Shown here: piece by piece, positions 1-64,000 of the stretch | Layout: each line of letters opens with the position of its first letter | Position numbering within the stretch: the first letter of the stretch is position 1 | From: an uncultured Planctomycetota bacterium | Lineage (GTDB): Bacteria; Planctomycetota; Planctomycetia; Gemmatales; HRBIN36 | Assembly: GCA_937944855.1 (NCBI GenBank) | Contig: CALFAY010000001.1 | Location: forward strand, 1 to 64,000 | DNA: 64,000 bases | Direction: 5' to 3' | Notes under the pieces: model-generated | What the model saw: only the letters and a program-made list of their open reading frames with translations | What the model was told of the DNA's origin: nothing | The model's database searches: none | Position numbers and translations under genes: made by a program

Positions 1-1310
1 GGGGGGGCCCCCCGTCCGGCGTCGCGGACTTCTTCCAACTCCCGGGCCAGTTGTTCGATGTCGATCTGATGGCGTGCGGCGATTTCCTTGGCCTTGGCCG
101 CCGCCACCTGCTCGCCGCTCTTGGCGATCAGCTCCCGCACCTGAGCCGCCTCGCTGTCCATGTTCAGGTCGAAATCCCGCACTTGCCGTGTCCATTGCCG
201 GTTGCGGTATTCCAGCCGGGCCAGAGCATCGGCTTCCTGGCTGCCGGAAAGCGGATATTCGATGACGCCGTCGCTTAGCAGCGGGAACGGCACTTCAGCC
301 CGGTCCACTCCGGCGATACTGAAGCGGACGAAGACGACGTTCTTGTAGGTGTCTTTGGTCCGGACCCGGCCGCGGGCATCGGTGGTCAGTTCTTCGGATT
401 GCAGGGCCTCGAACCCGCTGGGGAAGACCTTGACGCCGCAGCCAGCCAGCGGCTCCCGCGTGACGGCGTCCACGACCCGCAGTTGCAGCGGCGCGCGGGT
501 CGTGCCCAACTTCAATGCCCGATAGCCGAGGAGTTGTCGATCCGGCTTCGTTTTGATCGGATCGCGGTAGCGGCTGAACAGCCGGGTCGTGCATTCGCCC
601 TGGCGAACGTCGGAGACCACCAAGTAGGCGTCGGGAACGGGAATACCCTGCGGTTTTCCGTCTGGACCCAGGCGGATTTCGGAGAGGGCGAAGATCTCTC
701 CGGTGCGGACAGCCACCGATTCCGGATCGTTCAGTCCAGTACCTTTGAGAAGCAGTTGCACGGTGCGGATGTCCACTCGGCCGATCTGGCCGACCATGCC
801 GAAATCCTGGGCGATCGTCAACGCCACCAGGCGAGCCACCCAGGGACGGTCCGGCGTGTGTGCCTTGCGCAGCGGACTGACCAGGGCCGTCGAGCCGTCC
901 ACCTGCCGGGCCTGCACGGTGTATTGCCCCTCCTCGTAGCCGATCCGCACGAAGTGGACCTTGGTATCGTCAATGGTGTATTTGCGGTTGTCCAGCGTGC
1001 TCCAGCCGCGCTGAAGGATGTCCTGCATGAGCGGATGGTCCGGCTCCGCTTCGACCTTGCACAAGGCGCCGAGGTCGCGCTGAAGAGCGTCGCGGACTTC
1101 ATCCCGGACCCGGGCAGCGAACACGGGGGTCAGCAGCGGATGTGCGTCCACATGGATGACCAGTTTGAGTTGATAAGGAGCCTTGCTCCACTCCCCGACG
1201 GCGGCAGCGAAAGCGGCGGACGGTCCCGACGCCGGCGGCTGTTGACACCAAGCTGTCACCGGGACCAGGCCAAGGACGGCGAGAAGAATCGCGGCCAGCA
1301 CACGCTTCAT
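1..1310 (-). CDS. Secreted protein of unknown function, 3' end outside window
   Basis: The frame is open from an ATG at 1310 to the window edge, about 436 residues without a stop, so the C-terminus is missing. It starts with MKRVLAAILLAVLGLVPVTA followed by WCQQ, a Sec-type signal peptide. The middle part is polar with no motif I recognise. Around residues 300-370 the text (VVDAVTREPLAGCGVKVFPSG, then a Gly/Arg-rich turn) resembles carboxypeptidase-regulatory-like beta domains, which are common in secreted planctomycete proteins. The last visible part is Glu/Arg-rich and probably helical. The start lies 29 bp after the aroA stop on the same strand, so it is probably the last visible gene of the asd-truA-aroA operon. 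Function unknown; an envelope or extracellular role is inferred from the signal peptide only. Confidence 0.75.
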   Translation of the reverse strand, partial: MKRVLAAILLAVLGLVPVTAWCQQPPASGPSAAFAAAVGEWSKAPYQLKLVIHVDAHPLLTPVFAARVRDEVRDALQRDLGALCKVEAEPDHPLMQDILQRGWSTLDNRKYTIDDTKVHFVRIGYEEGQYTVQARQVDGSTALVSPLRKAHTPDRPWVARLVALTIAQDFGMVGQIGRVDIRTVQLLLKGTGLNDPESVAVRTGEIFALSEIRLGPDGKPQGIPVPDAYLVVSDVRQGECTTRLFSRYRDPIKTKPDRQLLGYRALKLGTTRAPLQLRVVDAVTREPLAGCGVKVFPSGFEALQSEELTTDARGRVRTKDTYKNVVFVRFSIAGVDRAEVPFPLLSDGVIEYPLSGSQEADALARLEYRNRQWTRQVRDFDLNMDSEAAQVRELIAKSGEQVAAAKAKEIAARHQIDIEQLARELEEVRDAGRGAP

Positions 1311-1339
1311 GATCGTCCTCTCGGAGGCAGGGCCGTTCG

Positions 1340-2635
1340 TCAGCGGCGAAGCTGTTCCAGATCGGCAAAGAACTCGGGATACGTCTTGGCCACGCACTTC
1401 GGATCGCGGATCGCCATGCCCGGACGCCGCAACCCCAGAAGCGCCAGGCTCATCGCCATGCGGTGGTCATTGTAAGTCTCGAAGACCGCTGGACGCAAGG
1501 GACGCGGCTGAATGGTCAGGCCGTCGCTGCGTTCTTCGACCTCGACGCCGGCCCGCCGCAGTTCCACCGCCAGGGCCGCCAGACGGTCGGTTTCCTTGTA
1601 GCGGATGTGGCCGACGTTGCGGATGGTCGTGGGTCCGTCTGCGAAACAGGCCACGGCGGCCAGGGTCATCACCGTGTCGCTGACGGCGTTCATGTCGGCG
1701 TCGATGCCGTGGAGTGGACCGCCGATGACGGTGATGCCCTGATCCGAGCGGACCACCTGGCAGCCCATCTGTTCCAGCAGATCGACGAAATGCACGTCGC
1801 CTTGCAAGCCATCATAAGGCAGATCGGCGACGGTGACGGTGCCTTCCGCGATCGCTGCTGCTGCGAAGAAGTAGCTGGCCGCGGAAGCGTCCGGTTCGAT
1901 CCGATACTCCTGGGGAGCGGAATGCGTGGGCCGATGCAGCACGAAGACCGGACCAGGCAGTTCATCCACCTGGTGGACGCCGAACTGTCGCAGCATCGCC
2001 ACGGTCATCGCAACGTAAGGCTGCGACACCAGCAGTCCGACGATCTCGATGCGGATCGGGCCGCGAGCCAGCGGCGCAGCCATGAGCAGGCCGCTGAGAA
2101 ACTGGCTGCTCGTGTCGCCCCGCAATCGCACCGTCCCGCCCGCCATGCCGCTTGCCTCGACGATCACCGGCGGACAACCGTTACCGTGCTCCGAGTATGC
2201 CTGCACTCCCATCTGCTGAAGCGCATCGAGGAGGTCGTACATCGGCCGTTGCCGCATCCGCTCCACGCCGTCGAGGCGATAGCGGCCTTTGCCCAGGGCG
2301 ACCATTGCGGTCAGAAACCGCATCGTCGTCCCCGAATTGGCACAGAACAAATCGGCCTCTTGAGCCGGGATCACGTCGGAGCCAGGCGGAAGGATGACGC
2401 GGATTTGATGGTGTTTCCAGTCAGCGTCGATGCCAAAGCCGAGATGCTTCAGGGCCTCGGCCATGATTTCGGTATCTTCGCTCCGCAAGGCTCCGTGCAG
2501 CCGGCACTCACGGTTGGCGTACAGAGCGGCCAGGACCATCGCCCGGTTGGTGATGCTCTTGGAGCCGGGCACCCGCACCACCGCCCGGGGAGGACGGTCG
2601 AGCGGCTGGATCGGCAGAGGATCGGGAAGGTTCAC
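1340..2635 (-). CDS. aroA: 3-phosphoshikimate 1-carboxyvinyltransferase (EPSP synthase)
   Basis: Cytosolic enzyme of the shikimate pathway that joins phosphoenolpyruvate to shikimate 3-phosphate. The 431-residue length is normal for the family. Visible signatures are the N-terminal substrate loop VPGSKSITNRAMVLAAL (about residues 22-38), a DASAASYFFAAAA segment near residue 245, a SDTVMTLA segment, and the C-terminal YNDHRMAMSLALLGLR with the DHRMAM signature. The start is GTG at 2635, which shares a GTGA overlap with the truA stop, so translation is probably coupled. It sits third in an asd-truA-aroA-secreted protein operon. Confidence 0.97.
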   Translation of the reverse strand: MNLPDPLPIQPLDRPPRAVVRVPGSKSITNRAMVLAALYANRECRLHGALRSEDTEIMAEALKHLGFGIDADWKHHQIRVILPPGSDVIPAQEADLFCANSGTTMRFLTAMVALGKGRYRLDGVERMRQRPMYDLLDALQQMGVQAYSEHGNGCPPVIVEASGMAGGTVRLRGDTSSQFLSGLLMAAPLARGPIRIEIVGLLVSQPYVAMTVAMLRQFGVHQVDELPGPVFVLHRPTHSAPQEYRIEPDASAASYFFAAAAIAEGTVTVADLPYDGLQGDVHFVDLLEQMGCQVVRSDQGITVIGGPLHGIDADMNAVSDTVMTLAAVACFADGPTTIRNVGHIRYKETDRLAALAVELRRAGVEVEERSDGLTIQPRPLRPAVFETYNDHRMAMSLALLGLRRPGMAIRDPKCVAKTYPEFFADLEQLRR

Positions 2636-3411
2636 GGCGATCTGTCCTCCGCCTGAAGCGGCCGTGCGGCCTGCGCATACTCGACCCGGACCAGGAACAA
2701 ACCCTGGGGCGGAGCGGTCGGGCCCGCCTGTCGGCGGTCATGGGCAGCGAGGATTTCCGCCATTTTCTCCACGGGCCAGTAACCGCGGCCGATGTTGACC
2801 AGCGTGCCGACGATGCTGCGGACCATGTTGTACAGAAAACCATCGGCTTCGACTTCGATCCAGAGCAGGTCGCCAAGTCGGCACACGCTCAGCCGCGTGA
2901 TGGTCCGAACGCTCGATTGCCGGTTCGGCCATTCAGTTTCAAAGCTGTGGAAATCGTGGGTGCCGACGAGCACCGACGCCGCCTGCCGCATGGCCTGAGC
3001 GTCCAATCTGCCGTAGGGAATGTGCCAGCAGTAGCGGCGGAGGAACAGATCGGGCACCTTGCCGTCGTGGAGGACGTAGCGATACAGTTTGCGGACGGCA
3101 TCACGGCAGGCGTCGAAATCAGACTCGGCCTCTTCGACGTCACGGATGACAACGTCGGTGGGCAGATGGGCATTCAGCCCCCGCAGCAGGACGCTGACCG
3201 GATGCCGGGTCTGGGTGCGGATGTTGACGACCTGGCCCAGAGCGTGGACGCCGGCATCGGTGCGTCCCGCGGCGTTGGCGAAGACCTTCTCGCCGGTCAG
3301 ATCCCGAAAGGCGGTTTCCAGCGTTTCCTGCACGGTCCGCTGGTTCGGCTGCGTCTGCCAGCCGTGGAAGTCGGTGCCCTCGTAGCTGACGACCAGTTTC
3401 AGGTTCCGCAT
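2632..3411 (-). CDS. truA: tRNA pseudouridine(38-40) synthase
   Basis: Isomerises uridines 38-40 in the anticodon arm of many tRNAs. The 259-residue protein opens with KLVVSYEGTDFHGWQTQ, typical for TruA, and carries the catalytic motif AAGRTDAGVHALGQVV with the conserved Asp near residue 53. A later FHSFETEW segment and the C-terminal FLYNMVRSIVGTLVNIG are also family hallmarks. It begins 3 bp after the asd stop and overlaps the aroA start by four bases, so it is the middle gene of this operon. Confidence 0.97.
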   Translation of the reverse strand: MRNLKLVVSYEGTDFHGWQTQPNQRTVQETLETAFRDLTGEKVFANAAGRTDAGVHALGQVVNIRTQTRHPVSVLLRGLNAHLPTDVVIRDVEEAESDFDACRDAVRKLYRYVLHDGKVPDLFLRRYCWHIPYGRLDAQAMRQAASVLVGTHDFHSFETEWPNRQSSVRTITRLSVCRLGDLLWIEVEADGFLYNMVRSIVGTLVNIGRGYWPVEKMAEILAAHDRRQAGPTAPPQGLFLVRVEYAQAARPLQAEDRSP

Positions 3412-3414
3412 GAT

Positions 3415-4455
3415 TCAGCGGGCCGGGGCGAGTTTTCGACCGACGCGGCCCCGGGCCAGAAGCGCCTCGGCGATTTGCACGGCGTTGGTGGCCGCTCCCT
3501 TGCGCAGGTTGTCGGCCACGACCCACAGATTCAGTCCATGCGGCACGGTCGGATCCTTGCGGATGCGGCCGACGAAGGTTTCGTCCCGGCCTTCGGCATG
3601 GATCGGCAGCGGCACGACGCCGGCGGCGTAATCGTCCAGCACGACCACGCCAGGGGCACGCCGCAGGGCTTCCCGTGCCTGTTCGACCGTGATCGGCTTG
3701 TAAAACTCGACGTTCACCGCTTCCGAATGGCCGGTGCGCACCGGCACCCGCGCCGTCGTCGGACTGACCAGGATGCTCTCGTCGCCGAGGATTTTCCGCG
3801 TCTCGCGGATCATTTTCCATTCCTCTTCGGAATAGCCATCCTCGCCGAGTTTCCAATCGTGCGGCAGCACGTTGCCGGCAAGCCGATCGCGATGGGCCTT
3901 GACCGGCGGCAGCGGTTCGCCCCGGCCCAACGCGGCGATCTGCGCGTCCAGTTCGCACAGGCCCGTCGCTCCCTTACCGGACGACGCCTGATAGGTGCAA
4001 ACGACGATCCGCTTGATGCGGGCCAGATCGTGCAGCGGCTTCAAGGCCACCACCATCTGGATCGTGGAACAGTTCGGATTGGCGACGATGCCCTTGGGAA
4101 TCCGGTCCAGAGCGTGCGGATTGACTTCGGGCACGACCAACGGCACGTCCGGATCCATCCGCCACGCACTCGAGTTGTCCACGACGATGGCCCCAGACCG
4201 GGCCGCGATCGGACTCCATTCCCGGCTGACCGAAGCAGGCGTGCTGGAAAGGACCAGGTCCACATCCTCGAACGCTTCGGGCCTCAGCGGCTCGACCTGA
4301 TAGGTCCGTCCCGCGAACTCCACCGGCTTGCCAGCGCTGCGTTCCGATGCGAGGAACTTGATGGACCGCAGCGGCACCCGCCGTTCGATCAGCAATTGCC
4401 GCATGACGCAGCCCACAGCCCCTGTCGCGCCAACAATCGCGATGCTTGGATGCAC
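3415..4455 (-). CDS. asd: Aspartate-semialdehyde dehydrogenase
   Basis: Makes aspartate semialdehyde from aspartyl phosphate for lysine/diaminopimelate, threonine and methionine synthesis. The dinucleotide-binding turn IAIVGATGAVGCVM is at the N-terminus, the active-site region GIVANPNCSTIQMVVAL contains the catalytic Cys near residue 130, and the later VPVRTGHSEAVNVEF segment carries conserved Arg and His. The frame is open up to 4506, but I choose the GTG at 4455: it gives a 346-residue protein with the nucleotide-binding strand at the right place, and GGGAG lies about 9 bases upstream. First gene of the operon with truA and aroA. Confidence 0.95.
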   Translation of the reverse strand: MHPSIAIVGATGAVGCVMRQLLIERRVPLRSIKFLASERSAGKPVEFAGRTYQVEPLRPEAFEDVDLVLSSTPASVSREWSPIAARSGAIVVDNSSAWRMDPDVPLVVPEVNPHALDRIPKGIVANPNCSTIQMVVALKPLHDLARIKRIVVCTYQASSGKGATGLCELDAQIAALGRGEPLPPVKAHRDRLAGNVLPHDWKLGEDGYSEEEWKMIRETRKILGDESILVSPTTARVPVRTGHSEAVNVEFYKPITVEQAREALRRAPGVVVLDDYAAGVVPLPIHAEGRDETFVGRIRKDPTVPHGLNLWVVADNLRKGAATNAVQIAEALLARGRVGRKLAPAR

Positions 4456-5213
4456 AGTCAGACTCTCCCACAAGATGGCTCCCGAATCGCCCTGGCAGCT
4501 TCGCATTGCCCCTGCCCGGCCTTTCGGTCAGCGCGCCACTAAGGAGATGGCTTAGGCTGGCCGTACCGCTTCGGCAAGTTGGAGCCGAGGTAAGCTCGCA
4601 TGGCAGCAGGGGACTCATCACGGCCAACGGAATGAACCGAAGCCTTTACTGTTCGACGGGCATGCCAAGGATGACCCAACCTGCGGGATCATGTTTATAG
4701 CCATGTTCGATTTTGAAGTCTGAGGACTTTGGTTCCACATGTTTGCGCCAGGTAAGGTTGCGTATATTGGCCTGACCGCACTCTGACTAGCCTTCTTAAA
4801 TCAAGCCGCCAGAACAGCGCAAAAATCGTCGCAACAACCAGCGCAATCGCGGGGACCGTAGTGAAGGCCAGAGTAGGAAGCTGATTAGGAATCCCTTGTT
4901 TTGTTAAAAAGATTCCGCACCGGGCTGAAATATGTACACAAATGAACTGTCCGAATTGGATTACAAAGCTGTCCGTTCTTGGCCGGAATTTTGCAAGTTT
5001 TGGACCCAAGAGACGCAGAAGCTGAAAGACTAAACCGGCTGCGGCTCGGCATCCCAATCGAGGCCGCGACGGGTGTCCGGACGCATTTTTTTCAGCAGCC
5101 GCTTGACACGGCCCGGGCAAGCGGTTCTACTAACTTAGCTTGGTCAGTGGAGGCCACGGGAGCATCGCACATGCCATCGTCACCCTGTTTGCGGCCTCCT
5201 TCGGCACTGCGAG
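4456..5213. other. Gene-poor stretch upstream of asd
   Basis: About 760 bp in which I find no convincing gene. It contains patches richer in A+T (around 4690-4980) than the flanking operons. A minus-strand frame at 4695-5120 contains one hydrophobic run but has no ribosome binding site and no recognisable family, so I did not call it. Together with the recombinase relic just after it, the stretch looks like decayed accessory DNA. Confidence 0.5.
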
Positions 5214-5422
5214 CGGTACTACGGCTATTACGGGTTGGTGATGCAAGCGATCACAGCTGCGGTACGCCGGGCCGGGCTATCCAAGCGGGCCGCCAGTCCT
5301 TTCGACTCAGTTTCGCCACCCCTTTGGTGGAACCGGGCCACGATATTGGCACCGTCCCAGAGTTGCTGGCGCATGAGGGTGTCAGCAGGACTATGATATA
5401 TAATCATATGTTAGCCCAATGA
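5214..5422 (+). pseudogene. Tyrosine recombinase (integron-integrase-like) C-terminal relic, frameshifted
   Basis: Two overlapping frames together read like the C-terminus of an XerC/integron-integrase-type tyrosine recombinase. The first frame gives [22 protein letters not shown], matching the segment before the catalytic box. The next part, in another frame, gives [20 protein letters not shown] and then [20 protein letters not shown]. These match the usual HTLRHSFATHLL..GYDIRTVQELLGH..V.TTMIYTHVL pattern, keeping the Arg and the catalytic Tyr but replacing the first His by Gln. The frame change is near 5300. No N-terminal part is visible upstream, so this is a truncated, inactive fragment marking an old insertion. 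The recombinase assignment is fairly safe; the integron subtype is an inference. Confidence 0.7.
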
Positions 5423-5482
5423 TGAGGTGACCGAACGAGACACTTACTAACCAGCATCGTCGCTCTTGTCTTTCTGAGCACA

Positions 5483-5755
5483 GTGCCCTCGGTCCTACAT
5501 GCCCAGCGGGCCGCTATTGAGTGGGAGATTCTCAACCAAGAGGTCCAGGAATTGTACCGTGCGGGCAAGTATGACCGCGCAGTGGTGGTCGCACAGAAGG
5601 CCCTACAGGTCGCCGAGAAGAATGTCGGCCCCGAACATCCCGCTGTGGCGACGAGCCTTGAGAATCTCGCGGCTTTGTATCGAGCCACAAATCGTGGTTC
5701 GGAGGCGGAGGCGCTGGAGCAGCGCGCGGCCAAAATCCGCGCCAAGAAGCGGTGA
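5483..5755 (+). CDS. Short TPR (kinesin-light-chain-like) protein, start region damaged or unusual
   Basis: The frame holds one clear TPR unit and part of another: LYRAGKYDRAVVVAQKALQV and then EHPAVATSLENLAALYRATN, the classic pattern of tetratricopeptide proteins. The same frame is open upstream to 5426 and reads like a hydrophobic signal peptide (LLTSIVALVFLSTVPSVLHA), but there is no ATG, GTG or TTG before the GTG at 5483, which falls inside that signal. A GTG at 5428 with a plausible beginning lies in another frame, so a small indel near 5440 probably separated the start from the body. It lies just after the recombinase relic. Role unknown; TPR domains mediate protein contacts. Confidence 0.5.
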   Translation: MPSVLHAQRAAIEWEILNQEVQELYRAGKYDRAVVVAQKALQVAEKNVGPEHPAVATSLENLAALYRATNRGSEAEALEQRAAKIRAKKR

Positions 5756-6191
5756 TGCCAACTGAGAACCAGTTGCAGCGGAGGGCACTTCGCAGCCCGC
5801 CGCTGACGCTGGGCGGGTAAGCTTACTTCGCCCCCGGCAGGGCGTGTAGCGGTTCTGAGATTCGCCGCTCACCTAGCCCTGCCGCGGTTGAGCGCTGTCG
5901 TTGCGCGACAACCATGGAAACAATCGGGCGATGGGCGAGGTTGTTGTACGGGCCGGTCGGGGCCGTGGCCATCGAGAGCGTGCCATCGCGGTCATCCTCG
6001 CCTGGGGCATCGGGGGAGCCGCCCGGAGGAGCGGCAAAAACGCCGTCAGTGTGACGTGCTTTAGCCGCCGCGACGCAGCATGAAGGCAGAACCAAGCGGA
6101 AGCGAAATGAAATGCGGAACAGGACGATTCTTGGCAATGCCTGGTTTTCCCAAGGATCTTGATCCGTGTCTGAAAATGAGCAAGCAGACAG
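5756..6191. other. Intergenic stretch between TPR gene and tRNA
   Basis: About 435 bp without a gene I can support. A short hairpin with arms CCCGCC (5796-5801) and GGCGGG (5812-5817) lies soon after the TPR stop but lacks a T-run, so it is not a clear intrinsic terminator. Small frames on both strands here show no family features. Confidence 0.45.
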
Positions 6192-6263
6192 TGGGACCGG
6201 CAGGATTCGAACCTGCAACCAAGGGATTATGAGTCCCCTGCTCTGCCGTTGAGCTACGGTCCC
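6192..6263 (-). tRNA. tRNA with anticodon CAU, probably tRNA-Ile2 (lysidine type), possibly elongator Met
   Basis: Read on the minus strand the acceptor stem is GGGACCG pairing with CGGTCCC, followed by discriminator A. The D arm contains AGCTCAACGGCAGAGC, the anticodon loop is CTCATAA (anticodon CAT), and the T loop is GGTTCGAATCC. CCA is not encoded. The anticodon arm and variable region (GACTCATAATC then CTTGGTTGC) look more like bacterial tRNA-Ile2 than elongator Met, but the assignment between the two cannot be settled by eye. Confidence 0.93.
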
Positions 6264-6417
6264 TTTTCTAACCAGTCATGCCATTCTCGGATCGGAAGTC
6301 AGGTCTTGGCCCGAGCGGCTTCGTCGCCGTTTGGCCTCGGCTCCCGAACCCGATCGGCACTTTTGACTGCGTTATGAAGAAGTATACAGCCCGCTGAGTG
6401 CCTTTTGAAACCTCCGC

Positions 6418-7650
6418 TCAAACCGTCGGACTTCGGCGGGGCCGGAGCATCAACATTACCATCCACACCACGCCCACGCCGCCGACTGCTGCTGCCGTGC
6501 CGAAGGCCGCCACCGGATAGCCGGCCTGAAGCAGATAGCCGACGTAGAAGCTCGACGCCATGTCGCCGATGGCGTTGGCACAAGCCAGAATTCCGAAGCC
6601 GAGACTCCGCAAGTCGCGGGGAAGCAGATCGGCGGCCACCGCTTTCTCCAGCGTTTCCTCGACGGAAATGTAAACGCCGGACAGGACGATGGCCGCTACC
6701 AGGATCGCCAACGCCTGTCCATGCACGGCCAGAAGCAGGTTCGTGAAGACGCCCAGACCGTAGCCGCCCACGAGAATCGGCATCTTCCGCCGCCGGTCGC
6801 CGAGCCAGCCGAATGGATAGGCACTGATGGCGCTGATGGCGTTGTGCATCATGTAGAGCAGCACGGCCACGGAGAGCGTCCCTGCTGCGGTCGTTTCCGT
6901 ACCACCCATGGCCTGGGCCGCCAAGAGCACCAGGAAAGTGCGGGAAAAATCACCCAGGCCGAACAGGATCACGCCGATGAGAAATAACCAGAAGCCCATC
7001 GGGAAGCGGGCCAGACTGGCGAAGGCAGAGGCGGGGGCGGAGTCGGCAGCGGGTTTGGCGGACCGCTCGCGGGTAAGGAAGAAGAAAAGGCTGGCCGCGG
7101 CCAACCCGGGCAAAGCCGTCCACAAGATGATGGAGCGGAACTCCCAGCCTGCCCACAGAAGCAGAGCGGCCAGAAGCGGACCCCCCACCGCCCCCAGCAT
7201 GTCGCCGGCTCGTTCCAGACCGTAAGCCCGGCCGTAATGCGTCGCTTCCACGGCGTCGGCAAGAAGGAAATCCCGCAGCGGCGAGCGGAAGCCGCGTCCG
7301 ACCCACGCCGCGCTGCGAAGGGTCAACACCGCCGCCAGACTGCCCACCAGGCCGATGCCGAACGTCCCCAGCGTCGTCACCAGATACGCGAGCGAGGCCC
7401 ACGGCTTTTTGTGCTGCACGTGATGTCCGACATAGCCGCCTAACAGCTTGGAAATGCTGACCAGAAAGTCGGCCGTGCCTTCGATCAACCCCAGGGCGAA
7501 CGCTCCCAGGCCGATGCCGGACAGGTAGAACGGCAAAACCGCCGTCGCCATCTCGTGACTGACATCGGAAAAGAACGTCGCCAGCACGATGCCCAGGACG
7601 GTGCGATTGATCCAGTGGAACCGGTGTGGGGGCTTGGAAAGGTTCATCAT
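6418..7650 (-). CDS. MFS transporter
   Basis: A 410-residue integral membrane protein with about twelve hydrophobic segments and no signal peptide. The short basic loop between early helices (GGYVGHHVQHKKPW) and the region WVGRGFRSPLRDFLLADAV fit the major facilitator fold, as does the repeat in the second half (YPFGWLGDRRRKMPILVGG). The substrate cannot be told from sequence. It starts with two consecutive ATGs at 7650/7647, 25 bp after the stop of the PHP-type hydrolase gene on the same strand, so the two are probably co-transcribed. It may import or export a product linked to that hydrolase, which is only inference. Confidence 0.9.
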   Translation of the reverse strand: MMNLSKPPHRFHWINRTVLGIVLATFFSDVSHEMATAVLPFYLSGIGLGAFALGLIEGTADFLVSISKLLGGYVGHHVQHKKPWASLAYLVTTLGTFGIGLVGSLAAVLTLRSAAWVGRGFRSPLRDFLLADAVEATHYGRAYGLERAGDMLGAVGGPLLAALLLWAGWEFRSIILWTALPGLAAASLFFFLTRERSAKPAADSAPASAFASLARFPMGFWLFLIGVILFGLGDFSRTFLVLLAAQAMGGTETTAAGTLSVAVLLYMMHNAISAISAYPFGWLGDRRRKMPILVGGYGLGVFTNLLLAVHGQALAILVAAIVLSGVYISVEETLEKAVAADLLPRDLRSLGFGILACANAIGDMASSFYVGYLLQAGYPVAAFGTAAAVGGVGVVWMVMLMLRPRRSPTV

Positions 7651-7675
7651 GGGCTTGTCGCTTGTCCGGGTTGGG

Positions 7676-9979
7676 TCAATCCCTGACGCATTCGGCGGCG
7701 ATTTTGCGATAGACCTCCAAAGCGGCGTCGTAGGCCGCCCGGGCTTCGGCTCGCTCCCGCTCCCGAATGCGAGGCGACTTCTCGTGCCAGCAGCGTTCGA
7801 TGGACTTCAGGCACCATTCAGCCGAGCGGCGGCTGGCCCGGATCGGCTGATCGTTGACCAGTACGAACACCGGGTTGGTGTGGCTCGACGGCAGAATTCG
7901 CAGGGCCACCCAACTGCTGATCTCGATGGGCACCTCGAACTCGACCACCTGTTCTGATCCTTCAGCCGTGATCTCCTTGCGAGCCACGGCGACGCCGTTG
8001 ACCACGAGTTCGACGGGAACTCGACGGGAATCGCCGATCCGTGCCCGCTCCAGGTCCCAGTAAGGTTTCTGCGTCCAGGGGGCGTTGCGGATGCGGTCAG
8101 TTTCCGGCGTTTGCCGGGGTTCCAGCAAAGCGACGACCACGGCCCGCGCGGTCACTTTCCCCGGACTCGTCAGACGCACTTCGCTGTCCTTCTGACCCAC
8201 GCCCAGGCCGTTGACCGTGAAATCCATCAGATGGCTTTTGCCGTCGCTGACGTAGCAGCGCCCTTTTTTGATTCCCTCAGCCCAGTCGTCGAAGTTGAGC
8301 GCTTTGCCGTCCAGATGGACATAGCTTCGGCCCAGACCTACCCGTTCTCCGTAGATGCACGGAAAGTCGGTCTCGCCGCTGATCCGACTGCGAAAGCCGC
8401 AGTTGAGCGTGTGATACCAGATGTTCAGCTCCCAGATGGCGGGCGTGTCCACCGTCGAAATGAAATCGCAGGCATTGTGGGCGAGGTCCACGAGATATTC
8501 GTTGGCTCCGATGCCGGCCATGCGGGGCACGACGTAGTTGGGCAACTCGCGGATGTCCTGCGGTCCCTCGGACGGTTCTAGGCCCCAGCCGCTATGGGCG
8601 AAACCGACCACCGCTCCCTGGCTCTTCGCCCAGCGAAGAATGGGCAGATCCCAACTTGGCCAGTCCTCAATGAGCTTGGTTCCGGGATAATCCTGCTCTC
8701 GCAACCGCAGCAGGCACAGATGGCCGCAATGACTTGACGGGAAGCCGGAGACTTCGACATCGTACCGCAGGATGTAATTCGGTTGCGAGAGAGGATGGGG
8801 TCGGCCCTCGAAGTAGCGTTTCTGATGATACCAGCACGGCCCCCAACTGAGTACGCAGCCGACGTTGAGGTCCTCGCCGAGGATGTGGCGCATCATGTCA
8901 GCAGGAGTGACGCCTTCGGTCGGGCTTTCGTAGTGAGCGCAGCCGGCAGCGTGGACGTGGTGATCTCCGCTGTACCACCCGCGGGCTGCGGGATGCACCC
9001 AGCGTTCCAGTCGGAAAGTCTCCAGGTGCATCGCGGCGTCCGGCACCGTGATGGTTTTCTTCTTGACGCGGTACTCCGGACCGCGGGTGTAGGTGACTTC
9101 GTAGGTGCCGGGCGGCAAGAGCACGCTTTCGCCGTCCTGCCGGTAGATCTGCGGGTGGAAGAAGAAATCCGGGGCGAGGCGTCGGCTCATGGCGGGATAG
9201 ACTCGGCCCTGAGAATCGCGGAAGGTGAACGCAGCCATGACCGGTTTGCCGTCGTCGTCTTTGACTTCGAGTTTGACCACCACCGCCGGGGCACATTCGA
9301 AAAGCACGTCGATCAGGTCGGACCGGGCGAGGGTTTCTGCCTCTCGTCTGGGTCCTCCACCGCGGCGGGTCAGGGCGAAACCGAGGCGGGCTTCCTTGCG
9401 ACCAGCATCACGGCTGTAGATCTGCAGAATGCGATACTCGACTTCCAATCCCGACAGCACCGGCAGGAGCGGCTGTTTGCCGAACATTTCCACGTCCAGG
9501 AAGCGGTTGGCGACCTCGCCGGCGCTGACGACCTTGGGAGCCGGATCGGCCGTGGATGGCCGATGCAGCGGAGCGGCATTGGGGCTGACAGCTTGCAGTT
9601 CCAGGCTGTGAACGCCGGAGGGATTGATGACCTTGACAAGAAACAACCGCCAGCCTTGCTGGACGAGACTCGGACGACGGGCCGGACCGGGCAGCACCTC
9701 GAGTTTGCGATCTTCACTGATGCGGACCCCGGCCAGGCAGAAAGGATCGAGCAGCCGTTGAATGGCGGCCGCGTCCTGCTCCTTGCACGCTGCTTCCAGA
9801 AGTTCCTTTCGCTCCGGGGGCATTGGTTCCCCGAGGAACTCCAGAGCGTCGGCGATGCGCTTGGCCTGGGCAGCAAGGGGTTGACCTTCGACCTGGGTCA
9901 CGACGGGCAACTCGGCCGCTGCTGTGCCGCACCACACGATCCACAAAACCACGCCTGCCCATATGCTTGACGGCTTCAT
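7676..9979 (-). CDS. Secreted CehA/McbA-like PHP-domain metallohydrolase
   Basis: A 767-residue exported protein. It begins with a signal peptide (MKPSSIWAGVVLWIVWCGTA, then AAEL). The first 330 residues are beta-rich and include a stretch (LLPPGTYEVTYTRGPEYRVK) like a carboxypeptidase-regulatory or Ig-type module. The PHP-like catalytic part starts near residue 335 with GWYSGDHHVHAAG, where the Asp and three His would bind metal. Later FAHSGWGL and ISGETDFPCIYGER also match CehA-type PHP proteins. The C-terminal 150 residues form another beta module and a charged helix. The family includes carbaryl and related esterases, but many members are uncharacterised, so no substrate can be claimed. 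First gene of a pair with the MFS transporter. Confidence 0.85.
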   Translation of the reverse strand: MKPSSIWAGVVLWIVWCGTAAAELPVVTQVEGQPLAAQAKRIADALEFLGEPMPPERKELLEAACKEQDAAAIQRLLDPFCLAGVRISEDRKLEVLPGPARRPSLVQQGWRLFLVKVINPSGVHSLELQAVSPNAAPLHRPSTADPAPKVVSAGEVANRFLDVEMFGKQPLLPVLSGLEVEYRILQIYSRDAGRKEARLGFALTRRGGGPRREAETLARSDLIDVLFECAPAVVVKLEVKDDDGKPVMAAFTFRDSQGRVYPAMSRRLAPDFFFHPQIYRQDGESVLLPPGTYEVTYTRGPEYRVKKKTITVPDAAMHLETFRLERWVHPAARGWYSGDHHVHAAGCAHYESPTEGVTPADMMRHILGEDLNVGCVLSWGPCWYHQKRYFEGRPHPLSQPNYILRYDVEVSGFPSSHCGHLCLLRLREQDYPGTKLIEDWPSWDLPILRWAKSQGAVVGFAHSGWGLEPSEGPQDIRELPNYVVPRMAGIGANEYLVDLAHNACDFISTVDTPAIWELNIWYHTLNCGFRSRISGETDFPCIYGERVGLGRSYVHLDGKALNFDDWAEGIKKGRCYVSDGKSHLMDFTVNGLGVGQKDSEVRLTSPGKVTARAVVVALLEPRQTPETDRIRNAPWTQKPYWDLERARIGDSRRVPVELVVNGVAVARKEITAEGSEQVVEFEVPIEISSWVALRILPSSHTNPVFVLVNDQPIRASRRSAEWCLKSIERCWHEKSPRIRERERAEARAAYDAALEVYRKIAAECVRD

Positions 9980-10058
9980 GGTTCATCCTCCACTGACCGA
10001 CCCTGGGGCAAGAAGCATTCTCCTGCGTTCGTGACCCGTTGTCCATTGCTCAAACGCT

Positions 10059-11123
10059 TCACAGGATCAGCATGGCGTCGCCGTAGCTGTAGAAGCGGTA
10101 GCCGGCGGAGATGGCGTGGCGATAGGCGGCGTGCATCAGGTCGAGACCCATGAACGCGGCCACCAGGGCGAGCAACGAGCTTCGTGGCAGGTGGAAATTG
10201 GTCAGGAGCACATCCACCAGACGGAACTCAAAGGGCGGGTAGATGTACAGGCGGGTTTCGCCCCGCCACGGTCGGAGCGGATCGAGCCGGGCCACGGTTT
10301 CGAGGACGCGAACACTGGTGGTGCCGACGGCGACAATCCGACCGCTGTCGTGACGGCATCGTTGAATGGCGTCCACGGCCGCCTGCGAGATTTCGCACCA
10401 TTCGCTGTGCATGACGTGGCGGGTGACATCCTCGCTTTGGATCGGCTGAAACGTGCCGATGCCGACGTGCAGGGTGACGAAAGCCCTCTGGATGCCCGCA
10501 GCTTCGAGGCCGTCGAGCAGCTGAGGCGTGAAGTGCATCCCAGCGGTGGGAGCGGCCACCGACCCCGCTTTGCGGGCATAGACCGTTTGATAACGCTGAC
10601 GATCGCCGGGACTGGCTCGGCCCTTGCGGATGTACGGCGGCAGCGGCGTGTGGCCGCAGCGCTCCAGAATCACCTCGGCGGGTTCAAACGGGTCAGGCTG
10701 GGCGAGCCAATGGCCCTCGGCAGTCTTCTCCGTCAGTTGCAGACGGACGCCGCCTTGGTCCAGTTTCACCCACTCGCCCGGCTTCGGACTGCCGCGCGTC
10801 TGCGTCAGCAGTTCCCACCGGCCGTCGGGAAGCTGCTTCAAAAACAGCCCTTCCCATTTGCCTCCGGTCTTTTCTCTTGAGCCCAGGAGCCGGGCGGGGA
10901 TCACCTTCGTGTCGTTAAGCACGAGCAGATCCCCGCGACCCAGCCAATTCGGGAGGTCGTAAACGTGTTGATCGACGAAGCGGCCCGTGGACCGCTCCAC
11001 AACCAGCAGCCGGGCATGGTCCCGTGGTTCGACCGGATGTTGGGCGATGCGGTCCGGCGGCAGGTCATAGTCCAGGGCGCTGAGCGGAAAGCCCGGCTCA
11101 CTTGAAGTTGCGGAGCCACTCAT
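10059..11123 (-). CDS. queA: S-adenosylmethionine:tRNA ribosyltransferase-isomerase
   Basis: Transfers and isomerises the ribosyl part of SAM onto 7-aminomethyl-7-deazaguanine in tRNA, giving epoxyqueuosine. Recognisable segments are LSALDYDLPPDRIAQHPVEP at the N-terminus, GDLLVLNDTKVIPARLLG, the AAPTAGMHFTPQLLDGL block, LHVGIGTFQPI, and NFHLPRSSLLALVAAFMG near the C-terminus. I use the ATG at 11123; a TTG directly before it is possible. The start lies inside the 3' end of the upstream secreted-protein gene (26-base overlap), so the two are translationally linked. It is the last gene of the XPB-pdxJ operon. Confidence 0.95.
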   Translation of the reverse strand: MSGSATSSEPGFPLSALDYDLPPDRIAQHPVEPRDHARLLVVERSTGRFVDQHVYDLPNWLGRGDLLVLNDTKVIPARLLGSREKTGGKWEGLFLKQLPDGRWELLTQTRGSPKPGEWVKLDQGGVRLQLTEKTAEGHWLAQPDPFEPAEVILERCGHTPLPPYIRKGRASPGDRQRYQTVYARKAGSVAAPTAGMHFTPQLLDGLEAAGIQRAFVTLHVGIGTFQPIQSEDVTRHVMHSEWCEISQAAVDAIQRCRHDSGRIVAVGTTSVRVLETVARLDPLRPWRGETRLYIYPPFEFRLVDVLLTNFHLPRSSLLALVAAFMGLDLMHAAYRHAISAGYRFYSYGDAMLIL

Positions 11124-11694
11124 CAAAGGCTTTCTTGTGATGGGTCACGGTCTTTTCCGGTCCCACGAGGCGAAAGAAGTACGGTCCCTTGGGGCTTTCG
11201 AAGACGACGGCGATCATCCGGTGGTCCGGCCGACGCTCGGCCTGTGGAGCCATCGGGAACGGCTTGTACAGGTAGGTCCCGGTGATGTCCAGATACGTCA
11301 CTTTCACGTCGCCAACCTTGAATTCCTCGCGCTTCGAAACCTGGTCGATGGTCCTGCCCGAGGGCGGCTCGAACATGCCCTTCCAGCGGGCGATGTTGGC
11401 CTCGACGCCGCCGCCTCCGCCTTCGCCGAAATAGAAGATGATCAGCTCGGCGTCGAGCTTGTCATCACCCTGTCGCGGCAGGACGAATTCCTTATAGCGG
11501 AACTGGCGGGGATTGTTGACTTCCTTCCACTCCGCAGGGGCGCGGGACGACAAGCCGTCGATGGAGACCAAAGCTCCTTTCTGGTTGCCCTGGGCGGCGA
11601 CGGGTTCCGACGCGATGACCATCAGCCCGAGGGCTGCCATGATTCCACAGCCGATCCCGATGCCGAAGCGGTGATTGATACGTCTGGCGTCCAT
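11098..11694 (-). CDS. Secreted protein of unknown function
   Basis: A 198-residue protein with an N-terminal hydrophobic signal (GIGIGCGIMAALGLMVIASE then PVAAQ), predicted to be exported. The mature part contains a Gly-rich loop (FGEGGGGGVEANIARWKGMF) and ends with EKTVTHHKKAFDEWLRNFK, a pattern I associate with planctomycete exported proteins of unknown role, where a small alpha/beta domain evaluates fit to substrate-free motifs. No catalytic motif is visible. It is separated from pdxJ by about 100 bp and overlaps queA by 26 bases. Confidence 0.8.
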   Translation of the reverse strand: MDARRINHRFGIGIGCGIMAALGLMVIASEPVAAQGNQKGALVSIDGLSSRAPAEWKEVNNPRQFRYKEFVLPRQGDDKLDAELIIFYFGEGGGGGVEANIARWKGMFEPPSGRTIDQVSKREEFKVGDVKVTYLDITGTYLYKPFPMAPQAERRPDHRMIAVVFESPKGPYFFRLVGPEKTVTHHKKAFDEWLRNFK

Positions 11695-11798
11695 GATGTC
11701 CTCACTTCTGTGGTCTGGCTGGCGGTTCCTGAATGTGAAGTTGCTCCTAGTGCCATGAAATAGGGAATGGGCGGGGTTGGTGCAAGCGGCGGGTCCGA

Positions 11799-12527
11799 CT
11801 AACGGCGTCGGGACTCTTCGATGATCCGCTTCATCTCGGCGACCGCTTGCCGCATGCCGACGAAGACAGACCGCGAAACGATGCTGTGTCCGATGTTCAA
11901 TTCCGCCAGGCAGGGGATGGCAGCGATCTGGCGGACGTTGTGGTAGTTGAGGCCGTGGCCCATGTGGACAGCCAAGCCTTTTTCGTGAGCATAACGGGCC
12001 GATTCGCAGACCTCGGCGAAGCGCTCACGGACCTCGTCGAGGGTCTTGGCTTCCGAGTAGCGGGCGGTCTGAATCTCGACAGCCTCGGCGCCGAGGGCCT
12101 TGGACAGTTCGATCTGCTGCGGATCGGGGTCGATGAACACAGCGACACGGATGCCGTGCGTCTGAAGCTGGCGGATGGCGTCGGCAACGGTCCGTTCGTT
12201 GCGGGCTACGTCCAGACCACCTTCGGTGGTGATTTCCTGACGGCGTTCGGGAACCAGGGTCGCCTGATCGGGACGGATCTCACAAGCGATGCGGAGGATT
12301 TCCGGCACGGCGGCCAGTTCGAGATTGAGCGGCACCTTGACCGTTTCACGGAGCAGGCGCAGGTCACGGACCTGGATGTGCCGCTGGTCTTCCCGCAGAT
12401 GCACGGTGATGAGATCGGCTCCACCGAGTTCGGCTTCGACGGCGGCCCAGACCGGGTCCGGCTCCCGGCCGCGCCGGGCCTGCCGCAGCGTGGCGACGTG
12501 GTCGATGTTCACACCGAGACGCACCAT
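11799..12527 (-). CDS. pdxJ: Pyridoxine 5'-phosphate synthase
   Basis: Condenses 1-deoxyxylulose 5-phosphate with 3-amino-2-oxopropyl phosphate to form pyridoxine 5'-phosphate in the DXP-dependent vitamin B6 pathway. The 242-residue length is standard. Family motifs are [17 protein letters not shown] at the start, [37 protein letters not shown] and [17 protein letters not shown] lies about 10 bases before the ATG, inside the last codons of the upstream helicase-associated gene, whose stop is 6 bp away, so coupling is likely. Confidence 0.97.
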
Positions 12528-12533
12528 AGAAGT

Positions 12534-14726
12534 TCATCCTCCTGTGTCTGCCTCTGTGGTGATTCCGACTGAACGCAAAAGATCGAGCAAAGCGGGCAAA
12601 TCGGCTTGTTCCACAGCGAGCGATTTGGGGCCAAGCCGTTCCTGGATCAATCTACGGGATTCGGGCCATTGCATCAGGCCGTCGGCGACCTGGGGGTTGG
12701 GCGTCTGAAGCACGAGCAGGGGACAGACCCGCAGCGGGCTTTCGGCGTGTCCGTTGAGCAAGAGTTTGACCGCAGCAGGCGTTTCGCCTCCGGTCCGTCG
12801 TCGGAACCAGTCGTCAATCATCTGGGCCGTCAAGCCCTCTTCCCGGGCCTTTCGCAGCGAATCGGGCGTCAAACGGTACACCCGTCGGTTGTGCTCATCC
12901 CTGCGCCGCGTCTCCGAAATCAAGCTAGACGTGGCAGGGACCGGCTCAGCGAAGCGTTGCAGTTCGGTTTCGAGCAGCAGATCCGCCCGGGCCATGTCCA
13001 CGCTGAGTGTCACCCCGTCGTCGCTGACACTGACGCACTGATCCGGCGGCAGGCCGTAGTCCCGCGTCGCCATCAGGCGAAAGTGGCGGTAGTCCAAGTC
13101 ATCCTCCCGCTCGACGAGTGCCAGACGATCCGTGAGCACCACGGCGGGCAGGCCGCGGGCCAGGGCCGCCTGCAAATCGTCTGCCGAGGCAAACTCCAGC
13201 AGCGTCGCCGCGGCATAGACGGTGACTCGTTCCCGCTTGTCTGCCCAGGTCTTGAGGGCCTGTACGACGGCCGCAGGTAGTTCCCGTACTGCGTGCTGTT
13301 GAAGCACCCGCAGAATCTCGTCATGGGTCAGTCCGGTTTCCAGGCCGCGATACACGCTTTCGGGAGTGAGTTGCAGGGTACAGGCGGCACCCAGGCTCTT
13401 CCACTCGCAGAAACGGCTCAACTGCCCGATCAGCTCCGGCCTCAGACCTTGCCGATAGGCGATGATCTCCAAGTTCGGCTGGACCAGAAGTGTCTGGGGA
13501 TACTGGGGCAGCGACGGCAGCGGTCCCAGGCCGAGCACGCCCCGGCCCAAGGCAGTGAGGCGGACGAACCACATTTGCCCGGCGTCCTGGGCCGCTTCAA
13601 TCAATCGCATCGGAAAGGCGAAACCGAGCAGGAACGCCCGCAGCCAGTCGCTTAAAGAGGAGGGGATCGAGGACGCGGCTTCGTCGTCGCTTTCGGTTTG
13701 CTTGGGCTTCCAGCGGGGATGGCGACAGACTAGCCAAGCAGAGAGGTCGTCCAGGCTGCACCATTTTTCCGCTTCGATCTGGGCCAGGGCGGTCAGGAGG
13801 CCGATGCCAGCCGACATCGGCCAGAGAAGTTCCAGTGGAGCGGGATTGAGGTAGGAATCGTTGACCAGCGATTCGACCTCGTATCCGCACGACCAGAGTT
13901 TTTCCAGGACGGTTGCCAGATCGTGCAGGAGCACTTCGGGCAGGCGTGCCACCTGCAACACAGAATCGTCGGCGTCGTACTTAATCAGCCCGGTAGCCAT
14001 GCCCCAAACGAGATACCATTTCCAGCCCGAGGGAAAATCGGTCAGGTCGGCGGGACCGGGACCATTGAGCAGTGGGTCCTCTTCAAAACGCTGGTGATCT
14101 TTCTTGAACAAGCCGCCGTACATCTTGATCCGAGGCGGATCGAACCGCGTTTTCTGCCACAGCACAGCCAGACGGAGCGGCAGTTCCAGGCCATCGGCCT
14201 CGGGAAATACCTGGAGATTTCCCTCCGGTTCGGACTCTGCTACCCGACCCAGAGAAGGCGAAATGCCCACGGCCCGCTCGCCAACACGCGGCGGCAAGAG
14301 TACGAAGTCGGTGTCGGACCGCAGGGCCTTGGGCACCCAATTTTCGAAGCGTTCAATGCCTTGCTGGTCATTCTTGGTTTCGACGAACAGCAGACCGCCT
14401 TCGCACAGGGAAAGGATCAGGTCCAGGCTGTTATTGCTGCCGGCGATGCACGCCAGTTCGAGAACGTGGGGCAGAGGCCACCGCCAGCGTCGGCCGACGT
14501 GGAGCAAGGTCAGCAGAGCGAGCGCCTCCGGGGCCAGCTGCCGAATCCGACGGTCGATGAGGGGGACGTTTTCGAAAGCGGATGCGACGCGGTCCAGGCA
14601 TTGCTTCGGGGTCAGCTTAGATCGGTCGCGGAGCAGATTCTCGACCACCCGTTTTCGCAACGTCGGCGCGTAGCGGGCCAGGGCATCGGCGAGAACTGAG
14701 GAGAAATCGGAATCCGGCTTGGTCAT
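12534..14726 (-). CDS. Helicase-associated protein (XPB/Ssl2-type helicase-conjugated domain)
   Basis: A 730-residue protein, mostly alpha-helical, without Walker motifs. A long upstream extension of the frame (to 15002) is low-complexity Arg/Ser-rich and overlaps two other genes. I therefore start at the ATG at 14726 (MTKPDSDFSSVLADALARYA), which makes an ATGA overlap with the 84-residue gene. The C-terminal half (from about residue 420: LLVQPNLEIIAYRQGLRPEL, then SVYRGLETGLTHDEILRVLQ) matches the helicase-conjugated domain that in actinobacteria is encoded next to XPB. It probably works with the XPB helicase encoded 250 bp upstream in the same operon, in DNA repair or unwinding; this role is inferred from family and position. 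Confidence 0.8.
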   Translation of the reverse strand: MTKPDSDFSSVLADALARYAPTLRKRVVENLLRDRSKLTPKQCLDRVASAFENVPLIDRRIRQLAPEALALLTLLHVGRRWRWPLPHVLELACIAGSNNSLDLILSLCEGGLLFVETKNDQQGIERFENWVPKALRSDTDFVLLPPRVGERAVGISPSLGRVAESEPEGNLQVFPEADGLELPLRLAVLWQKTRFDPPRIKMYGGLFKKDHQRFEEDPLLNGPGPADLTDFPSGWKWYLVWGMATGLIKYDADDSVLQVARLPEVLLHDLATVLEKLWSCGYEVESLVNDSYLNPAPLELLWPMSAGIGLLTALAQIEAEKWCSLDDLSAWLVCRHPRWKPKQTESDDEAASSIPSSLSDWLRAFLLGFAFPMRLIEAAQDAGQMWFVRLTALGRGVLGLGPLPSLPQYPQTLLVQPNLEIIAYRQGLRPELIGQLSRFCEWKSLGAACTLQLTPESVYRGLETGLTHDEILRVLQQHAVRELPAAVVQALKTWADKRERVTVYAAATLLEFASADDLQAALARGLPAVVLTDRLALVEREDDLDYRHFRLMATRDYGLPPDQCVSVSDDGVTLSVDMARADLLLETELQRFAEPVPATSSLISETRRRDEHNRRVYRLTPDSLRKAREEGLTAQMIDDWFRRRTGGETPAAVKLLLNGHAESPLRVCPLLVLQTPNPQVADGLMQWPESRRLIQERLGPKSLAVEQADLPALLDLLRSVGITTEADTGG

Positions 14727-14977
14727 AGTGAATGATCGAACGTCTCGTTGTGCGACGTGCCGACAACGCGAGGTGCGTGACCCATAGCCTGCAACTCCTC
14801 GACGACGGCAGCGATCCTTCCTGGACGGATGAGGAGCATCCGGTCGGTCAGCCGACCAAGCACTTGATCCGCCAACCGACGCCGGGACAGAAGTTCCTGC
14901 GCCAGCACGGCGTCTTCGGCGACGATGAGGTTGACCCGGCGATGTACCTTGACGGATATCCGTGTGCCGCTGCCCAT
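14723..14977 (-). CDS. Small conserved-looking protein between XPB helicase and its partner
   Basis: 84 residues, starting with MGSGTRISVKVHRRVNLIVA. The first half is basic with alternating hydrophobics and may form a strand-helix fold; the C-terminal part includes RIAAVVEELQAMGHAPRVVG. No known family is recognised. It begins 3 bp after the XPB stop and its stop overlaps the next start in ATGA, so the spacing on both sides supports a real gene. It could be a small subunit or regulator of the helicase, which is inference only. Confidence 0.65.
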   Translation of the reverse strand: MGSGTRISVKVHRRVNLIVAEDAVLAQELLSRRRLADQVLGRLTDRMLLIRPGRIAAVVEELQAMGHAPRVVGTSHNETFDHSL

Positions 14978-14980
14978 AGG

Positions 14981-16786
14981 CTAATCCCCGCTTTCTCGAC
15001 AACCCTGGCGGAGCAGGTCGGCCGCATCCACGATGGCGTAGCTGTAGCCTTGCTCAGTGAGGAACAACTGACGGTGGTGGGCAAAGTCGAGTTCCCGGGT
15101 GTCCCGCGTCACCAGGGTATAGAAGTGCGCTGGTTCGCCCCCGCTTTTCGGTCGCAGAATCCGCCCGAGGCGCTGCGCCTCCTCCTGCCGGGATCCGAAG
15201 GTGCCGGACAATTGAATCAACACGTTGGCGTCCGGCAAGTCGATGGCGAAGTTTCCGACCTTGGACAGAATCAGGTGCCGGACCCGACCGGCCCGGAAGT
15301 CGGCGTAGAGTTTTTCCCGTTCGGCGTTGGTCGTGCTGCCGGTGATGAGCGGTAATTGGAAGCGTCGCTGCACCTCCCGCAACTGCCGCAGATATTGGCC
15401 GATGATAAGCACCCGGGCGGAGCGGTAGCGTTTCAGGAGATAGTCCACGACTTCGAGCTTGTCGGGATTCTCGCTGGCGATGCGATACTTGGCCCGCCAG
15501 TCGGCGACGGCATATTCCATGCGTTTGTTGGCCGGGAGCGACAGACGCACTTCGGTACACTGGGCCTCGGCGATCCAGCCTTGAGTTTCCAGTTCCCGCC
15601 AGGGAATGTCGTATTTCTTAGGACCGATGAGGCTGAACACATCAGCTTCCCGCTTGTCCTCCCGCACCAGCGTCGCCGTCAATCCCAATCGCCGACGCGC
15701 CTGAATCTGGGCTGTGATGCGGAACACCGGAGCCGGGAGCAGATGCACTTCGTCGTAAATAATCAGTCCCCAGTCCCGCTCATTGAACAGGCGAAAATGC
15801 GGAAACTCGTCCCGCTCTTCGCCCTGCTTGTCGTTGGGTTCGGTGGAAGCCTCGGCTTTGTCGGAACTGTGCGCCGAGGCTTCCTGACCCTCTCCTTCTC
15901 CCTTGGCTCGATTGACCGTGCGACGGTAGGTGAGAATCTGGTAAGTGGCCAGGGTCACGGGGGCGATGTCCTTGCTCTCGCCGGTGTACTCGGCGATTTG
16001 GTCCGCGGTCAGGGTGGTCTTGTCGAGCAGTTCCCGCCGCCACTGTTTGACGGCGGTGACGCTGGTGGTCAGGACCAGGGTGGAGCGTTGCAGCAGGGCC
16101 ATGACGGCCAGGCCGACGATCGTCTTGCCCGCCCCGCAAGGCAGCACGATGACGCCGCTGCCGCCCCGCACTCCGCCGCCGGCGTAGAAGATCTCGGCCG
16201 CTTCTCGCTGGTAATCCCGGACGACGAACTGCGGGCCGCTGACCATGTTCTCCCGCAAGGCCATCGGCAGCGGAGCACCTTCGGTGTACCCGGCCAAGTC
16301 TTCGGCGGGGTACTCGACGGCAATGAGGGCTTGTTTGAGGACGCCGCGGAATGCCGGATCGACACGGTAACTGTGGCTGTCGAGCCGCTGGCCGAGATAC
16401 TGGCGAATCTTTTTGTGCCGGGAAAGCTCTTCCAGCAGCGGCCGGTCGGAGCAGACAAGTTTTAGGTGGTCCCCATCGCGCTCGAGCCGGACCCGGCCAT
16501 AGCGACTGACCATTTCCCGGAGGTAAGGTCCCAGGCTGGGCGGCAGGGGGAATTTGCTGTAGCGGGCCAGGCCGTCGAGCATTTCGTCGGCGGACATGCC
16601 GGCGGCGGCAGCGTTCCACAGCGACAGCGGTGTGAGGCGGTAAGTATGGATGTGTTCCGGGCTTTTTTCCAATTCGGCAAAGGCGGCCAGCAGATTGCGA
16701 GCGGGGACGTAGCGGGGATTGTCCACTTCGACCAGGATGGACCGATCCCCCTGGACGATGAGCGGATTGGCGGGATCGTAGCTCAT
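14981..16786 (-). CDS. XPB/Rad25-type superfamily 2 DNA helicase
   Basis: A 601-residue helicase related to eukaryotic XPB. An N-terminal domain (residues 1-200) of helicase-conjugated type precedes the ATPase. Motif I is LPCGAGKTIVGLAVMALLQ near residue 220, motif II is IIYDEVHLLPAPVFR (DEVH) near 343, and LGLTATLVREDKREADV carries the RED motif typical of XPB near 375. The second RecA domain has LILSKVGNFAIDLPDANVLI and RQEEAQRLGRILRPK. Between motifs Ia and II is a low-complexity acidic insert (about residues 285-330). XPB proteins unwind DNA in repair and transcription. It heads a three-gene module with an 84-residue protein and a helicase-associated protein. Confidence 0.95.
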   Translation of the reverse strand: MSYDPANPLIVQGDRSILVEVDNPRYVPARNLLAAFAELEKSPEHIHTYRLTPLSLWNAAAAGMSADEMLDGLARYSKFPLPPSLGPYLREMVSRYGRVRLERDGDHLKLVCSDRPLLEELSRHKKIRQYLGQRLDSHSYRVDPAFRGVLKQALIAVEYPAEDLAGYTEGAPLPMALRENMVSGPQFVVRDYQREAAEIFYAGGGVRGGSGVIVLPCGAGKTIVGLAVMALLQRSTLVLTTSVTAVKQWRRELLDKTTLTADQIAEYTGESKDIAPVTLATYQILTYRRTVNRAKGEGEGQEASAHSSDKAEASTEPNDKQGEERDEFPHFRLFNERDWGLIIYDEVHLLPAPVFRITAQIQARRRLGLTATLVREDKREADVFSLIGPKKYDIPWRELETQGWIAEAQCTEVRLSLPANKRMEYAVADWRAKYRIASENPDKLEVVDYLLKRYRSARVLIIGQYLRQLREVQRRFQLPLITGSTTNAEREKLYADFRAGRVRHLILSKVGNFAIDLPDANVLIQLSGTFGSRQEEAQRLGRILRPKSGGEPAHFYTLVTRDTRELDFAHHRQLFLTEQGYSYAIVDAADLLRQGCRESGD

Positions 16787-16866
16787 GCAACGGCCCTTCT
16801 GCTCCGAAGCGAAAATCTCATCTTAGGTTTTGCCTGCCTCGCGTTGCAAGGTCAGGTGGCTGAGAC

Positions 16867-18648
16867 TCAGGGTGCCGCTTGGTGGGCTGGGGAAATGGGA
16901 AGGTGGTCCGGCGCGGGGTCCGCATCCCGGTGGCCCGGAACGGAGGGGGCCATTTCCGTTCCTTGCCCCTGGTGCTGCGCCTGGACCTTCTTGAGGGCAC
17001 GGCTGAGCGAACGGGTGAACGACCGGCCGTATCTTTCATGGGTTTCAATCCATGCCTGAGCCATCCAGATTTGCGTTTCAGCCGCCTGGTAGAGCCGGCA
17101 CGCCAGATAGCAACACCCGGCGACACCGATCACAAGCAACGCATCTTCGGCCCACTCCTCGGAACCTGTCCAGGTCACGATAAAACTGATGATCGGAGCG
17201 AACATGCAGATCAAGGCGAGGTGGGTTAGAGCAACAATGGTGAGTACCGCGACGAAGAACCCATAACCCCGGGCCATCGTGGCCACGACGCTTCGCCAGG
17301 AACTTCGCGAATAGGCCGAGCACCAGACGCCCGTGGAGACCATGTAGAACACCACCATGCTCCAAAGGACAAGCATCGCCAAAGCCCATATCATCGCCCG
17401 CCAGCTTAGGAAGCAGGGCACGATGAGGGCAGGAATAACAAAAGCGACAAAATAGGGGCTGTAGCGCCTCAGCACGCCCCAGCGTTTCTCGATGACCAAT
17501 TGCCAACCCTCAAAGGGCGTGGACAACACCGATTCCCAGGTCCGCTGATTGCGTTCGCTGGTGATGCAGCCGGCAGCCCGCACAATTACAGGCAAGCTGA
17601 GCAAGGCGCCCGCAGCCGCCCAGATCGGCGTCAGCAGCCAGTGGTTTTCTGTGTGTAGCACTTGATGATGGGCTTCGGTGGCCGCAATTGCCAACACTCC
17701 CGCAGCGATCCAGTGCGGCCAATGGCGTCGCCGCAGATGTTCCCGCCAGCAAATTGGTTCGTCCTCGGGCACCGGCTCCCGTCGTGGTCCCAGGGCATTG
17801 CGGGGATACGGAGCTTCCAGGGTCTCAAGGGCGGCTCGCCGCAGAATCAACGCCGACCAGATCACAAAGACAAGGCCAGTCACCGAGAACGCAGCACACA
17901 GCAGCAGACTTTGCCGCATTCCCTCCGGATCGGTAGGGTTCCAGGCCGGTTCCAGAATGGAAACCGGATCGAAGACAAGCAAGGCTTTCTGGAAGGCTGC
18001 CAAGCCCTGGCAAATCGGCGGGTGTCGCCAAAAGACACAGATAAGAAACGGCACTGCGAGATGGTACCAGGTGATGCCCAAGGCTGTTAGTACGGATACC
18101 GAGAAGTAAACCCGAATGGCCGCAATTCGCGTCTCCGCAGCCCGCGTGGACTGCCACAGGCTGAACCCGCCCAACCCGAATGCCACGGCCAATGAAAGAC
18201 CGACAAAAGCCAGCACCGTTTGCCAAGTAAGCAGGTTGAAGTATTTGCCCACGAGACAGAACAGCGGAAGCCCAACCAGGGCCAGCGTCATCACCTGAAG
18301 CAGGCGGGAGATGATTTTGCCGCCGATCACTCCCCAGGACGAGGTTTCCGTGCTCATCAACAGTATCAGAGTGCCCTGCTCCTTTTCCTCCGTGATGGCT
18401 CCGCAGAAGAAGGCGGGCACCGCGAAAATCAGAAGGAGGAAGTGCTGGTAGATGAAGATCTGGAAGAAGGCCTCGATAAGTGCGGAGCGCGTCCAGTTTG
18501 ACGGCAACGCGATCGGCCATTCGCACCACAGGCAGCCCAGCACGGCCACCAGAAGCGCCAGCCAAAGTGTGTAGAGAAGCCGCAGTGAGAAGAAGCGGCC
18601 CCTTCGGCTCGAAAGGCGAAGATCGAGAGCCAGCACGGGATTGTGCAT
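16867..18648 (-). CDS. ABC-2 type transporter permease (large, two-part)
   Basis: A 593-residue membrane protein with about twelve hydrophobic segments in two halves. The loop CGAITEEKEQGTLILLMSTE (about residues 75-95) and, in the second half, CITSERNQRTWESVLSTP have the E-K-x-x-x-T-L pattern of ABC-2 permeases, so it is probably an internal duplication or fusion. The frame is open far upstream, but the ATG at 18648 is preceded by GAGG at 8 bases and gives the usual MHNPVLALDLR beginning. The C-terminal 60 residues are charged and cytosolic. No ATPase is encoded next to it on this strand; the gene ends 80 bp before the XPB operon. Substrate unknown. Confidence 0.85.
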   Translation of the reverse strand: MHNPVLALDLRLSSRRGRFFSLRLLYTLWLALLVAVLGCLWCEWPIALPSNWTRSALIEAFFQIFIYQHFLLLIFAVPAFFCGAITEEKEQGTLILLMSTETSSWGVIGGKIISRLLQVMTLALVGLPLFCLVGKYFNLLTWQTVLAFVGLSLAVAFGLGGFSLWQSTRAAETRIAAIRVYFSVSVLTALGITWYHLAVPFLICVFWRHPPICQGLAAFQKALLVFDPVSILEPAWNPTDPEGMRQSLLLCAAFSVTGLVFVIWSALILRRAALETLEAPYPRNALGPRREPVPEDEPICWREHLRRRHWPHWIAAGVLAIAATEAHHQVLHTENHWLLTPIWAAAGALLSLPVIVRAAGCITSERNQRTWESVLSTPFEGWQLVIEKRWGVLRRYSPYFVAFVIPALIVPCFLSWRAMIWALAMLVLWSMVVFYMVSTGVWCSAYSRSSWRSVVATMARGYGFFVAVLTIVALTHLALICMFAPIISFIVTWTGSEEWAEDALLVIGVAGCCYLACRLYQAAETQIWMAQAWIETHERYGRSFTRSLSRALKKVQAQHQGQGTEMAPSVPGHRDADPAPDHLPISPAHQAAP

Positions 18649-18858
18649 AAGGGCAGCCTCGTGACATCCCCTGGCCATTGTGTGCCTTCGTAGCAGTATA
18701 GCCTGACCAGGTGTATGCCGCAACAGAGGATGCGACTCACCGCAGGATCGGGAGAAATCCTTGACCGCAGCGTTTGTGCCGATTAGCTTCCGGAAAGAGG
18801 ACTCGTAAAAAAGCCCAAACCCGAACCCAGGCCCGAAATCTCCGGGAGACGGACGACG

Positions 18859-19941
18859 ATGAAGCTGCGAATTCTCGCCGTCGTGGCGCTGGCGGCCATC
18901 TGTGTGACGGCCCTTGGTTGCGGCTCGCGCGGCACCAGTGGCACAGGCCCGGTAGCCAAGAAGCCCAAGGTCGCTTTCGTGACCAACAACCCGGAGGAGT
19001 TCTGGACCATCGTCGAGGCTGGCTGTCGCAAGGCCGAGGCCGAGACCGGCGTCGAAGTCATCTTTCGTCGGCCCAGCCAGGGCGATTCCGCCGTGCAGAA
19101 GGAAATCATCGACACGCTCATCAATCAGGGGGTGGAGGCGATCGGCGTCAGCGTCATTGATCCGGTCAACCAGACTGACTATCTCAACGAAATCGCTTCG
19201 AAGGTGAAACTTCTGGCCGTGGACAACGATGCGCCGCAATCCAAGCGTGCGGCCTACATCGGCACGGACAACTATGCCGCCGGCCGAGCGGTCGGCAAGC
19301 TCATCAAGGAGGTGATGCCGGAAGGCGGGGTCATCGCCATCTTTGTCGGCCAGATGGAAGCGCTCAACGCCCGGCAGCGACGCCAGGGGGTCATTGACGA
19401 GATCGCTGGACGCCCGCCGCTGCCCGACGTGAACAACTTCACGCCGTCCCCGGATGGCGAAGTCCACAGCAAGTACCGCTTCCACAACCGCACCTATCTC
19501 GATCAGCCGGAAGGAGCTGGACGGGCCAAGGAAAACGCCGTCAATTGCCTGACCGAACTGGCCGATGAGCCGAACGTCTGCATGGTCGGACTGTGGGCCT
19601 ACAATCCGCCCGCCATCCTGTCCGCCCTGCGCGACCGCAACAAAGTGGGCAAGGTGAAGGTCGTCGGCTTCGACGAGATGGAAGCGACCCTGGACGGCAT
19701 CCGCGACGGCGAAATCTACGCCACCGTGGTGCAGCAACCCTTCCTGTTCGGGTACCAATCGGTCAAGACGATGGCAGAACTGGTCCGCAATCCCGACGCC
19801 ATCAAGACCCTCGCGCCTCAGCAGTACGTGCCTTATCGCATCATCATGAAGGAGGCAGGACCGGCCAAGGATGGCGAACCGCCGCGGGAAGCGGTCGAGG
19901 AGTTTCGCCAGGAACTGAGAAGACTGACTGGGAAGAGTTGA
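18859..19941 (+). CDS. Sugar-type ABC transporter substrate-binding lipoprotein
   Basis: A 360-residue periplasmic binding protein of the RbsB class. The N-terminus (MKLRILAVVALAAICVTALG then CGS) has a lipobox with the lipid-modified Cys near residue 21. The mature part begins PKVAFVTNNPEEFWTIVEAG, followed by IDTLINQGVEAIGVSVIDP and a late GFDEMEATLDGIRDGEIYAT block, all typical of type-1 periplasmic binding folds that take up ribose, xylose or related sugars. GGGAGACGG stands upstream of the ATG. The ATPase gene starts one base after its stop, so this is the first gene of a three-gene importer operon. The sugar cannot be told. Confidence 0.95.
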   Translation: MKLRILAVVALAAICVTALGCGSRGTSGTGPVAKKPKVAFVTNNPEEFWTIVEAGCRKAEAETGVEVIFRRPSQGDSAVQKEIIDTLINQGVEAIGVSVIDPVNQTDYLNEIASKVKLLAVDNDAPQSKRAAYIGTDNYAAGRAVGKLIKEVMPEGGVIAIFVGQMEALNARQRRQGVIDEIAGRPPLPDVNNFTPSPDGEVHSKYRFHNRTYLDQPEGAGRAKENAVNCLTELADEPNVCMVGLWAYNPPAILSALRDRNKVGKVKVVGFDEMEATLDGIRDGEIYATVVQQPFLFGYQSVKTMAELVRNPDAIKTLAPQQYVPYRIIMKEAGPAKDGEPPREAVEEFRQELRRLTGKS

Positions 19942-19942
19942 C

Positions 19943-21469
19943 TTGGCCGAGCCTCCGCTTCTGGAAGTCCGCGGCATCTGCAAGCAGTTTCCAGGCGTTC
20001 GCGCCCTGGATCGGGTATCCATGCGCTTGCAGGCCGGCGAAGTCCTCGCGGTCGTTGGCGAGAATGGTGCGGGCAAGTCCACCCTGATGAAGATCCTTGG
20101 TGGCATCTACACCCCGGACGCGGGGGAAATCCTGCTCGACGGCCGGGCCGTGCAGTTGCCCAACGTCACCGCGGCCCAGCGGCTCGGCATCAGCCTCATT
20201 CATCAAGAACTCAATCTGGCCGAAAACCTTAGCATCGCCGCCAACATCTTCCTCGGTCGGGAGAGAAGTCGGTTCGGGCCAATTGGCCTGCTTGACAACC
20301 GCACGATGAACCGCGAAACCGAGCGGCTTCTTTCCCGCGTCGGACTCACCTTGTCGCCCAACACCCTCGTGGGCCGCCTCAAACCGGGTCAAAAACAGCT
20401 GGTGGAGATCGCCCGGGCGCTTTCCCTGGATGCCCGCATTCTCATCATGGATGAACCAACGTCGAGCCTTTCGCAGTCGGAGACGGACCGGCTATATGAA
20501 GTCGTGTTCGACCTGAAGCGGGCTGGTGTGGCGGTGGTGTACATCTCGCATCGGCTCTTCGAGGTCGAACGGGTGGCGGATCGGGCCGTGGTCCTGCGCG
20601 ACGGACGCAACGCCGGGGAACTCGCCCGGCACGAGATCAACCACGGGGTGTTGGTTCGGCTCATGGTCGGCCGGGACCTCAAGCAGTTCTATCCTCGAAC
20701 GCACGGCACCAACAGTGATGCCCCGATTCGCCTGGAAGTGCGGGAGATTCGCTATCAGGACGGTCCTGACGAGCCGATGTCCTTCCAGCTGCGGGCTGGT
20801 GAGATCGTCGGCATGGCAGGGCTGGTGGGGGCCGGTCGCACCGAACTGGCCGAAGCCCTGTTCGGCATCCGGCGTCTCACCGCAGGACAGGTTCTCGTGG
20901 ACGGCGAAGCGGTGGCCGGCAACGGCAAAGCTTGGTCGCCGGCCCTGGCCATTGCGGCTGGACTGGTCTTGATCCCGGAAGACCGCCGCTTGCACGGGCT
21001 GGTTTTGCAGGAATCGGTGGCCTTCAATCTCAGTCTGCCGAATCTGTCCGCTCTTGCTCTCGGCGGACTGGTTCAGCAGGGCAAGGAACGTCACTTGGCG
21101 TCTGGACTAGTGGAACGGCTGCGGATTCGGACGCCGGGTTTGTGGCAGAAAGTGGGGCTGCTCTCCGGTGGTAATCAGCAGAAAGTCGTAGTCGGCAAAT
21201 GGCTTGCCCACACGCCCCGGGTACTGATCTTCGACGAACCGACCCGCGGCGTGGATGTCGGAGCCAAAGCCGAAATCTACGCCCTCATGGACCAACTGGC
21301 CGGGCAAGGCTCCGCCGTGCTCATGATCTCCAGCGACCTCGAAGAAGTGCTGGCCATGAGCGACCGCGTCCTGGTGCTGCATCAGGGCCGCCTGGCCGGC
21401 GAACTGCCTCGTGCTCGCTTGACCGAGGAAGCCGTCATGCATTTGGCGACTGGAGGCACAGCCGACTGA
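19943..21469 (+). CDS. Sugar-type ABC transporter ATP-binding protein, two ATPase domains
   Basis: A 508-residue RbsA/XylG-like ATPase with two nucleotide-binding domains in tandem. The first has Walker A GENGAGKST near residue 36, the Q-loop region ISLIHQELNLAENLSIA, and Walker B ARILIMDEPTSSLSQSETDR. The second has a degenerate Walker A (MAGLVGAGRTELAEALFG), as is normal for this family, a good signature LSGGNQQKVVVGKWL and Walker B VLIFDEPTRGVDVGAK. The start is TTG at 19943, preceded by GGAAGAG. It energises uptake through the permease encoded 50 bp downstream. Confidence 0.96.
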   Translation: MAEPPLLEVRGICKQFPGVRALDRVSMRLQAGEVLAVVGENGAGKSTLMKILGGIYTPDAGEILLDGRAVQLPNVTAAQRLGISLIHQELNLAENLSIAANIFLGRERSRFGPIGLLDNRTMNRETERLLSRVGLTLSPNTLVGRLKPGQKQLVEIARALSLDARILIMDEPTSSLSQSETDRLYEVVFDLKRAGVAVVYISHRLFEVERVADRAVVLRDGRNAGELARHEINHGVLVRLMVGRDLKQFYPRTHGTNSDAPIRLEVREIRYQDGPDEPMSFQLRAGEIVGMAGLVGAGRTELAEALFGIRRLTAGQVLVDGEAVAGNGKAWSPALAIAAGLVLIPEDRRLHGLVLQESVAFNLSLPNLSALALGGLVQQGKERHLASGLVERLRIRTPGLWQKVGLLSGGNQQKVVVGKWLAHTPRVLIFDEPTRGVDVGAKAEIYALMDQLAGQGSAVLMISSDLEEVLAMSDRVLVLHQGRLAGELPRARLTEEAVMHLATGGTAD

Positions 21470-21519
21470 ACGAGCATCACTGGATTCACGAACTGGCCGC
21501 TGCGTAAAAGGCAAGAGGC

Positions 21520-22506
21520 ATGAACAACCTGGTTTCGGGTCTGAATCGCTTGGCGAACTACCGCACGCTCGGCGTTATTGTCATGGTCGCTGTGCTCTAC
21601 GCCGTGCTGCTGACCTCGGATCCCAAGGCCCGGTCGTGGGACAATCAAATGACGATTGCCAATCGTCTGGGCTTCTACGGCGTGCTGACGCTGGGTGTGG
21701 GTGTGCTCATCATCAGCGGCGGGATCGATCTATCGATCGGCTCCGTGGTCGCCTTAGGAGCGGTCAGCTTCGTGATGTTGGCCCGCAATGGCTACCATCC
21801 GTACCTGGCTGGCCTGCTCGTGGTGTTGATGGGCAGTGGCATCGGTGTCGCCAACGGATTGTTAGTGACCAAGCTGCGTTTGCAGCCGTTCCTCGTGACT
21901 CTGTGCGGTTTGTTCGTCTTTCGCGGGTTGGCCCGCTGGCTGAGTCCGCAGGGCAGCCCGGGTCTGGGCCAGGTTCCCAGCGAATTCAAACCTGCTGTCG
22001 AGAACCTGCGTTACTGGCTTTTCGGCGGCAGTCCGCTGGGTGTGCCGCAGGTCTTGGTGCTGCTGCTGGCTCTGGCAGCAGTCCTGGGCATGCTGGTGCA
22101 CTGGAGCGTCTTTGGAAGGCACCTGTTCGCCATCGGCTACAACGAGCAGGCGGCCCGCTACGCCGGCGTCGCCATCGATCGCTGCAAAATCCTGGCCTAT
22201 GTGATCTGTTCCACTTGTGCGGGTCTGGGCGGGTTGCTTTACATCCTCGACAATCAGACAGCCACCCCGACTAGTGCCGGGGCCTTGCTGGAGCTTTACG
22301 CCATTACCGGAGCAGTCATTGGCGGATGCAGCTTGCGGGGCGGCGAAGGCAGCGTGCTGGGTATGCTTTTGGGGGCGGCTCTTCTGCCGCTCATCAAGCA
22401 GATCATCATCTTCGGCGGCATCTCCAATGACCTCGAATACGTTCTGATCGGTCTGGTCCTGCTGGCAGGAACGATTGTCGATCAGTTGCTCGTCAAGCGC
22501 AATTGA
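21520..22506 (+). CDS. Sugar-type ABC transporter permease
   Basis: A 328-residue RbsC-like inner-membrane permease with about eight to ten hydrophobic segments. Family segments are GVGVLIISGGIDLSIGSVVA (about residues 62-82), GLLVTKLRLQPFLVTLCGLF, AIGYNEQAARYAGVAIDRCK (the coupling loop to the ATPase) and ITGAVIGGCSLRGGEGSVLG. Last gene of the importer operon. It ends 22 bp from the converging ABC-2 permease gene, with no obvious terminator between. Confidence 0.95.
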   Translation: MNNLVSGLNRLANYRTLGVIVMVAVLYAVLLTSDPKARSWDNQMTIANRLGFYGVLTLGVGVLIISGGIDLSIGSVVALGAVSFVMLARNGYHPYLAGLLVVLMGSGIGVANGLLVTKLRLQPFLVTLCGLFVFRGLARWLSPQGSPGLGQVPSEFKPAVENLRYWLFGGSPLGVPQVLVLLLALAAVLGMLVHWSVFGRHLFAIGYNEQAARYAGVAIDRCKILAYVICSTCAGLGGLLYILDNQTATPTSAGALLELYAITGAVIGGCSLRGGEGSVLGMLLGAALLPLIKQIIIFGGISNDLEYVLIGLVLLAGTIVDQLLVKRN

Positions 22507-22528
22507 CTTGGCCGACGGCAGCGGAAGC

Positions 22529-24502
22529 TTATGCCGACGCTGTCCGCGCCGATGGAGGCAGCCGCGCACGGTCGGGGCGCCTGCCTGTCCGACCGGACAA
22601 GCGGTCGAAACGAGCCACGGCCCGTGAGTAGATAATCATGGCGGCAAGAGCGTAGATGGAGAGCATAAGAAACGCAAAACCGACCTGCCCCTGATGCAGG
22701 TAACAACTGGAGTGGTACCGCATTCCACGTGAATGAATAAACCCGAACTCGTGTTGGTCCCTGGGATTTAAATCTCTTTCGCAGAACGCGAAAAACTCGG
22801 TGAGGAACAAGGGCGAGACTGACCTTAGAATCACCGCTTGATAAGAATACGGATGGCGGTAGGGGTCTTTTCTCGTTTCGTCCGAAATCACGAAGGCCAA
22901 CCCCCAACTCGCCGCACCCAAGCCGAGAATGATCACGATCGTGCTGATCTGAGCGATGATCGCGTTGCGAATGCGGATGCCGAGATAAAGCCCCAACGAA
23001 GCGCAAAAACATGCCAAGACCGTGACGACCAGGATAGTCGAAAAGATCGCCAACCAGTGCAATCCCCCGCTGACCAGGCCCGCAAGCCAGATCACCGATA
23101 AGACGCCCAAAAGAAACCGTACACCGTACAGGCTGCCGCACCACTTGGCGAAGAGGATCTCTGGCACTTCCAGAGGCGTAGCCAGCAGGCTCTCCAGGGT
23201 GTTGCGGTCTCGTTCGGAGGTGACGCTGTTGCAAGCTCGGGTAGCAATGCCAATGTAAATCAGGAGGGCCACCAACGAACCGATCCAGCGTATGTAAAGG
23301 TTAGCGATTTCTTGCGTGTTTTCGAAAGCGCCGCTTTGGCTAAGACGATTGAGCAACGCCACGCCGGTGACAACCAGCACTGGAAACAGCAATGCCAAGG
23401 CAAAATACGACATCAACACTTCGCCGATAATGCCGAGTCTTAGGCTGCGTTCGACGAATAGTTCCTTCCACATCATGCAGGCGTTCCAAACGGGCGGCCG
23501 TCTCGCAGCCGTGACCCGCTTCTTGGCGGGTGAAGTGACGAATCCGACAAGCCGTCCCGCCTGCCCGTCGCTGCGGGGCACCCAGACTGTTTCCGCCGCT
23601 TTGGTCCGCCGCTTAGGCAGCTTCGCCTCGAGAATCTGCGACACGTACAACCATCGCACCAGCAGCAGAGACAAGCTCAGGGCGAAGACGATGATCAGAC
23701 CATGAAAGGCGGCGTACTTTGCCAGCAACTCATACGCCTTCTTGTTCAGCGCCCCTGCCATCTGCACATGCTTGACCAGGTCGTTCAGGGCGTAGAACGG
23801 ATTGCCCCAACGGTACACAGTAACCACCGATTCCATAAAAAGGGCTGGTATCGTAGTTGTGCCGTCTAGCTGAACGAATGCCCGCAAGCCCTCGAGAAAA
23901 AGCCAGAGCACGAAAAAGCCGACAATGCTCAAGTAGGAGAGCAGGACGGCATCCCGCACCCGCCGGACGTACACGGAAATCAACATGCTCACGGAAGCGA
24001 CGGAAAGCAGCGTCACCAGGGTGGCCAAGGCGCTGCACAGCATCAGGTCGGGCGAGATGCCGCCAAAAAGCATGGACAGGCTCAGCACCGGTATGCCAGC
24101 CAGAAAAAACAGCAACAGCAAGGCCAGCCGGGAAATCAGCTTGCCCAGGACGAGTTCTCGATTGGTCAAGTCCGTAGCGAGCAGGTATTCCAAGGTGCGT
24201 CGCTCTTTCTCTTCGGCGATGCTGCCCGCCACCAGCGCCGGGGTGACGACCAGCACGGTGAGGAATTGAATGACGGTGTAATAAAAGAAGAAGAATTCTC
24301 CGAATTCTGCCAGAATCCGCGTGACGCTATGGGGGCCCGTCGTCGCCAGTTGGTAATAGGCCCGCTGTTGAGTGAGATAAAGGAAGGCCAGGAGCACCAG
24401 CAGATACGCGGCGCGAATCAAGAAGTAGCGGCTGCGTCTGCCGATGCGGACCATGTCGTAAAAGAGGACCGGACCGACGAGCCGGAACCGAAACACGCTC
24501 AC
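22529..24502 (-). CDS. ABC-2 type transporter permease (large, two-part)
   Basis: A membrane protein of about 657 residues made of two permease halves. VAGSIAEEKERRTLEYLLAT in the first half and CNSVTSERDRNTLESLLATP in the second are the cytosolic loops typical of ABC-2 permeases, here with a clear internal repeat. About twelve hydrophobic segments; the C-terminus is basic. I choose the GTG at 24502 (VSVFRFRLVGPVLFYD) because GGAGGAGGG lies just upstream; the frame extends further but without a site. Like the similar gene at 16867-18648 it has no ATPase neighbour on its strand; the ATPase may be encoded elsewhere. Substrate unknown. Confidence 0.85.
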   Translation of the reverse strand: MSVFRFRLVGPVLFYDMVRIGRRSRYFLIRAAYLLVLLAFLYLTQQRAYYQLATTGPHSVTRILAEFGEFFFFYYTVIQFLTVLVVTPALVAGSIAEEKERRTLEYLLATDLTNRELVLGKLISRLALLLLFFLAGIPVLSLSMLFGGISPDLMLCSALATLVTLLSVASVSMLISVYVRRVRDAVLLSYLSIVGFFVLWLFLEGLRAFVQLDGTTTIPALFMESVVTVYRWGNPFYALNDLVKHVQMAGALNKKAYELLAKYAAFHGLIIVFALSLSLLLVRWLYVSQILEAKLPKRRTKAAETVWVPRSDGQAGRLVGFVTSPAKKRVTAARRPPVWNACMMWKELFVERSLRLGIIGEVLMSYFALALLFPVLVVTGVALLNRLSQSGAFENTQEIANLYIRWIGSLVALLIYIGIATRACNSVTSERDRNTLESLLATPLEVPEILFAKWCGSLYGVRFLLGVLSVIWLAGLVSGGLHWLAIFSTILVVTVLACFCASLGLYLGIRIRNAIIAQISTIVIILGLGAASWGLAFVISDETRKDPYRHPYSYQAVILRSVSPLFLTEFFAFCERDLNPRDQHEFGFIHSRGMRYHSSCYLHQGQVGFAFLMLSIYALAAMIIYSRAVARFDRLSGRTGRRPDRARLPPSARTASA

Positions 24503-24641
24503 GACCCTCCTCCTCGGCAGCGGACGTGGTGGTTCTGCGCACATTTTCGGTGACCCCAGCATCGTAGCTTGGATGCGGTCCACCCGCAACAACCGCAATC
24601 TGCGACCGCCGGTTAACTTCCCGGAAAAAGTGATGGCTTTC

Positions 24642-25124
24642 TCAGAGATTGGCCGCTGCCCGCCAGGCCTTCAGCAAGAGGTACATTTCCCCGCTGTGGC
24701 AGGCTTCGTCGTGCAAGCCGTGAAGCAGACGACCGGCGAGGCTGCGGCGGGCCAAGGAAGGGTCGTCAGGCAATTCGAGCCGGTCTTCAGGAAACGCCTG
24801 TAACACCGCCAGATAACGGGTCAGTTGGTTGCGAAGCAGATTGAGAAGTTCCTTGCGACTCGGCCAATGGGCCGTGAGGGAGGGCGGACGGCAGTTCATG
24901 CCGAAAGTCTCCACCCAACCGGCGGGCAGTTCGCTCCGGCCAGTCAGAAGGGCAATACCAAGCACGTCCATGAGCCAGACCGCATGCCCGGCATGCCAGA
25001 GGATGTGATTCTGCGTTCCCGGCGGCGACCACAGCAGAGCCTGGTCCGGGGTTGCCGAAAGAATCTGCACCGTGCGCTCCCGCACCTGCCGGGCCAGTTC
25101 TTGCAGGGGATCACTTTTGCTCAT
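24642..25124 (-). CDS. DinB-fold protein
   Basis: A 160-residue four-helix protein of the DinB/YfiT-like group. The metal-binding His pattern is visible: LWHAGHAVWLMDVLG (about residues 43-57) and LLHGLHDEACHSGEMYLLLK near the C-terminus, giving the spaced histidines of this fold. Members include mycothiol- or bacillithiol-dependent transferases, but many have no known function. GGGAG lies 6 bases before the ATG. It is followed, after 139 bp, by the ABC-2 permease gene on the same strand. Confidence 0.85.
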   Translation of the reverse strand: MSKSDPLQELARQVRERTVQILSATPDQALLWSPPGTQNHILWHAGHAVWLMDVLGIALLTGRSELPAGWVETFGMNCRPPSLTAHWPSRKELLNLLRNQLTRYLAVLQAFPEDRLELPDDPSLARRSLAGRLLHGLHDEACHSGEMYLLLKAWRAAANL

Positions 25125-25638
25125 GGCAAACTCCCACCGTAACCAACTTTAATTATTGTAGAAACGCCTTGCATGCTGACAACTTTCAGCATTCAGGCCC
25201 GACCTGAATTTGCATAGTCATTTCTGACATGCTAGAGTTGTAATTTTAGCACTTGACATGGAACCAAGTGGTCGAAATAACCGTCCCAGTCATCGAGGAC
25301 CGCGTATAAAGCAGCTGCCCCGGAACAGTTCTGCCATAGAGCGGCTGCTACCCACGGATGAGCTTAATGCGACTGTGCAGTCTCTATCCGGAAGGTGTTC
25401 ACCGTTTCGGGACTAACACTCTCGCATCATACATTATTGCCTTCTGGTGCAATTGTTAACACTCCAAAGATTTTTGCCTGGAGTGGTTAAGCTTTGCCAG
25501 GGACGGTGTTATATCCAGACTCCGGTCCAGCCACGCTCGCCAGTGGCCACAAGCCCCTGGTGCCGCTGCGCAGGTGTGGTTGTTTATCGTATCGCTCAGA
25601 GGAAGTGGGGGTTTTTGTCACCCAGGAGGTTCGAGGCC
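25125..25638. other. AT-richer intergenic stretch before the PEP-CTERM pseudogene
   Basis: About 510 bp without a supported gene. It holds an imperfect hairpin with arms CACTCCA (25460-25466) and TGGAGTG (25479-25485). Its base composition is lower in GC than the flanking operons. It probably contains the promoter of the former secreted-protein gene, but I cannot point to convincing -35 and -10 boxes. Confidence 0.5.
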
Positions 25639-26416
25639 ATGCGTCGCTTACTAATCCCCTCGGTAGCTATCCTTTTAGTCGCCTTGTCATCGTCGGCTTC
25701 GGGAAGTGTCATCTATTCCAATAATCCGGCCCCAGGAGACTTCTTCACGAATCCTGGTTCATCAAACCAAGGATTGGCGGTCGGAACCAGTGGGTGGTAT
25801 TACAACAACACGCGCAATAGCGGAGTGGTTGGTATCAACACGACCTATTCTCGCAACGGAAACGCGTCGGTTTACTTCAATACTCCAAGTGGCGCGGCCA
25901 AGGCAGATTTTGAGTTCCTGCCCAGCGCCGTCAATCTCGGAGGAAACTTCTTCGCCGGTTCCTCGCTGGCTCCGTTCTCGCAACTTCAGAGCTTTTCTTA
26001 CGACTGGTACCGCGACAGTTCGAGTACCAATCCGGCCATTCAGCATCCCGTCATCCGTGTCCTGCTGGACAGGGACGGCAACCTTCTTACGACGGGCGAC
26101 CGCGGCGGTTTGGTCTTGTAACGGGTTTACAACAGCTTGACCGTGCCCACGGACACTTGGGTCAGCGATACCGTCACAGCGTCCACATTCGTTTGGAGCT
26201 TCGGATTAGGCCTGCCATTTGCCTTCGACCTGAATGGTAATTCCTACCCATATGATGAAACGCTGGCATCCTGGCAGACTTTCATGCCGAACGCCGTTAT
26301 CATTGGCTTCAGCGTCGGCGTCGGTAGCGGCTGGAATGGTCAGTTTTATGGTGCTCGGACTGGTCAGTGCAGGCATGGTGGTCCTGAGGAGGTCGAAGCC
26401 GTTATTGAACAAGTGA
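25639..26416 (+). pseudogene. PEP-CTERM-type secreted protein gene, disabled
   Basis: Starts at an ATG with AGGAGG upstream and encodes a signal peptide (MRRLLIPSVAILLVALSSSA) and a beta-rich secreted body (YSNNPAPGDFFTNPG and so on). The frame is stopped by TAA at 26119-26121, yet continues in the same frame after it with RVYNSLTVPTDTWVSDTV, clearly the same protein. A second defect follows: after GSGWNGQFYG the end of the protein is missing, and the C-terminal anchor helix with its basic tail (FMVLGLVSAGMVVLRRSK) appears in another frame. This is a PEP-CTERM-like tail without its PEP motif. So one nonsense codon plus a deletion or frameshift have inactivated the gene. A strong terminator follows at 26453. 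Confidence 0.8.
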
Positions 26417-26452
26417 CATTAATCTGAACGTATAAGCAGCATCCCCCTTTGT

Positions 26453-26503
26453 GCTTTGGACGGCGAACCACGCCCCACGGTATCGCCGTCCAAAGCCTTT
26501 TTT
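26453..26503 (+). terminator. Strong rho-independent terminator
   Basis: A perfect 14-bp stem, GCTTTGGACGGCGA (26453-26466) with TCGCCGTCCAAAGC (26483-26496), a 16-base loop and a run of six T at 26498-26503. It ends the PEP-CTERM pseudogene transcript and stands between it and the converging permease gene. Confidence 0.93.
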
Positions 26504-26529
26504 AATGCATCGGGGGTTATGCTCGAGGA

Positions 26530-28110
26530 CTACCCGTCGAGTTCCTTGATCTGGCGAAGGACCGCTTTACGGAAGCGGTCTGCTCCCTTGCTGGCGTTGC
26601 GAAACCAGGTTTCGCCCAGTTCCGGCGTCCAGGTCTGCCTTTCAAAACCGTCGTAGACATCCTCCAGAACTTCTCGCAGTGCCGCGGCTTCGCGTTGCAC
26701 TTCCGGGTCCACCCGGCCGTAGCGGAGATAAACTCCGACTTCGGTTTTGCGGATCATGTCATCCCACAGGCGAATCCCTCTCCGAGCCTGATCGCGCTGG
26801 CCGAGTTTAATTGCCATGAGGGTATTAACCTTGATGGGGCGGGTGATTTCGAAGGCATCCTCGGGGGCAGGGTAGTACAAATAGCACCCATAAATGCTGA
26901 ACGCGACCAGACCGGCAAGAGCCGTACCTCCCAGTACGCTTCCGGGCAAAGGACGATTCCAGAACGCCTGGGGTGTCTCGGACTGAGGAGGCGGCACCTT
27001 TTCGAGCCAGACGTTGAGAGACCAGGATTTCTCCAGCCGCCGAATCAGGGTTCCGCCAAGGATCAATACCCCGATGGCTATCAGACTCAACAATTCCCAC
27101 GGGTCCAGATCGTCATTGAGTTTGCCGGCCACGAAAGAACGCAAGCCGTCGCTGGAACCTCCCAGGGCCGGGGCCGTGAACTCGTCGAAGGCGTGCGTGT
27201 GGTCCTCGATGGTCGCCCCTTCGTCGAACAGCGGTTTCTCTAGTACACAGGCCAATCCGACGGTAACGACCGCTATAATCCCGAACCACGCCAGGGCCGA
27301 TTTCCACCCAAATTGCCGCACCACCCAGGCCACGGTTCCCAATTGCATGCCCGCTCCGAGAATCAATAGCACCAGTGCCGCACCAACCGAGTTCCCGTGA
27401 TCGAACATCAGCCCGATCTGCATCATGACTCGTAGCGGGGAGTCATACACGGGCACAGCCACGGCAGACATAAGCAAGGGAGCGGTCGGGTCATCGTGGG
27501 CCATCGTGTGTTGCAGGATGCCGTGGGGCAGAACGAGGCTCAAAAGGGCGACTCCAATCAGGCCGATGGCGATGTACAGCAACGCGGGACCAGCCGCTTC
27601 CTCGGCCGCGGCAACCAGAACCGCGAACATACGACGAAGTCCGTAGGCAACGGGCGGGAGTTCTTCAGTCGGCAGGAAGCTGCCGGGAAAGAGGCGATCC
27701 CAGAGCAGTCCCGCCACCATGACCACCACCAGTGAGGCCAGAACGAAGCAGAAGATCACCACCGGCTCGGAAAGCGTGAGACCGTATAGGACCGAGAGCG
27801 GATTGAACAGGGGCATGGAAAGGGCGAAGGCCAGGATCGTCCCCCCAGCCAGGCCCGCTTTCCGCAGTTCCCGCAGCACGGGAAAGGCTCCCAGCGAACA
27901 GACCGGAAGCAACATGCCCAGCACCCAGGCCAGCGGCAGGCCCTTCCAGGTGTTGCTTCCGAACAAGCGAAAGACCCGTCGTCGGCCCAGAATTCGTCGG
28001 AAGATGCCAGCGATGATTAAGCCTGTGAGCACGAAAGGCGACGCTTCGATGACCGCCTGCCCGACCCGCAGCACAGCCCCCCAGAAAAGCCCCTGGATGA
28101 TGTCAAGCAT
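26530..28110 (-). CDS. ArsP/DUF318-type permease with C-terminal soluble domain
   Basis: A 526-residue protein. The N-terminal part matches the permease family that includes ArsP: FVLTGLIIAGIFRRILG, then LLPVCSLGAFPVLRELRKAG and ILAFALSMPLFNPLSVLYGL; the family's usual CSCG is CSLG here. About nine membrane segments are followed by a loop with His/Asp (DHTHAFDEF), another membrane segment and a soluble C-terminal domain of about 120 residues (from NTLMAIKLGQRDQARRGIRL). Family members export organoarsenicals or have unknown substrates, so no substrate is assigned. It lies 33 bp downstream of the MoxR gene on the same strand and may be the last gene of that operon. Confidence 0.8.
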   Translation of the reverse strand: MLDIIQGLFWGAVLRVGQAVIEASPFVLTGLIIAGIFRRILGRRRVFRLFGSNTWKGLPLAWVLGMLLPVCSLGAFPVLRELRKAGLAGGTILAFALSMPLFNPLSVLYGLTLSEPVVIFCFVLASLVVVMVAGLLWDRLFPGSFLPTEELPPVAYGLRRMFAVLVAAAEEAAGPALLYIAIGLIGVALLSLVLPHGILQHTMAHDDPTAPLLMSAVAVPVYDSPLRVMMQIGLMFDHGNSVGAALVLLILGAGMQLGTVAWVVRQFGWKSALAWFGIIAVVTVGLACVLEKPLFDEGATIEDHTHAFDEFTAPALGGSSDGLRSFVAGKLNDDLDPWELLSLIAIGVLILGGTLIRRLEKSWSLNVWLEKVPPPQSETPQAFWNRPLPGSVLGGTALAGLVAFSIYGCYLYYPAPEDAFEITRPIKVNTLMAIKLGQRDQARRGIRLWDDMIRKTEVGVYLRYGRVDPEVQREAAALREVLEDVYDGFERQTWTPELGETWFRNASKGADRFRKAVLRQIKELDG

Positions 28111-28143
28111 GGGCAGTTTCTCCGCGGTCAGATCAGATGAAAC

Positions 28144-29133
28144 CTATTTGCCGGGGTAAACGGGGACGGGTACGGTCTCCAGGAGTTCGCGAATGACTTT
28201 GGTTGCGGCGGTACGATCCAGTCCCAGCCGCACGCCGAGAACCGGCTCCGCCAAGTCTTGGACATCGTCGGGAGTGGCGAAATCGCGAGCCAGCAGCCAG
28301 GCTCGGGCTTGAGCGCAGCGTTGCCACAGGAGCAGTCCGCGTGGGCTGAGTCCCAGGGGAATGTCTCGATGACGTCTGGTTGCCTGAGCGAGAGCAACGA
28401 GGTATTCGCTGATGCGCGGATGCACCGCGACGCAGCCCACCTGCTTTTGCAGGGAACGGAGCATCGGCAGCGGCAGCACCGCCGCTTCGGGGCCGCACTG
28501 AGTGTCCGGCGCACCCACGGCTGCTTGCAGCATTTCCCGCTCGTATTCCGCCTCCGGGTAGCCGATGGACAGCTTCATGGTGAAGCGGTCAAGCTGGGCT
28601 TCTGGCAGCGGATAGGTGCCGTGGTGCTCGACCGGGTTCTGCGTGGCGATGACGAAGAACCAGTCCGAGAGCTTATGGCAAACGTTGTCCACGGTGACTT
28701 GTCCCTCGGCCATCGCTTCCAAAAGCGCGCTTTGGGTTCGTGGGGTGGCCCGGTTGATCTCGTCCGCCAGAAGCACATCGGCGAAGACGGGACCCGGAAG
28801 GAACTCGAATTCTCGCGTTTTCTGGTTGAAAACATTGAAGCCGGTAATGTCGCCGGGAAGCAGATCGGGAGTGCATTGCACACGGGCGAACCGGCCTCCC
28901 AGGCCGGAGGCCAGGGCTTTGGCAAGCGTCGTCTTGCCCAGGCCGGGGAGGTCCTCAAGCAACAGGTGGCCGCGGGCCAGCAAGCAAATCAACACATACT
29001 CGACGACTTCCGCTTTGCCCCGCAAGCAGGTGTTGAGTCGCTGCCGCAGTTTGTCCACGGCCTTTCGTTCGACCGTTGCCGCTTCAGGGATGACGCCGAC
29101 AAAAGGATAAGGCCCTTCGATCTGCTCACTCAT
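28144..29133 (-). CDS. MoxR-family AAA+ ATPase
   Basis: A 329-residue AAA+ ATPase. Walker A is EDLPGLGKTTLAKALA near residue 62, Walker B DVLLADEINRATPRTQSALL near 130, and sensor 1 VIATQNPVEHHGTYPLPEAQ near 170. The frame runs upstream to 29280, but the ATG at 29133 has AAAGAGG 6 bases before it and gives the usual length. MoxR ATPases act as chaperones, often with DUF58 and von Willebrand partners; here a DUF58 protein and a transglutaminase-like protein are encoded upstream in the same run of genes. Confidence 0.95.
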   Translation of the reverse strand: MSEQIEGPYPFVGVIPEAATVERKAVDKLRQRLNTCLRGKAEVVEYVLICLLARGHLLLEDLPGLGKTTLAKALASGLGGRFARVQCTPDLLPGDITGFNVFNQKTREFEFLPGPVFADVLLADEINRATPRTQSALLEAMAEGQVTVDNVCHKLSDWFFVIATQNPVEHHGTYPLPEAQLDRFTMKLSIGYPEAEYEREMLQAAVGAPDTQCGPEAAVLPLPMLRSLQKQVGCVAVHPRISEYLVALAQATRRHRDIPLGLSPRGLLLWQRCAQARAWLLARDFATPDDVQDLAEPVLGVRLGLDRTAATKVIRELLETVPVPVYPGK

Positions 29134-29188
29134 GCTTGGCCTCTTTAGGGTCAGGTGCATCGGTTTGACCTCGTTCCGAACAAAGGAT

Positions 29189-29587
29189 TCATGCCTCTTC
29201 GTACCTGGCTTGGGTCCGACTGTGTTCTGCCAGCAACAATCCCAGGAGCGCCCCCGCGGCGGCTCCGCCAAAAAATGCACTCCATGAGAAGACCAATCCG
29301 ACCGCAGCCACAGCCGCGGCTCCCAGCAGCCCGGCTAGTCGGGCAGAAATGCGACTTAAGGGCGAACCTGCCAGCCCGGTCAGCGGGCCATGCAGGGATC
29401 GGCCGAGCACCGCTCCGACGACCGCTCCCCCGAGCAGGGCCAAAAGGGCTGGACCTTCCCCCTGGGGAAATACCCAGCCCATCGCCAGGAATCCGCCAAT
29501 CAGACCGAAAATCAGAGCGGTGTCCGTGGCTTCCAGGCGCGGCCGCCGCTCGGAAATGCTCATGCGCCTTTTTTCGGCTGGGTTCAT
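29189..29587 (-). CDS. Small membrane protein of unknown function
   Basis: About 132 residues. A polar N-terminus (NPAEKRRMSISERRPRLEAT) is followed by four Gly/Ala-rich hydrophobic segments (ALIFGLIGGFLAMGWVF, LLALLGGAVVGAVLG, LAGLLGAAAVAAVGLVF, FFGGAAAGALLGLLLA), so it is an inner-membrane protein. The Gly-zipper-like helices suggest close packing or oligomers. Starts at ATG 29587 or 29563 are possible. It lies between the MoxR and prepilin-peptidase-like genes on the same strand. Function unknown. Confidence 0.7.
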   Translation of the reverse strand: MNPAEKRRMSISERRPRLEATDTALIFGLIGGFLAMGWVFPQGEGPALLALLGGAVVGAVLGRSLHGPLTGLAGSPLSRISARLAGLLGAAAVAAVGLVFSWSAFFGGAAAGALLGLLLAEHSRTQARYEEA

Positions 29588-29672
29588 CATGGCTGGTATT
29601 ACGACATTACCATGCGTCATACGCGATTATACTTGCGGCAAATCGAGCTGCCAGAGGGGATTTGCACGAAGT

Positions 29673-30698
29673 TCACAGATAACGGCGGAAGGTAGCCTCG
29701 ACCCACAAAATCCAGGGCCAGGCCAGAAAAACCAGACCGGCAGCGAAGCAGAGGCTGGCCACGACAGGCAAGCGACGGCCAGGCCGCCTTCCAATCCTTC
29801 CGCGCAGGGGAAAGAACAGTCCCAAAAGCACCCCGGCGAAGAGCAAGTGAATGACCGTGGCCTGCCAGCCGAAGTAGATCCCGATGGCTGTCCCGCAGTG
29901 GATGGCCGACAGGCTGACTGGCATGGAACGGATCGTAAGTTGAAACAGACCGTTAGCGGCGTATAAGGCGGCCAGGGCAACCACCGCCCCGAGCAGACTC
30001 GTGACCAAGCCCAGTTCCGGAGACTCCCCGGGAAGCCAGGAAGGCAGCGGACGCCAGGGCGGAAGCAACTGCATCCCCTGGGGCAGGTCTCGCCAAGTCA
30101 GGTCCGCGGGATTGACGTAGCGGGGTGGGAGCGGACCCGGCCACGGCCACGGCCCCAGCGTCGCGCCCACGATCCCCGTCGCCAAAGCTGGCGCCAGAAA
30201 GCGCTGGGGAACAGGCCCATCGGCCCAGTCCATCAGGGCAGCCCCGGTCAGCACGAACAGCAGCACGGCGTGGTAGAGCCAGACGCAGGCCAGGTCGCTT
30301 CCCCGGGCCTGCATGTAGAGCCGTTCGCCGCTCGAACCGATGGCCCGCACGTTCCAAGCCACATCGTACAGCCACAAGCCTGCGAACGCCGTCGCCATGA
30401 ACAGCTCCACGCCGAAGTAGCCCGCCGAGAACCGCAGGCCGCATCGACGGCAGCGTCCCAGCAGTGTCAGGAAGCTGACAATCGGAATGTTATCTTTGCC
30501 CCGAATGGGCTGATAGCAGTTATGACAGTGCGACTTGGGCCACAGAATGCTTCGTCCCTTGGGCATACGGCTGATGCAGACGTTGAGGAAGCTGCCTGCT
30601 ATCGCTCCGAGCCAGAAGACCACCGGCAGCCAGACATATGGGTAGTTGAACGGATAGTAGAGGAAGTGGATGAGGTGAAAATCGAGATCCTGCCACAT
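29673..30698 (-). CDS. Prepilin-peptidase-like (A24) membrane protein lacking the GxGD motif
   Basis: A 341-residue membrane protein starting with MWQDLDFHLIHFLYYPFNYP. It has the N-terminal methylase-type domain of prepilin peptidases: GAIAGSFLNVCISRMPKGRS, then the two cysteine pairs CHNC and CRRC. The first catalytic Asp region is present (ALMDWADGPVPQ). In the second half, where the family has a GxGD-K motif, this protein reads SMPVSLSAIHCGTAIGIYFG, so the second catalytic Asp is missing. The frame is open far upstream, but ATG 30698 lies 4 bp after the transglutaminase-like stop. It is probably not an active aspartic peptidase; a methylase or structural role is inference. Confidence 0.8.
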   Translation of the reverse strand: MWQDLDFHLIHFLYYPFNYPYVWLPVVFWLGAIAGSFLNVCISRMPKGRSILWPKSHCHNCYQPIRGKDNIPIVSFLTLLGRCRRCGLRFSAGYFGVELFMATAFAGLWLYDVAWNVRAIGSSGERLYMQARGSDLACVWLYHAVLLFVLTGAALMDWADGPVPQRFLAPALATGIVGATLGPWPWPGPLPPRYVNPADLTWRDLPQGMQLLPPWRPLPSWLPGESPELGLVTSLLGAVVALAALYAANGLFQLTIRSMPVSLSAIHCGTAIGIYFGWQATVIHLLFAGVLLGLFFPLRGRIGRRPGRRLPVVASLCFAAGLVFLAWPWILWVEATFRRYL

Positions 30699-30702
30699 CG
30701 GT

Positions 30703-33036
30703 TCAGTCTCGTCGGACAGGGCTTGCCTTTGATTCGTCTCGCTTTTGCGACGAGTTTCCAGGCCCCGCCCGAAACGCATACACGGCTGCGAGGCACACCT
30801 CCTGGATCGCCTCGTCCCGAATGATTCCAGTCGGCTGACCGTAGGCTGCCAGGGACGTGAGATGAAAGAATGTGGCCGCCTGGGGAGCACGGCTTCGCAA
30901 CTTCTTCTCGTACCAACGAAGCGGTGTCCAGCCGACCGGCCGATTCCGGCCCTCCAGGCCCGCCCAGGCCTCCAAGAGCCGAAGCGTGCTCAATACCCGC
31001 TGCCGCCACGAACCGCGATACGTCAAACGCCACCGCACCCAGTACAGGCCGGCCAAAATCTGCCGCCGTTGCCAGACCATCGCCACTGCCACCATTATGA
31101 CACCCAGGACAGCGGCCCAATGATTGACCATCCACTGGCCCATTGCCCCGGCGAGTTGGAACAGGCGGCCGATCAGGTGCGGTGAGGCCGGCATCTTCTC
31201 GTAGCCCGGCGTCGGCTCCACGACCAGCCATTCGTCACCCGGAAGCAAGACTTCCGCCCAGAAATGAATGTCCTCCGGGCACACCGAAATCTGCCCTGAT
31301 TCCGGATCGTAATTTGCCGGATCGACGTAGAAGCCGCTGGTCACACGAGCCGGATAGTCGAGTTGCCGCAGCAGCACGCAGGCAGCGGCAGCGAACAGAT
31401 AATCCGGACCCGTCTTGGAGTCGAACAGAAACCATGGCAGCGGATCCTCGCGGTCTTCGGGCACCTTGGCGGCGCGGACGTGAACGTAGTGGTTTCGCAA
31501 ATACTCCTCCACCGCCTTGATCTGGCTCCAACCGCGCGGCTTATCGTCCACGATTCGACGGGCCAGATTTTCAATGCGCGGGTCTTCTCGGAGAGCCAGT
31601 GGCACTTCCCGATAGTGCGGCATGGCATAGCGAGTCACCGCAGGAAACTTCCAGTGAGTGAGCAGGTCCTCGTCCACAGTGCGGCTGCGGGTGTGCAGCA
31701 CGGTATTTCGAGGGACTTTGCCGTCCACGAGGCCGAGGATGCCCGGATGCGTCCATCTGAAGAATCGCGCCTGATCGACCCGCCCCAGAAGGAAGCGGTC
31801 CGGATGCGGCGGAATCGGTAGCTGGCGGGCTTCCAACTTGACGATGCGAAAGGTGTGTCGAACCGTGCCCGCGAACACGTCCTGCCGTTCGATCTTCTCC
31901 AGCTTTAACCAGCCGCCCCACTGTCGCGTCAGTTCGGGCCGACTTGTCGGCGGAGCGGATTCTCGCAGCGTCACGCCGTCGCAAGTGTCGTAAGCGAACA
32001 TGCGAATGTGCAACGGACCAGGGCCTTCAACGTGAAAGAGCGCGTCCGAATAGCGATCCACTGGCCGTCGTGGTCGTTTACTTTCTCGTCGGGTCAGGGC
32101 AAATTCCCGTCGGGCCTGCTGCTGCTCGGCCAGGTTATGATCGTGCCTCATGCGTTCGGCTTCGATGGCAATGGCTTGTGTGTATTCCCGCGGCTTGCGC
32201 GCTTCGCCGTAGATGTCCTGAGCGGCGTCGTAGAAGGATCGTTCTTCGGAATCGAAGAAGATGTTGCTGTCCACGGCCCCGGCGCTGCGGGCTTGGTCGC
32301 GGGCAGCCACTACGTCGTCGCCGTCGTTGACGCCACCGCGGGAACGAGCATCATACTGGTCGCTGCCGCCGGAAGTCGGTAGAAGCTCGGCCAGAAGCAT
32401 TGCCGAACGCTGGGGACCGGCACCAAGAAGGATAACGACCAACACCAGGGCGCACCACACCACAGCCACGACCGGCACCCGCAGCCGGCCGCTGGTGCCG
32501 CTGACGAGGTCGCGTTGCACCAGACTCCAGTACAAGGTGCTCAGCCACAGGCTGCCCAGAATGGCGTAGCACACCAGGACGCCAAACATCAACGCCCCTT
32601 CGACCAGACACGAGGCGAAGAGCACCCACGAAGCACTGACCGCTCCGGCGATCCGCAACAACAGCGGACGATTGACGAAGGCGGCCAACAACAGACCGAT
32701 CCCACGCCAACCGGCGAACAACTGCAATTCCAAGGGCAATCCTTCGGGCTGGAGGATCCAGCGCAGCCCTTCGATGACAGCGCTCAAGACCGACAGCCCC
32801 GCCACTACGGGCAGTCCATGCCGGGCACACAAGCCGCCTTCCGAGCAACGTTGCCAGTAGCGATGGGCGACCACCAAGCCCACTGTCAGCACAGCAGCAA
32901 AGGACAAGGCCGTCGCGGAGGAACCGTGTGGCCCAGTCAGTGCCAGTTCGGCAGCACAGACGCCCAGAGCGGTCAGGGCCAGCGTCATGCTCTGAAGGGA
33001 CTTCGGTGGAGTGTCGGCGCGGTGATCAGTCGGCAC
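30703..33036 (-). CDS. TgpA-like membrane protein with transglutaminase-like domain
   Basis: About 777 residues. Several N-terminal membrane segments (residues 20-200) are followed by a soluble part with a transglutaminase-like fold (about residues 430-620), then another membrane segment (WAAVLGVIMVAVAMVW) and a C-terminal domain. The conserved block is TGPDYLFAAAACVLLRQL followed by DYPARVTSGFYVDP, DIHFWAEVLLPGDEWLVVEP. The catalytic Cys position of active enzymes holds Asp or Pro here, and the Asp of DPT is Glu, so catalysis is doubtful. The GTG at 33036 with AAGGAG 8 bases upstream is the likely start, overlapping the DUF58 gene by 11 bases. Coupled with DUF58 and MoxR as in many envelope operons. 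Confidence 0.85.
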   Translation of the reverse strand: MPTDHRADTPPKSLQSMTLALTALGVCAAELALTGPHGSSATALSFAAVLTVGLVVAHRYWQRCSEGGLCARHGLPVVAGLSVLSAVIEGLRWILQPEGLPLELQLFAGWRGIGLLLAAFVNRPLLLRIAGAVSASWVLFASCLVEGALMFGVLVCYAILGSLWLSTLYWSLVQRDLVSGTSGRLRVPVVAVVWCALVLVVILLGAGPQRSAMLLAELLPTSGGSDQYDARSRGGVNDGDDVVAARDQARSAGAVDSNIFFDSEERSFYDAAQDIYGEARKPREYTQAIAIEAERMRHDHNLAEQQQARREFALTRRESKRPRRPVDRYSDALFHVEGPGPLHIRMFAYDTCDGVTLRESAPPTSRPELTRQWGGWLKLEKIERQDVFAGTVRHTFRIVKLEARQLPIPPHPDRFLLGRVDQARFFRWTHPGILGLVDGKVPRNTVLHTRSRTVDEDLLTHWKFPAVTRYAMPHYREVPLALREDPRIENLARRIVDDKPRGWSQIKAVEEYLRNHYVHVRAAKVPEDREDPLPWFLFDSKTGPDYLFAAAACVLLRQLDYPARVTSGFYVDPANYDPESGQISVCPEDIHFWAEVLLPGDEWLVVEPTPGYEKMPASPHLIGRLFQLAGAMGQWMVNHWAAVLGVIMVAVAMVWQRRQILAGLYWVRWRLTYRGSWRQRVLSTLRLLEAWAGLEGRNRPVGWTPLRWYEKKLRSRAPQAATFFHLTSLAAYGQPTGIIRDEAIQEVCLAAVYAFRAGPGNSSQKRDESKASPVRRD

Positions 33037-34357
33037 AGAGGAGCTCCTTCCAAATCGCCTGCATTTCTTCAACGACGTGGTGCGGGCAATCGATGCGGAA
33101 GACACGCCTCAGGGCATCCAGTCGGGAAAAATGGTGATCTGCCCCGTTTTCCGGTTCGGGCGACGGCTTGCCCGCGAAGCACTGTTCGGCAAAAGCGACG
33201 ACGAATCGGCCACGTTGAGGAGCCAGCTTCTCGCTTGACTTCTTCAAGCTGGCGAACGTCGTGATGACCAGTTGCAGGCCGCTCGGGTGCTGGCAGCCCC
33301 GTTGGCCCAGCATATGCTCCAGGCTCTGCACGTTGCCAGGAGCAGCTCGTGCCAGGGCATCCAGGATTCGCCCCCGTTGCATCGGACCCAGGTCGTAAGG
33401 AACGATGGCGTCGGGCAGAACCAGTTCGACCAGACTGGCATGTCTCAGGGCGGCTTCGGCGATGCTGGCAGCGACGCGAATGGCCCACTCCCGTGAGCTG
33501 TACGGACCAATCCCTCCGTGATGCTCGGGTTGCAGATCGACAACGATTTGCACCCGCGGACAGGCGGTCGCCTGCTGCTCGCAGATGATAAGCCGTTCAT
33601 GGCGTGCCGATTGGCCCCAATGGATTCGTCGCAGGGGATCTCCCCGGCGGTAAGGCCGCACCCCGAGCACGTCCCCCGAAGTGCCGACCCGGTTCACGGG
33701 AGTCAGACCCTCCGTGGTCCGGTCGTTGGCCGCCGCTTCGGGCAGCAAATGGAGGGGAAATGTAGTCGGCCAGACGATCAGCCGTTGTTTGACCTCGATG
33801 CTTCGGCTCGCTTCCCACAAGCCGAACGGAAACCCGGTGGCGAGGCGGGGAATGGTCAATGGATACTGGCCGCGGCACGGAGGACGCCACTTCCAGGCGA
33901 ATTCCGTGATCCGCCAGCCCGGGGCGACGGCGAGGCTGGCCGAGCAATCGTCAGTGCGGCCGGAGGACGAGTCCAGGGCAAATCCGCCTCGCAGGCGCAA
34001 ACCCCAGATGCCCAACGGCCAGGAGTTTTGAATGCGCAACCGGACCTGGACCGGCTCGCCTTCCCGGACCCGCTGCCGGTCGAAGTCAAGTTCCGCGCGG
34101 ATGCCGAGAATGCTCACCCCCGGCCACAGCAGACCGAGAATGATGGCCAGCCCGATGCAGGCCAGCAATACATAGGCTTGTTCATGGATCAGCCAGCCGC
34201 ATATCCCCGCCGCCGCCGCTGCCATGACCAGGCAGCCCAACGCATAACGCCAGGGCAGATAACGGTTGAAATCAGCAAGATAATCGGCCTCGAAAACGTA
34301 ATAATAGATCCGATCCCAAAAGCTGGCTGACTCCTTCCCGACAGCACTACGCATCAT
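33026..34357 (-). CDS. DUF58 domain protein
   Basis: About 443 residues. Two N-terminal hydrophobic segments (LGCLVMAAAAAGICGWLI, YVLLACIGLAIILGLLWPG) anchor the protein; then a beta domain, and from about residue 230 the DUF58 block GVRPYRRGDPLRRIHWGQSA then RHERLIICE, the family signature. A von-Willebrand-like fold probably follows. Start at ATG 34357 (34354 also possible). First gene of the operon with the transglutaminase-like, prepilin-peptidase-like, membrane and MoxR genes. A 17-bp palindrome lies 21 bases upstream of the start. Confidence 0.88.
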   Translation of the reverse strand: MMRSAVGKESASFWDRIYYYVFEADYLADFNRYLPWRYALGCLVMAAAAAGICGWLIHEQAYVLLACIGLAIILGLLWPGVSILGIRAELDFDRQRVREGEPVQVRLRIQNSWPLGIWGLRLRGGFALDSSSGRTDDCSASLAVAPGWRITEFAWKWRPPCRGQYPLTIPRLATGFPFGLWEASRSIEVKQRLIVWPTTFPLHLLPEAAANDRTTEGLTPVNRVGTSGDVLGVRPYRRGDPLRRIHWGQSARHERLIICEQQATACPRVQIVVDLQPEHHGGIGPYSSREWAIRVAASIAEAALRHASLVELVLPDAIVPYDLGPMQRGRILDALARAAPGNVQSLEHMLGQRGCQHPSGLQLVITTFASLKKSSEKLAPQRGRFVVAFAEQCFAGKPSPEPENGADHHFSRLDALRRVFRIDCPHHVVEEMQAIWKELLCAD

Positions 34358-34377
34358 ACCGCTTTGCCTCCCTCTGT

Positions 34378-34394
34378 GTATCACTTGGTGATAC
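34378..34394. promoter_or_regulatory. Candidate operator palindrome upstream of the DUF58 operon
   Basis: GTATCAC, TTG, GTGATAC: perfect 7-bp arms around a 3-base centre, 21 bases upstream of the DUF58 start. Such a site would suit a dimeric repressor. No regulator gene is adjacent, so the role is inferred from symmetry and place only. Confidence 0.4.
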
Positions 34395-34529
34395 TACCGA
34401 GGTCCAAAGCGGATTTCAAGACATGCGGAGAGGCTGAGGCGGAATCGGCTCAGGGTTTTTTCAAGGTATCGCTTATAGCCCGGGCGATAGCACGAGAAGT
34501 GCCCGCACGGGCCGGACTGTTCTGGAAGC

Positions 34530-35786
34530 TTACCGGGGCTGATCGGCTTCCGCTTCCATGCAGGCCATAATCAAAGCCTGCTCCATCTCCCAGGGTTTGA
34601 AGCCGAACGGGCCTCGGCCGCTCTTGTAAGCGATCCGTCCGAGGCGGTCGAGCACGTACAGACGCGCCGGCATCCCGCTGTACGTCCCGCCTACGCGGTC
34701 GTCGAGCTCGTCCACGACCACCGTCATCCGCGGTTGCAATTTCTTGCAGAATTGCTGGCAGACAGAGACTCGCTCCTCGTAGAGCTTCGGCTGTGCTACA
34801 GCGACGCCCTGGCGTTCGTTGGAAATCATTTTCCAGCCGTCCTCAGGATGCGCTTCGCGGACGTAGATCATCAGAAAATCCGCGTGTTCCCGGTGCCGTT
34901 CGTAAACGGCCTCGACTTCGGGATACAGACTCCGGAACGGACCACAGGTGAAGTTGCCGAAGCAGAGCACCAGCGGCCGGTCCTTGCGATAACTGGACAG
35001 CGTAATACTTCGGGAGCCGTCCGGGGTGCGCAGGGTAAAGTCCGGGGCTGGTTCGCCCAGGGCTGGTCCCGGATTCATCGCCCCGATTTCCTGGGCATAC
35101 AAACCGCGGACCAGCACCGGCACCGAGGGCGCATCGCCGGGTTCGAGGCTGGATCTTCCGCGAGGGATCAAAGCGGCCCGCAGATCGGCGACGCGAATTC
35201 CTCCCTCTTTATTCCTTGCAATCCGCTGATAGAACTCCTGCCACTCTTCCGGGCTGATCAGGCCGTCGCCGTCCCGGTCCAGCCGCCGTGCCCAGCGCTG
35301 CACGAATTGCCACTGAATGACATAAGGCTGTCGCTCTGACCAGTCCAAATCCTCGGCTTTGATTTTGCCGTCGCCGTTGCGGTCCAGGTGGTCGAAGAAC
35401 GCTTTCTTGCTTTTGAACTGATCGGCGGTGATTTCAGCCGTGTCAGCAGGCAATCGGTGACAATTCAGCAGCCAAGCCCAGTCAAAACGGCTCTGGGCTG
35501 GGCCGAACCAGCCGTCGTTCCCCATCAGCCGGGAACCGCGTAGGATGGCAATGAGCATCCGCACCGCTTCAGGCCGCGGCTCGGGATACTGCTGAGCGAG
35601 CCACTCGGCAACGCGGGCCGCCTCGGCTGGGTCGCTCAATCGTTCCGGGGTGACACCCTCCGGCCAGCGGGGAGCGTGAGGGTGCTGAAGGTTCGGCAAG
35701 GGAGGCTCCTCTGCCCGACCAGGCGAGGGGCCGACCGTCAGCCAAACGGCCGTGCAGGTAAGTACCAGTTGCCAAGTCCGCATCAT
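34530..35786 (-). CDS. Secreted EF-hand protein with iodothyronine-deiodinase/thioredoxin-like domain
   Basis: A 418-residue exported protein: signal peptide (MMRTWQLVLTCTAVWLTVGP), then two EF-hands, FFDHLDRNGDGKIKAEDLDW (about residues 131-150) and ARRLDRDGDGLISPEEWQEF (about 167-186), with complete Ca2+-binding loops. The C-terminal half is a thioredoxin fold: PALGEPAPDFTLRTPDG, LCFGNFTCGPFRSLYPEVEA near residue 285, and ADFLMIYVREAHPEDGWKM. The last two match type deiodinases (FRAKLDEF; DFLVIYIEEAHASDGW), with Cys in place of the selenocysteine. GGAG lies 7 bases before the ATG. It follows the CMD-type gene by 24 bp. An antioxidant or redox role is more likely than hormone deiodination. 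Confidence 0.88.
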   Translation of the reverse strand: MMRTWQLVLTCTAVWLTVGPSPGRAEEPPLPNLQHPHAPRWPEGVTPERLSDPAEAARVAEWLAQQYPEPRPEAVRMLIAILRGSRLMGNDGWFGPAQSRFDWAWLLNCHRLPADTAEITADQFKSKKAFFDHLDRNGDGKIKAEDLDWSERQPYVIQWQFVQRWARRLDRDGDGLISPEEWQEFYQRIARNKEGGIRVADLRAALIPRGRSSLEPGDAPSVPVLVRGLYAQEIGAMNPGPALGEPAPDFTLRTPDGSRSITLSSYRKDRPLVLCFGNFTCGPFRSLYPEVEAVYERHREHADFLMIYVREAHPEDGWKMISNERQGVAVAQPKLYEERVSVCQQFCKKLQPRMTVVVDELDDRVGGTYSGMPARLYVLDRLGRIAYKSGRGPFGFKPWEMEQALIMACMEAEADQPR

Positions 35787-35810
35787 AATTCCACTCCAGA
35801 TGTATGAGTC

Positions 35811-36380
35811 CTAATCGGCCATGGGCGGCGTTGGTCCCTCCCGGAACCGGCTGCCGTAGCCTTTCGTCGCAATCCGCTCCCCGATCGCTTCGTAAACCGC
35901 CGGGTCTTCCGGCGTCCAAGTAGCCAAGCCATCCACGTAGCGGTTGAACATGCAGAACATGGCGGCGATGAGCACGGTATCGTGCAGAGCCTTGTCGTCG
36001 GCACCCGCGGCACGAGCACGGGCAATGTCCGCCGGGGTGACCAACCGGCCGTCCCGACGCACCTTGTCCGCTATGACCAGCAACGCCTTCATCTTCTCAC
36101 TGATGGGGGCAGACTCCGGATCGGCCAGGACCTGAGCAACGATGTCACTCTTTGGGCCGAGCAACCGTCGCGCCACTGCCGCATGGGAATTTGTGCAGAA
36201 CCTACACTCATTGCCGGACGAAACGTAGGTGGCGATCAGCTCTCGTTCGGCCCGGGTCAATGAAGACGGTCCGCACATGACCGCCTGCCCCAGGGCATTG
36301 AGGGGTTTCTCGGATTCGCGGAACGCCACCATCAGACTGATGATGCCAGGCTCCCCTTCCGGCAGCTCGATGTGCGGCAT
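35811..36380 (-). CDS. Carboxymuconolactone decarboxylase-like (AhpD-type) protein
   Basis: A 189-residue protein of the AhpD/CMD superfamily. The redox motif region is ATYVSSGNECRFCTNSHAAV, with CxxC and the downstream His typical of AhpD-like peroxidase-related enzymes. Helical segments before and after fit the all-helical fold, and DTVLIAAMFCMFNRYVDGLA is another common block. It is the first gene of a pair with the EF-hand/thioredoxin-like protein 24 bp downstream; a shared role in peroxide defence or thiol redox is a reasonable inference. Confidence 0.9.
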   Translation of the reverse strand: MPHIELPEGEPGIISLMVAFRESEKPLNALGQAVMCGPSSLTRAERELIATYVSSGNECRFCTNSHAAVARRLLGPKSDIVAQVLADPESAPISEKMKALLVIADKVRRDGRLVTPADIARARAAGADDKALHDTVLIAAMFCMFNRYVDGLATWTPEDPAVYEAIGERIATKGYGSRFREGPTPPMAD

Positions 36381-36595
36381 GACAGACGTTTTCCTCCCAG
36401 ATCTGCTCAGCGGACCCGCGTTCGCCCCAGCAAAGGCTTCTTCCCACGCCCCGGCACCCGGGACGTACTGACGCTACACTTCGCAAGGTCGTCTGTACAG
36501 GGCAAACTTCCAGTTTCGTCGCACCCTCGGCGAATCCCATCCAGAGTCGCTGGTGGCTTCCCGCGATCTGCATTAAAGGCTAGATTTGGCGGGCT

Positions 36596-36628
36596 TATAA
36601 TGTATGATAGTTATCGCTATGCATAGCG
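36596..36628 (+). promoter_or_regulatory. Candidate promoter -10 box and operator palindrome
   Basis: TATAAT at 36596-36601 is followed by a perfect 14-bp palindrome CGCTATGCATAGCG at 36615-36628. Both lie upstream of the GAGG-preceded ATG at 36654. A -35 box is not clear (TTAAAG at 36573 is the best). The palindrome would overlap the early transcribed region, a common place for a repressor. Confidence 0.4.
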
Positions 36629-36653
36629 CCATTATTATGACGAGGTGCGTTGG

Positions 36654-37149
36654 ATGCCTGCCGATCACTGGGTGCAGTATCATAATCCTGATGTCATGGG
36701 CTGCGGAATCGAGGAATGCTGCGCCCCTCCGCCCATGCCCAAGCGCTCTAAAAGCCGCAAATCAAAACCACCGCCACCTCCTCCAGTGCAAGTTTACAGT
36801 CTGCTAACCAACAAGTATTTTGGTTTAACTGATCCGCGCGGCGATGTGGCATGGGTCGTCGGGTTGACGAATGCACCCGACAGCCCTGTGTGCCCTCGGC
36901 TGGCGGTTCGTCATCGAAGACATTCGGGCTTCGGGCATTCCGGACCTGCAGTACGAGTTGCTCGGCACGGAGGGGGGCGTGTGCTTCCCGGTCCTGCCGA
37001 TCTCGGATCGCCCCTGGTTTCGCATCCTTCAGGGTCTGACAGGCAATTTTGAATTCGGATTCACACGCATCAGGCACCGTCAGGTTATTCGCGGGCTTTG
37101 CGAGGCCGCTGCTGAGGCCGGCTGTCCCCTGCCTCGGGATCTTTTATGA
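36654..37149 (+). pseudogene. Small gene of unknown function, frameshifted
   Basis: The ATG at 36654 has GAGGTG about 7 bases upstream. The first frame reads MPADHWVQYHNPDVMGCGIE, a poly-Pro segment, then VQVYSLLTNKYFGLTDPRGD and VAWVVGLTNAPDSP, after which it becomes Arg/His-rich and unlike a protein. From about 36880 the neighbouring frame takes over with LCALGWRFVIEDIRASGIPD, LQYELLGTEG, RPWFRILQGLTGNFEFGF and ends in RDLL. The two halves fit one protein of about 160 residues if a single-base change near 36885-36893 is assumed. I do not know a function; the beginning with WVQYHN and the end with WFR..GNF look like one conserved domain. A sequencing error is possible. Confidence 0.6.
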
Positions 37150-37238
37150 CCAACATCTCTTTTGCCTAGCAAAAGGGCTTGCCCTGTATAAGGCGTTATG
37201 GTTTATGTAGTTTATGCTAATCGCATCGCGGTTTAAAG

Positions 37239-39170
37239 TTACAAAGATTTTGTCCTTTGGGTTCTGGTTAGCTCGAACTCGACCCAGCGAGTTTGCACGT
37301 TGCGGCCCGTCGGCACCGTCCACTGATCCCGTGCTCCCTGGACCACGTGGCTGTGGGTGTGGTCGCCGGTGTCGTCCGTCCAGGCGAAGGTGACCCGCAC
37401 CGGGTCCGGCGGGCCAGTCTCGTACACCAAGTGGGCCTGAACCCGGGCATACGCCTTGCCCCTGCTGTTGCGGAAGCGGACCTGCACCGACCGCGTGTCG
37501 CGGGCCACGTCAACGTTTCCCCAGCAGAAGCTCTGACTCCAGAAGTCAGGCGGCTCGTCGCCCTGGCGATTGATCCGCCAGTCCTTGACGAGCGGCTCCC
37601 AGGTCTGGCCCCCGTCGCGGGACAGGTCGATTTGGTAAAGCACGTTCGGGTCGGGCGGCGACCCTGAGCGGACATGGGCAGCGGCGTACACCTGGCGGAT
37701 TGGCTCGCCGCGGGGTGTGGCCAATTCCAGCGTGACGGTCGGCGAGTCGATCTTGCCGGCGACGACGTGGGCCAGGGCCTGTGGGAGGTTCGGCCCGGCG
37801 TTCACCTGAGCGTGCCGGCCCGCCTCGTAGGTCACTCGGCTGCCGTTATCCGTCAGCCGCGGCAGCACCGAACCGTTGCACTGACACACGGTCGTGATCA
37901 CCAACCCGGAGCCGACCAACTGCTTCGCCGGCCGGTGCAGCCGCAGCCAATACTGCTGGTGCCCCTTGACCGCGTCGGTCAGGTCGAGCGTGTTGCCGGT
38001 CATGGTTGCTTTGGTCCACGACCGGCCGCGATCCACGGAAACGGAAACCTTACCCACGGGCTGACCCCGCAGCACCAGGCCGTTGCGAGCACCGGAGTCA
38101 TAAATGCCCCAGGGCTTGTCGTTGGCCGGGGTGGCGGCGATGACGAACGGCGTGGCGAACTCCAGCGTCACCTGGGAACCGTCTTCGAAGACGACGGCCT
38201 CGCGGTAATCGCCGGTGAAATCCGGCTTGTAAGTGTATACGGCATTGGCGTAGCGGGCTTGGCCATCAATGTGCGGTGTGCCAGTTGTGGAGCGGTACAT
38301 CTTTTCCGGCTGGTTGACCCAGGTGCGAGACCGCTCAGGGCCGGGGATGCCAGCGGTGTTGTAGTTGCGGCCCCAGAAGACGAACGTCTTGCCGTCATCG
38401 AGGCCGGGTTGCAGATAGCGACGAAGGGTTTCGCCGCGGCGGAGGTGCACCATCGGAGGAGGCCCGGCGTAGCCGCTAAGGTACTCAGCAACGGCGTAGC
38501 GGGAGAAGCTGGAGGCGTCGCCGGCGTACAGACCGCAGGGGAGCCAGCCACGCTGCCGCTCCGGCTTGAAATTGCGGTCGGTGAGTTGCTTCCAGTTCGG
38601 GGCGATCTCGGCCAGGCCCATCAGCCGTTTGCCGTCTGGCGTGAAGACGACGGTGGACAAGTCATGGTCGAGCAAGACCCAGCGGCCGCTGCCGTATTCG
38701 CTCCCGGTCAGGAACACTTCAAAGGAGTTATGCCCGGCTGTGCCGACGGTGCGGCCGCGACCATGTCCCAGGAGCACTTCCATTTCGGCCACCCACTGGG
38801 CGTGCGTCGTGCCGCACAAGGCAAAGCCGTGGGCGAACAGCCCGGTCCAGTATTCGCGAAATTTGTTGTCCGGACCCTTGCCGCAGCCCTGACCCCACAG
38901 GTCATGGCCGCCCTCCTCGCCGTGCCAGTAGTGGGTGTTCCGCCACAGCCAGGAGGCCAGCACCTTGTCCTCCTCGGTGGCCACTGGCCGGCCCGTGACC
39001 CGCTGATACAGATCGGCCTGCGTGGCGAACAGCCGCTCGAACGTCGAGCAGGCCAGCTCGCCAGGGTACCAGGGATGGTCGGTGCGGACCTGCGGGTCGC
39101 CGACGTCGGCCTGAATCATCGGAGCTGCGAGCAAGATGGCTGCAGCCAGCAGAATGAAACGGGGCAGCAT
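37239..39170 (-). CDS. Secreted protein with transglutaminase-like core
   Basis: A 643-residue exported protein with signal peptide MLPRFILLAAAILLAAPMIQ. A transglutaminase-like triad can be read near residues 115-170: Cys in FALCGTTHAQWVAEMEVLLG, His in TVGTAGHNSFEVFLTG and Asp in RWVLLDHDLSTVVF. The remainder is beta-rich, including sialidase-like repeats (VSVSVDRGRSWTKATM; YQIDLSRDGGQTWEPLVKDW). AGAGG lies 6 bases before the ATG. Activity is not certain; planctomycetes have several exported proteins of this type. It stands alone, converging with the frameshifted gene at 36.6-37.1 kb. Confidence 0.75.
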   Translation of the reverse strand: MLPRFILLAAAILLAAPMIQADVGDPQVRTDHPWYPGELACSTFERLFATQADLYQRVTGRPVATEEDKVLASWLWRNTHYWHGEEGGHDLWGQGCGKGPDNKFREYWTGLFAHGFALCGTTHAQWVAEMEVLLGHGRGRTVGTAGHNSFEVFLTGSEYGSGRWVLLDHDLSTVVFTPDGKRLMGLAEIAPNWKQLTDRNFKPERQRGWLPCGLYAGDASSFSRYAVAEYLSGYAGPPPMVHLRRGETLRRYLQPGLDDGKTFVFWGRNYNTAGIPGPERSRTWVNQPEKMYRSTTGTPHIDGQARYANAVYTYKPDFTGDYREAVVFEDGSQVTLEFATPFVIAATPANDKPWGIYDSGARNGLVLRGQPVGKVSVSVDRGRSWTKATMTGNTLDLTDAVKGHQQYWLRLHRPAKQLVGSGLVITTVCQCNGSVLPRLTDNGSRVTYEAGRHAQVNAGPNLPQALAHVVAGKIDSPTVTLELATPRGEPIRQVYAAAHVRSGSPPDPNVLYQIDLSRDGGQTWEPLVKDWRINRQGDEPPDFWSQSFCWGNVDVARDTRSVQVRFRNSRGKAYARVQAHLVYETGPPDPVRVTFAWTDDTGDHTHSHVVQGARDQWTVPTGRNVQTRWVEFELTRTQRTKSL

Positions 39171-39460
39171 AAAGGAACCTCTGTCAGGTCTTGCTCATCT
39201 GGAAGGCGACTAAACCATCGCCATTAGCATAAAGCGGATAAAGCCCTCTGTCCACAGATTAAATACCCTTGGCACGCGAGCCAACATATCAGTTATCGGG
39301 TATCTGCTGTCGCTCTCCAGCGATTTACTCTCCTTCAGCGTTTGCGTTGCTTTGGGGCCAGCGGGTGGGTAACACTGTTGGAATAATTGCTTTTCCCTCG
39401 CCCCGTCCCCTCGCGCACTGTGAGAGGGAATAAAGTCAACGGTAATATCACACTTCCTCG

Positions 39461-39548
39461 CCGCGATTGCCAATGCCCCTCCGCGATTGCCATTCCGAGC
39501 CGCGACCGCGAGGGAGCGGTCTTCCCCGCTCGGTTGCCGTCGCGGCTC
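39461..39548. repeat. Direct repeats plus GC-rich palindromic repeat
   Basis: Two identical 12-mers CCGCGATTGCCA separated by 8 bases are followed by a hairpin whose outer arms (10 bp) are GAGCCGCGAC and GTCGCGGCTC, with an inner pair GAGCGG (39514-39519) and CCGCTC (39527-39532). The segment GCGACCGCGAGGGAGCGG resembles palindromic elements that recur in planctomycete genomes; that recollection was not checked here. Confidence 0.6.
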
Positions 39549-39606
39549 TGAAGCCAACGAAAGACAGCCACGCCAACCCCGGGTGGGTCGCCGTGTTTGC
39601 AACGTA

Positions 39607-39659
39607 GAAAAAATTTTCAAATTTTTTCCTTGACAACCCGTAGTTACCGGAAGTAATCT
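39607..39659 (+). promoter_or_regulatory. A/T palindrome joined to a candidate sigma-70 promoter
   Basis: GAAAAAATTT (39607-39616) and AAATTTTTTC (39619-39628) form a perfect inverted repeat with a 2-base centre. Immediately after come TTGACA (39630-39635), 18 bases and TAATCT (39654-39659), a possible -35 and -10. The next gene on this strand starts at 39940. The -10 match is only partial. Confidence 0.4.
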
Positions 39660-39939
39660 CACGGGCAGTTCTGAAATCACCTCATCACTTGTTCGGCGGG
39701 AAGGTCCAGCGATGGCCGCCGAGATGCGAATGACGGAACCCGACGCCCGGCTCACAGCCGACCGGGCTTCCGATGCGCGCAACGGGGGGGCGCAACTTCC
39801 ACGCCGTCTTACTTGCTTTGCCTGAAAATAGCAAATTGACGCTTTGTTCCCCGTATCGAACGCAATCCCGGCCATCGCTTAAGTTGGGATAGCGCGTAAA
39901 CGGCACGAAGTGTCCTTATATAACTTGCAGAGTCTTCAA

Positions 39940-41118
39940 ATGCTCTTGCATCAACTAATCCGCCGAACGCAATCCTGGGTCGGGCTGATCGCGCTCGTTT
40001 TGACCTTCGGCTGACTGCCCTCGCTTGCATTGTCCTCCGATAAAAAGCCCTGTGACTGCGACTTGCTCCAAGCGTGCCTTGAGGGCTACTTGGCCAACCG
40101 GGAGGCGTTTGAGAACCTGGAATGCGAGTTCCTGGTTAAGGTTGGCCGTAGTCCGAATCAGCAGAAAGCGCTTGAAGGAGTTTTTTCGACAGAACCTTTA
40201 GTAACTTTTTGCCGCTGGGTTGTGGACAAGTACAAAGTCCTGTTCATCGAACGTGCCGATCCCGCGATTGTTGAGCAGGCCAGGGCCAAGGCCGAGAAAG
40301 AGCAAGCTGCCGACAAGACAGGAAACGTAAGTTTCACGGCTCCCGCAGCGTCCTGGGGAAATCTGGCTGACAAGGACCTCCGCTTGTCCTTTGGTTATGA
40401 TTTCCGTTTCGGCATGATTCACCGACCCAGACCTGGCCGGCCTTCCGATGGTGTCAGGGTAAGTCCCTTTTGTCTTGGGACCATGGCCATGGACGATACG
40501 GCGGGAATCGCACGGCACTTAAAGGCCATTCTCACCGGGGTCACCGACTGCAACAAGTGCGAGCAGATCTCACACGAGGGGAAGGATTACATTCTCATTG
40601 ACAGCACAAAAACCGGAGCTTCTCCTCCCTGCCGGATAGTGCACTGGCTCAGTCCAGAAAAAGGCTTTCTTCCTATATATGTAGAGGAACGCTACATCGG
40701 AATGGATTTGGTGATTCGGAGCTTCTGGCCGGACATCCAGAAAGTGTCCCGGGACCGTTGGTTTCCCTTTCGTGGAGTAGTGGTTGATGAACAATCTGAC
40801 CAACCCGAGGTTAGGCTACAGGAAGTCGTGGTGACCCGTCTGGAAGTCGACAAGCGTCCTCCGAGAGAAGCATTTTTTCTGGATTTACCGGTGGGCGGCA
40901 GGATTACCGAGGTCGATCACGATGGCTCGTTTACATTAAAAGAGGCGAGGCGCGTCTATTCGGAGGATTTGCCAGGGATCTACGATCATTGCATGGCAAT
41001 AGCGGCCTTAAGAGCGGCGCTCCAGAATCAGGGTGGCTTTCCTGGGTATGCCAGCGTCGCGCTGGTACTCTGCGGAATCTCCCTCCTCGCTTTGGGGATC
41101 TGGAAGGTTCGGAGCTAG
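39940..41118 (+). pseudogene. Exported membrane-anchored protein of unknown function with opal codon in signal peptide
   Basis: From ATG 39940 the frame reads MLLHQLIRRTQSWVGLIALV LTFG in effect a signal peptide, then TGA at 40012-40014, then LPSLALSSDKKPCDC and an open 362-residue body to 41118. The body has Cys pairs (CDCDLLQAC, CNKC), a segment WFPFRGVVVDEQ and a single C-terminal membrane helix (ASVALVLCGISLLALGIWKV) with a short basic tail. So it would be an exported protein anchored by its C-terminus. The signal peptide is split by the stop; initiation at the TTG at 40030 would remove it. It is therefore likely inactivated by a point mutation, or read through. No family recognised. Confidence 0.65.
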
Positions 41119-41240
41119 TTCCGCCGTAAAGCCTAGGCCACTGGCAATTAGACTCACGGGACAAAAGTCCTCTGGGCGGATAAGGTCCTGTCTGCCCTAC
41201 TACTTGCCATACTCTTCGGCCCACTCATGGAAGAGAACTC

Positions 41241-41864
41241 ATGGCCCGGCAACTGCTTACGGACGGCCTGTGGAACGCCATCAAGTGGTTCAAGGGGTTT
41301 TTTCCCTAGCGGCCGCGTTCGCCGCGTGGCGGCCGACGAACGATTGACAAGTGCTTACGCATGACGGTGGTCCCCCTCGCGCTCAATACCGGCATCGCCG
41401 GGGCCGACCTGCCGCGGTAGATGGGCTGCTCGTACAAGACTTGCCTGCGACGGCTCAAGGAATGGACCGCAGCCGGGGTGTGGTAACAGGTCAATTTGTG
41501 CCTATTGTCGGGCCTGTGACTTGCGGGGCAGTCAGATGGTGCAATTGATAGGGATGAAGTTTCCCCGGGGGTCAGGCTCCGGGGTCGGCCTTTGGAGCGG
41601 CCGCGGCGATTGACGGCGGACAAGGGGTATGAAAGTGCGGCGGTGAGGCACCTACTGGGGTGGTTGGGGGTGGAGCCGCGGATTGCCCGGCGTGGGGAGG
41701 AGGGATTTGGAGCGGGGCGATGGTCGATAGAGCGGACGTTGAGTTGGTTGAAGCAGTCTCGGTCATTGGGATTGCGTTGTGATTGGGACCGCACGATGGC
41801 GAATTACGAGGCGTTGTGATATATGGCGATTATCCTGATTGCTTGGCGCTTTGTGGTTATGTAG
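41241..41864 (+). pseudogene. IS5-type transposase relic with several in-frame stops
   Basis: A single frame from ATG 41241 reads like a short IS5-family DDE transposase interrupted by stops. It gives MARQLLTDGLWNAIKWFKGF, then stop, ALNTGIAGADLPR, stop, MGCSYKTCLRRLKEWTAAGV W, stop, and later GRPLERPRRLTADKGYESAA and RRGEEGFGAGRWSIERTLSW. After another stop near the end it finishes YMAIILIAWR. The RW.IERTLSWL and DKGY blocks are typical. Five stops are in frame, and about 60 residues of the middle, with a catalytic Asp, are missing. No terminal inverted repeats were found by eye. It marks an old insertion between the opal-interrupted gene and the methyltransferase. Confidence 0.85.
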
Positions 41865-41922
41865 ATTTTCTGCCGTGGGTCTAAATGCTCTTTAGTTCAC
41901 ATTCTGAAAAGGGATGATGTCT

Positions 41923-42957
41923 ATGACGCTATTGCCCTCGGAGAATCGGCCGTTGCTGATGCCGTCCTCGGTGGCGCCTGCCTGCCCATTTTGCGGCGAC
42001 GACAGACGGGAAAGGATGTTCGATCATGTGCGGGATCGCCTGGGGTATGCTCCCGGGGAATGGTCGTTTGATCGCTGCTTGACCTGCGGCGCGGCGCGGC
42101 TAGTCCCCCAGCCCCGGGTAGAGGACTTGCCCAGCTATTATCCGCCGATCTACAGTTTCACACTTGAGATGGGCCGGGCGACCGCCATCAAACGCTTCCT
42201 AACAAAGCTGGAGTATCTCCTCTTTTTTCTCCCGCAATACACAGCGCAAGTTCGCATCGTTTGTCGGCAGGTAGGACCGCCCCGCGTCGGCGCTCGGCTC
42301 TTGGACCTGGGGTGTGGTCGCGGCTTGCGCCTTGAGGGTTTTCGCAAACAAGGCTATCAGGTCGTTGGATGCGACTTTCAGCCTGATGTCGTGGCTGAAT
42401 TGCGGCAACGGGGCATCGAGGCTGTCGTCAGCGACGTAGATCACTTGACGGATCATTTTCCACCGTCATCGTTTGACCTGATCACCGCTTTCTACCTGCT
42501 CGAGCACGTCCCTAGTGTGTCGCGTACCGTTCAGCAGGCTTATTGCTTGCTTCGTCCGGGCGGCTGGTTTGCTGGGGCCGTGCCGCTCATCGATGGGGCC
42601 CAGGCGCGGTGGTTTGGCCGGCAGTGGGCTCATGTCGGCGAAGCACCGCGCCACTTGACGCTGCCAAGTCACGAGGGTCTGCGACGATTGATGCAAGCGG
42701 CGGGATACGAGCAGATAACCCTGCGGCCAGACGCCGCCTTGAACTGTGCCGGCGTAATCGCCTTATCCCTGATCCCTGAAGCAGCGTCGACCCATGCTTA
42801 TGGCCGCGGCGGCAGTGCGATGCTGCGCCGACTTGCTGGGGCAGTGGTCACGCTGCTGTGTACGCCGCTGGCCTGGGCAGAGAATCATCTTTTGCGCCAG
42901 CCATCACATGGCATCGTCTTCGGGCGAAAGCCAGTGGATCCAAACGCTCGTTCCTGA
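41923..42957 (+). CDS. Class I SAM-dependent methyltransferase with N-terminal zinc ribbon
   Basis: About 344 residues. Two CxxC pairs near the N-terminus (CPFCG and CLTCG) form a zinc-ribbon-like knuckle, common in methyltransferases of glycan and lipid clusters. Motif I is RLLDLGCGRGLRLEGF near residue 125, followed by VVGCDFQPDVVAEL and FDLITAFYLLEHVPS and RPGGWFAGAVPL. A C-terminal hydrophobic segment (MLRRLAGAVVTLLCTPLAW) may contact the membrane. I use ATG 41923, with AAAAGGG at 9 bases. The glycosyltransferase pseudogene follows 40 bp downstream, so this looks like the remains of a surface polysaccharide locus. Confidence 0.9.
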   Translation: MTLLPSENRPLLMPSSVAPACPFCGDDRRERMFDHVRDRLGYAPGEWSFDRCLTCGAARLVPQPRVEDLPSYYPPIYSFTLEMGRATAIKRFLTKLEYLLFFLPQYTAQVRIVCRQVGPPRVGARLLDLGCGRGLRLEGFRKQGYQVVGCDFQPDVVAELRQRGIEAVVSDVDHLTDHFPPSSFDLITAFYLLEHVPSVSRTVQQAYCLLRPGGWFAGAVPLIDGAQARWFGRQWAHVGEAPRHLTLPSHEGLRRLMQAAGYEQITLRPDAALNCAGVIALSLIPEAASTHAYGRGGSAMLRRLAGAVVTLLCTPLAWAENHLLRQPSHGIVFGRKPVDPNARS

Positions 42958-42997
42958 AACTCGCTGGCTTGGGTAGTCGGCTGGTAACGGTCTTTAA

Positions 42998-44200
42998 TGG
43001 TTCCCTCGTCATGCTCCGCAAGAGGCCCTCACGACACGGCCGCCGCGCATTCTTGTAGTTTCGCACCACGGCTTGTCGCACGTCGGCGGCGTCGAGGTGC
43101 TGGTGGATCAGGAAATTTAAGCCTTGGTGGAAGCGGGTTGCGAAGTGGCCCACGTCACCAGTGACCTCCTGGGTCAAGGCCATTCGCCGAACTATCCTCC
43201 CCGGGTGCGGGTTATTCGCATCCCTGCCTGGCATGGCTTGGAGCGGCGGGCACGGCTGGCGTATCCCGTCTATTCCCCTCGCCTGCTCAGCGTGCTGTGG
43301 CGTGAAGTCCGATGGGCAGACGTCGTCCATGCCCACGGGTTTATCTTCCTCTCGTCTGTCGCTGCTCTGTCCTTGGCGGCCCACTTCGGCAAACCCCGAC
43401 TGCTCACCGATCACGGCGGCATCATGCCCCTGGCCACGCCCTGGCTGGATCTGCTGATGCAGATCGCTGCCCGCACCCTCGGTCGCTGGACCACCCGGCA
43501 CGCCAATCGCCTGGTGGTGTACAACGTGCGCGTGCTAGCCGACCTGGAGTTTCTCTCGGGGACGGGATGCAAATCGCTCTTCCTGCCCTATTCGGTTAAT
43601 TCCGCCCTTTTCCATCCGCCTACGCCTGACGAACGGCGCCGACTTCGGGAACGGCTCGGCTGGCAGGACGAACGGCCCCGAGTGCTTTTCGTTGGCCGCA
43701 TCACAGCAGATAAAGGCATTCTGTTGCTCCTGGAAGCCCATCGTCTGATCATGGAGCACTTAGACATTGACCTCGTGATCTGTGGACCGGGCGACCCCGA
43801 CTTGCTGAAGCTGCCGCGGCCAAGCGTGATCTATCTTCCCCCGCGACCCCAGGCCGAGGTGGCCGAGCTTTATCGGGCGGCAGACCTTCTGGTCCTGCCC
43901 TCGAAGCCGGGCCGGGAGGGCTTCCCCCTGGTGGTCCGCGAGGCTGTCGCTTCCGGACTGAAAGCGGTCATGTCCTATTAGCCAAGCTATGCCCCCTATC
44001 GGGCTGTGCCGAATCTTTTCTTCACGGATTTGGAGCCTCGGGCCCTTGCTCAGACTATCGAGGCGACGCTGGCCCTTCCCACGCAGCCGCCAGGCACCCA
44101 ACCCGAACTGTCTCCAACACCCCGCGAATGGCTGGCCCGCTTGTACGGCCCGTATGTGCCTGAATTACGTTGCCAAATGTACGAGGTTGCAGAACGATGA
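42998..44200 (+). pseudogene. Glycosyltransferase family 4-like gene, disabled
   Basis: One frame covers a whole GT4-type glycosyltransferase. The start gives RPPRILVVSHHGLSHVGGVE VL, then TAA at 43118-43120; then ALVEAGCEVAHVTSDLLGQG, HAHGFIFLSSVAAL, PRVLFVGRITADKGILLLLE, ELYRAADLLVLPSKPGREGF and [13 protein letters not shown]. Next comes TAG at 43979-43981, and the same frame runs on with [20 protein letters not shown] to a TGA at 44198. There is also no start codon in this frame after the upstream stop at 42995, so the beginning is damaged as well. The nucleotide-sugar-binding EGFPLVVREAVASG block is intact. It follows the methyltransferase gene and was probably part of the same glycan pathway. 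Confidence 0.85.
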
Positions 44201-44264
44201 GACCCTTGCGGGTCGCCGCCACGGGATTACCGTCGAATCAGGCCGCCGTTTGCACTATCCTGGC

Positions 44265-44294
44265 CTGTCAGCAGCCCGGAGCAGGTCATATAAT
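44265..44294 (+). promoter_or_regulatory. Candidate sigma-70 promoter for metK
   Basis: CTGTCA (44265-44270), an 18-base spacer and a perfect TATAAT (44289-44294), about 67 bases before the metK start. Confidence 0.45.
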
Positions 44295-44360
44295 CCGCCC
44301 AGATCGCAGAAGCGGACGGTAAGTTGGTCCCGCTCTCCGGACAATCCGAGGAGTTTCTCC

Positions 44361-45584
44361 GTGTCCAGCGGCAATTATCTGTTTACTTCCGAATCGGTCA
44401 GCATGGGCCATCCGGACAAGGTCGCCGATCAGATCAGCGACGCCGTCCTGGATCATTGCCTGAAGGCCGATCCCTATAGCCGAGTTGCCTGTGAAACCCT
44501 GGTCACGACCGATCTGGTCATCGTGGCTGGGGAAATCACGACCAGAGCCGACCTGAGCCGACGCACCATTGATGCCCTGGTCCGCGAGACGATCCGGGAC
44601 ATCGGCTACGTCGATCCCTCCATCGGCTTCGCCGCCGACACCTGCCAGATCAACATTTATCTGCACCAGCAGTCCCACGACATCGCCGTGGGTGTAGACA
44701 TCGGCGGGGCAGGGGACCAAGGCATGATGTTCGGGTTCGCCTGTGACGAAACCAAGGCCTACATGCCGTTGCCGATCTACCTGGCCCATCGGCTCGTGGA
44801 AAACCAGGCCCGCATGAGGCGGAGCGGCGAGTTGAAGTGGCTCCGACCCGACGCCAAAAGCCAGGTCACCGTCGAATACCACGCCGACGGCACGCCGGCC
44901 CGGATCCATACCGTGGTTCTTTCGACGCAGCACGATGAAAGCGTCGTGGTGATGCGCAACGGCAAAAAACTGTTCAGCGACGACGCCCGCCAAGTTCTGA
45001 TTGACAAGCTGATCCTTCCCACGCTGCGGGCAGAACGGCCGGATCTGGTCGAGGGCAACGACATCATCTACCACATCAACCCGACAGGCATCTTCCTGGA
45101 AGGCGGCCCGCATGGCGACACGGGTCTGACCGGGCGGAAGATCATCGTGGACACCTACGGCGGGCGCGGCCGTCACGGCGGCGGAGCCTTCAGCGGCAAG
45201 GATGCGACCAAGGTGGACCGCTCAGCCGCCTATATGGCCCGCTACATCGCCAAGAACATCGTCGCCGCCGGTCTGGCCTCCCAGTGCGAAGTGCAACTGG
45301 CCTACGCCATCGGCTACCCGGAGCCGCTTAGCATCTGGGTCGGCACCAACGGCTCGCTCCGGGAGGGCCTTTCCGAAGACCAACTCATTGACCTGATCCG
45401 CGAACACTTCGCCCTCACCCCGCAAGGGATCATTGAGACGCTCGACCTGCGGAGGCCGATTTTCCGTCAAACGGCCGTTCATGGCCATTTCGGACGCGAA
45501 CTGCCCGACTTTACCTGGGAACGCACCGACAAGGCCGCCAAACTGGCCAAGGCGGTCGGCATCCGCGAACGTGCCGCTGTCTAG
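44361..45584 (+). CDS. metK: S-adenosylmethionine synthetase
   Basis: Makes SAM from methionine and ATP. The frame is open much further upstream across the pseudogene, but the GTG at 44361 ([20 protein letters not shown]) has GAGGAG 7 bases before it and gives the standard 407 residues. Hallmarks are [33 protein letters not shown] near residue 115, [40 protein letters not shown] with the substrate-binding residues. A good -10 box lies upstream. No SAM riboswitch was recognised before it. Confidence 0.98.
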
Positions 45585-45641
45585 ACTTGCTTGCCCAACC
45601 GCACCGTTCCCGGGTTCTCCGCACCGAATCTCGGATCGTGC

Positions 45642-45669
45642 TTGCGATACGTCTCGCGGCAGCTATACT
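45642..45669 (+). promoter_or_regulatory. Candidate sigma-70 promoter for the NCS1 permease
   Basis: TTGCGA (45642-45647), 16 bases, TATACT (45664-45669), 61 bases before the start of the permease gene. Confidence 0.45.
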
Positions 45670-45729
45670 CTGGCTTCCAGTCCCTCGCGAATTCGTTGCA
45701 CTGTTCGCACCGCCTGAGGAAAGCTGAAC

Positions 45730-47256
45730 ATGGCCAACGCTCCTGAATCCACTGTCCCAGTAACGGCGCTACCCGCCTACGTTCGCAATGCCAGTCCCGT
45801 GCCCTTGGACAAACGGGCTCCGTGGTATCTGAACACGGCCCCGACGTATGCCGGCATCTTTCTGTGGTTCGCGTTCTATCAGCCGCTCGGGGCGGCCCTG
45901 CTGGAAGGAACGCTTCTGTCCGTGCTGATCGGCATCGTGCTGGCAGGAGCGATCTGCCACTTTTTCTTCTACTTCGTCCCCGGCATGTTGGGTATGCGGA
46001 CCGGGTTGCCGCTGTACATCGTGGGCACGAGCACCTTCGGGGTGCAAGGCGGCTATTTCATTCCGGGCATCTTCATGGGGCTTTTACAGATTGGCTGGTA
46101 CAGCGTGGCCACCTATTTCGCCACACGCCTGGTGCTGGGAGGGCTGGGGCTGCCCGTCGAAGGAGTGCTCTTCTTCGTGCTAGCTCCCATTTGGGGCTTC
46201 ATCTTCGCCCTGGTGGGCGCGCTCGGCATCGGGTATGTAGCTCGCATCGCCCAGTTCTTTCCCATCGTGCCGATCATCATGCTTCTCATCGGAGCGTTTC
46301 AGGCGATTCCGTACTTGGGCAAGTATGAGCCTCCCCCGGCCAGCGGCCCTCATGCGTTCGATACCGACCTGCTTAGTGCCGGGTCGCTCCTGGTCCTTCA
46401 GATGATCGTGGGCTTTTTCGGAACCGCCGGGGCGGTCGGTGCCGACTTCTGCTCCAACAACCGCAATGCCAAGGACGTGCAATACGCAGGTCTGGCCGGC
46501 ATCTGGGGAGCGATTCTGTTCGCCGCCGGTTTGGCCGTCATTACTGTGGCCGGTGCTCACGGTTATAATCCTGACCTGCGTAACTTGCAGGAAGTCAAGG
46601 ACGGCAAGCTCGTGACCGCGAAGAAGTGGGACGAGATGAGCCGCGGCGAAAAAGACCAGCGGATGACTTATGAAACCGCGCTTAAGGCCCTGAACACGAC
46701 CGTGGCCGAAGACGGCACCGTCCAAGAGAACCTGCTGGCCCGGGGTATGCTGCTGTTGTTCGCCATCGGCTCGATGGCGCCGGCGTGCTTCTGCTCGTTC
46801 ATCATCGGCAATAGTCTCTCGACAATGCTGGGCATGCCGAAGTCCCGTATCCCGATCACCCTGGCCGGGGCGGCGGTAGGCATCATTATCGCCCTGACCG
46901 GATTGCCGGCGAACCTTGCTCCGATCTTCGGACTGGTCGGCGCGTCGTTCGGCCCAGTCATTGGCGCGACGATCGCCGACTACTTCCTCAACGGCGGCAA
47001 CTGGCCCGGTCCCCGTGAGGGCATCAACTGGGCAGGTTACGGGGCTTGGCTGGTCGGTTTCCTCATCGGCATCAGTAACAACGGTCTGATTTCCGGCACG
47101 CTGGGCTTCGAGCTGGTCCCGGCCTGGCATCCCACCGGCGTCTATTCGCTTCTGGCCGGGTTCGTCGTGTACATCGTATTGGCCCGGCTGATCGGCCTGC
47201 CGGCCCGGCTCGAAGGTGCGGTCAAGACCGTCGATCCGGAGCCGAAGGCGGTCTGA
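45730..47256 (+). CDS. NCS1-type nucleobase/cytosine permease-like transporter
   Basis: A 508-residue membrane protein with about twelve hydrophobic segments, starting in the cytosol (DKRAPWYLNTAPTYAGIFLW). It resembles cytosine/purine permeases of the nucleobase:cation symporter-1 group: GMRTGLPLYIVGTSTFGVQG, FFGTAGAVGADFCSNNRNAK and GASFGPVIGATIADYFLNGG match conserved helices 1, 6 and 10. A soluble loop of about 60 residues (NLQEVKDGKLVTAKKWDEMS and following) between middle helices is unusual in length. Substrate not certain. GAGG lies 10 bases before the ATG. Confidence 0.88.
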   Translation: MANAPESTVPVTALPAYVRNASPVPLDKRAPWYLNTAPTYAGIFLWFAFYQPLGAALLEGTLLSVLIGIVLAGAICHFFFYFVPGMLGMRTGLPLYIVGTSTFGVQGGYFIPGIFMGLLQIGWYSVATYFATRLVLGGLGLPVEGVLFFVLAPIWGFIFALVGALGIGYVARIAQFFPIVPIIMLLIGAFQAIPYLGKYEPPPASGPHAFDTDLLSAGSLLVLQMIVGFFGTAGAVGADFCSNNRNAKDVQYAGLAGIWGAILFAAGLAVITVAGAHGYNPDLRNLQEVKDGKLVTAKKWDEMSRGEKDQRMTYETALKALNTTVAEDGTVQENLLARGMLLLFAIGSMAPACFCSFIIGNSLSTMLGMPKSRIPITLAGAAVGIIIALTGLPANLAPIFGLVGASFGPVIGATIADYFLNGGNWPGPREGINWAGYGAWLVGFLIGISNNGLISGTLGFELVPAWHPTGVYSLLAGFVVYIVLARLIGLPARLEGAVKTVDPEPKAV

Positions 47257-47337
47257 CGGAGGAAGGCCGACGCCCCGTCGGTCCACCGGCTGCATCGGCA
47301 AAACCAGTGGTCCGCCTCGTGCTCGTATAATGGCCGC

Positions 47338-48120
47338 ATGAGCTTGAGGCGGACCTTCACGTTTCTCGGCACAGGCACGTCGGTCGGCGTTCCGATGCTC
47401 GGTTGCGACTGCCCGACCTGCAATTCCCCGGATCCCAGGAACCATCGTTATCGGGCTTCTGCTCTGATTACGACCCGGCAGGGACGAATCCTCATCGACA
47501 CCACGCCGGAATTGCGTTTGCAACTGTTGCGAGCCAGGGTGCCGCTGGTTCATGCCGTCCTGTTCACGCACTACCACGCCGACCATCTTTTCGGCCTGGA
47601 CGACGTCCGCTTGTTTCCTCGGAGCCTGAACGGTCCCCTGCCGCTGTACTGCGACGCCGAAACCGAGGAGATCATCCGTCGCACCTTCGCCTACGCCTTC
47701 GCCCCCGAGGTCGAACATCTTCCCTTCGGCGTGCTGCCGCGGCTGAGTTTCGTCCACATTGACGAGGCCCCGTTTGAGGTGCTCGGGGAAACGGTAACGC
47801 CGGTGCCGCTGGAACATGCCCAGTTCCGCGTGCTCGGCTTCCGCATCGGCGATCTGGCCTACTGCACCGACGTCAGCCGCATCCCGGAACAAAGCTGGCC
47901 GCGTTTACGAAATCTGGACGTACTCATCCTCGGAGCCTTGCGGAAGAGAAAGCATCCAGCCCATTTCTCTCTGGGGGAAGCCTTGGAAGTGATCTCTCAC
48001 TTGCGGCCCCGGCGGGCGTACCTGACTCATCTGAGCCACGAACTGGAGCACGAACAGACCAGCCGCGAACTTCCGCCAGGAGTCGAACTGGCATATGATG
48101 GACTGACCATCGAGTTTTAG
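47338..48120 (+). CDS. MBL-fold metal-dependent hydrolase (PhnP-like)
   Basis: A 260-residue metallo-beta-lactamase-fold protein. The N-terminal LGTGTSVGVPMLGCDCPTC with CDCPTC is typical of the PhnP/RNase-Z-like branch, where these Cys can bind another metal. The metal motif is LFTHYHADHLFGLDDVRLF near residue 78, and YCTDVSRIPEQSW and THLSHELEHEQ supply later ligands. PhnP acts on cyclic phosphates; other members are of unknown function, so I do not assign a substrate. It lies 21 bp upstream of the guanylyltransferase gene and probably shares an operon with it and ruvX. Confidence 0.9.
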   Translation: MSLRRTFTFLGTGTSVGVPMLGCDCPTCNSPDPRNHRYRASALITTRQGRILIDTTPELRLQLLRARVPLVHAVLFTHYHADHLFGLDDVRLFPRSLNGPLPLYCDAETEEIIRRTFAYAFAPEVEHLPFGVLPRLSFVHIDEAPFEVLGETVTPVPLEHAQFRVLGFRIGDLAYCTDVSRIPEQSWPRLRNLDVLILGALRKRKHPAHFSLGEALEVISHLRPRRAYLTHLSHELEHEQTSRELPPGVELAYDGLTIEF

Positions 48121-48141
48121 AACCACGAGGCGTGGCAGGTC

Positions 48142-49221
48142 ATGCTCCATGCGATCCTCATGGCCGGTGGCGGCGGAACCCGCTTCTGGCCGCGCAGCCG
48201 ACAGCGCTGCCCCAAACAGTTCCTGAAACTGACCGGCAACCGCTCGCTGCTCCAGCAGGCGTTCGACCGCATCGTCGGACTGGTGCCCCCCGAACGGATC
48301 TGGGCCATCACCAGCGCCGGCCAAGAACTGCTGGTGGCCGAGCAACTGCCCGAACTGCCTCGGCATCGCATCATCGCCGAGCCGTGCGGGCGAGACACGG
48401 CCGCCTGCATCGGACTGGGAGCGGCCCTGATGGCGGCTGACGAACCGGAAGCGATCCTCATCGCTATGCCAGCCGACCATGTGATCGAACCGGAGCAGGA
48501 GTTCCGCCGAGCGGTCCTGACCGGCGTCCGCCTCGCCGAAGAGCATCCGGAAGTGTCGGTGATCTTCGGCATCCCGCCGACCTACCCGGCCACCGGCTTC
48601 GGCTACATTCATCGCGGCCAACCGCTGACGGAGTGGAAGAAGCTGGCCGTTTACGCCGTCCGCCAGTTCAGGGAAAAACCCGACGTCGCCACGGCGGAAC
48701 GCTATGTCGCCTCGGGAGAGTATTACTGGAACAGCGGGCTGTTCATCTGGCAAGCCCGAACGCTGTTGGGTTTGTTGAAGCAAAGGCAACCGCAACTCTA
48801 CACCGCTCTGCGCCGCATTGCCTCCAACTGGCACACCAGCGATCGCGAGGAGATCTTTCGCCAAGCCTATGAACCCCTGGAGCGGCTCAGCATCGACCAC
48901 GCCGTCATGGAGGGCTGCGAAAATGCTGTGGTGATTCATGCTCCGTTCCAATGGGACGACCTCGGCAGTTGGCAAGCCTTCGAGCGCCGCAACCCGCAGG
49001 ACGCCGATCACAACACGATCAAGGCGACGCACTGCGGCATCAACACGCGGAACTGCCTCATCGTCGGCGATCCGGGTCGCTTGATCGCCACTGCGAACGT
49101 GGAAAACCTCATCATCGTGCAGGACGGCGATGCCACGCTCATCGCCGACAAACGCGATGAAGCCTCCATCAAGAAGCTCGTCGGCATGCTTAAGCAGCAG
49201 GGTTGGGATCAATACCTGTGA
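48142..49221 (+). CDS. manC: Mannose-1-phosphate guanylyltransferase
   Basis: Makes GDP-mannose from GTP and mannose 1-phosphate, feeding glycan synthesis. A 359-residue nucleotidyltransferase: AILMAGGGGTRFWPRSRQRC PKQFL at the N-terminus (signature loop and Lys), IIAEPCGRDTAACIGLGAAL, IAMPADHVIEPEQEF, EYYWNSGLFIWQA and the late FQWDDLGSWQAFE. It lacks the C-terminal isomerase domain of bifunctional enzymes. The stop overlaps the ruvX start in GTGA. Confidence 0.93.
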   Translation: MLHAILMAGGGGTRFWPRSRQRCPKQFLKLTGNRSLLQQAFDRIVGLVPPERIWAITSAGQELLVAEQLPELPRHRIIAEPCGRDTAACIGLGAALMAADEPEAILIAMPADHVIEPEQEFRRAVLTGVRLAEEHPEVSVIFGIPPTYPATGFGYIHRGQPLTEWKKLAVYAVRQFREKPDVATAERYVASGEYYWNSGLFIWQARTLLGLLKQRQPQLYTALRRIASNWHTSDREEIFRQAYEPLERLSIDHAVMEGCENAVVIHAPFQWDDLGSWQAFERRNPQDADHNTIKATHCGINTRNCLIVGDPGRLIATANVENLIIVQDGDATLIADKRDEASIKKLVGMLKQQGWDQYL

Positions 49222-49664
49222 GCCGAGTTCTGGGCGTGGATTACGGCGAGAAGCGGGTCGGGCTGGCGATCAGCGACGAAGGCCGGAAAATCGCCTCGCC
49301 GCTGACTGTGCTCCGCCGCGATGCACCCGACGAAGCCCAGCGTTTCCAGCGGCTGGTGCGGGATGAAGAAGTCTCCCTGATTGTCGTCGGTCTGCCCATC
49401 CGGACCACCGGACACGAAGGCGAGAAAGCTCGGCAAGCCCGCGCCTACGGCACTTGGCTGCACCGCGTCACCGGCTTGCCCGTCGTCTTCTGGGACGAAC
49501 GCTTCACCACCGCCGAGGCCGAGCAATTGCTGCTCCATGCCGGACTGACCAAGAAGCAACGCAAGGAACGCCTGGACAAGGTGGCCGCCCAACGCCTTTT
49601 GCAAACCTACCTTGATGCCGGTTGTCCGCCGGAAGGCCGAGCTGAACCGCTCGAAGATTCGTAA
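49218..49664 (+). CDS. ruvX: Holliday junction resolvase-like RuvX (YqgF)
   Basis: A 148-residue RNase H-fold protein, with role assigned in 16S rRNA processing in E. coli and resolvase activity in others. Motifs are VLGVDYGEKRVGLAISDEGR at the start (first catalytic Asp), SLIVVGLPIRTTGHEG and VVFWDERFTTAEAEQLL. The GTG at 49218 overlaps the upstream stop in GTGA; the frame continues a few codons before but this start fits the usual beginning SRVLGVDYG. It converges with purL, whose stop is 13 bp away. Confidence 0.93.
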   Translation: MSRVLGVDYGEKRVGLAISDEGRKIASPLTVLRRDAPDEAQRFQRLVRDEEVSLIVVGLPIRTTGHEGEKARQARAYGTWLHRVTGLPVVFWDERFTTAEAEQLLLHAGLTKKQRKERLDKVAAQRLLQTYLDAGCPPEGRAEPLEDS

Positions 49665-49677
49665 AGGATGCGATTCC

Positions 49678-52600
49678 TCACAACTGCCGCAGCGGACGCT
49701 GCCAAGCGTCCTTCAATTCGGCAAGGTCGGCGTCGAGGAGAAGCTCGTGCTTCGGTTCTTCACGGTCATAGATGCGCAGTCGAGGCTCTTCCGTCACCCA
49801 GCCGACCTGGCCGTAGGGGACGCCGAGCAGCTCCAGATGATGCTCCAACGCCGCCGCGTGTTCCGGGTCCACTTCGCACAAAAACCGTGTGTTGCTTTCC
49901 GCATACAAAGCGGTGAGGAGCTGCTGCGGGTGCGGCAAAGTTCGGGCGGTCTCAGCTAGCGGAACGGCATCGAGAAACACGACCGCTCCCCAGCCTCCGG
50001 CGAAGGCCATCTCGGCGACGGCGACGGCCAGTCCCCCTTCGCTGAGGTCGTGACAGGCCCGCAGCCAGCCGTGGCGAATCGCCTGATGGACCGCGGCGAA
50101 GATGCGGGGAGCCAGCTCGAGATCGACGCGGGGCACGATGCCTCCCTCCTGGCCGGTCAGCAGATGGAAATGCGATCCGCCGAATTCGGCCTCGGTCTTG
50201 CCGATCACGAACAGATAGTTGCCCGGTGTCTTCAAGTCCATCGTCACGCACTGCCTCACGTCGGGCACTTGCCCCAGGGCGCTGATGAGCAGCGTCGGCG
50301 GAATGACGAGATGGACTTTGTCCGATTTGAACTCGTTGTTCAGGCTGTCCTTGCCGCTGATGAACGGGGTCCGGTAGGCCAGGGCGACATCGCGGCAAGC
50401 CTCAGCGGCCCGCACCAGGGAGCCGAGCACTTCCGGCCTCTCCGTGTTGCCCCAGCAGAAGTTGTCGAGCAGAGCAACCCGGGAGGGGTCCGCTCCAACG
50501 GCAACCACGTTGCGGATCGCTTCGTCAATTACCGAAGCCGCCATCCAGTACGGATCCAGGTCTCCGTAGTATGGATTGATGCCGCAGCCGACGGCAACGC
50601 CCCGTTCACTGCCGAGTAGCGGCGTGATCACCGCTGCGTCGCCGGGACCGTCCAGCGTCGCCCCAACCAGTGGCTTGATGACCGTGCCACCCTGCACTTC
50701 GTGATCGTATTGCCGGATCACCGTCTCCTTGGAGCAGACGTTCCAACTGCCGAGCAGGCGCACAAGCATCTGTTTGTGATCGAGCATGGCGGGGCGGGCA
50801 GGGGACGTCAACCGCGCTGTCTGGTGCGCGGGGGACGTCATCCCTCCCATCTGGCGAGCGGCGGGTGTCAAGTCCCCGGTCCCTTCCAGAAAGCTTACCT
50901 TGCGCACCACTGGGGGCCGCCCCTCGTGCAGGAAGCGCATGTCCAGATCGGCCACCTGTACGCCCTGGTAGAACAGTTTCAGCTTCCCCGAAGCGACGAA
51001 GGTGCCCAGCACGGTGGCCTCGACATCCTCAGCTTCGCACAAGCGTTGAAGCTCCGGCCAGCTATCGGGCGGCACGGCCAGGACCATCCGCTCCTGGGCT
51101 TCGGAGATCCAGATTTCGCAGTAAGTCAGACCGGCGTACTTGAGCGGTGGGCGGTCGAGATGCACTTCCGCTCCCACTGCCGCTCCCATCTCCCCGACAG
51201 CGCTGCTGAACCCGCCCGCGCCGCAGTCTGTGATGGCGCGATACAGGCCCCGGTCCCGGGCTTGCAGCAAGACGTCGAGCAGTTTCTTCTCCGTGATGGC
51301 GTTGCCAATCTGCACCGCTCCGCCGCTGAGCTGTTCGGATTGATGCGTGAGTTCCGCCGAGGAAAAGGTTGCTCCGTGAATTCCGTCACGTCCGGTTCGC
51401 CCGCCGACGGCCACGATCAGATCCCCGGATTCGACGCGCTTGAACTCCTTGCCCGCGGGAACCAGGCCGACCGTGCCGCAAAAGACCAGCGGATTGGCCA
51501 GATAGCGCGGATGGTAGCAGATCGCGCCGTTGAGGGTCGGGATGCCCATGCGGTTACCGTAATCGCGCACCCCAGCCACGACGCCCTGCTGAATCCGCCG
51601 CGGAGGCAGTACCCCGGCAGGGATCTGCTCCGCGGGATAATCCGGCGGAGCGAAGCAGAAAACGTCGGTGTTGCAAATCGGTCTGCCCCCCAGACCGGTG
51701 CCGAGTACGTCGCGGATTACGCCGCCCAGGCCTGTATTCGCTCCTCCGTAAGGTTCGATGGCCGACGGGTGGTTGTGCGTCTCCACCTTGAAGCAGACGT
51801 GCATTCCTTCGGCGAAGCGGACGATGCCGGCGTTGTCGGCGAAGACGCTGACGCACCAGTCGTCCGGACCCAGCTGCCTCCGGATCTCCTGGGTCGCATA
51901 AAAAATCGTTTCCTTGAGCAGATTGCGGTACAAAAGCTGGTCGGGTTTTCGCTCGTCGGCGATGGCTCCCTTGAGCGTCTTGTGCGAACAGTGTTCCGAC
52001 CAGGTCTGGGCCAGCGTCTCCAACTCCACGTCGGTCGGCTCGCGGCCCAGAACACGGAAATACTCCTGGATGGCCCTCATCTCGGCCAGGGAGAGCGACA
52101 ATTGCCCCTCCCGGCTGATGCGGAGCAACTCGGCGTCGTCGGCTTCGTCCAGTGCAACGCGGCGGACCTGCACCGGTGCGGCAGGCGGCTCGCTGAGCCA
52201 GACCTCCGGCGGAAGCGGTCCCGGATGCACCTCTTCGACGGCCTCGTTGGCCAGTTCCTCAAGCGCCCAGGCCCTCAACTCCTGGGGCGACTTGCGAGGC
52301 GGTCCGGCGAAGCGGCGCCCGGTGCGGACACGGACGGGAGGAAAGCCCAGGTCTTGAATGGCCGCTTCGACGCTCTGAGCCACCGGGTCCATGACGCCCG
52401 GCTTGGGCAGAATCGTCACCGTGAACGGCGGAAGTTCCGCGGAGGCAGGCTCGCCGTCTGGCAGATTGCCCGGACGGATACGGAAGGTCTCCACGACGGG
52501 ATCAGTCAGCAGTTCGGCAGCGATGCGCGAAACCAACTCCGCATCAAGCTGGCCGTCAAGCAGGTAAACGCGGGACTCAACCGACCCCGAACAGGGGGCG

Positions 52601-52680
52601 TCAGCGCTCGGTTCCGCCGAGCGGGGGGCGTCAGCCCCCCGAGCCTCCCTCACGGGTAAAACCTCAACTTCCCAGCGCAT
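49678..52680 (-). CDS. purL: Phosphoribosylformylglycinamidine synthase, PurS-PurL fusion with repeat-derived inserts
   Basis: Synthesises FGAM in purine synthesis. At 1000 residues it is longer than the small PurL type (about 740). A PurS-like domain at about residues 36-140 (VTILPKPGVMDPVAQSVEAA) is followed by the PurL body: TWSEHCSHKTLKG near residue 226, VETHNHPSAIEPYGGANTG near 305, DCGAGGFSSAVGEMG, and the second half with GDAAVITPLLG and SGKDSLNNEF. No glutaminase domain, so a separate PurQ is needed. Two inserts, about residues 10-33 and 600-630, are encoded by 30-bp repeat units (see repeats). The start overlaps tyrA by 17 bases. Confidence 0.95.
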   Translation of the reverse strand: MRWEVEVLPVREARGADAPRSAEPSADAPCSGSVESRVYLLDGQLDAELVSRIAAELLTDPVVETFRIRPGNLPDGEPASAELPPFTVTILPKPGVMDPVAQSVEAAIQDLGFPPVRVRTGRRFAGPPRKSPQELRAWALEELANEAVEEVHPGPLPPEVWLSEPPAAPVQVRRVALDEADDAELLRISREGQLSLSLAEMRAIQEYFRVLGREPTDVELETLAQTWSEHCSHKTLKGAIADERKPDQLLYRNLLKETIFYATQEIRRQLGPDDWCVSVFADNAGIVRFAEGMHVCFKVETHNHPSAIEPYGGANTGLGGVIRDVLGTGLGGRPICNTDVFCFAPPDYPAEQIPAGVLPPRRIQQGVVAGVRDYGNRMGIPTLNGAICYHPRYLANPLVFCGTVGLVPAGKEFKRVESGDLIVAVGGRTGRDGIHGATFSSAELTHQSEQLSGGAVQIGNAITEKKLLDVLLQARDRGLYRAITDCGAGGFSSAVGEMGAAVGAEVHLDRPPLKYAGLTYCEIWISEAQERMVLAVPPDSWPELQRLCEAEDVEATVLGTFVASGKLKLFYQGVQVADLDMRFLHEGRPPVVRKVSFLEGTGDLTPAARQMGGMTSPAHQTARLTSPARPAMLDHKQMLVRLLGSWNVCSKETVIRQYDHEVQGGTVIKPLVGATLDGPGDAAVITPLLGSERGVAVGCGINPYYGDLDPYWMAASVIDEAIRNVVAVGADPSRVALLDNFCWGNTERPEVLGSLVRAAEACRDVALAYRTPFISGKDSLNNEFKSDKVHLVIPPTLLISALGQVPDVRQCVTMDLKTPGNYLFVIGKTEAEFGGSHFHLLTGQEGGIVPRVDLELAPRIFAAVHQAIRHGWLRACHDLSEGGLAVAVAEMAFAGGWGAVVFLDAVPLAETARTLPHPQQLLTALYAESNTRFLCEVDPEHAAALEHHLELLGVPYGQVGWVTEEPRLRIYDREEPKHELLLDADLAELKDAWQRPLRQL
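50791..50880 (-). repeat. Three tandem 30-bp units inside purL
   Basis: Three consecutive 30-base units (50791-50820, 50821-50850, 50851-50880). On the plus strand each carries GGGGACGTCA or the variant GCGGGTGTCA at positions 11-20. They encode a 10-residue period (LTPAARQMGG, MTSPAHQTAR, LTSPARPA). They lie in the linker between the two halves of PurL, where family members have no such stretch. Confidence 0.8.
52591..52650 (-). repeat. Two 30-bp units of the same repeat family inside the purL N-terminus
   Basis: Two 30-base units (52591-52620 and 52621-52650) with GGGGGCGTCAGC at the same offset. The second unit aligns with the middle unit of the 50.8-kb array (GCGGGGG, then G or A, then CGTCA). 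They encode GADAPRSAEP and SADAPCSGSV, in a different reading frame relative to the repeat from that used at 50.8 kb. Confidence 0.75.
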
Positions 52681-53506
52681 CGCGGAGCCTCTTGGCTTGG
52701 AGAAGCAGCTCGTGCAGAACCGCGGGGTCTTGATCGGCTATGGCACTCTGAAACCGTCGCAGGACGGCCTCGACGGCGGCCAGTCCGTCGAGAACGGCTT
52801 GGCGATTCTGAAGGAGGATGCCGGTCCAGATTTCCGGGTCGCCGGCGGCGATGCGTGTGGTGTCGCGGAAGCCGGTCGCCGTCAGCGGGTGCAAGTCCTC
52901 CGGCAAGGCCGCTGCCAGGGCCGCCGCCAGCACATGCGGAACATGGCTGGTGGCCGCCACCGCCTGGTCGTGGTCCTCCGGCGACATCAGCCGGGTCCGC
53001 GCTCCGAGCGACTGCCAGAATTCGCAGACCCGTCGAACGGCCTCGGGATCGCTCCGGGGCGTCGGCGTCACGATCACCAGGCGGTCTTCGAACAAGCGCG
53101 GGTTGGCATGTTCTGGGCCGCGTTTCTCCGAACCGGCCAGCGGATGACCGCCTACGAAGCGGAGGTGGGGGGCCAGACCTGCCTCGACCTTCTCCACGAT
53201 CAGTTGCTTCGTGCTTCCCGCGTCGGTCAGGATGCAGTTCGGAGACACCCAGGCAGCCGCTTCAAGAATTCGCTCGGCGATGTCTTGCACGGGGGTGCAG
53301 ACGATCAGCAACTCGGCCCGGCGGCAAGCGGCGGCGGGATCGGCCGGAGCTGCGTCAATCAATCCGGACTGGACAGCCCGCTCCAGGGTGGAATGATGAC
53401 GGCCAAGGCCGAGGATCTGCCGCGCCACGCTCCGCTGGCGAGCCGAAGCGGCGATGGATCCGCCGATCAGCCCGACGCCGACGATGACGAGCGTGTCGAT
53501 CTGCAT
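52664..53506 (-). CDS. tyrA: Prephenate dehydrogenase
   Basis: Oxidatively decarboxylates prephenate to 4-hydroxyphenylpyruvate in tyrosine synthesis. A 280-residue protein with NAD-binding turn VIVGVGLIGGSIAASARQ at the N-terminus, LLIVCTPVQDIAERIL, ILTDAGSTKQLIVEKVE, VGGHPLAGSEKRGPEHA with the catalytic His near residue 125, and AATSHVPHVLAAALA. No ACT or chorismate mutase domain is attached. It could be an arogenate-specific dehydrogenase, which cannot be told by eye. It lies 18 bp after leuD and overlaps purL. Confidence 0.93.
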   Translation of the reverse strand: MQIDTLVIVGVGLIGGSIAASARQRSVARQILGLGRHHSTLERAVQSGLIDAAPADPAAACRRAELLIVCTPVQDIAERILEAAAWVSPNCILTDAGSTKQLIVEKVEAGLAPHLRFVGGHPLAGSEKRGPEHANPRLFEDRLVIVTPTPRSDPEAVRRVCEFWQSLGARTRLMSPEDHDQAVAATSHVPHVLAAALAAALPEDLHPLTATGFRDTTRIAAGDPEIWTGILLQNRQAVLDGLAAVEAVLRRFQSAIADQDPAVLHELLLQAKRLRDALGS

Positions 53507-53524
53507 CGCGGCATCTCCGGCCCA

Positions 53525-54094
53525 TCAGCTCCGCAACATCCCAGTCTGCCGGGCATAAGCGAACAGACCGCCCGCTTCGAGGATCGGCGCGATCTCCCCC
53601 AACGGCTTGAGCTTCCAGCGGTCGCCGGTTGTGTGGTTGACCAACAGTGCCTCCCGGATATGGATTTCAAGCTCGTCGCCCGTGCGGATTTCTTCGCAGA
53701 GCCGCTGCGGACTTTCCATCGGGATCAGATACCCGCCATTGACCGCATTGCGGAAGAAAATGCGGGCATAAAACTCGGCCACGATGGCCTCGACACCAGC
53801 GGCGTTCAGGGCAATGGGAGCGTGTTCCCGCGACGAGCCGCAGCCGAAGTTCCGACCGGCGATAAGGATGTTGTACGACGACTGGCCGGTCTGCGGATCA
53901 TGGAACGGAATATGTCCCTTCGGCAGCCCGCCTTCAGCCTCGGGAACGCCGGCCAAGGCGTGGCGGCCCAGTTGCCGGTACTCCTCGGGAATGGCCGGGT
54001 TGAGCGTCAGGTAGTGGGCCGGGATGATCTGGTCGGTGTCGATGTTGTCGCCCAGAATGTAGGCGCGACCGCGGATGATCGGTTTCATGGTCAT
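53525..54094 (-). CDS. leuD: 3-isopropylmalate dehydratase small subunit
   Basis: With LeuC isomerises 2-isopropylmalate to 3-isopropylmalate in leucine synthesis. The 189-residue protein shows GRAYILGDNIDTDQIIPAHY, AGRNFGCGSSREHAPIALNA and FYARIFFRNAVNGGYLIP, the standard swivel-domain signatures. It starts 6 bp after the leuC stop. The form is of the shorter, LeuD/homoaconitase-like group. Confidence 0.96.
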   Translation of the reverse strand: MTMKPIIRGRAYILGDNIDTDQIIPAHYLTLNPAIPEEYRQLGRHALAGVPEAEGGLPKGHIPFHDPQTGQSSYNILIAGRNFGCGSSREHAPIALNAAGVEAIVAEFYARIFFRNAVNGGYLIPMESPQRLCEEIRTGDELEIHIREALLVNHTTGDRWKLKPLGEIAPILEAGGLFAYARQTGMLRS

Positions 54095-54100
54095 GGTCCG

Positions 54101-55450
54101 CTACTGAAGAAAGTCCCGAGGATCGGCGATGCAGCCGGCGACGGCCGAGGCGGCTACGGTCAAGGGGCTGGCCAGGAACACCTGCGCTTCCTTGTGGCCC
54201 ATGCGGCCCGGAAAGTTGCGATTGGTCGCACTGATGCAGGTCAGCGGAGCGTTCAGACGGCCGAACGTATCGCTCGGCCCGCCCAGACAGGCCGCACAAC
54301 TGGCCGACCCCAAACGTGCTCCTGCTGACAGGAAAATCTCTTCGAGCGTCTGCCCGTTGTACTTTTCGGTTTTCAGGGCTCCTTCGATCTCGGTCGTGGC
54401 CGGGACGATGAACGTGTCGATGCGCACCGACCGCCCGTGGAGGATGCGGGCCGCCGCCTTGAAGTCGGTTAGTTTGCCGCCGGTGCAGGAGCCGATGTAG
54501 GCCCGGTCCAGCCGCGTGCCTTTCACCTCCGAAACCGCGGCGCGATTGTCCGGCGAGTGCGGCTTGGCGACGACCGGCTCCAGGCGACGGACGTCGAAGA
54601 CTTTCTCGTACACGAACCGGGCGTCGGCGTCGTTGAACACCGGCTCGAACGCCTTGCCGGAGCGGTTGCGGCTGCGGACGTACTCCAGCGTCTTGTCGTC
54701 CGGGGCGATGACGCCGTTCTTGCCGCCCGCCTCGATGACCATGTTGCAGAGCGTCATCCGCTCCTCGATGTTGAGGCTGAGCACGCCCTCTCCGGCGAAC
54801 TCCATCGCCTGGTAGGTGGCCCCGTCGCAGCCGATCTCGCCGATAACCGCGAGAATGAGGTCCTTGGCCATGAGCCATTCGGGCAGGGTGCCCTCAAAGA
54901 TGAACCGCATGGTGGCCGGCACCTTCAACCACAGCTTGCCCGTGCCCAGGACGAAGCCCGCTTCCGTGTTGCCGATGCCCGTGGCGAACTCGCCGAAAGC
55001 CCCCGCCGTACAGGTGTGGCTGTCCGTGCCGAACAACACCTCGCCGGGCCGCGTGTGGCCCTCTTCCGGCAGGGCGATATGACAGACGCCCTTGTAGCTA
55101 GTCTTGGTCGGATCGCGGTAGGGCGTGGGCATGCCGTCCCCGTGCAGAAAATCGGGATCGTAATAGTGCCGGATCCCTTGCTCCCGCACAAATTGCCGAA
55201 GGATGTCCACGTTGCGATGGGCCTTCTGGTCGGCGGTGAAGATGTAGTGGTCGGGAATGATGACGACCTTATCCGGGTCCCAGACCCTGGCATTGCGGCC
55301 AAACTGCTCGTAGAAGACGCCAATGGTTCCGGGACCGCAGACATCGTGGGTCATCAGGATGTCGGCCTCGACCCAGACGGTGTCCCCCACTGCCACGCTG
55401 GACTTCCCCGCCGCCTTGGCCAGGATCTTCTCGGTAATGGTCATGCCCAT
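54101..55450 (-). CDS. leuC: 3-isopropylmalate dehydratase large subunit
   Basis: The aconitase-fold 4Fe-4S subunit, about 449 residues. FGTDSHTCTAGAFGEFATGI carries the first cluster Cys, while YIGSCTGGKLTDF and ASCAACLGGPSDTFG provide the others. PGRMGHKEAQVFLASPLT is the usual C-terminal block. The frame extends upstream to 55549, but ATG 55450 (MGMTITEKILAKAAGK) gives the family start; ATG 55444 is an alternative. First gene of leuC-leuD-tyrA-purL. Confidence 0.96.
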   Translation of the reverse strand: MGMTITEKILAKAAGKSSVAVGDTVWVEADILMTHDVCGPGTIGVFYEQFGRNARVWDPDKVVIIPDHYIFTADQKAHRNVDILRQFVREQGIRHYYDPDFLHGDGMPTPYRDPTKTSYKGVCHIALPEEGHTRPGEVLFGTDSHTCTAGAFGEFATGIGNTEAGFVLGTGKLWLKVPATMRFIFEGTLPEWLMAKDLILAVIGEIGCDGATYQAMEFAGEGVLSLNIEERMTLCNMVIEAGGKNGVIAPDDKTLEYVRSRNRSGKAFEPVFNDADARFVYEKVFDVRRLEPVVAKPHSPDNRAAVSEVKGTRLDRAYIGSCTGGKLTDFKAAARILHGRSVRIDTFIVPATTEIEGALKTEKYNGQTLEEIFLSAGARLGSASCAACLGGPSDTFGRLNAPLTCISATNRNFPGRMGHKEAQVFLASPLTVAASAVAGCIADPRDFLQ

Positions 55451-55561
55451 AGTCGGTGTCGTACCCTCCGCGATTCGGCTATCGGAAGGTAGTATAAGCC
55501 CGAACCGACCGTGGGACAGGCGGCAGGCATGGGGAAATATCCAGTTCAAACCCAGATCCGC

Positions 55562-56053
55562 TCAGGGCCGGGCCTCCACGGCCAACTCCCGACTTTCCCG
55601 GGGCGGGAACAACTGTTCGATGACCTTCTTCCGGTAAGCGAAGATTTGCTCCAGATCGCGGCGAACGGTGAGCCAATGGGCCAGACGGCCGATCGGTCCC
55701 CAGGGCAGGGCGTAGCGGACGATGTCAGTCATGAGCGTTCCTTCCGGCACCGGCTCGAAACGGTGGGTGTGGTGCCACAGGGCGTAAGGACCACGGAGTT
55801 GCACGTCTACAAAGCAGTAGGGCGGATCCCAGGTGAGGATCTCGGTCAGCCAGGATAAAGACACGAACCGCCAGCGAATGCGATACTCGATGCGCTTGCC
55901 CACCGCCATGACAATTGGACTGGGCGTGACGATCTCGAAGTGCAGCCAATCCGGAGTGATGCGTTCGAGGTTGCCGGCATCGGCGAAGAACGGAAACACC
56001 TCGTCGAGGGGCCGGGGAATGATCTGCTGTTGTTCCAGGATGTATTCGCGCAT
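55562..56053 (-). CDS. SRPBCC-fold (START-like) ligand-binding protein
   Basis: A 163-residue protein of the polyketide-cyclase/coenzyme-Q-binding superfamily. It opens with EQQQIIPRPLDEVFPFFADA GNLERITPDWLHFEI, the common first strand and helices, followed by GKRIEYRIRWRFVSLSWLTE, and ends LTVRRDLEQIFAYRKKVIEQ LF. The cavity probably binds a hydrophobic ligand; similar proteins are often annotated near sugar-nucleotide epimerases. No partner in the neighbourhood points to a ligand. Confidence 0.9.
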   Translation of the reverse strand: MREYILEQQQIIPRPLDEVFPFFADAGNLERITPDWLHFEIVTPSPIVMAVGKRIEYRIRWRFVSLSWLTEILTWDPPYCFVDVQLRGPYALWHHTHRFEPVPEGTLMTDIVRYALPWGPIGRLAHWLTVRRDLEQIFAYRKKVIEQLFPPRESRELAVEARP

Positions 56054-56422
56054 GGTCGATTTGCCTTGAACTGTCGCACGGGTCGGCTCTGTCGGTCAGT
56101 CGCCAGCATCTATAGTCAGGCCGGACAACGCAGAACAGAGCCAAAACCGCATTTTTTGGGGTTGTATCAGGGGAGAATTTGGGCATGATAGTAAGGCTGG
56201 AACCGGGAACGGGATCAGGCTAAAGAGAACCCGTCGAACGTGGTCCAGAGTTATCAAGGAATCGTTGACCGGCCCATCTCCCGAGCCGCCCTGGTAGGTT
56301 CTTCGTCGTACAATACTCCGCGTTGCCAAGTTCGCTGCGATGCCCTGGAACAACGAGATGATTGCTGAGAAGCGAAATGGGGGCTTGGGTCAAGCGAGCT
56401 TTTCCCGCCCAGAGGTTGACGG
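56054..56422. other. Intergenic stretch before the SF1-like gene
   Basis: About 370 bp between divergent genes. I see no gene or strong promoter boxes. GAGG about 7 bases before the ATG at 56423 supports the start of the next gene. The start upstream boxes for both genes must lie here. Confidence 0.4.
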
Positions 56423-59400
56423 ATGAGGCCCACCGTCCTTCCATCGCCTGAACAACCTCGGGCCACCGGCTCGTCCGACGAACCGCTTGTGCCTTGCCCC
56501 GGCAGCGCTCTCCAGGACCGGACCGACGCTCTGGGAGGAGCGGCCCACCGGCCCCAGGCAGCTTCCGGGTCGCGGCCGGATACCTCGGATCGGCTGGCCG
56601 ATTCAGACTCGGAACTTACCGGAGCGGATACCTTATGTGCCGTGCTGTGCGGCGTCGTGCCACCCTGCCCAGCGGCGGAGATTTTCAGCCCGGCGACTTG
56701 GTTTGATCCTGCGCTGACCCCGGCACAGCAGCAGGCGGTGCGGCAAGCCGTGGCCGTCGAAGACCTCTTCCTTCTGGTCGGCGCGCCGGGCACGGGTAAA
56801 AGCCGCGTCGTGGCCGAGATCGCTGCCCAGGCTGCCTCCCAGGGACAACGGGTGCTGGTGACGGCCCCGAAAGCCGCGCCCCTGGACGCCTGCCTGGAGC
56901 GTCTCCAGAACTATCCCGCCATATCGGCCGTCCGCTTGCTCGCGCCCCACGAGGAAACCAATCCTTCTGCCGGACCTGCGCGGAATTGGTGCCTGGAACG
57001 TCAGACGGCCTGCCTGCGGCAGCGCTGCCGCGAACAGGCCGCCCAGCAACTGGCTGCCTGGCAGCAACGCGGCCAGACCTTGCAAGAAGAAGCCCGCCTC
57101 GTTCTCGAACTGCGTCAACTCGCAATTCGGCGGCACGAACTGGACGAGCAACGCGAGCGCTTGAGGAATGGAGCGGACAACAATCCGCCAGCGCAGACGG
57201 AGAACCCATTAAGGGCCGATCCCCGCAGCTTGGCTGCCGAATGTGAGCGATTGCTGGCGGAGGAGGAAAAACGCCACTTGGCCACGCTGAACGACTTGGA
57301 CCAGCGGATTCAGCAAGCCCTCGAAGCCTGCCGTCAAAAGGAGCAGGAGCACGTGGCCTGGCTGGCTCGGGTCCGGGAACAGGAACTGGTCGTGCAGACC
57401 CGCAAGGTTTGGAAGCCATTCAGCCTGCGGTTCTGGGCGTGTTGGCTGCAAGGCCGAGCTCCCCAGCGGTTGGAAGAATTCCGGCAACGTGCTGAGGAAG
57501 CCGAAGCTGCCGTCCGCGAAGCCTGCGGGGAGCTGGACGCCCTCCGCCAGCAGCGACTGGCCGCTGAGCAACGCCACCAAGTCGCCTGTCAACAAATCCT
57601 CGCCGACGAGGCGGCCCGCCGACAGGCCGAGTTGGACGCCCAGCTTGCCCGGCTGGACGAAGTAGCCGAACAGGTCAACCGTTTGTGGAACGAGTGCCGA
57701 GGGCGCTTCTGCCAGCCACAGCGGGTTCCGCCTTTTCCGTCCCGCGAAGCTGTGGAGGCGGTCGAAACGGCGAGGCAAAAGGCCCTGGAAGAACAGGCAG
57801 CGTTCCAACGTTTCTGGAGCGGCTGGCAAAGCGAGTTGGCGAGGGATGCCAGCGACTGGCTGGCCTGTTTTGCCGTCGTGGCCGCTCCGGCAGAAGTCGT
57901 CCTGAATTCCGAACGGCTTCTGCCTGGCGAAGGCGACTATGATCTGGTCGTTATTGAACAGGCGGATCGCCTAAGCGACGGCGAGCTGCTGGCCCTGGCC
58001 CGTCGAGGCCGACGCTGCGTCCTGGTCGGCCTGCCGCCCTGGCCGACCGATCCCGACCCGGCCCAGTCCGCTTCCGCATTTCATCGCGCTTGGCATCGGC
58101 TTCACCCGATGCTCAAGCACCGGGACTGCCACTGGCTTGAAACGGATTCCGAGATCGTCTGCCAACTGGCAGCCCTGACGGAACTGGACCGACGCCGACT
58201 CGAAGCCGAACCGCTCGCCGATCATCCCGAAGTGGAACTCCGCATCCTTCCCGGCCCGACCGGCCGACCCATCCTCGCTGAGGTCGCTTTTCCTCACGCC
58301 TCCTTTTCCATCGCCCAGTCCAAGGGCTTTCTCTACCGTCAATTGGGTGAACTTCCACTCCGCCCCGAATCAGAAGCGTGGTCCTGGTCGCAATCCGATT
58401 CCCTGGTGGTCCTCGAGCTTTCCGAGGATCTCGAGGACTCCCGGTCTCACGTCGATTCCGTCCGGTTGGAACTGGAACCAGGGATTGTCGAGGTGGTAGT
58501 CCGCTGCCCGGTCGAGAACGAGCCTGTTCCCGCCGCCCAATGGCGGACGCAACGGTTGGAGTTCTCGCGGCTGGCGGGCTGGGACGTTTCCTCGGTGCAG
58601 CGCTGGCTGAGCGAACGGCTCGCCCTGGTTCCGCCCGGGTCGGCTCGTGGCGTTTCCCCTGCGTTCCTGGATATGCGGCGGACCAACTGGCTGGCCAGAA
58701 ATCTTCGTGCCGAACGGCCGCTGGCCGAGTTCGTTCATGCTTGCTGGGCGGTCCCATCCGTTCGGGTCTCCCGAGCGGAGTCCCGCCACGAACCGCCTCC
58801 GCTGCGGCTGGAAGCGGTCGGCGGTGCGTGCTCGCCGCGGACCTCCAGCAAGACGCCCAAGGGCCGCCGAGCCAGCGATCCGCCGGCGACCCTTCCGATC
58901 GACCTCTCTGATCCGCGGCAACGGCAACGTCTGCCGCTGGAACTGCAACTGAAGCTGCCGATGCGCGGTCAGGTCAATCCTGCCGAAGCGGAACACATCG
59001 TCGCCTTGCTGAGCCGCCAAATCGGGCAAAGCAACGGCATGAATTGCACACCGGCATCTTGCGCCGTGCTCTCGTGGGCTGAGCCGCAACTGCTGCTTAT
59101 GGAGCACTTATGGCGAAAATCGGCTCCCGCTGACGGCGCTCATGTCGTCTTCGCCACGCTGTCGGCATTTCGCGACCGGCAAGCTGATGTCGTGCTGGTC
59201 AGCCTGGTTGCCAGTCCCGCTGTCGTCGCCACGCCCCTCGCGGAACATCCCGCCGACTGGTGGACGATGCTGGGGTCGGCCCGTCGGGAGGTGATCCTCG
59301 TCGGGGACCCGGCGGCTCTGGCTCGGCGGGCGGAAGCAGAAGCGACCGCGGATGCGTTCGAGAACCCGCTGCACCGGTTGGAACGGGAGCTGTGTCGCCG

Positions 59401-59473
59401 ACTGCTCCGCGAACTGGGCGTTCCGCTGGGCAAAACCAGCGGTGTTGCCGTCGCTGAGGATTATCGCCCATGA
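56423..59473 (+). CDS. SF1 (UPF1-like) helicase/ATPase homologue with degenerate Walker B and long coiled coil
   Basis: A 1016-residue protein. Walker A is LLVGAPGTGKSRVVAEIAAQ near residue 122, and preceded by LTPAQQQAVRQAV as in UPF1-type helicases. After a coiled-coil region rich in Gln, Glu and Arg (about residues 190-430) comes YDLVVIEQADRLSDGELL near 510, where the family has DEA(S/Q): here EQAD, so the Walker B acid is changed. The C-terminal RecA-like part has FRDRQADVVLVSLVASPAVV near 915 and SARREVILVGDPAALARR near 955, matching motifs V and VI region, with the expected Arg finger area altered. The last part of the N-terminus is low-complexity. The stop overlaps the next gene in ATGA, so the two are coupled. 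A role in nucleic-acid handling or defence is possible but unproven. Confidence 0.85.
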   Translation: MRPTVLPSPEQPRATGSSDEPLVPCPGSALQDRTDALGGAAHRPQAASGSRPDTSDRLADSDSELTGADTLCAVLCGVVPPCPAAEIFSPATWFDPALTPAQQQAVRQAVAVEDLFLLVGAPGTGKSRVVAEIAAQAASQGQRVLVTAPKAAPLDACLERLQNYPAISAVRLLAPHEETNPSAGPARNWCLERQTACLRQRCREQAAQQLAAWQQRGQTLQEEARLVLELRQLAIRRHELDEQRERLRNGADNNPPAQTENPLRADPRSLAAECERLLAEEEKRHLATLNDLDQRIQQALEACRQKEQEHVAWLARVREQELVVQTRKVWKPFSLRFWACWLQGRAPQRLEEFRQRAEEAEAAVREACGELDALRQQRLAAEQRHQVACQQILADEAARRQAELDAQLARLDEVAEQVNRLWNECRGRFCQPQRVPPFPSREAVEAVETARQKALEEQAAFQRFWSGWQSELARDASDWLACFAVVAAPAEVVLNSERLLPGEGDYDLVVIEQADRLSDGELLALARRGRRCVLVGLPPWPTDPDPAQSASAFHRAWHRLHPMLKHRDCHWLETDSEIVCQLAALTELDRRRLEAEPLADHPEVELRILPGPTGRPILAEVAFPHASFSIAQSKGFLYRQLGELPLRPESEAWSWSQSDSLVVLELSEDLEDSRSHVDSVRLELEPGIVEVVVRCPVENEPVPAAQWRTQRLEFSRLAGWDVSSVQRWLSERLALVPPGSARGVSPAFLDMRRTNWLARNLRAERPLAEFVHACWAVPSVRVSRAESRHEPPPLRLEAVGGACSPRTSSKTPKGRRASDPPATLPIDLSDPRQRQRLPLELQLKLPMRGQVNPAEAEHIVALLSRQIGQSNGMNCTPASCAVLSWAEPQLLLMEHLWRKSAPADGAHVVFATLSAFRDRQADVVLVSLVASPAVVATPLAEHPADWWTMLGSARREVILVGDPAALARRAEAEATADAFENPLHRLERELCRRLLRELGVPLGKTSGVAVAEDYRP

Positions 59474-60516
59474 GCGCCGGTTCTCCCGCAAGCCCGCAGA
59501 TCGCTGGGCTGGTGCGGCACTTGCAGCCCCCGCCCGATGCCGCCTTGTGGGTCGGAACGCTGCGAATCCATCGGCTCCAGGCGACCGTCCCCGTGGCCGA
59601 CGAGCGCCCCGCTCTACCGGAACTAGGCGTCCTTCGGGCCGTGCGGGTGTTGGGGTCCGCCACGACCGTTGAACTAAGCGAACTGATCGGCATTCCGCTC
59701 GCCAGCTTGGTCCGACGGCTCGGTGAACAAGGCATGCTGACGGCGGATCCCACCGGCCGCTGGCGGCTGACCCCGCAGGGACAGCGCCAACTCGACGAGC
59801 CGCAAACTTCGTGGCCGCGGTGGCAACGCCGGAAGTTCCATTTCTTGCACCATCCGGACGGCCGACCGCGCTACATAGCCTTGACCGTGTCCGGCCCCGG
59901 CCCCCTGGCGGAGCCTCAAGGCCGGGGCAGCGAGCCGAAACCGTCGGACCTCGACGCCCCGGCCCTTGCCGAAGCGCTTGACCACTGTATCCAGCAGTCC
60001 GGCGACTGGAAGCGTCTCCATCGCTTCCCACTGGAGGTGCGCCGGATGGTTCCGGACGCCCCAGAGCCTTGGGCGGGAGCCGCGCCGCGTGGGTGCCGAC
60101 CGGCTGCCGTCCGCAACGAACAGTACAGTCTGGCCGTCGTCCTCCACAAGGACGGGCTGTACGCCTTCCTGGCCAGTCCCCTCACCTGGACCCTGGCGGT
60201 TAGAGACCCGATTCTTAGCCTGACCAGCCGAGATGCCGTCGCAGAGACGTTCGGCGAACTCCTGGCCGACCCGGATCCCGAAAGCTGGCACGCGGCCTGG
60301 CGGGGCTGGTGCCAGGCTCGAGGCATCCCGTTGCCGGAGGCCTCCGGCATCCATATTCAGCGTCGCGGCTTGACCCTGGTAGTGTCCGGGCATCCGTTGC
60401 GGCCAGAACGTCTGCGGGCCTTGACGATGGACGAGGAGAACTGGCTCCTGGCCGGTACGGGTCCGCTCCGGTGCGCCGCCCGGCTGGAATTTGGCCGACC
60501 TTCCCCCCATCCCTGA
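59470..60516 (+). CDS. Winged-helix protein coupled to the SF1-like gene
   Basis: A 348-residue protein. A winged-helix domain is likely at about residues 50-105: ELGVLRAVRVLGSATTVELS ELIGIPLASLVRRLGEQGML TADPTGRWRLTPQG, with a typical recognition helix and wing. After it comes WQRRKFHFLHHPDGRPRYIA and a hydrophobic C-terminal domain without a known family. A short insert (residues about 140-155) is encoded by an inverted repeat (59894-59928). The ATGA overlap with the preceding gene suggests the two proteins are made together and may act together, the winged helix giving DNA binding or partner contact. Function not known. Confidence 0.8.
   Translation: MSAGSPASPQIAGLVRHLQPPPDAALWVGTLRIHRLQATVPVADERPALPELGVLRAVRVLGSATTVELSELIGIPLASLVRRLGEQGMLTADPTGRWRLTPQGQRQLDEPQTSWPRWQRRKFHFLHHPDGRPRYIALTVSGPGPLAEPQGRGSEPKPSDLDAPALAEALDHCIQQSGDWKRLHRFPLEVRRMVPDAPEPWAGAAPRGCRPAAVRNEQYSLAVVLHKDGLYAFLASPLTWTLAVRDPILSLTSRDAVAETFGELLADPDPESWHAAWRGWCQARGIPLPEASGIHIQRRGLTLVVSGHPLRPERLRALTMDEENWLLAGTGPLRCAARLEFGRPSPHP
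59894..59928. repeat. GC-rich inverted repeat within the winged-helix gene
   Basis: GCCCCGGCC (59894-59902) and GGCCGGGGC (59920-59928) are perfect 9-bp arms with a 17-base loop. The segment encodes a Pro/Gly-rich stretch (GPGPLAEPQGRGSEP) that looks inserted between two ordered domains. Confidence 0.6.
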
Positions 60517-60746
60517 CCCGAGCGCGACCCGACGGGCCGGGCTATCTCGCGTTCGTCTATCCGCTGTACCACATTTTCCCTGCGGAGGTGCTGGCCCTGG
60601 AGGGGGTCCGACGTGACCTGGGGTTGGCAATGCCTCCATTGCATCACCTGTTGCTGGAGTCCCCGCTGGCGTGGGTTCCCGAGCGGGGGTTCGGAAGGTG
60701 GAGCCAATCCACTTGCTTGAGAGGGGATGGCCTAATGTCCGAGTGA
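60471..60746 (+). other. Possible small gene or relic after the winged-helix gene
   Basis: A frame from GTG 60471, overlapping the end of the winged-helix gene, encodes about 91 residues including PGYLAFVYPLYHIFPAEVLA and GLAMPPLHHLLLESPLAWVP, which looks protein-like, but its end (GRWSQSTCLRGDGLMSE) does not. A neighbouring frame continues to 60928 with another plausible stretch (VRVTFPAVGEPWGCFDAIRR). There is no ribosome binding site. It may be a decayed third gene of the operon, or chance. Confidence 0.2.
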
Positions 60747-60891
60747 CCTTCCCGGCGGTAGGCGAGCCGTGGGGGTGTTTTGACGCGATCCGCCGACCTG
60801 ACGCAATTGGAATTAACGACGCGGTACAGGTCGCAGCGCGAAGTGACAGCTACGCCGACTCGGGGAGGGCGAGGCTGGAAGCTGCGATGGG

Positions 60892-61722
60892 TTACGTCTT
60901 ACCAAGGAAATCGAGAACGCACCTCTGAGCGAGTTCGTGCAGAAAACCGTTGGTCGCCACGGTGCCAAGGATCTTGCCCGAGCCGTCCTGACGGTAGGTG
61001 ATCGGCTGGCCGTGAGCGTCGGTGACGCAGCCGCCGGCTTCCTCGACCAGGATTTGCCCGGCGCACACGTCCCAGGAATTGAAGCCGATGTAGCTGCTCA
61101 GGTATAACTCGACCTCACCCCGAGCGACCATCGCCATCTTGATCCCGGCCGAGTAGGTGTAGTCAAGCCGCTTGAGCTTTTGCGTCAGCTCATTGGTAAG
61201 TTTGTTTTCCGAGTGGCTGCGGACCAGGCGAGCGTCTTCCCAACGTTCCACGCTACTGACATGGCACGGTGCAATCTCTTGAACCGCGTCGAGTTCGCCG
61301 TCGGCGGTCCAACAACCTTCGCCCTTGATGGCGAAGGTCAGGCGTCGGCGGGCTGGCTCCAGGACCAGGCCGAGCCGCACCTGATGCCGCTCCACCAGCC
61401 CAATCATGATGCTAAACTCGCCGAGTTTCTTGGCGAAGCCCCGGCTGCCGTCGATGGGGTCGATGATCCACAGGCGCGGCCCTTCACGCTTCAACTCGGA
61501 CAGGCCGATGTTCGTCTCCTCCGCGCAAAAAGCATCGTTTGGAAAAGCACGGCTCAAGGTGGCGAGGATTACTTCCTGGGAACGACGGTCGGCCTCGGTG
61601 GAGATGTCGGCGGGAGCGTCGGCGACAGCTTGGAAGCTCTCGTAGAGCTTCAGAACCTCTTTGGCAGCTCTCACCGCCGCGCTGCGAGCGGCTTCCAATT
61701 CCGCGGCATAATCCATTGGCAT
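60892..61722 (-). CDS. CysQ/inositol-monophosphatase-like phosphatase
   Basis: A 276-residue metal-dependent phosphatase. The Li+-sensitive family motifs are visible: DAFCAEETNIGLSEL (metal Glu), RLWIIDPIDGSRGFAKKLGE near residue 90 (DPIDGS), and GFNSWDVCAGQILVEEAGGC near 220 (WDxxAG). The motif spacing and FAKKLGEFSIMIGL favour 3'(2'),5'-bisphosphate nucleotidase (CysQ/Hal2), which removes PAP, over inositol phosphatase, but this is not certain. ATG 61722 has GAGGAG 8 bases upstream. It follows the ABC exporter by 28 bp. Confidence 0.88.
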   Translation of the reverse strand: MPMDYAAELEAARSAAVRAAKEVLKLYESFQAVADAPADISTEADRRSQEVILATLSRAFPNDAFCAEETNIGLSELKREGPRLWIIDPIDGSRGFAKKLGEFSIMIGLVERHQVRLGLVLEPARRRLTFAIKGEGCWTADGELDAVQEIAPCHVSSVERWEDARLVRSHSENKLTNELTQKLKRLDYTYSAGIKMAMVARGEVELYLSSYIGFNSWDVCAGQILVEEAGGCVTDAHGQPITYRQDGSGKILGTVATNGFLHELAQRCVLDFLGKT

Positions 61723-61750
61723 CCGCAGGCTCCTCGGCAACAGATCGGTT

Positions 61751-63721
61751 TCACGACTCGTGGAAGATGTTGAACTCCAGGTATTGCAGATGGCGATACA
61801 GTTCGCTCTGGGCGAGCAGATCGCGATGGCTGCCGACCGCTTCGATGCGGCCCTTGTGAATCAGGAAGATGCGGTCGCAGCTTTTGATCGTGGAGAGTCG
61901 ATGCGGCAGGAAGATCGTAGTGCGATCGGGAAGGAAACGGTGATAGGTGTCGTCCAGCATGGCCTTGGTGTCATCATCGAGGGGCTGCGTCGGCTCCTCG
62001 ATGATGACCAAGGCAGGGTCGCGCAGGATGGCCCGGGCCAGGGCGATGCGGAACTGTTCGCTCATGTTGAGGGTGTGGCCCAGTTCGCCGATGGGCGTGT
62101 CATAGCCTTGAGGCAGTTTCTGAATGAACTGATGGGCGTGAGCGGCCTTGGCGGCTTCCATGATCTGGGGCAGCGAGTAGGCCGGATCGCCGCCGCCGAT
62201 GTTGTTCGCCACCGTGTCGTTGAAGACCAGATTATGCTGAAGCACCAGGGCGACCTGGATCCGCAGACTTTCCAGCGTCACCCAACGGAGGTCTTTGCCG
62301 TCGATGAGAACTTCCCCGTCCCGAGGATCGAGAAAACGGGGAATCAGATAGACAAGCGCATGCTTTTCCAACTCATCCTGGCCGACGACGGCGACGCGCT
62401 CTTTGGCCCGGATTTCCAGGCTGACGTCTTCGAGCAAGATTCGCCCCGTGCCGGGTTCCCGAAGGCTGACGTTGCGGAACTCCAACTTCCGCGACATGGG
62501 CGGCAGGAACTCGGCCCCGACGATCTGGCCGACGTCGCCCCGTTTGTCGAGGAAAGCGAATACCACATCCGCAGCCGCTTTGGCCCGCCGCAAGGTCCGC
62601 TGCTGTTCGAACCAGGTCCAGATCGGCACATAAAGACAACCCAAAGTGGCGAGCACTGTAAGCGTCGGCGCAACGCCGAGGTTCCCGCTCAGGATGTTCC
62701 ACCCCGCCCCATATAGCAGCAAGGCCAAGGCCAGGATGGCCAGCAGAGTCAGCGTTTGTCCGAACAGTGCCCGTTGCAGGTAGCGCTCCCGAAGCCGCCG
62801 GGCATACAGGCTCAGTTGGCGTTCCACCCGCGCCTGATTGAACAGTTCCATCAAGTAGCATTTGACCAGCCGCAGAATTTGCAGGCTCTCTTGCAACAAG
62901 GCCAGTTGCTCAGAGGCTTGCAGCGAATTACGGCGTTCCTGTCGGCGAAAATAGGCGGCCAACTGGCCTTCGACGAGCCAGAAAAGCAGGGCGAACAAAA
63001 GGAAGGCGACGGTCAGCCAGGGCGGCGCGCCGCTGGCTCCCCACTCGACCGCCAGGGCGAAAGCCAACAACAGGGCGATCGTGGTCGGAGCACGGAGCGT
63101 GACCGTCAGCCAGACGTAGAGCCCTTCAATGACCGTTTCCAGATAGCGGGTGAAGATGCCGATGGCTTCGCTGGTTCCCAAGGCCCGGAAAGCCAGAATG
63201 CCTAGTCGGTAGGATTGATGATAAACCGCCCGCCGCAGTCGTGTGGCCGATTCGATGACCGCTGACGCGGCTAAATGATGCATGAGCAGAACGAGCAGGG
63301 CATGAGCAACGGCCAGTAGGAATGCCAGAATGAGCAGCCCGGTCAGCAATGTCCCGTTGCTCCGGGTCCAGGCGAACCACTGGGCCGGCGTGGCAAATAG
63401 ATCGGTGAGGCTGTGTCCGGCATGGTGCAGACGAAGGGCCGGGGAAACCAGGCCGACGCCCCGGCCTTCGTGAATGGCGTGTTTGATTTGCTCCGCCGTC
63501 GCGGAACCGAATCGCTGCGTCAGCCATGTCTCATCCTCGGCATCAAGCCTCTGGACTTTGCCGCCGTGGATGACCAGGTCCAGGAACAAACCGAGCAAGG
63601 CCAGGAGAAGGATTTGCAACAATCCGGTGGCGACGGAGACGGCCATCGCTCCCCAGGAGGCGTAGGGGCTGTAGTCGAGGAAATGGCGGGCACGCACAAA
63701 GCCATCAGAAGACACGATCAC
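61751..63721 (-). CDS. ABC exporter (fused permease-ATPase) with degenerate nucleotide-binding motifs
   Basis: A 656-residue half-transporter of ABCB/MdlB layout: about six membrane segments (residues 20-380) then the nucleotide-binding domain. The Walker A place near residue 443 reads VAVVGQDELEKHALVYLIPR, without GKS/T. The signature near 552 is LNMSEQFRIALARAILRDP in place of LSGGQ, Walker B near 573 is ALVIIEEPTQPLDDDTK with Glu for Asp, while the H-loop LPHRLSTIKSC near 605 is kept. VLQHNLVFNDTVANNIGGGD is the normal Q-loop. So ATP binding is doubtful, though the fold is intact. It may be a non-canonical transporter typical of planctomycetes. Start and downstream CysQ-like gene on one strand suggest an operon. 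Confidence 0.9.
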   Translation of the reverse strand: MIVSSDGFVRARHFLDYSPYASWGAMAVSVATGLLQILLLALLGLFLDLVIHGGKVQRLDAEDETWLTQRFGSATAEQIKHAIHEGRGVGLVSPALRLHHAGHSLTDLFATPAQWFAWTRSNGTLLTGLLILAFLLAVAHALLVLLMHHLAASAVIESATRLRRAVYHQSYRLGILAFRALGTSEAIGIFTRYLETVIEGLYVWLTVTLRAPTTIALLLAFALAVEWGASGAPPWLTVAFLLFALLFWLVEGQLAAYFRRQERRNSLQASEQLALLQESLQILRLVKCYLMELFNQARVERQLSLYARRLRERYLQRALFGQTLTLLAILALALLLYGAGWNILSGNLGVAPTLTVLATLGCLYVPIWTWFEQQRTLRRAKAAADVVFAFLDKRGDVGQIVGAEFLPPMSRKLEFRNVSLREPGTGRILLEDVSLEIRAKERVAVVGQDELEKHALVYLIPRFLDPRDGEVLIDGKDLRWVTLESLRIQVALVLQHNLVFNDTVANNIGGGDPAYSLPQIMEAAKAAHAHQFIQKLPQGYDTPIGELGHTLNMSEQFRIALARAILRDPALVIIEEPTQPLDDDTKAMLDDTYHRFLPDRTTIFLPHRLSTIKSCDRIFLIHKGRIEAVGSHRDLLAQSELYRHLQYLEFNIFHES

Positions 63722-63872
63722 CCTCGCAAAGGAATACGGCTTACAGCCGGTCGTCTTGAGGCCATGGTAGCAGGCGGAAGCGGCATTTCCAAGGCAAGCC
63801 GATGGCTCTAGAATACGGATGCCGAAGGCGGAATCAGCGAAGTCCGAATGCTCGGCTCCGCGGTCGGCTTGG

Positions 63873-63947
63873 CGGGGTGTAGCTCAGCCTGGCCAGAGCG
63901 CTTGGTTTGGGACCAAGAAGTCGCTGGTTCGAATCCAGTCACCCCGA
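63873..63947 (+). tRNA. tRNA-Pro, anticodon UGG
   Basis: Acceptor stem CGGGGTG with CACCCCG and discriminator A. D arm GCTCAGCCTGGCCAGAGC, anticodon stem CTTGG with CCAAG around loop TTTGGGA (anticodon TGG), T arm CTGGTTCGAATCCAG. CCA is not encoded. Confidence 0.96.
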
Positions 63948-64000
63948 TTAGGAACTCAACGAGATTTCCATGCCACGACGGCTTGCTGAGCCGCCACGTC

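Follow-up and report, generated by a model that had tools for sequence, protein, structure and literature searches.

Which proteins does a bacterial XPB helicase work with? In the sections of the source cited, the function of bacterial XPB is described as poorly understood and the enzyme is taken to work without a TFIIH-like complex (PMC3353954). The question is raised by a locus in the window (the whole stretch of 64,000 nucleotides analysed, from an uncultured Planctomycetota bacterium), where three genes lie head to tail on the minus strand: XPB (14981..16786, 601 aa), a small gene with an ATG start (14723..14977, 84 aa), and a large gene (12534..14726, 730 aa counted from its own ATG). The gap between XPB and the small gene is 3 bp, and the start of the large gene overlaps the stop of the small gene in an ATGA at 14726..14723; these coordinates confirm the arrangement given in the first-pass annotation of this DNA. 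Our reading is that the operon encodes an XPB-p52-p8 translocase module of prokaryotes, apparently lacking the other TFIIH subunits. That it is a bacterial form of the module anchoring XPB in TFIIH, made up of XPB with a p52-like protein as scaffold and a p8-like one as small subunit, appears probable (roughly 80%).

The XPB helicase

The first protein scored 843.7 bits against the NCBIfam family NF045503 (bacterial DNA repair helicase XPB), above its cut-off of 610. Alignments of relatives (for XPB, alignment A3, a chosen subset of 19 of the 30 available) revealed invariant residues at the Walker A motif GAGKT 218–222 and at the motifs DEVH 345–348, RED 375–377, and QRLGR 538–542. The N-terminal domain, the putative partner of the clutch described below, spans residues ~9–105 (16472..16762, minus strand) and is covered by a PF13625 match on residues 9–135. 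It is followed by a DRD-like segment at residues ~108–165 (16292..16465, minus strand) that hhalign found to be similar to the small protein. Within TFIIH, the XPB N-terminal domain is presented as the p52-binding domain in the part of the source cited (PMC6422496).

Conservation of the small gene

The list of open reading frames for this region holds many overlapping chance frames. The small gene is present in 40 of 41 related genomes within the window's order, its own genome counted. Its dN/dS (NG86) was 0.145 against the same-genus copy, indicating purifying selection; across 74 more closely related pairs among the relatives the median was 0.08. Among 39 loci from relatives, 25 keep the order XPB, small gene, large gene, counting cases in which the small gene overlaps the large gene or lies at most 190 bp from it; two loci with the p52-like gene about 2 kb off (L043 and L051) were left out of this adjacent count, and in a third (L031) the contig ends, so that linkage to XPB cannot be read there. 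XPB, the small gene, and the large gene tend to occur in the same genomes, and the small gene is retained even in relatives where it is unlinked from XPB. The notion that the small frame is an artefact of a GC-rich genome, which the abundance of chance frames could favour, has next to no probability given its presence across the order, its dN/dS, and its persistence away from XPB; conservation and selection together rule it out.

The encoded protein is basic, as first annotated, with a pI of 11.0 (median 10.0 across 39 relatives) and a conserved basic N-terminal stretch, RxPVKLHRR, in the alignment of relatives. An IMG/VR scan with the small protein returned no relative.

The large protein resembles p52/Tfb2

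A Foldseek search with the large protein over 350,542 PDB chains gave 21 matches at E<=0.001, all of them p52/Tfb2, and TFB2/p52 supplied the top five of nine matches in a profile search (alignment A2, comprising the 28 full-length sequences among 31 available relatives). Comparison with p52 chains by VIA yielded Z ~14 across residues 71–550. At the level of sequence families, Pfam Tfb2 reached 19.3 bits, under its cut-off of 34.5, and matched just 2 of 29 members, while TIGR00625 reached 21.5 bits against a cut-off of 320.7; because of these scores the protein is labelled p52-like and is not filed as Tfb2. The 730-aa protein, earlier termed "helicase-associated protein", thus looks like p52/Tfb2.

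The p52-like N-terminal and middle part occupies residues ~71–402 (13521..14516, minus strand), the VIA matches to p52 chains beginning at residues 70–81. Taken separately, the N-terminal half of p52 (6tru_B) aligned with residues 79–401 at a VIA Z of 7.5, no higher than unrelated rows. The clutch (HubA) domain at residues 408–500 (13227..13505, minus strand) was delimited by VIA, with PF13625 on residues 413–523; it superimposed on the N-terminal domain of human XPB (residues 71–163) with Z 15.9 and 1.7 Å over 91 residues, and its Arg-500 is invariant (29/29). Past the clutch, a stretch resembling the p52 CTD at residues ~501–556 (13059..13226, minus strand) is supported by the TFB2 alignment, LPPTVVDQIRLW...R..Y, and the VIA matches to p52 stop at residues 548–553. 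An extra C-terminal region, residues 570–724 (12555..13019, minus strand), resembles the XPB N-terminal domain and DRD and ends in a p8-like fold (669–719), according to hhalign, a second PF13625 match, and secondary structure.

The fit to p52 also bears on a different reading, that the module is a bacterial helicase-nuclease of the XPB-Bax1 kind in which the large protein is an unrecognised nuclease. Archaeal XPB has the nuclease Bax1 as its partner, as reported in the part of the source cited (PMC13024598), and the XPB described here resembles it in having a genomic partner. Here, however, a p52-like and a p8-like protein take the partner's place, and Bax1 (PF05626) had no match in the window's own genome, which is 94% complete, whereas 4 of 14 control genomes matched; this agrees with the initial remark that no nuclease was evident. 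Pfam and NCBIfam scans found no nuclease family in the large protein, which fits p52 from residue 71 to 550 and ends in a region like the XPB NTD-DRD. A hidden nuclease is thus very improbable, and a Bax1-type partner is rejected, PF05626 having no match in this 94% complete genome.

The small protein resembles p8/Tfb5

A p8/Tfb5 identity for the small protein was a guess written down in advance. The predicted model has the beta-alpha-beta-beta-alpha fold of p8 at middling confidence (pLDDT 75.5), and its nine best Foldseek rows were all p8/Tfb5 chains, none of them at E<=0.001. TFB5 was the top match of the sequence-profile search at E=0.041 (range of TFB5 E-values, 0.04–0.08) and, with either of two profiles, outscored all 20,000 shuffles. 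A wider alignment of small proteins (A5) gave a match that was not stronger (E 0.054), ranked below uS15, a designed TIM barrel, and repeat proteins that matched over 20 residues. Using VIA, human XPB DRD ranked level with Tfb5, and aIF1 came close (Z 5.2).

None of 40 small proteins reached the cut-off of Pfam Tfb5 (PF06331), and for this reason we use "p8-like" as a label. The reverse search of Pfam Tfb5 against 21 genomes did not pick up the small gene, and Pfam and NCBIfam scans with the single small-protein sequence returned nothing; DUF2336 matched 9 of the 40 small proteins (best 2.9e-4). In the register of the TFB5 and TFB2 profile-search alignments, the contact between p52 Arg-400 and p8 Asp-13 has counterparts in Arg-500 (29/29 large proteins) and an acidic residue (38/40 small proteins). 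The equivalent of p52 Glu-397 is not conserved, being Lys in 25 of 29 large proteins.

Overall, the 84-aa protein looks like the counterpart of p8/Tfb5/TTDA. To call it unknown, as the first-pass annotation did, is not quite right in view of its predicted fold and profile match, and the accessory subunit of XPB proposed there is supported by the conservation of the gene, by its co-occurrence with its two neighbours, and by a predicted fold that fits p8/Tfb5 best.

Distribution beyond the order

Pairs of XPB and an adjacent p52-like gene are found in several bacterial phyla and also in Thorarchaeota. The iterated p52 profile drifted, taking in XPB N-terminal domains and small proteins, and frames recognised as XPB were therefore removed before counting; the counts of p52-like neighbours across phyla still depend on this drifted profile. 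The stand-alone p8-like gene is rarer than XPB/p52-like pairs, and elsewhere in the phylum most XPB-p52-like loci are without it. The first-pass annotation named as refuting sign a small frame that is missing or poorly conserved in relatives; within the order this sign is not seen, but outside it the frame is often absent. The search beyond the order gave nine matches, one of which (G148), a 39-position match lying within a frame of 1267 aa, is probably no small gene.

Relations among the three proteins

Comparison of the alignments showed that the three proteins resemble one another in parts. By hhalign, the small protein (A1) matched the C-terminus of the large protein (A2) at E 7.1e-6 and residues 110–162 of XPB (A3) at E 1.8e-4 (probability 48), and the extra C-terminal region of the large protein matched XPB at E 3.6e-6. 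The small-protein profile also found DRD matches at the same position in XPBs of other phyla, as well as p52-like C-termini there.

These relations could be a result of local duplication, with the small protein derived from the p52-like C-terminal domain or the XPB DRD independently of eukaryotic p8. It would then serve in dimerisation just as p8 does, or in much the same way, as an analogue and not an orthologue. The within-operon E-values are better than that of TFB5, although the latter (0.041) comes from a far larger search. The recurrence of the matches in other phyla, the patchy distribution of the stand-alone gene, and the level VIA ranking of human XPB DRD and Tfb5 also favour a duplicate, against which Foldseek places p8/Tfb5 above the DRD and the p52 CTD. 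In the part of the source cited, p8 and the p52 CTD share one fold in TFIIH (PMC7708078); duplication therefore predicts nearly the same data, and we give it a little under an even chance.

A further proposal takes the small protein for a basic accessory factor, not related to p8, which binds DNA and helps XPB to load there; this would account for its high pI and the RxPVKLHRR stretch. The proposal is unlikely in light of the fold and profile matches to p8/Tfb5 and the relationship of the small protein to domains within both neighbours. A basic charge and a p8-like fold are compatible with each other.

A putative XPB-p52-p8 translocase module

Beyond the relations of sequence and fold, the conservation, the co-occurrence, and the selection observed here for the operon, we infer complex formation, control of the ATPase, and a role in repair. 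As a bacterial XPB-anchoring module, the p52-like clutch (408–500) would pair with the XPB N-terminal domain, its homologue, and the small protein with a p8-like domain in the large protein, in the way that p8 and the p52 CTD pair. The small/p52-like pair may cradle the second RecA lobe of XPB, and this cradling could both stimulate and limit its DNA-dependent ATPase. XPB would then move along double-strand DNA as a controlled translocase, and its most likely use would be in DNA repair. The eukaryotic partners are described, in the part of the source cited, as stimulating the XPB ATPase without DNA and capping its rate with DNA (PMC7708078).

The operon shares with eukaryotic XPB-p52-p8 (Ssl2-Tfb2-Tfb5) an XPB, a p52-like protein (71–550, with clutch), a separate p8-like protein, and the resemblance of the clutch to the XPB N-terminal domain. 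In contrast to TFIIH, it is bacterial and a single operon, its p52-like protein bears the extra XPB NTD/DRD-like end, and its proteins score under the Pfam Tfb2 and Tfb5 cut-offs. p44/Ssl1 (PF04056) was not found in the window's own genome, and the control genomes likewise gave no match over the cut-off. Mycobacterium tuberculosis XPB also has an N-terminal domain and helicase core, but it was studied singly, and its action is said, in the sections cited, to be independent of any complex like TFIIH (PMC3353954).

These findings suggest an origin before eukaryotes for part of TFIIH. The odds are about even for a fuller scenario, in which the XPB-p52(-p8) translocase module predates eukaryotes and TFIIH was built around it, p8, the p52 CTD, and the XPB DRD are copies of one ancestral small domain, and the module still serves present-day bacteria and Thorarchaeota as a DNA translocase under regulation. 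Among the titles and abstracts listed from open-access PMC text, none reports a bacterial p52 or p8; subscription papers and preprints lie outside this scope, and earlier notice is possible.

If bacterial XPB has p52-like and p8-like partners, the three proteins of this small operon could be tested as a minimal TFIIH translocase, which could reveal how p52 and p8 activate and limit XPB and where the module came from. A concrete role to test would likewise follow for the "helicase-associated" proteins with PF13625 that many bacteria carry. The system could also show at its simplest the role of p8, the TFIIH subunit that is missing in trichothiodystrophy group A.

Organization of the XPB operon and conservation of the small gene

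The gene positions and spacing of the first-pass annotation were confirmed: XPB (16786..14981), an 84-residue ORF (14977..14723) and a 730-residue ORF (14726..12534) are all encoded by the minus strand; 3 bp separate the first two, and the last two overlap at an ATGA. The identity of the XPB is unambiguous (NF045503, 843.7 bits). It carries a charged insertion of ~30 residues between helicase motifs (15821..15913; about residues 292–322), absent from most relatives, although one also occurs in 3 of 19 aligned relatives. A gene that we take to be PdxJ-like (11799..12527) begins on the same strand, 6 bp past the stop of the large gene.

Conservation of the small gene was a check proposed in that annotation. 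Searching related genomes at the protein level recovered the gene in 40 of 41, the source genome included; across the alignment of these 40 sequences, eight residues are invariant and column identity averages 54%. Its dN/dS is 0.145 against a same-genus copy, with a median of 0.08 over 74 closer pairs of relatives; it is a real gene. Among 39 fetched relative loci, XPB was present in the stretch in 30 and the large gene in 31, and the order XPB–small–large occurred in 25, with the small gene overlapping the large one or ≤190 bp from it. G037, the sole genome in which the small gene was missing, also showed no XPB and no large gene, which may reflect an assembly gap (1430 contigs). Re-searching 13 genomes located the large gene in 12 and XPB in 11; no XPB was seen in G005 (87% complete). 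XPB is located elsewhere in three genomes (G016, G034, G040), and the small gene still sits ≤25 bp from the large gene. This retention without XPB nearby points to the two genes forming a p52-like/p8-like pair. XPB occurs at two loci in genome G186 (L072, L073); at only one of them does a small gene separate it from the p52-like gene.

Identification of the large protein

The 730-residue protein, annotated at first as helicase-associated, was present as placed, and Foldseek, VIA and profile comparisons identify it as p52-like. Pfam Tfb2 (E 5.9e-4) and TIGR00625 tfb2 (E 1e-4) match it under their cut-offs. Of the nine PDB hits that a 29-member profile gave up to E 10, the five best were TFB2/p52 (E 0.0012–0.010); their alignments cover the clutch and the beginning of the CTD, in the correct order. 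With its AlphaFold model (pLDDT 87.4), all 21 Foldseek hits at E ≤ 0.001 among 350,542 PDB chains were p52/Tfb2 (best 7.3e-9), followed in rank by XPB chains. Whole-chain TM-scores were low (0.16–0.24 on the model), as expected if the domain arrangement differs. p52 chains aligned with residues 71–550 at a VIA Z of about 14, compared with 8.1 for the best unrelated row. The clutch (408–500) superimposed on the human XPB NTD (VIA Z 15.9, 1.7 Å); in TFIIH these two domains are described as homologous and forming a pseudo-symmetric dimer (PMC6422496). An extra C-terminal end (570–724) resembles the XPB NTD plus DRD (hhalign E 3.6e-6; second PF13625 hit).

Identification of the small protein

The small protein had been considered unknown, and indeed neither Pfam nor NCBIfam matched its single sequence at E ≤ 1; Foldseek and profile rankings nevertheless identify it as p8/Tfb5-like, an identity put down as a guess before testing. 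In a search of 177,635 PDB sequences, TFB5 provided the top two matches of a 40-member profile (E 0.041 and 0.046) through a gapless alignment of 53 residues. Further TFB5 entries at 0.057–0.067 were interspersed with MarR-type regulators at 0.056–0.058, and the E-values taken alone are marginal. In a test of this single named protein, the TFB5 segment scored above every one of 20,000 shuffles, whichever of two profiles was used; the reversed segment was unremarkable. The predicted fold is beta-alpha-beta-beta-alpha (pLDDT 75.5). p8/Tfb5 chains, some counted as p8 on the basis of entry and length, made up the nine best Foldseek rows and 12 of the best 13, none with an E-value as low as 0.001. 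The best VIA rows were the human XPB DRD, Tfb5/p8 and, slightly lower, the p52 CTD, with aIF1 among them; in TFIIH, p8 and the p52 CTD are reported to have one fold in common (PMC7708078).

In TFIIH, p52 R400 contacts p8 D13 (PMC9557730). The R400 counterpart in the large protein, R500, is invariant (29/29), and 38 of the 40 small proteins have an acidic residue at the position aligned with D13. Against the p8-like reading, p52 E397 has no counterpart in the large-protein family, Pfam Tfb5 does not recognise the small family, DUF2336 weakly matches 9 of the 40 small proteins, and a wider profile gave no stronger TFB5 support.

The small family also matches two stretches of its neighbours: the C-terminal end of the p52-like protein (E 7.1e-6, prob 84) and, in XPB, the segment that follows the NTD (E 1.8e-4, prob 48). 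The profiles also hit proteins encoded in other phyla, namely p52-like C-termini with E as low as 7.4e-11 and, less strongly, XPB DRDs. A single domain thus probably gave rise to all three: the small protein, the XPB DRD and the p52-like C-terminus would each be a copy of it. The small gene may be a p8 orthologue or a parallel duplicate, and its product may pair with either p8-like part of the large protein, 501–556 or 669–719.

Comparison with TFIIH

The analogy with TFIIH predicts that the p52-like clutch holds the NTD of XPB and that a dimer completed by the small protein cradles RecA2. Eukaryotic p52/p8 are described as activating the XPB ATPase and limiting its speed (PMC7708078). Fold and gene pairing suggest that the bacterial module should work like eukaryotic XPB-p52-p8; its partners, however, fail the curated sequence cut-offs of both Tfb2 and Tfb5 and are therefore named p52-like and p8-like. 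In agreement with the first-pass annotation, the archaeal-type partner Bax1 was not found in the source genome, and an Ssl1/p44 search there, with a weak control, did not find that protein; the module would thus correspond to no more than the XPB arm of TFIIH. A role in repair is a guess from the family. For bacterial XPB, PMC3353954 (2012) describes action independent of any complex like TFIIH. Searches of open-access text listed no title or abstract reporting p52-like or p8-like partners of the bacterial protein.

Distribution of the module

In a draw across the phylum, the XPB model exceeded its cut-off in 115 of 246 genomes, and the small profile matched 9 of the 246, one doubtfully. Among 40 XPB neighbourhoods from other families of the phylum, the fetched stretch held a p52-like ORF in 36 and the small gene in 5. 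In a GTDB genome scan, 40 of the best 80 of 591 loci had a p52-like ORF near XPB, among them loci of Chloroflexota, Bacillota, Actinobacteria and Thorarchaeota; some loci without one are short contigs. Fibrobacter, Spirochaetes and Brevibacillus loci had none within 5 kb of XPB. Outside Planctomycetota, stand-alone small genes were seen in two genomes: one of Troglogloeales (L128) and one of Hydrogenedentes (G317), where a p52-like frame lies nearby. XPB-p52 is thus the more common form, to which a separate p8-like gene is added less often.

Five Chloroflexota loci (L108, L114, L121, L139, L142) have two tandem p52-like genes after XPB. In three Thorarchaeota loci (L148, L151, L157), the p52-like gene lies 1.7 to 3.6 kb from XPB, separated by a small conserved ORF and an opposite-strand ORF that is presumably RFC-like. 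An actinobacterial p52-like protein encoded upstream of XPB (L182:1788-4271) carries a C-terminal WYL domain (PF13280, E 2.4e-6).

What the first reader, a model, noticed from the sequence alone, without database searches (positions are those of the whole stretch)
56423..60516. Coupled pair: SF1/UPF1-like ATPase with altered Walker B plus winged-helix protein
The 1016-residue protein has a complete Walker A (GAPGTGKS) and UPF1-type flanking text, but its DEA box reads EQAD and a long coiled coil splits the first RecA-like domain. The ATGA overlap with a winged-helix protein of no known family indicates a two-component device. I know no described system with this pair. It could be a repair, RNA-quality or phage-defence module; this is the best candidate here for something undescribed.
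Basis: partly seen in the sequence, partly recalled or inferred. Interest (0 to 1): 0.65.

Follow-up and report, generated by a model that had tools for sequence, protein, structure and literature searches.

The report
Tamed defence helicase in Gemmatales bacteria
Two neighbouring genes in a planctomycete descend from a known type of antiviral helicase system, but here the helicase has lost key energy-using residues, gained a domain with no known relatives, and become a one-copy chromosomal gene in most of its bacterial order, so an immune motor seems to have been turned into an ordinary cell part of unknown job.

Summary
A 1016-aa SF1/UPF1-like protein (Walker A intact, Walker B EQAD) overlaps by ATGA a 348-aa winged-helix protein. 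The helicase family carries an inserted domain of about 185 aa, between motifs III and IIIa, with no match in Pfam or the PDB. The insert occurs in 74/102 genomes of the order (Gemmatales), one copy in 72, and in 0/293 other genomes of the phylum. It holds 13 of the 14 (nearly) invariant residues of 61 aligned members. The ATPase is dispensable: only 1 of 29 members with a P-loop has a canonical DE box, and 31 others have lost the P-loop, most with the whole second RecA domain. dN/dS is 0.15-0.26. EQAD is a lineage variant; basal members keep DEA. The closest relative without the insert (100/99 support) is a helicase + winged-helix + PLD-nuclease operon of Mokosh type; the family falls with MkoA, not with IGHMBP2-like paralogues. 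The partner is found in 29 order genomes, 27 of them insert-positive, and lies next to the helicase in about 19. Best reading: a Mokosh-derived, nuclease-less, domesticated pseudo-helicase/ATP-switch pair of unknown cellular target. Not a phage-defence island, not Mokosh proper (no PLD, no kinase). Biochemistry is untested.

The parts
56423..59473 (+). Helicase-derived protein P0001, 1016 aa: SF1/UPF1-like fold with altered ATPase motifs
   Evidence: ORF; Pfam AAA_11 4e-13; AlphaFold model pLDDT 82.9, best PDB matches IGHMBP2, Aquarius, SETX, UPF1
56780..56803 (+). Walker A GAPGTGKS (residues 120-127), intact
   Evidence: alignment
56993..57835 (+). Long helical coil splitting RecA1 (residues about 191-471)
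   Evidence: secondary structure of model
57947..57967 (+). Walker B position VVIEQAD (residues 509-515); canonical form is hhhDEA
58103..58678 (+). Orphan inserted domain (residues about 561-752) between motif III and motif IIIa; the best conserved part of the family
   Evidence: 13 of 14 (nearly) invariant residues of 61 members lie here or at its border
58973..59338 (+). RecA2 remnant with motifs V and VI (residues about 851-972)
   Evidence: dN/dS 0.13 against L031
59264..59308 (+). Motif VI position TMLGSARREVILVGD (residues 948-962); the arginine of the canonical LTRAR is lost
59470..60516 (+). Partner P0002, 348 aa: winged helix plus a C-terminal domain of unknown fold; ATGA overlap with P0001
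   Evidence: A1/A3/A4 alignments; model pLDDT 87.6
59614..59799 (+). MarR-like winged helix of P0002 (residues about 49-110)
   Evidence: Foldseek vs PDB, best 3vb2 E 8e-3 over about 70 columns; HTH matches in relatives

Best explanation
The pair is a domesticated descendant of a Mokosh-type (MkoA helicase + MkoB winged-helix/PLD) defence module. Shown by sequence: a canonical SF1 helicase with an adjacent winged-helix partner and a PLD nuclease (seen in G051) is sister to a Gemmatales-specific family that gained an orphan domain of about 185 aa, has no recognisable PLD gene beside it, and then lost ATPase residues, in many lineages the whole P-loop and RecA2, and often the partner. Inferred: the protein no longer works as a processive motor. 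It acts as a nucleic-acid-binding scaffold or slow ATP switch: ATP binding to the intact Walker A closes the RecA domains on a single strand, the E-to-Q position and missing arginine finger slow or stop hydrolysis, the orphan domain docks the real cellular effector, and the winged-helix partner adds duplex binding or target choice. The cellular target is unknown; a chromosomal upkeep role (DNA or RNA metabolism) is more likely than phage defence.
For: Tree: insert family + L077 100/99, insert family alone 100/100, both among MkoA-like helicases and split 100/100 from IGHMBP2-like paralogues. L077 operon: helicase 1015-5337 with GPPGTGKT, DEAG, RMHP and SRAQ, partner 5342-6616 (MkoB 6.8e-12), PLD nuclease 6591-8105 (PF13091 3e-18; MkoB PLD half 1.5e-9). 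The A1 profile, built without L077, finds the L077 partner at 8e-41. Insert: no Pfam or PDB match, 0/293 outside the order (own genome E 3e-53), 74/102 inside and one copy in 72. Motif table: P-loop kept in 29/60, canonical DE in 1 of those 29. Full-length and truncated members share the same upstream transglutaminase-type gene in 34 loci, so they are orthologues. Helicase dN/dS 0.15-0.26, truncated forms included, so they are not pseudogenes. No relative of the L077 PLD protein by phmmer among ORFs of the family loci. Precedents for pseudohelicases: D. radiodurans PriA (PMC4504706), Utp25 (PMC9539457).
Against: No biochemistry: EE or ED boxes may still hydrolyse ATP, and RecA2 of the window protein is under strong constraint (dN/dS 0.13, dS saturated). 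The G051 sister operon is a single genome and could itself have been acquired sideways. The link of P0002 to MkoB by profile alone is weak (E 1.3e-4, winged-helix part only). The link between ATPase loss and partner loss (P-loop 21/29 vs 3/31 with partner, Fisher p 8e-7) rests on about 4 tree changes and is not significant in independent pairs. Gene neighbourhoods give no functional clue.
Confidence: 0.55

Rival explanations
1. An active housekeeping SF1 helicase (DNA repair or RNA handling) with a tolerant Walker B; the inserted domain is an accessory substrate-binding domain and P0002 its DNA-binding cofactor.
For: Walker A intact in 29/60 members, acidic residues kept as ED/EE in 16 of those 29, motif VI arginine kept in 16 of the P-loop-bearing members; RecA1a and RecA2 strongly constrained in the window lineage.
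Against: About half of the family (same locus in many) lacks the P-loop, nearly always together with RecA2, yet stays under purifying selection, so ATPase activity cannot be the shared function. The window protein itself has EQ, no motif III and no motif VI arginine.
Confidence: 0.2
2. A still-functional antiphage system: a reduced Mokosh variant that recruits a nuclease encoded elsewhere.
For: Descent from a Mokosh-type operon; some MkoA-like relatives in the order sit in defence neighbourhoods (L072 next to HsdR and HsdS).
Against: Single copy in 72 of 74 positive order genomes and none outside it in the phylum sample; shared chromosomal locus; on plasmids only P-loop-sized generic matches and no P0002 match in phages; housekeeping neighbours (leuC, leuD, purL by reading the sequence; inositol monophosphatase); loss of ATPase and partner in many lineages.
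Confidence: 0.12
3. A decaying relic under way to loss, without function.
For: Stepwise loss of P-loop, Walker B, RecA2 and partner; absence from several genera such as g13, g14, g18 and g20.
Against: dN/dS 0.15-0.26, truncated forms included; strict conservation of the insert in 74 genomes.
Confidence: 0.04

Closest known systems
Mokosh type I antiphage system (MkoA + MkoB), PADLOC PDLC03920/PDLC03922
   Same: SF1 COG1112-type helicase core with a neighbouring winged-helix partner gene; best PADLOC hit for both proteins; grouped with MkoA-like helicases in the tree
   Different: No PLD nuclease, no kinase domain, ATPase motifs eroded, ~185-aa orphan insert, vertically kept single-copy locus instead of a defence island
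IGHMBP2/UPF1/SETX/Aquarius SF1B helicases
   Same: Overall fold (Foldseek 4b3f E 7e-12) and two RecA domains with an insertion in RecA1
   Different: Altered Walker B, motifs III and VI; insert between III and IIIa; separate branch from bacterial IGHMBP2-like paralogues
Pseudohelicases (D. radiodurans PriA, PMC4504706; yeast Utp25, PMC9539457)
   Same: Helicase-derived protein with degenerate motifs kept by selection
   Different: Different helicase families; here one order shows a graded series from DEA-bearing to P-loop-less members, with a new domain; activity not yet tested
G051 operon L077 (helicase-winged helix-PLD)
   Same: Homologous helicase and homologous partner, adjacent
   Different: Canonical motifs, no insert, has the PLD nuclease gene, next to a CARF-AAA (RtcR-like) regulator and an SNF2-type helicase fragment

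Membership tests
Mokosh type I | COG1112-type SF1 helicase, MkoA-like | tested here: met
   PADLOC MkoA 4.5e-19 for P0001, 8.5e-105 for sister L077; tree places the family with MkoA-like helicases. Meets ancestry, not activity.
Mokosh type I | PLD-family nuclease in the partner | tested here: not met
   P0002: no PLD in Pfam or by fold; no homologue of the L077 PLD protein in family loci by phmmer (single-sequence sensitivity).
Mokosh type I | serine-threonine kinase domain (definition from PMC11672841) | tested here: not met
   No kinase match in P0001.
Mokosh type I | canonical helicase motifs (Walker B DE, motif VI R) | tested here: not met
   EQAD and LGSAR in the window protein.
Mokosh type I | defence-island, patchy distribution | tested here: not met
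   One copy in 72 of the 74 positive order genomes, conserved locus in many, housekeeping neighbours.
Mokosh type I | phage protection | not testable with these tools
   Needs a plaque assay.
SF1B UPF1-like helicase | UPF1-like two-RecA fold | tested here: met
SF1B UPF1-like helicase | ATP hydrolysis and unwinding | not testable with these tools
   Motif losses make it doubtful.
Pseudohelicase | degenerate catalytic motifs with selection for function | tested here: met
Pseudohelicase | no ATP hydrolysis or unwinding | not testable with these tools
   Needs purified protein.

The most novel reading that the evidence does not exclude
An antiphage helicase module was exapted early in Gemmatales into a core chromosomal component whose working part is a newly acquired orphan domain; the motor was then stripped away independently in several lineages, down to proteins that keep only the scaffold and the new domain.
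Probability: 0.4. Interest if true: 0.78.

Novelty: new variant of a known kind. Interest (0 to 1): 0.6.

Why it matters
Domestication of bacterial immune machinery into core cell biology is much discussed, but stepwise examples are few. Here one order holds the series: a defence-type operon with nuclease (G051), a DEA-bearing member with the insert (L151), altered pairs (window) and P-loop-less scaffolds (Gemmata-type genomes). It also defines an orphan protein domain restricted to Gemmatales in the genomes searched here, an order known for unusual cell architecture, in a family whose truncated members occur in cultured strains, so its function can be tested directly.

Tried and rejected
EQAD as a conserved functional signature: rejected, only 4 members have EQ, in two separate lineages. 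Phage-defence island: rejected for this locus. P0002 as full MkoB: rejected, winged-helix part only. Partner genomic context in genomes where it is unlinked: no conserved neighbour. Statistical link between ATPase loss and partner loss: strong by genome count, not significant with independent pairs on the tree (the P-loop labels were wrong through a faulty pattern and were redone). Insert homologues in Pfam and PDB: none. The L072-type partner profile found nothing elsewhere in the phylum sample, and that search had no positive control in its set.

Full report
Observation. Motif III (VGLPP) and the motif VI arginine (LGSAR for LTRAR) are also lost. AlphaFold gives a UPF1-like protein (pLDDT 82.9; best PDB matches IGHMBP2, Aquarius, SETX, UPF1). 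The partner models well (pLDDT 87.6), but only its winged helix resembles anything solved.

Family. The genome belongs to Gemmatales: the nearest public relative, 55% identical, is 'Gemmatales bacterium SKYG27', and nearly all of the 23 loci found in a scan of 84,980 species carry Gemmatales, Gemmataceae or other planctomycete names. In 102 genomes of the order the helicase family is widespread. Alignment shows a block of about 185 residues inserted between motif III and motif IIIa: the QYRMHP-type motif reappears after it in L152 and L151. This insert, with its C-terminal border, holds 13 of the 14 invariant or nearly invariant residues of 61 members. It matches nothing in Pfam or the PDB, is found in 74/102 order genomes (60 of 71 good ones), in one copy in 72, and in 0 of 293 genomes from the rest of the phylum (the window's own genome served as control).

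Erosion. Of 60 members with readable P-loop regions, 29 keep the P-loop. Their Walker B reads ED 9, EE 7, EQ 4, DD 4, QE 1, LQ 1, LD 1, LE 1 and canonical DE once. In the others the P-loop is gone, usually with all of RecA2, the protein ending right after the insert. Full-length and truncated genes share an upstream secreted transglutaminase-type gene in 34 loci, so they are orthologues. dN/dS of 0.15-0.26 in helicase pairs of both kinds excludes simple decay.

Partner. P0002 homologues (profile E below 1e-20) occur in 29 order genomes. 27 of these also carry the insert; the other two, G376 and G381, are 74-75% complete. The partner lies next to the helicase in about 19 genomes and elsewhere in the genome in 7. 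Outside the order only generic winged helices were found. Members with a P-loop have the partner in their genome in 21/29 cases, those without in 3/31 (Fisher p 8e-7), but this is only about 4 independent changes on the tree and does not survive a test on independent pairs.

Origin. PADLOC's best hits are MkoA for P0001 and MkoB for P0002. The family's sister without the insert, L077 in genome G051, is an operon of canonical helicase, homologous partner and PLD nuclease, next to a CARF-AAA regulator and a fragment of an SNF2-type helicase. A tree with MkoA-like proteins from genomes whose MkoB matches PDLC03922 and with IGHMBP2-like paralogues puts L077 plus the family (100/99) on the MkoA side (100/100), with the DEA-bearing L151 at the base of the family. 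So DEA is most simply ancestral and EQAD derived. No relative of the L077 PLD protein was seen beside family genes.

Mechanism. Inferred, not shown: the window protein binds ATP and nucleic acid but hydrolyses poorly or not at all, the insert is the docking or effector surface, and P0002 adds duplex or target binding. Because truncated orthologues manage without P-loop, RecA2 and partner, the shared function must lie in the coil, the RecA1 scaffold and the insert. Pseudohelicases with retained roles are known (PMC4504706, PMC9539457).

Membership. It descends from a Mokosh-type module, but it is not Mokosh: the PLD nuclease, kinase, canonical motifs and defence-island distribution were tested and not met; phage protection was not testable. 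The definition used is that quoted in PMC11672841.

Limits. Large-group searches score only some candidates per genome (2, 12). Many genomes are draft MAGs. The L077-type operon is known from one genome. Whole-complex folding and biochemistry were not available.

Noticed in passing
L072:4613-11550, also L073, L074, L075 (genomes G008, G018, G048, G056): A second module with a canonical MkoA-like helicase (1138-1236 aa, PADLOC 1e-111 in L072 and L073), an adjacent winged-helix protein of 354-372 aa and an upstream gene that in L072 has an FGE-sulfatase domain behind a hydrophobic N-terminus; in L072 it lies beside type I RM genes, in L075 beside a protein matching TIR-effector models. No PLD gene seen; its partner profile was not found elsewhere in the phylum sample. 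May be an undescribed defence module.
   Followed up: partly
L077:1-10346 (genome G051): SNF2-type helicase fragment, MkoA-like helicase, winged-helix gene, PLD nuclease and a CARF-AAA (RtcR-like) regulator on the opposite strand: looks like a Mokosh/Azaca-like hybrid defence locus with MkoB split into two genes.
   Followed up: partly
L199 (JAIXLE010000115.1): A record titled 'Bacteroidales bacterium UW1SPNA076' carries a Gemmatales family locus; probably a mislabelled MAG.
   Followed up: no
34 loci, e.g. L032:10816-12363, L084:10890-12731: A secreted transglutaminase-core protein of about 510-620 aa lies directly upstream, same strand, of most non-window family members; possible functional link.
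   Followed up: partly
window 56423-56605: The first ~61 residues of P0001 are predicted disordered and poorly conserved; the annotated start may be too far upstream.
   Followed up: no
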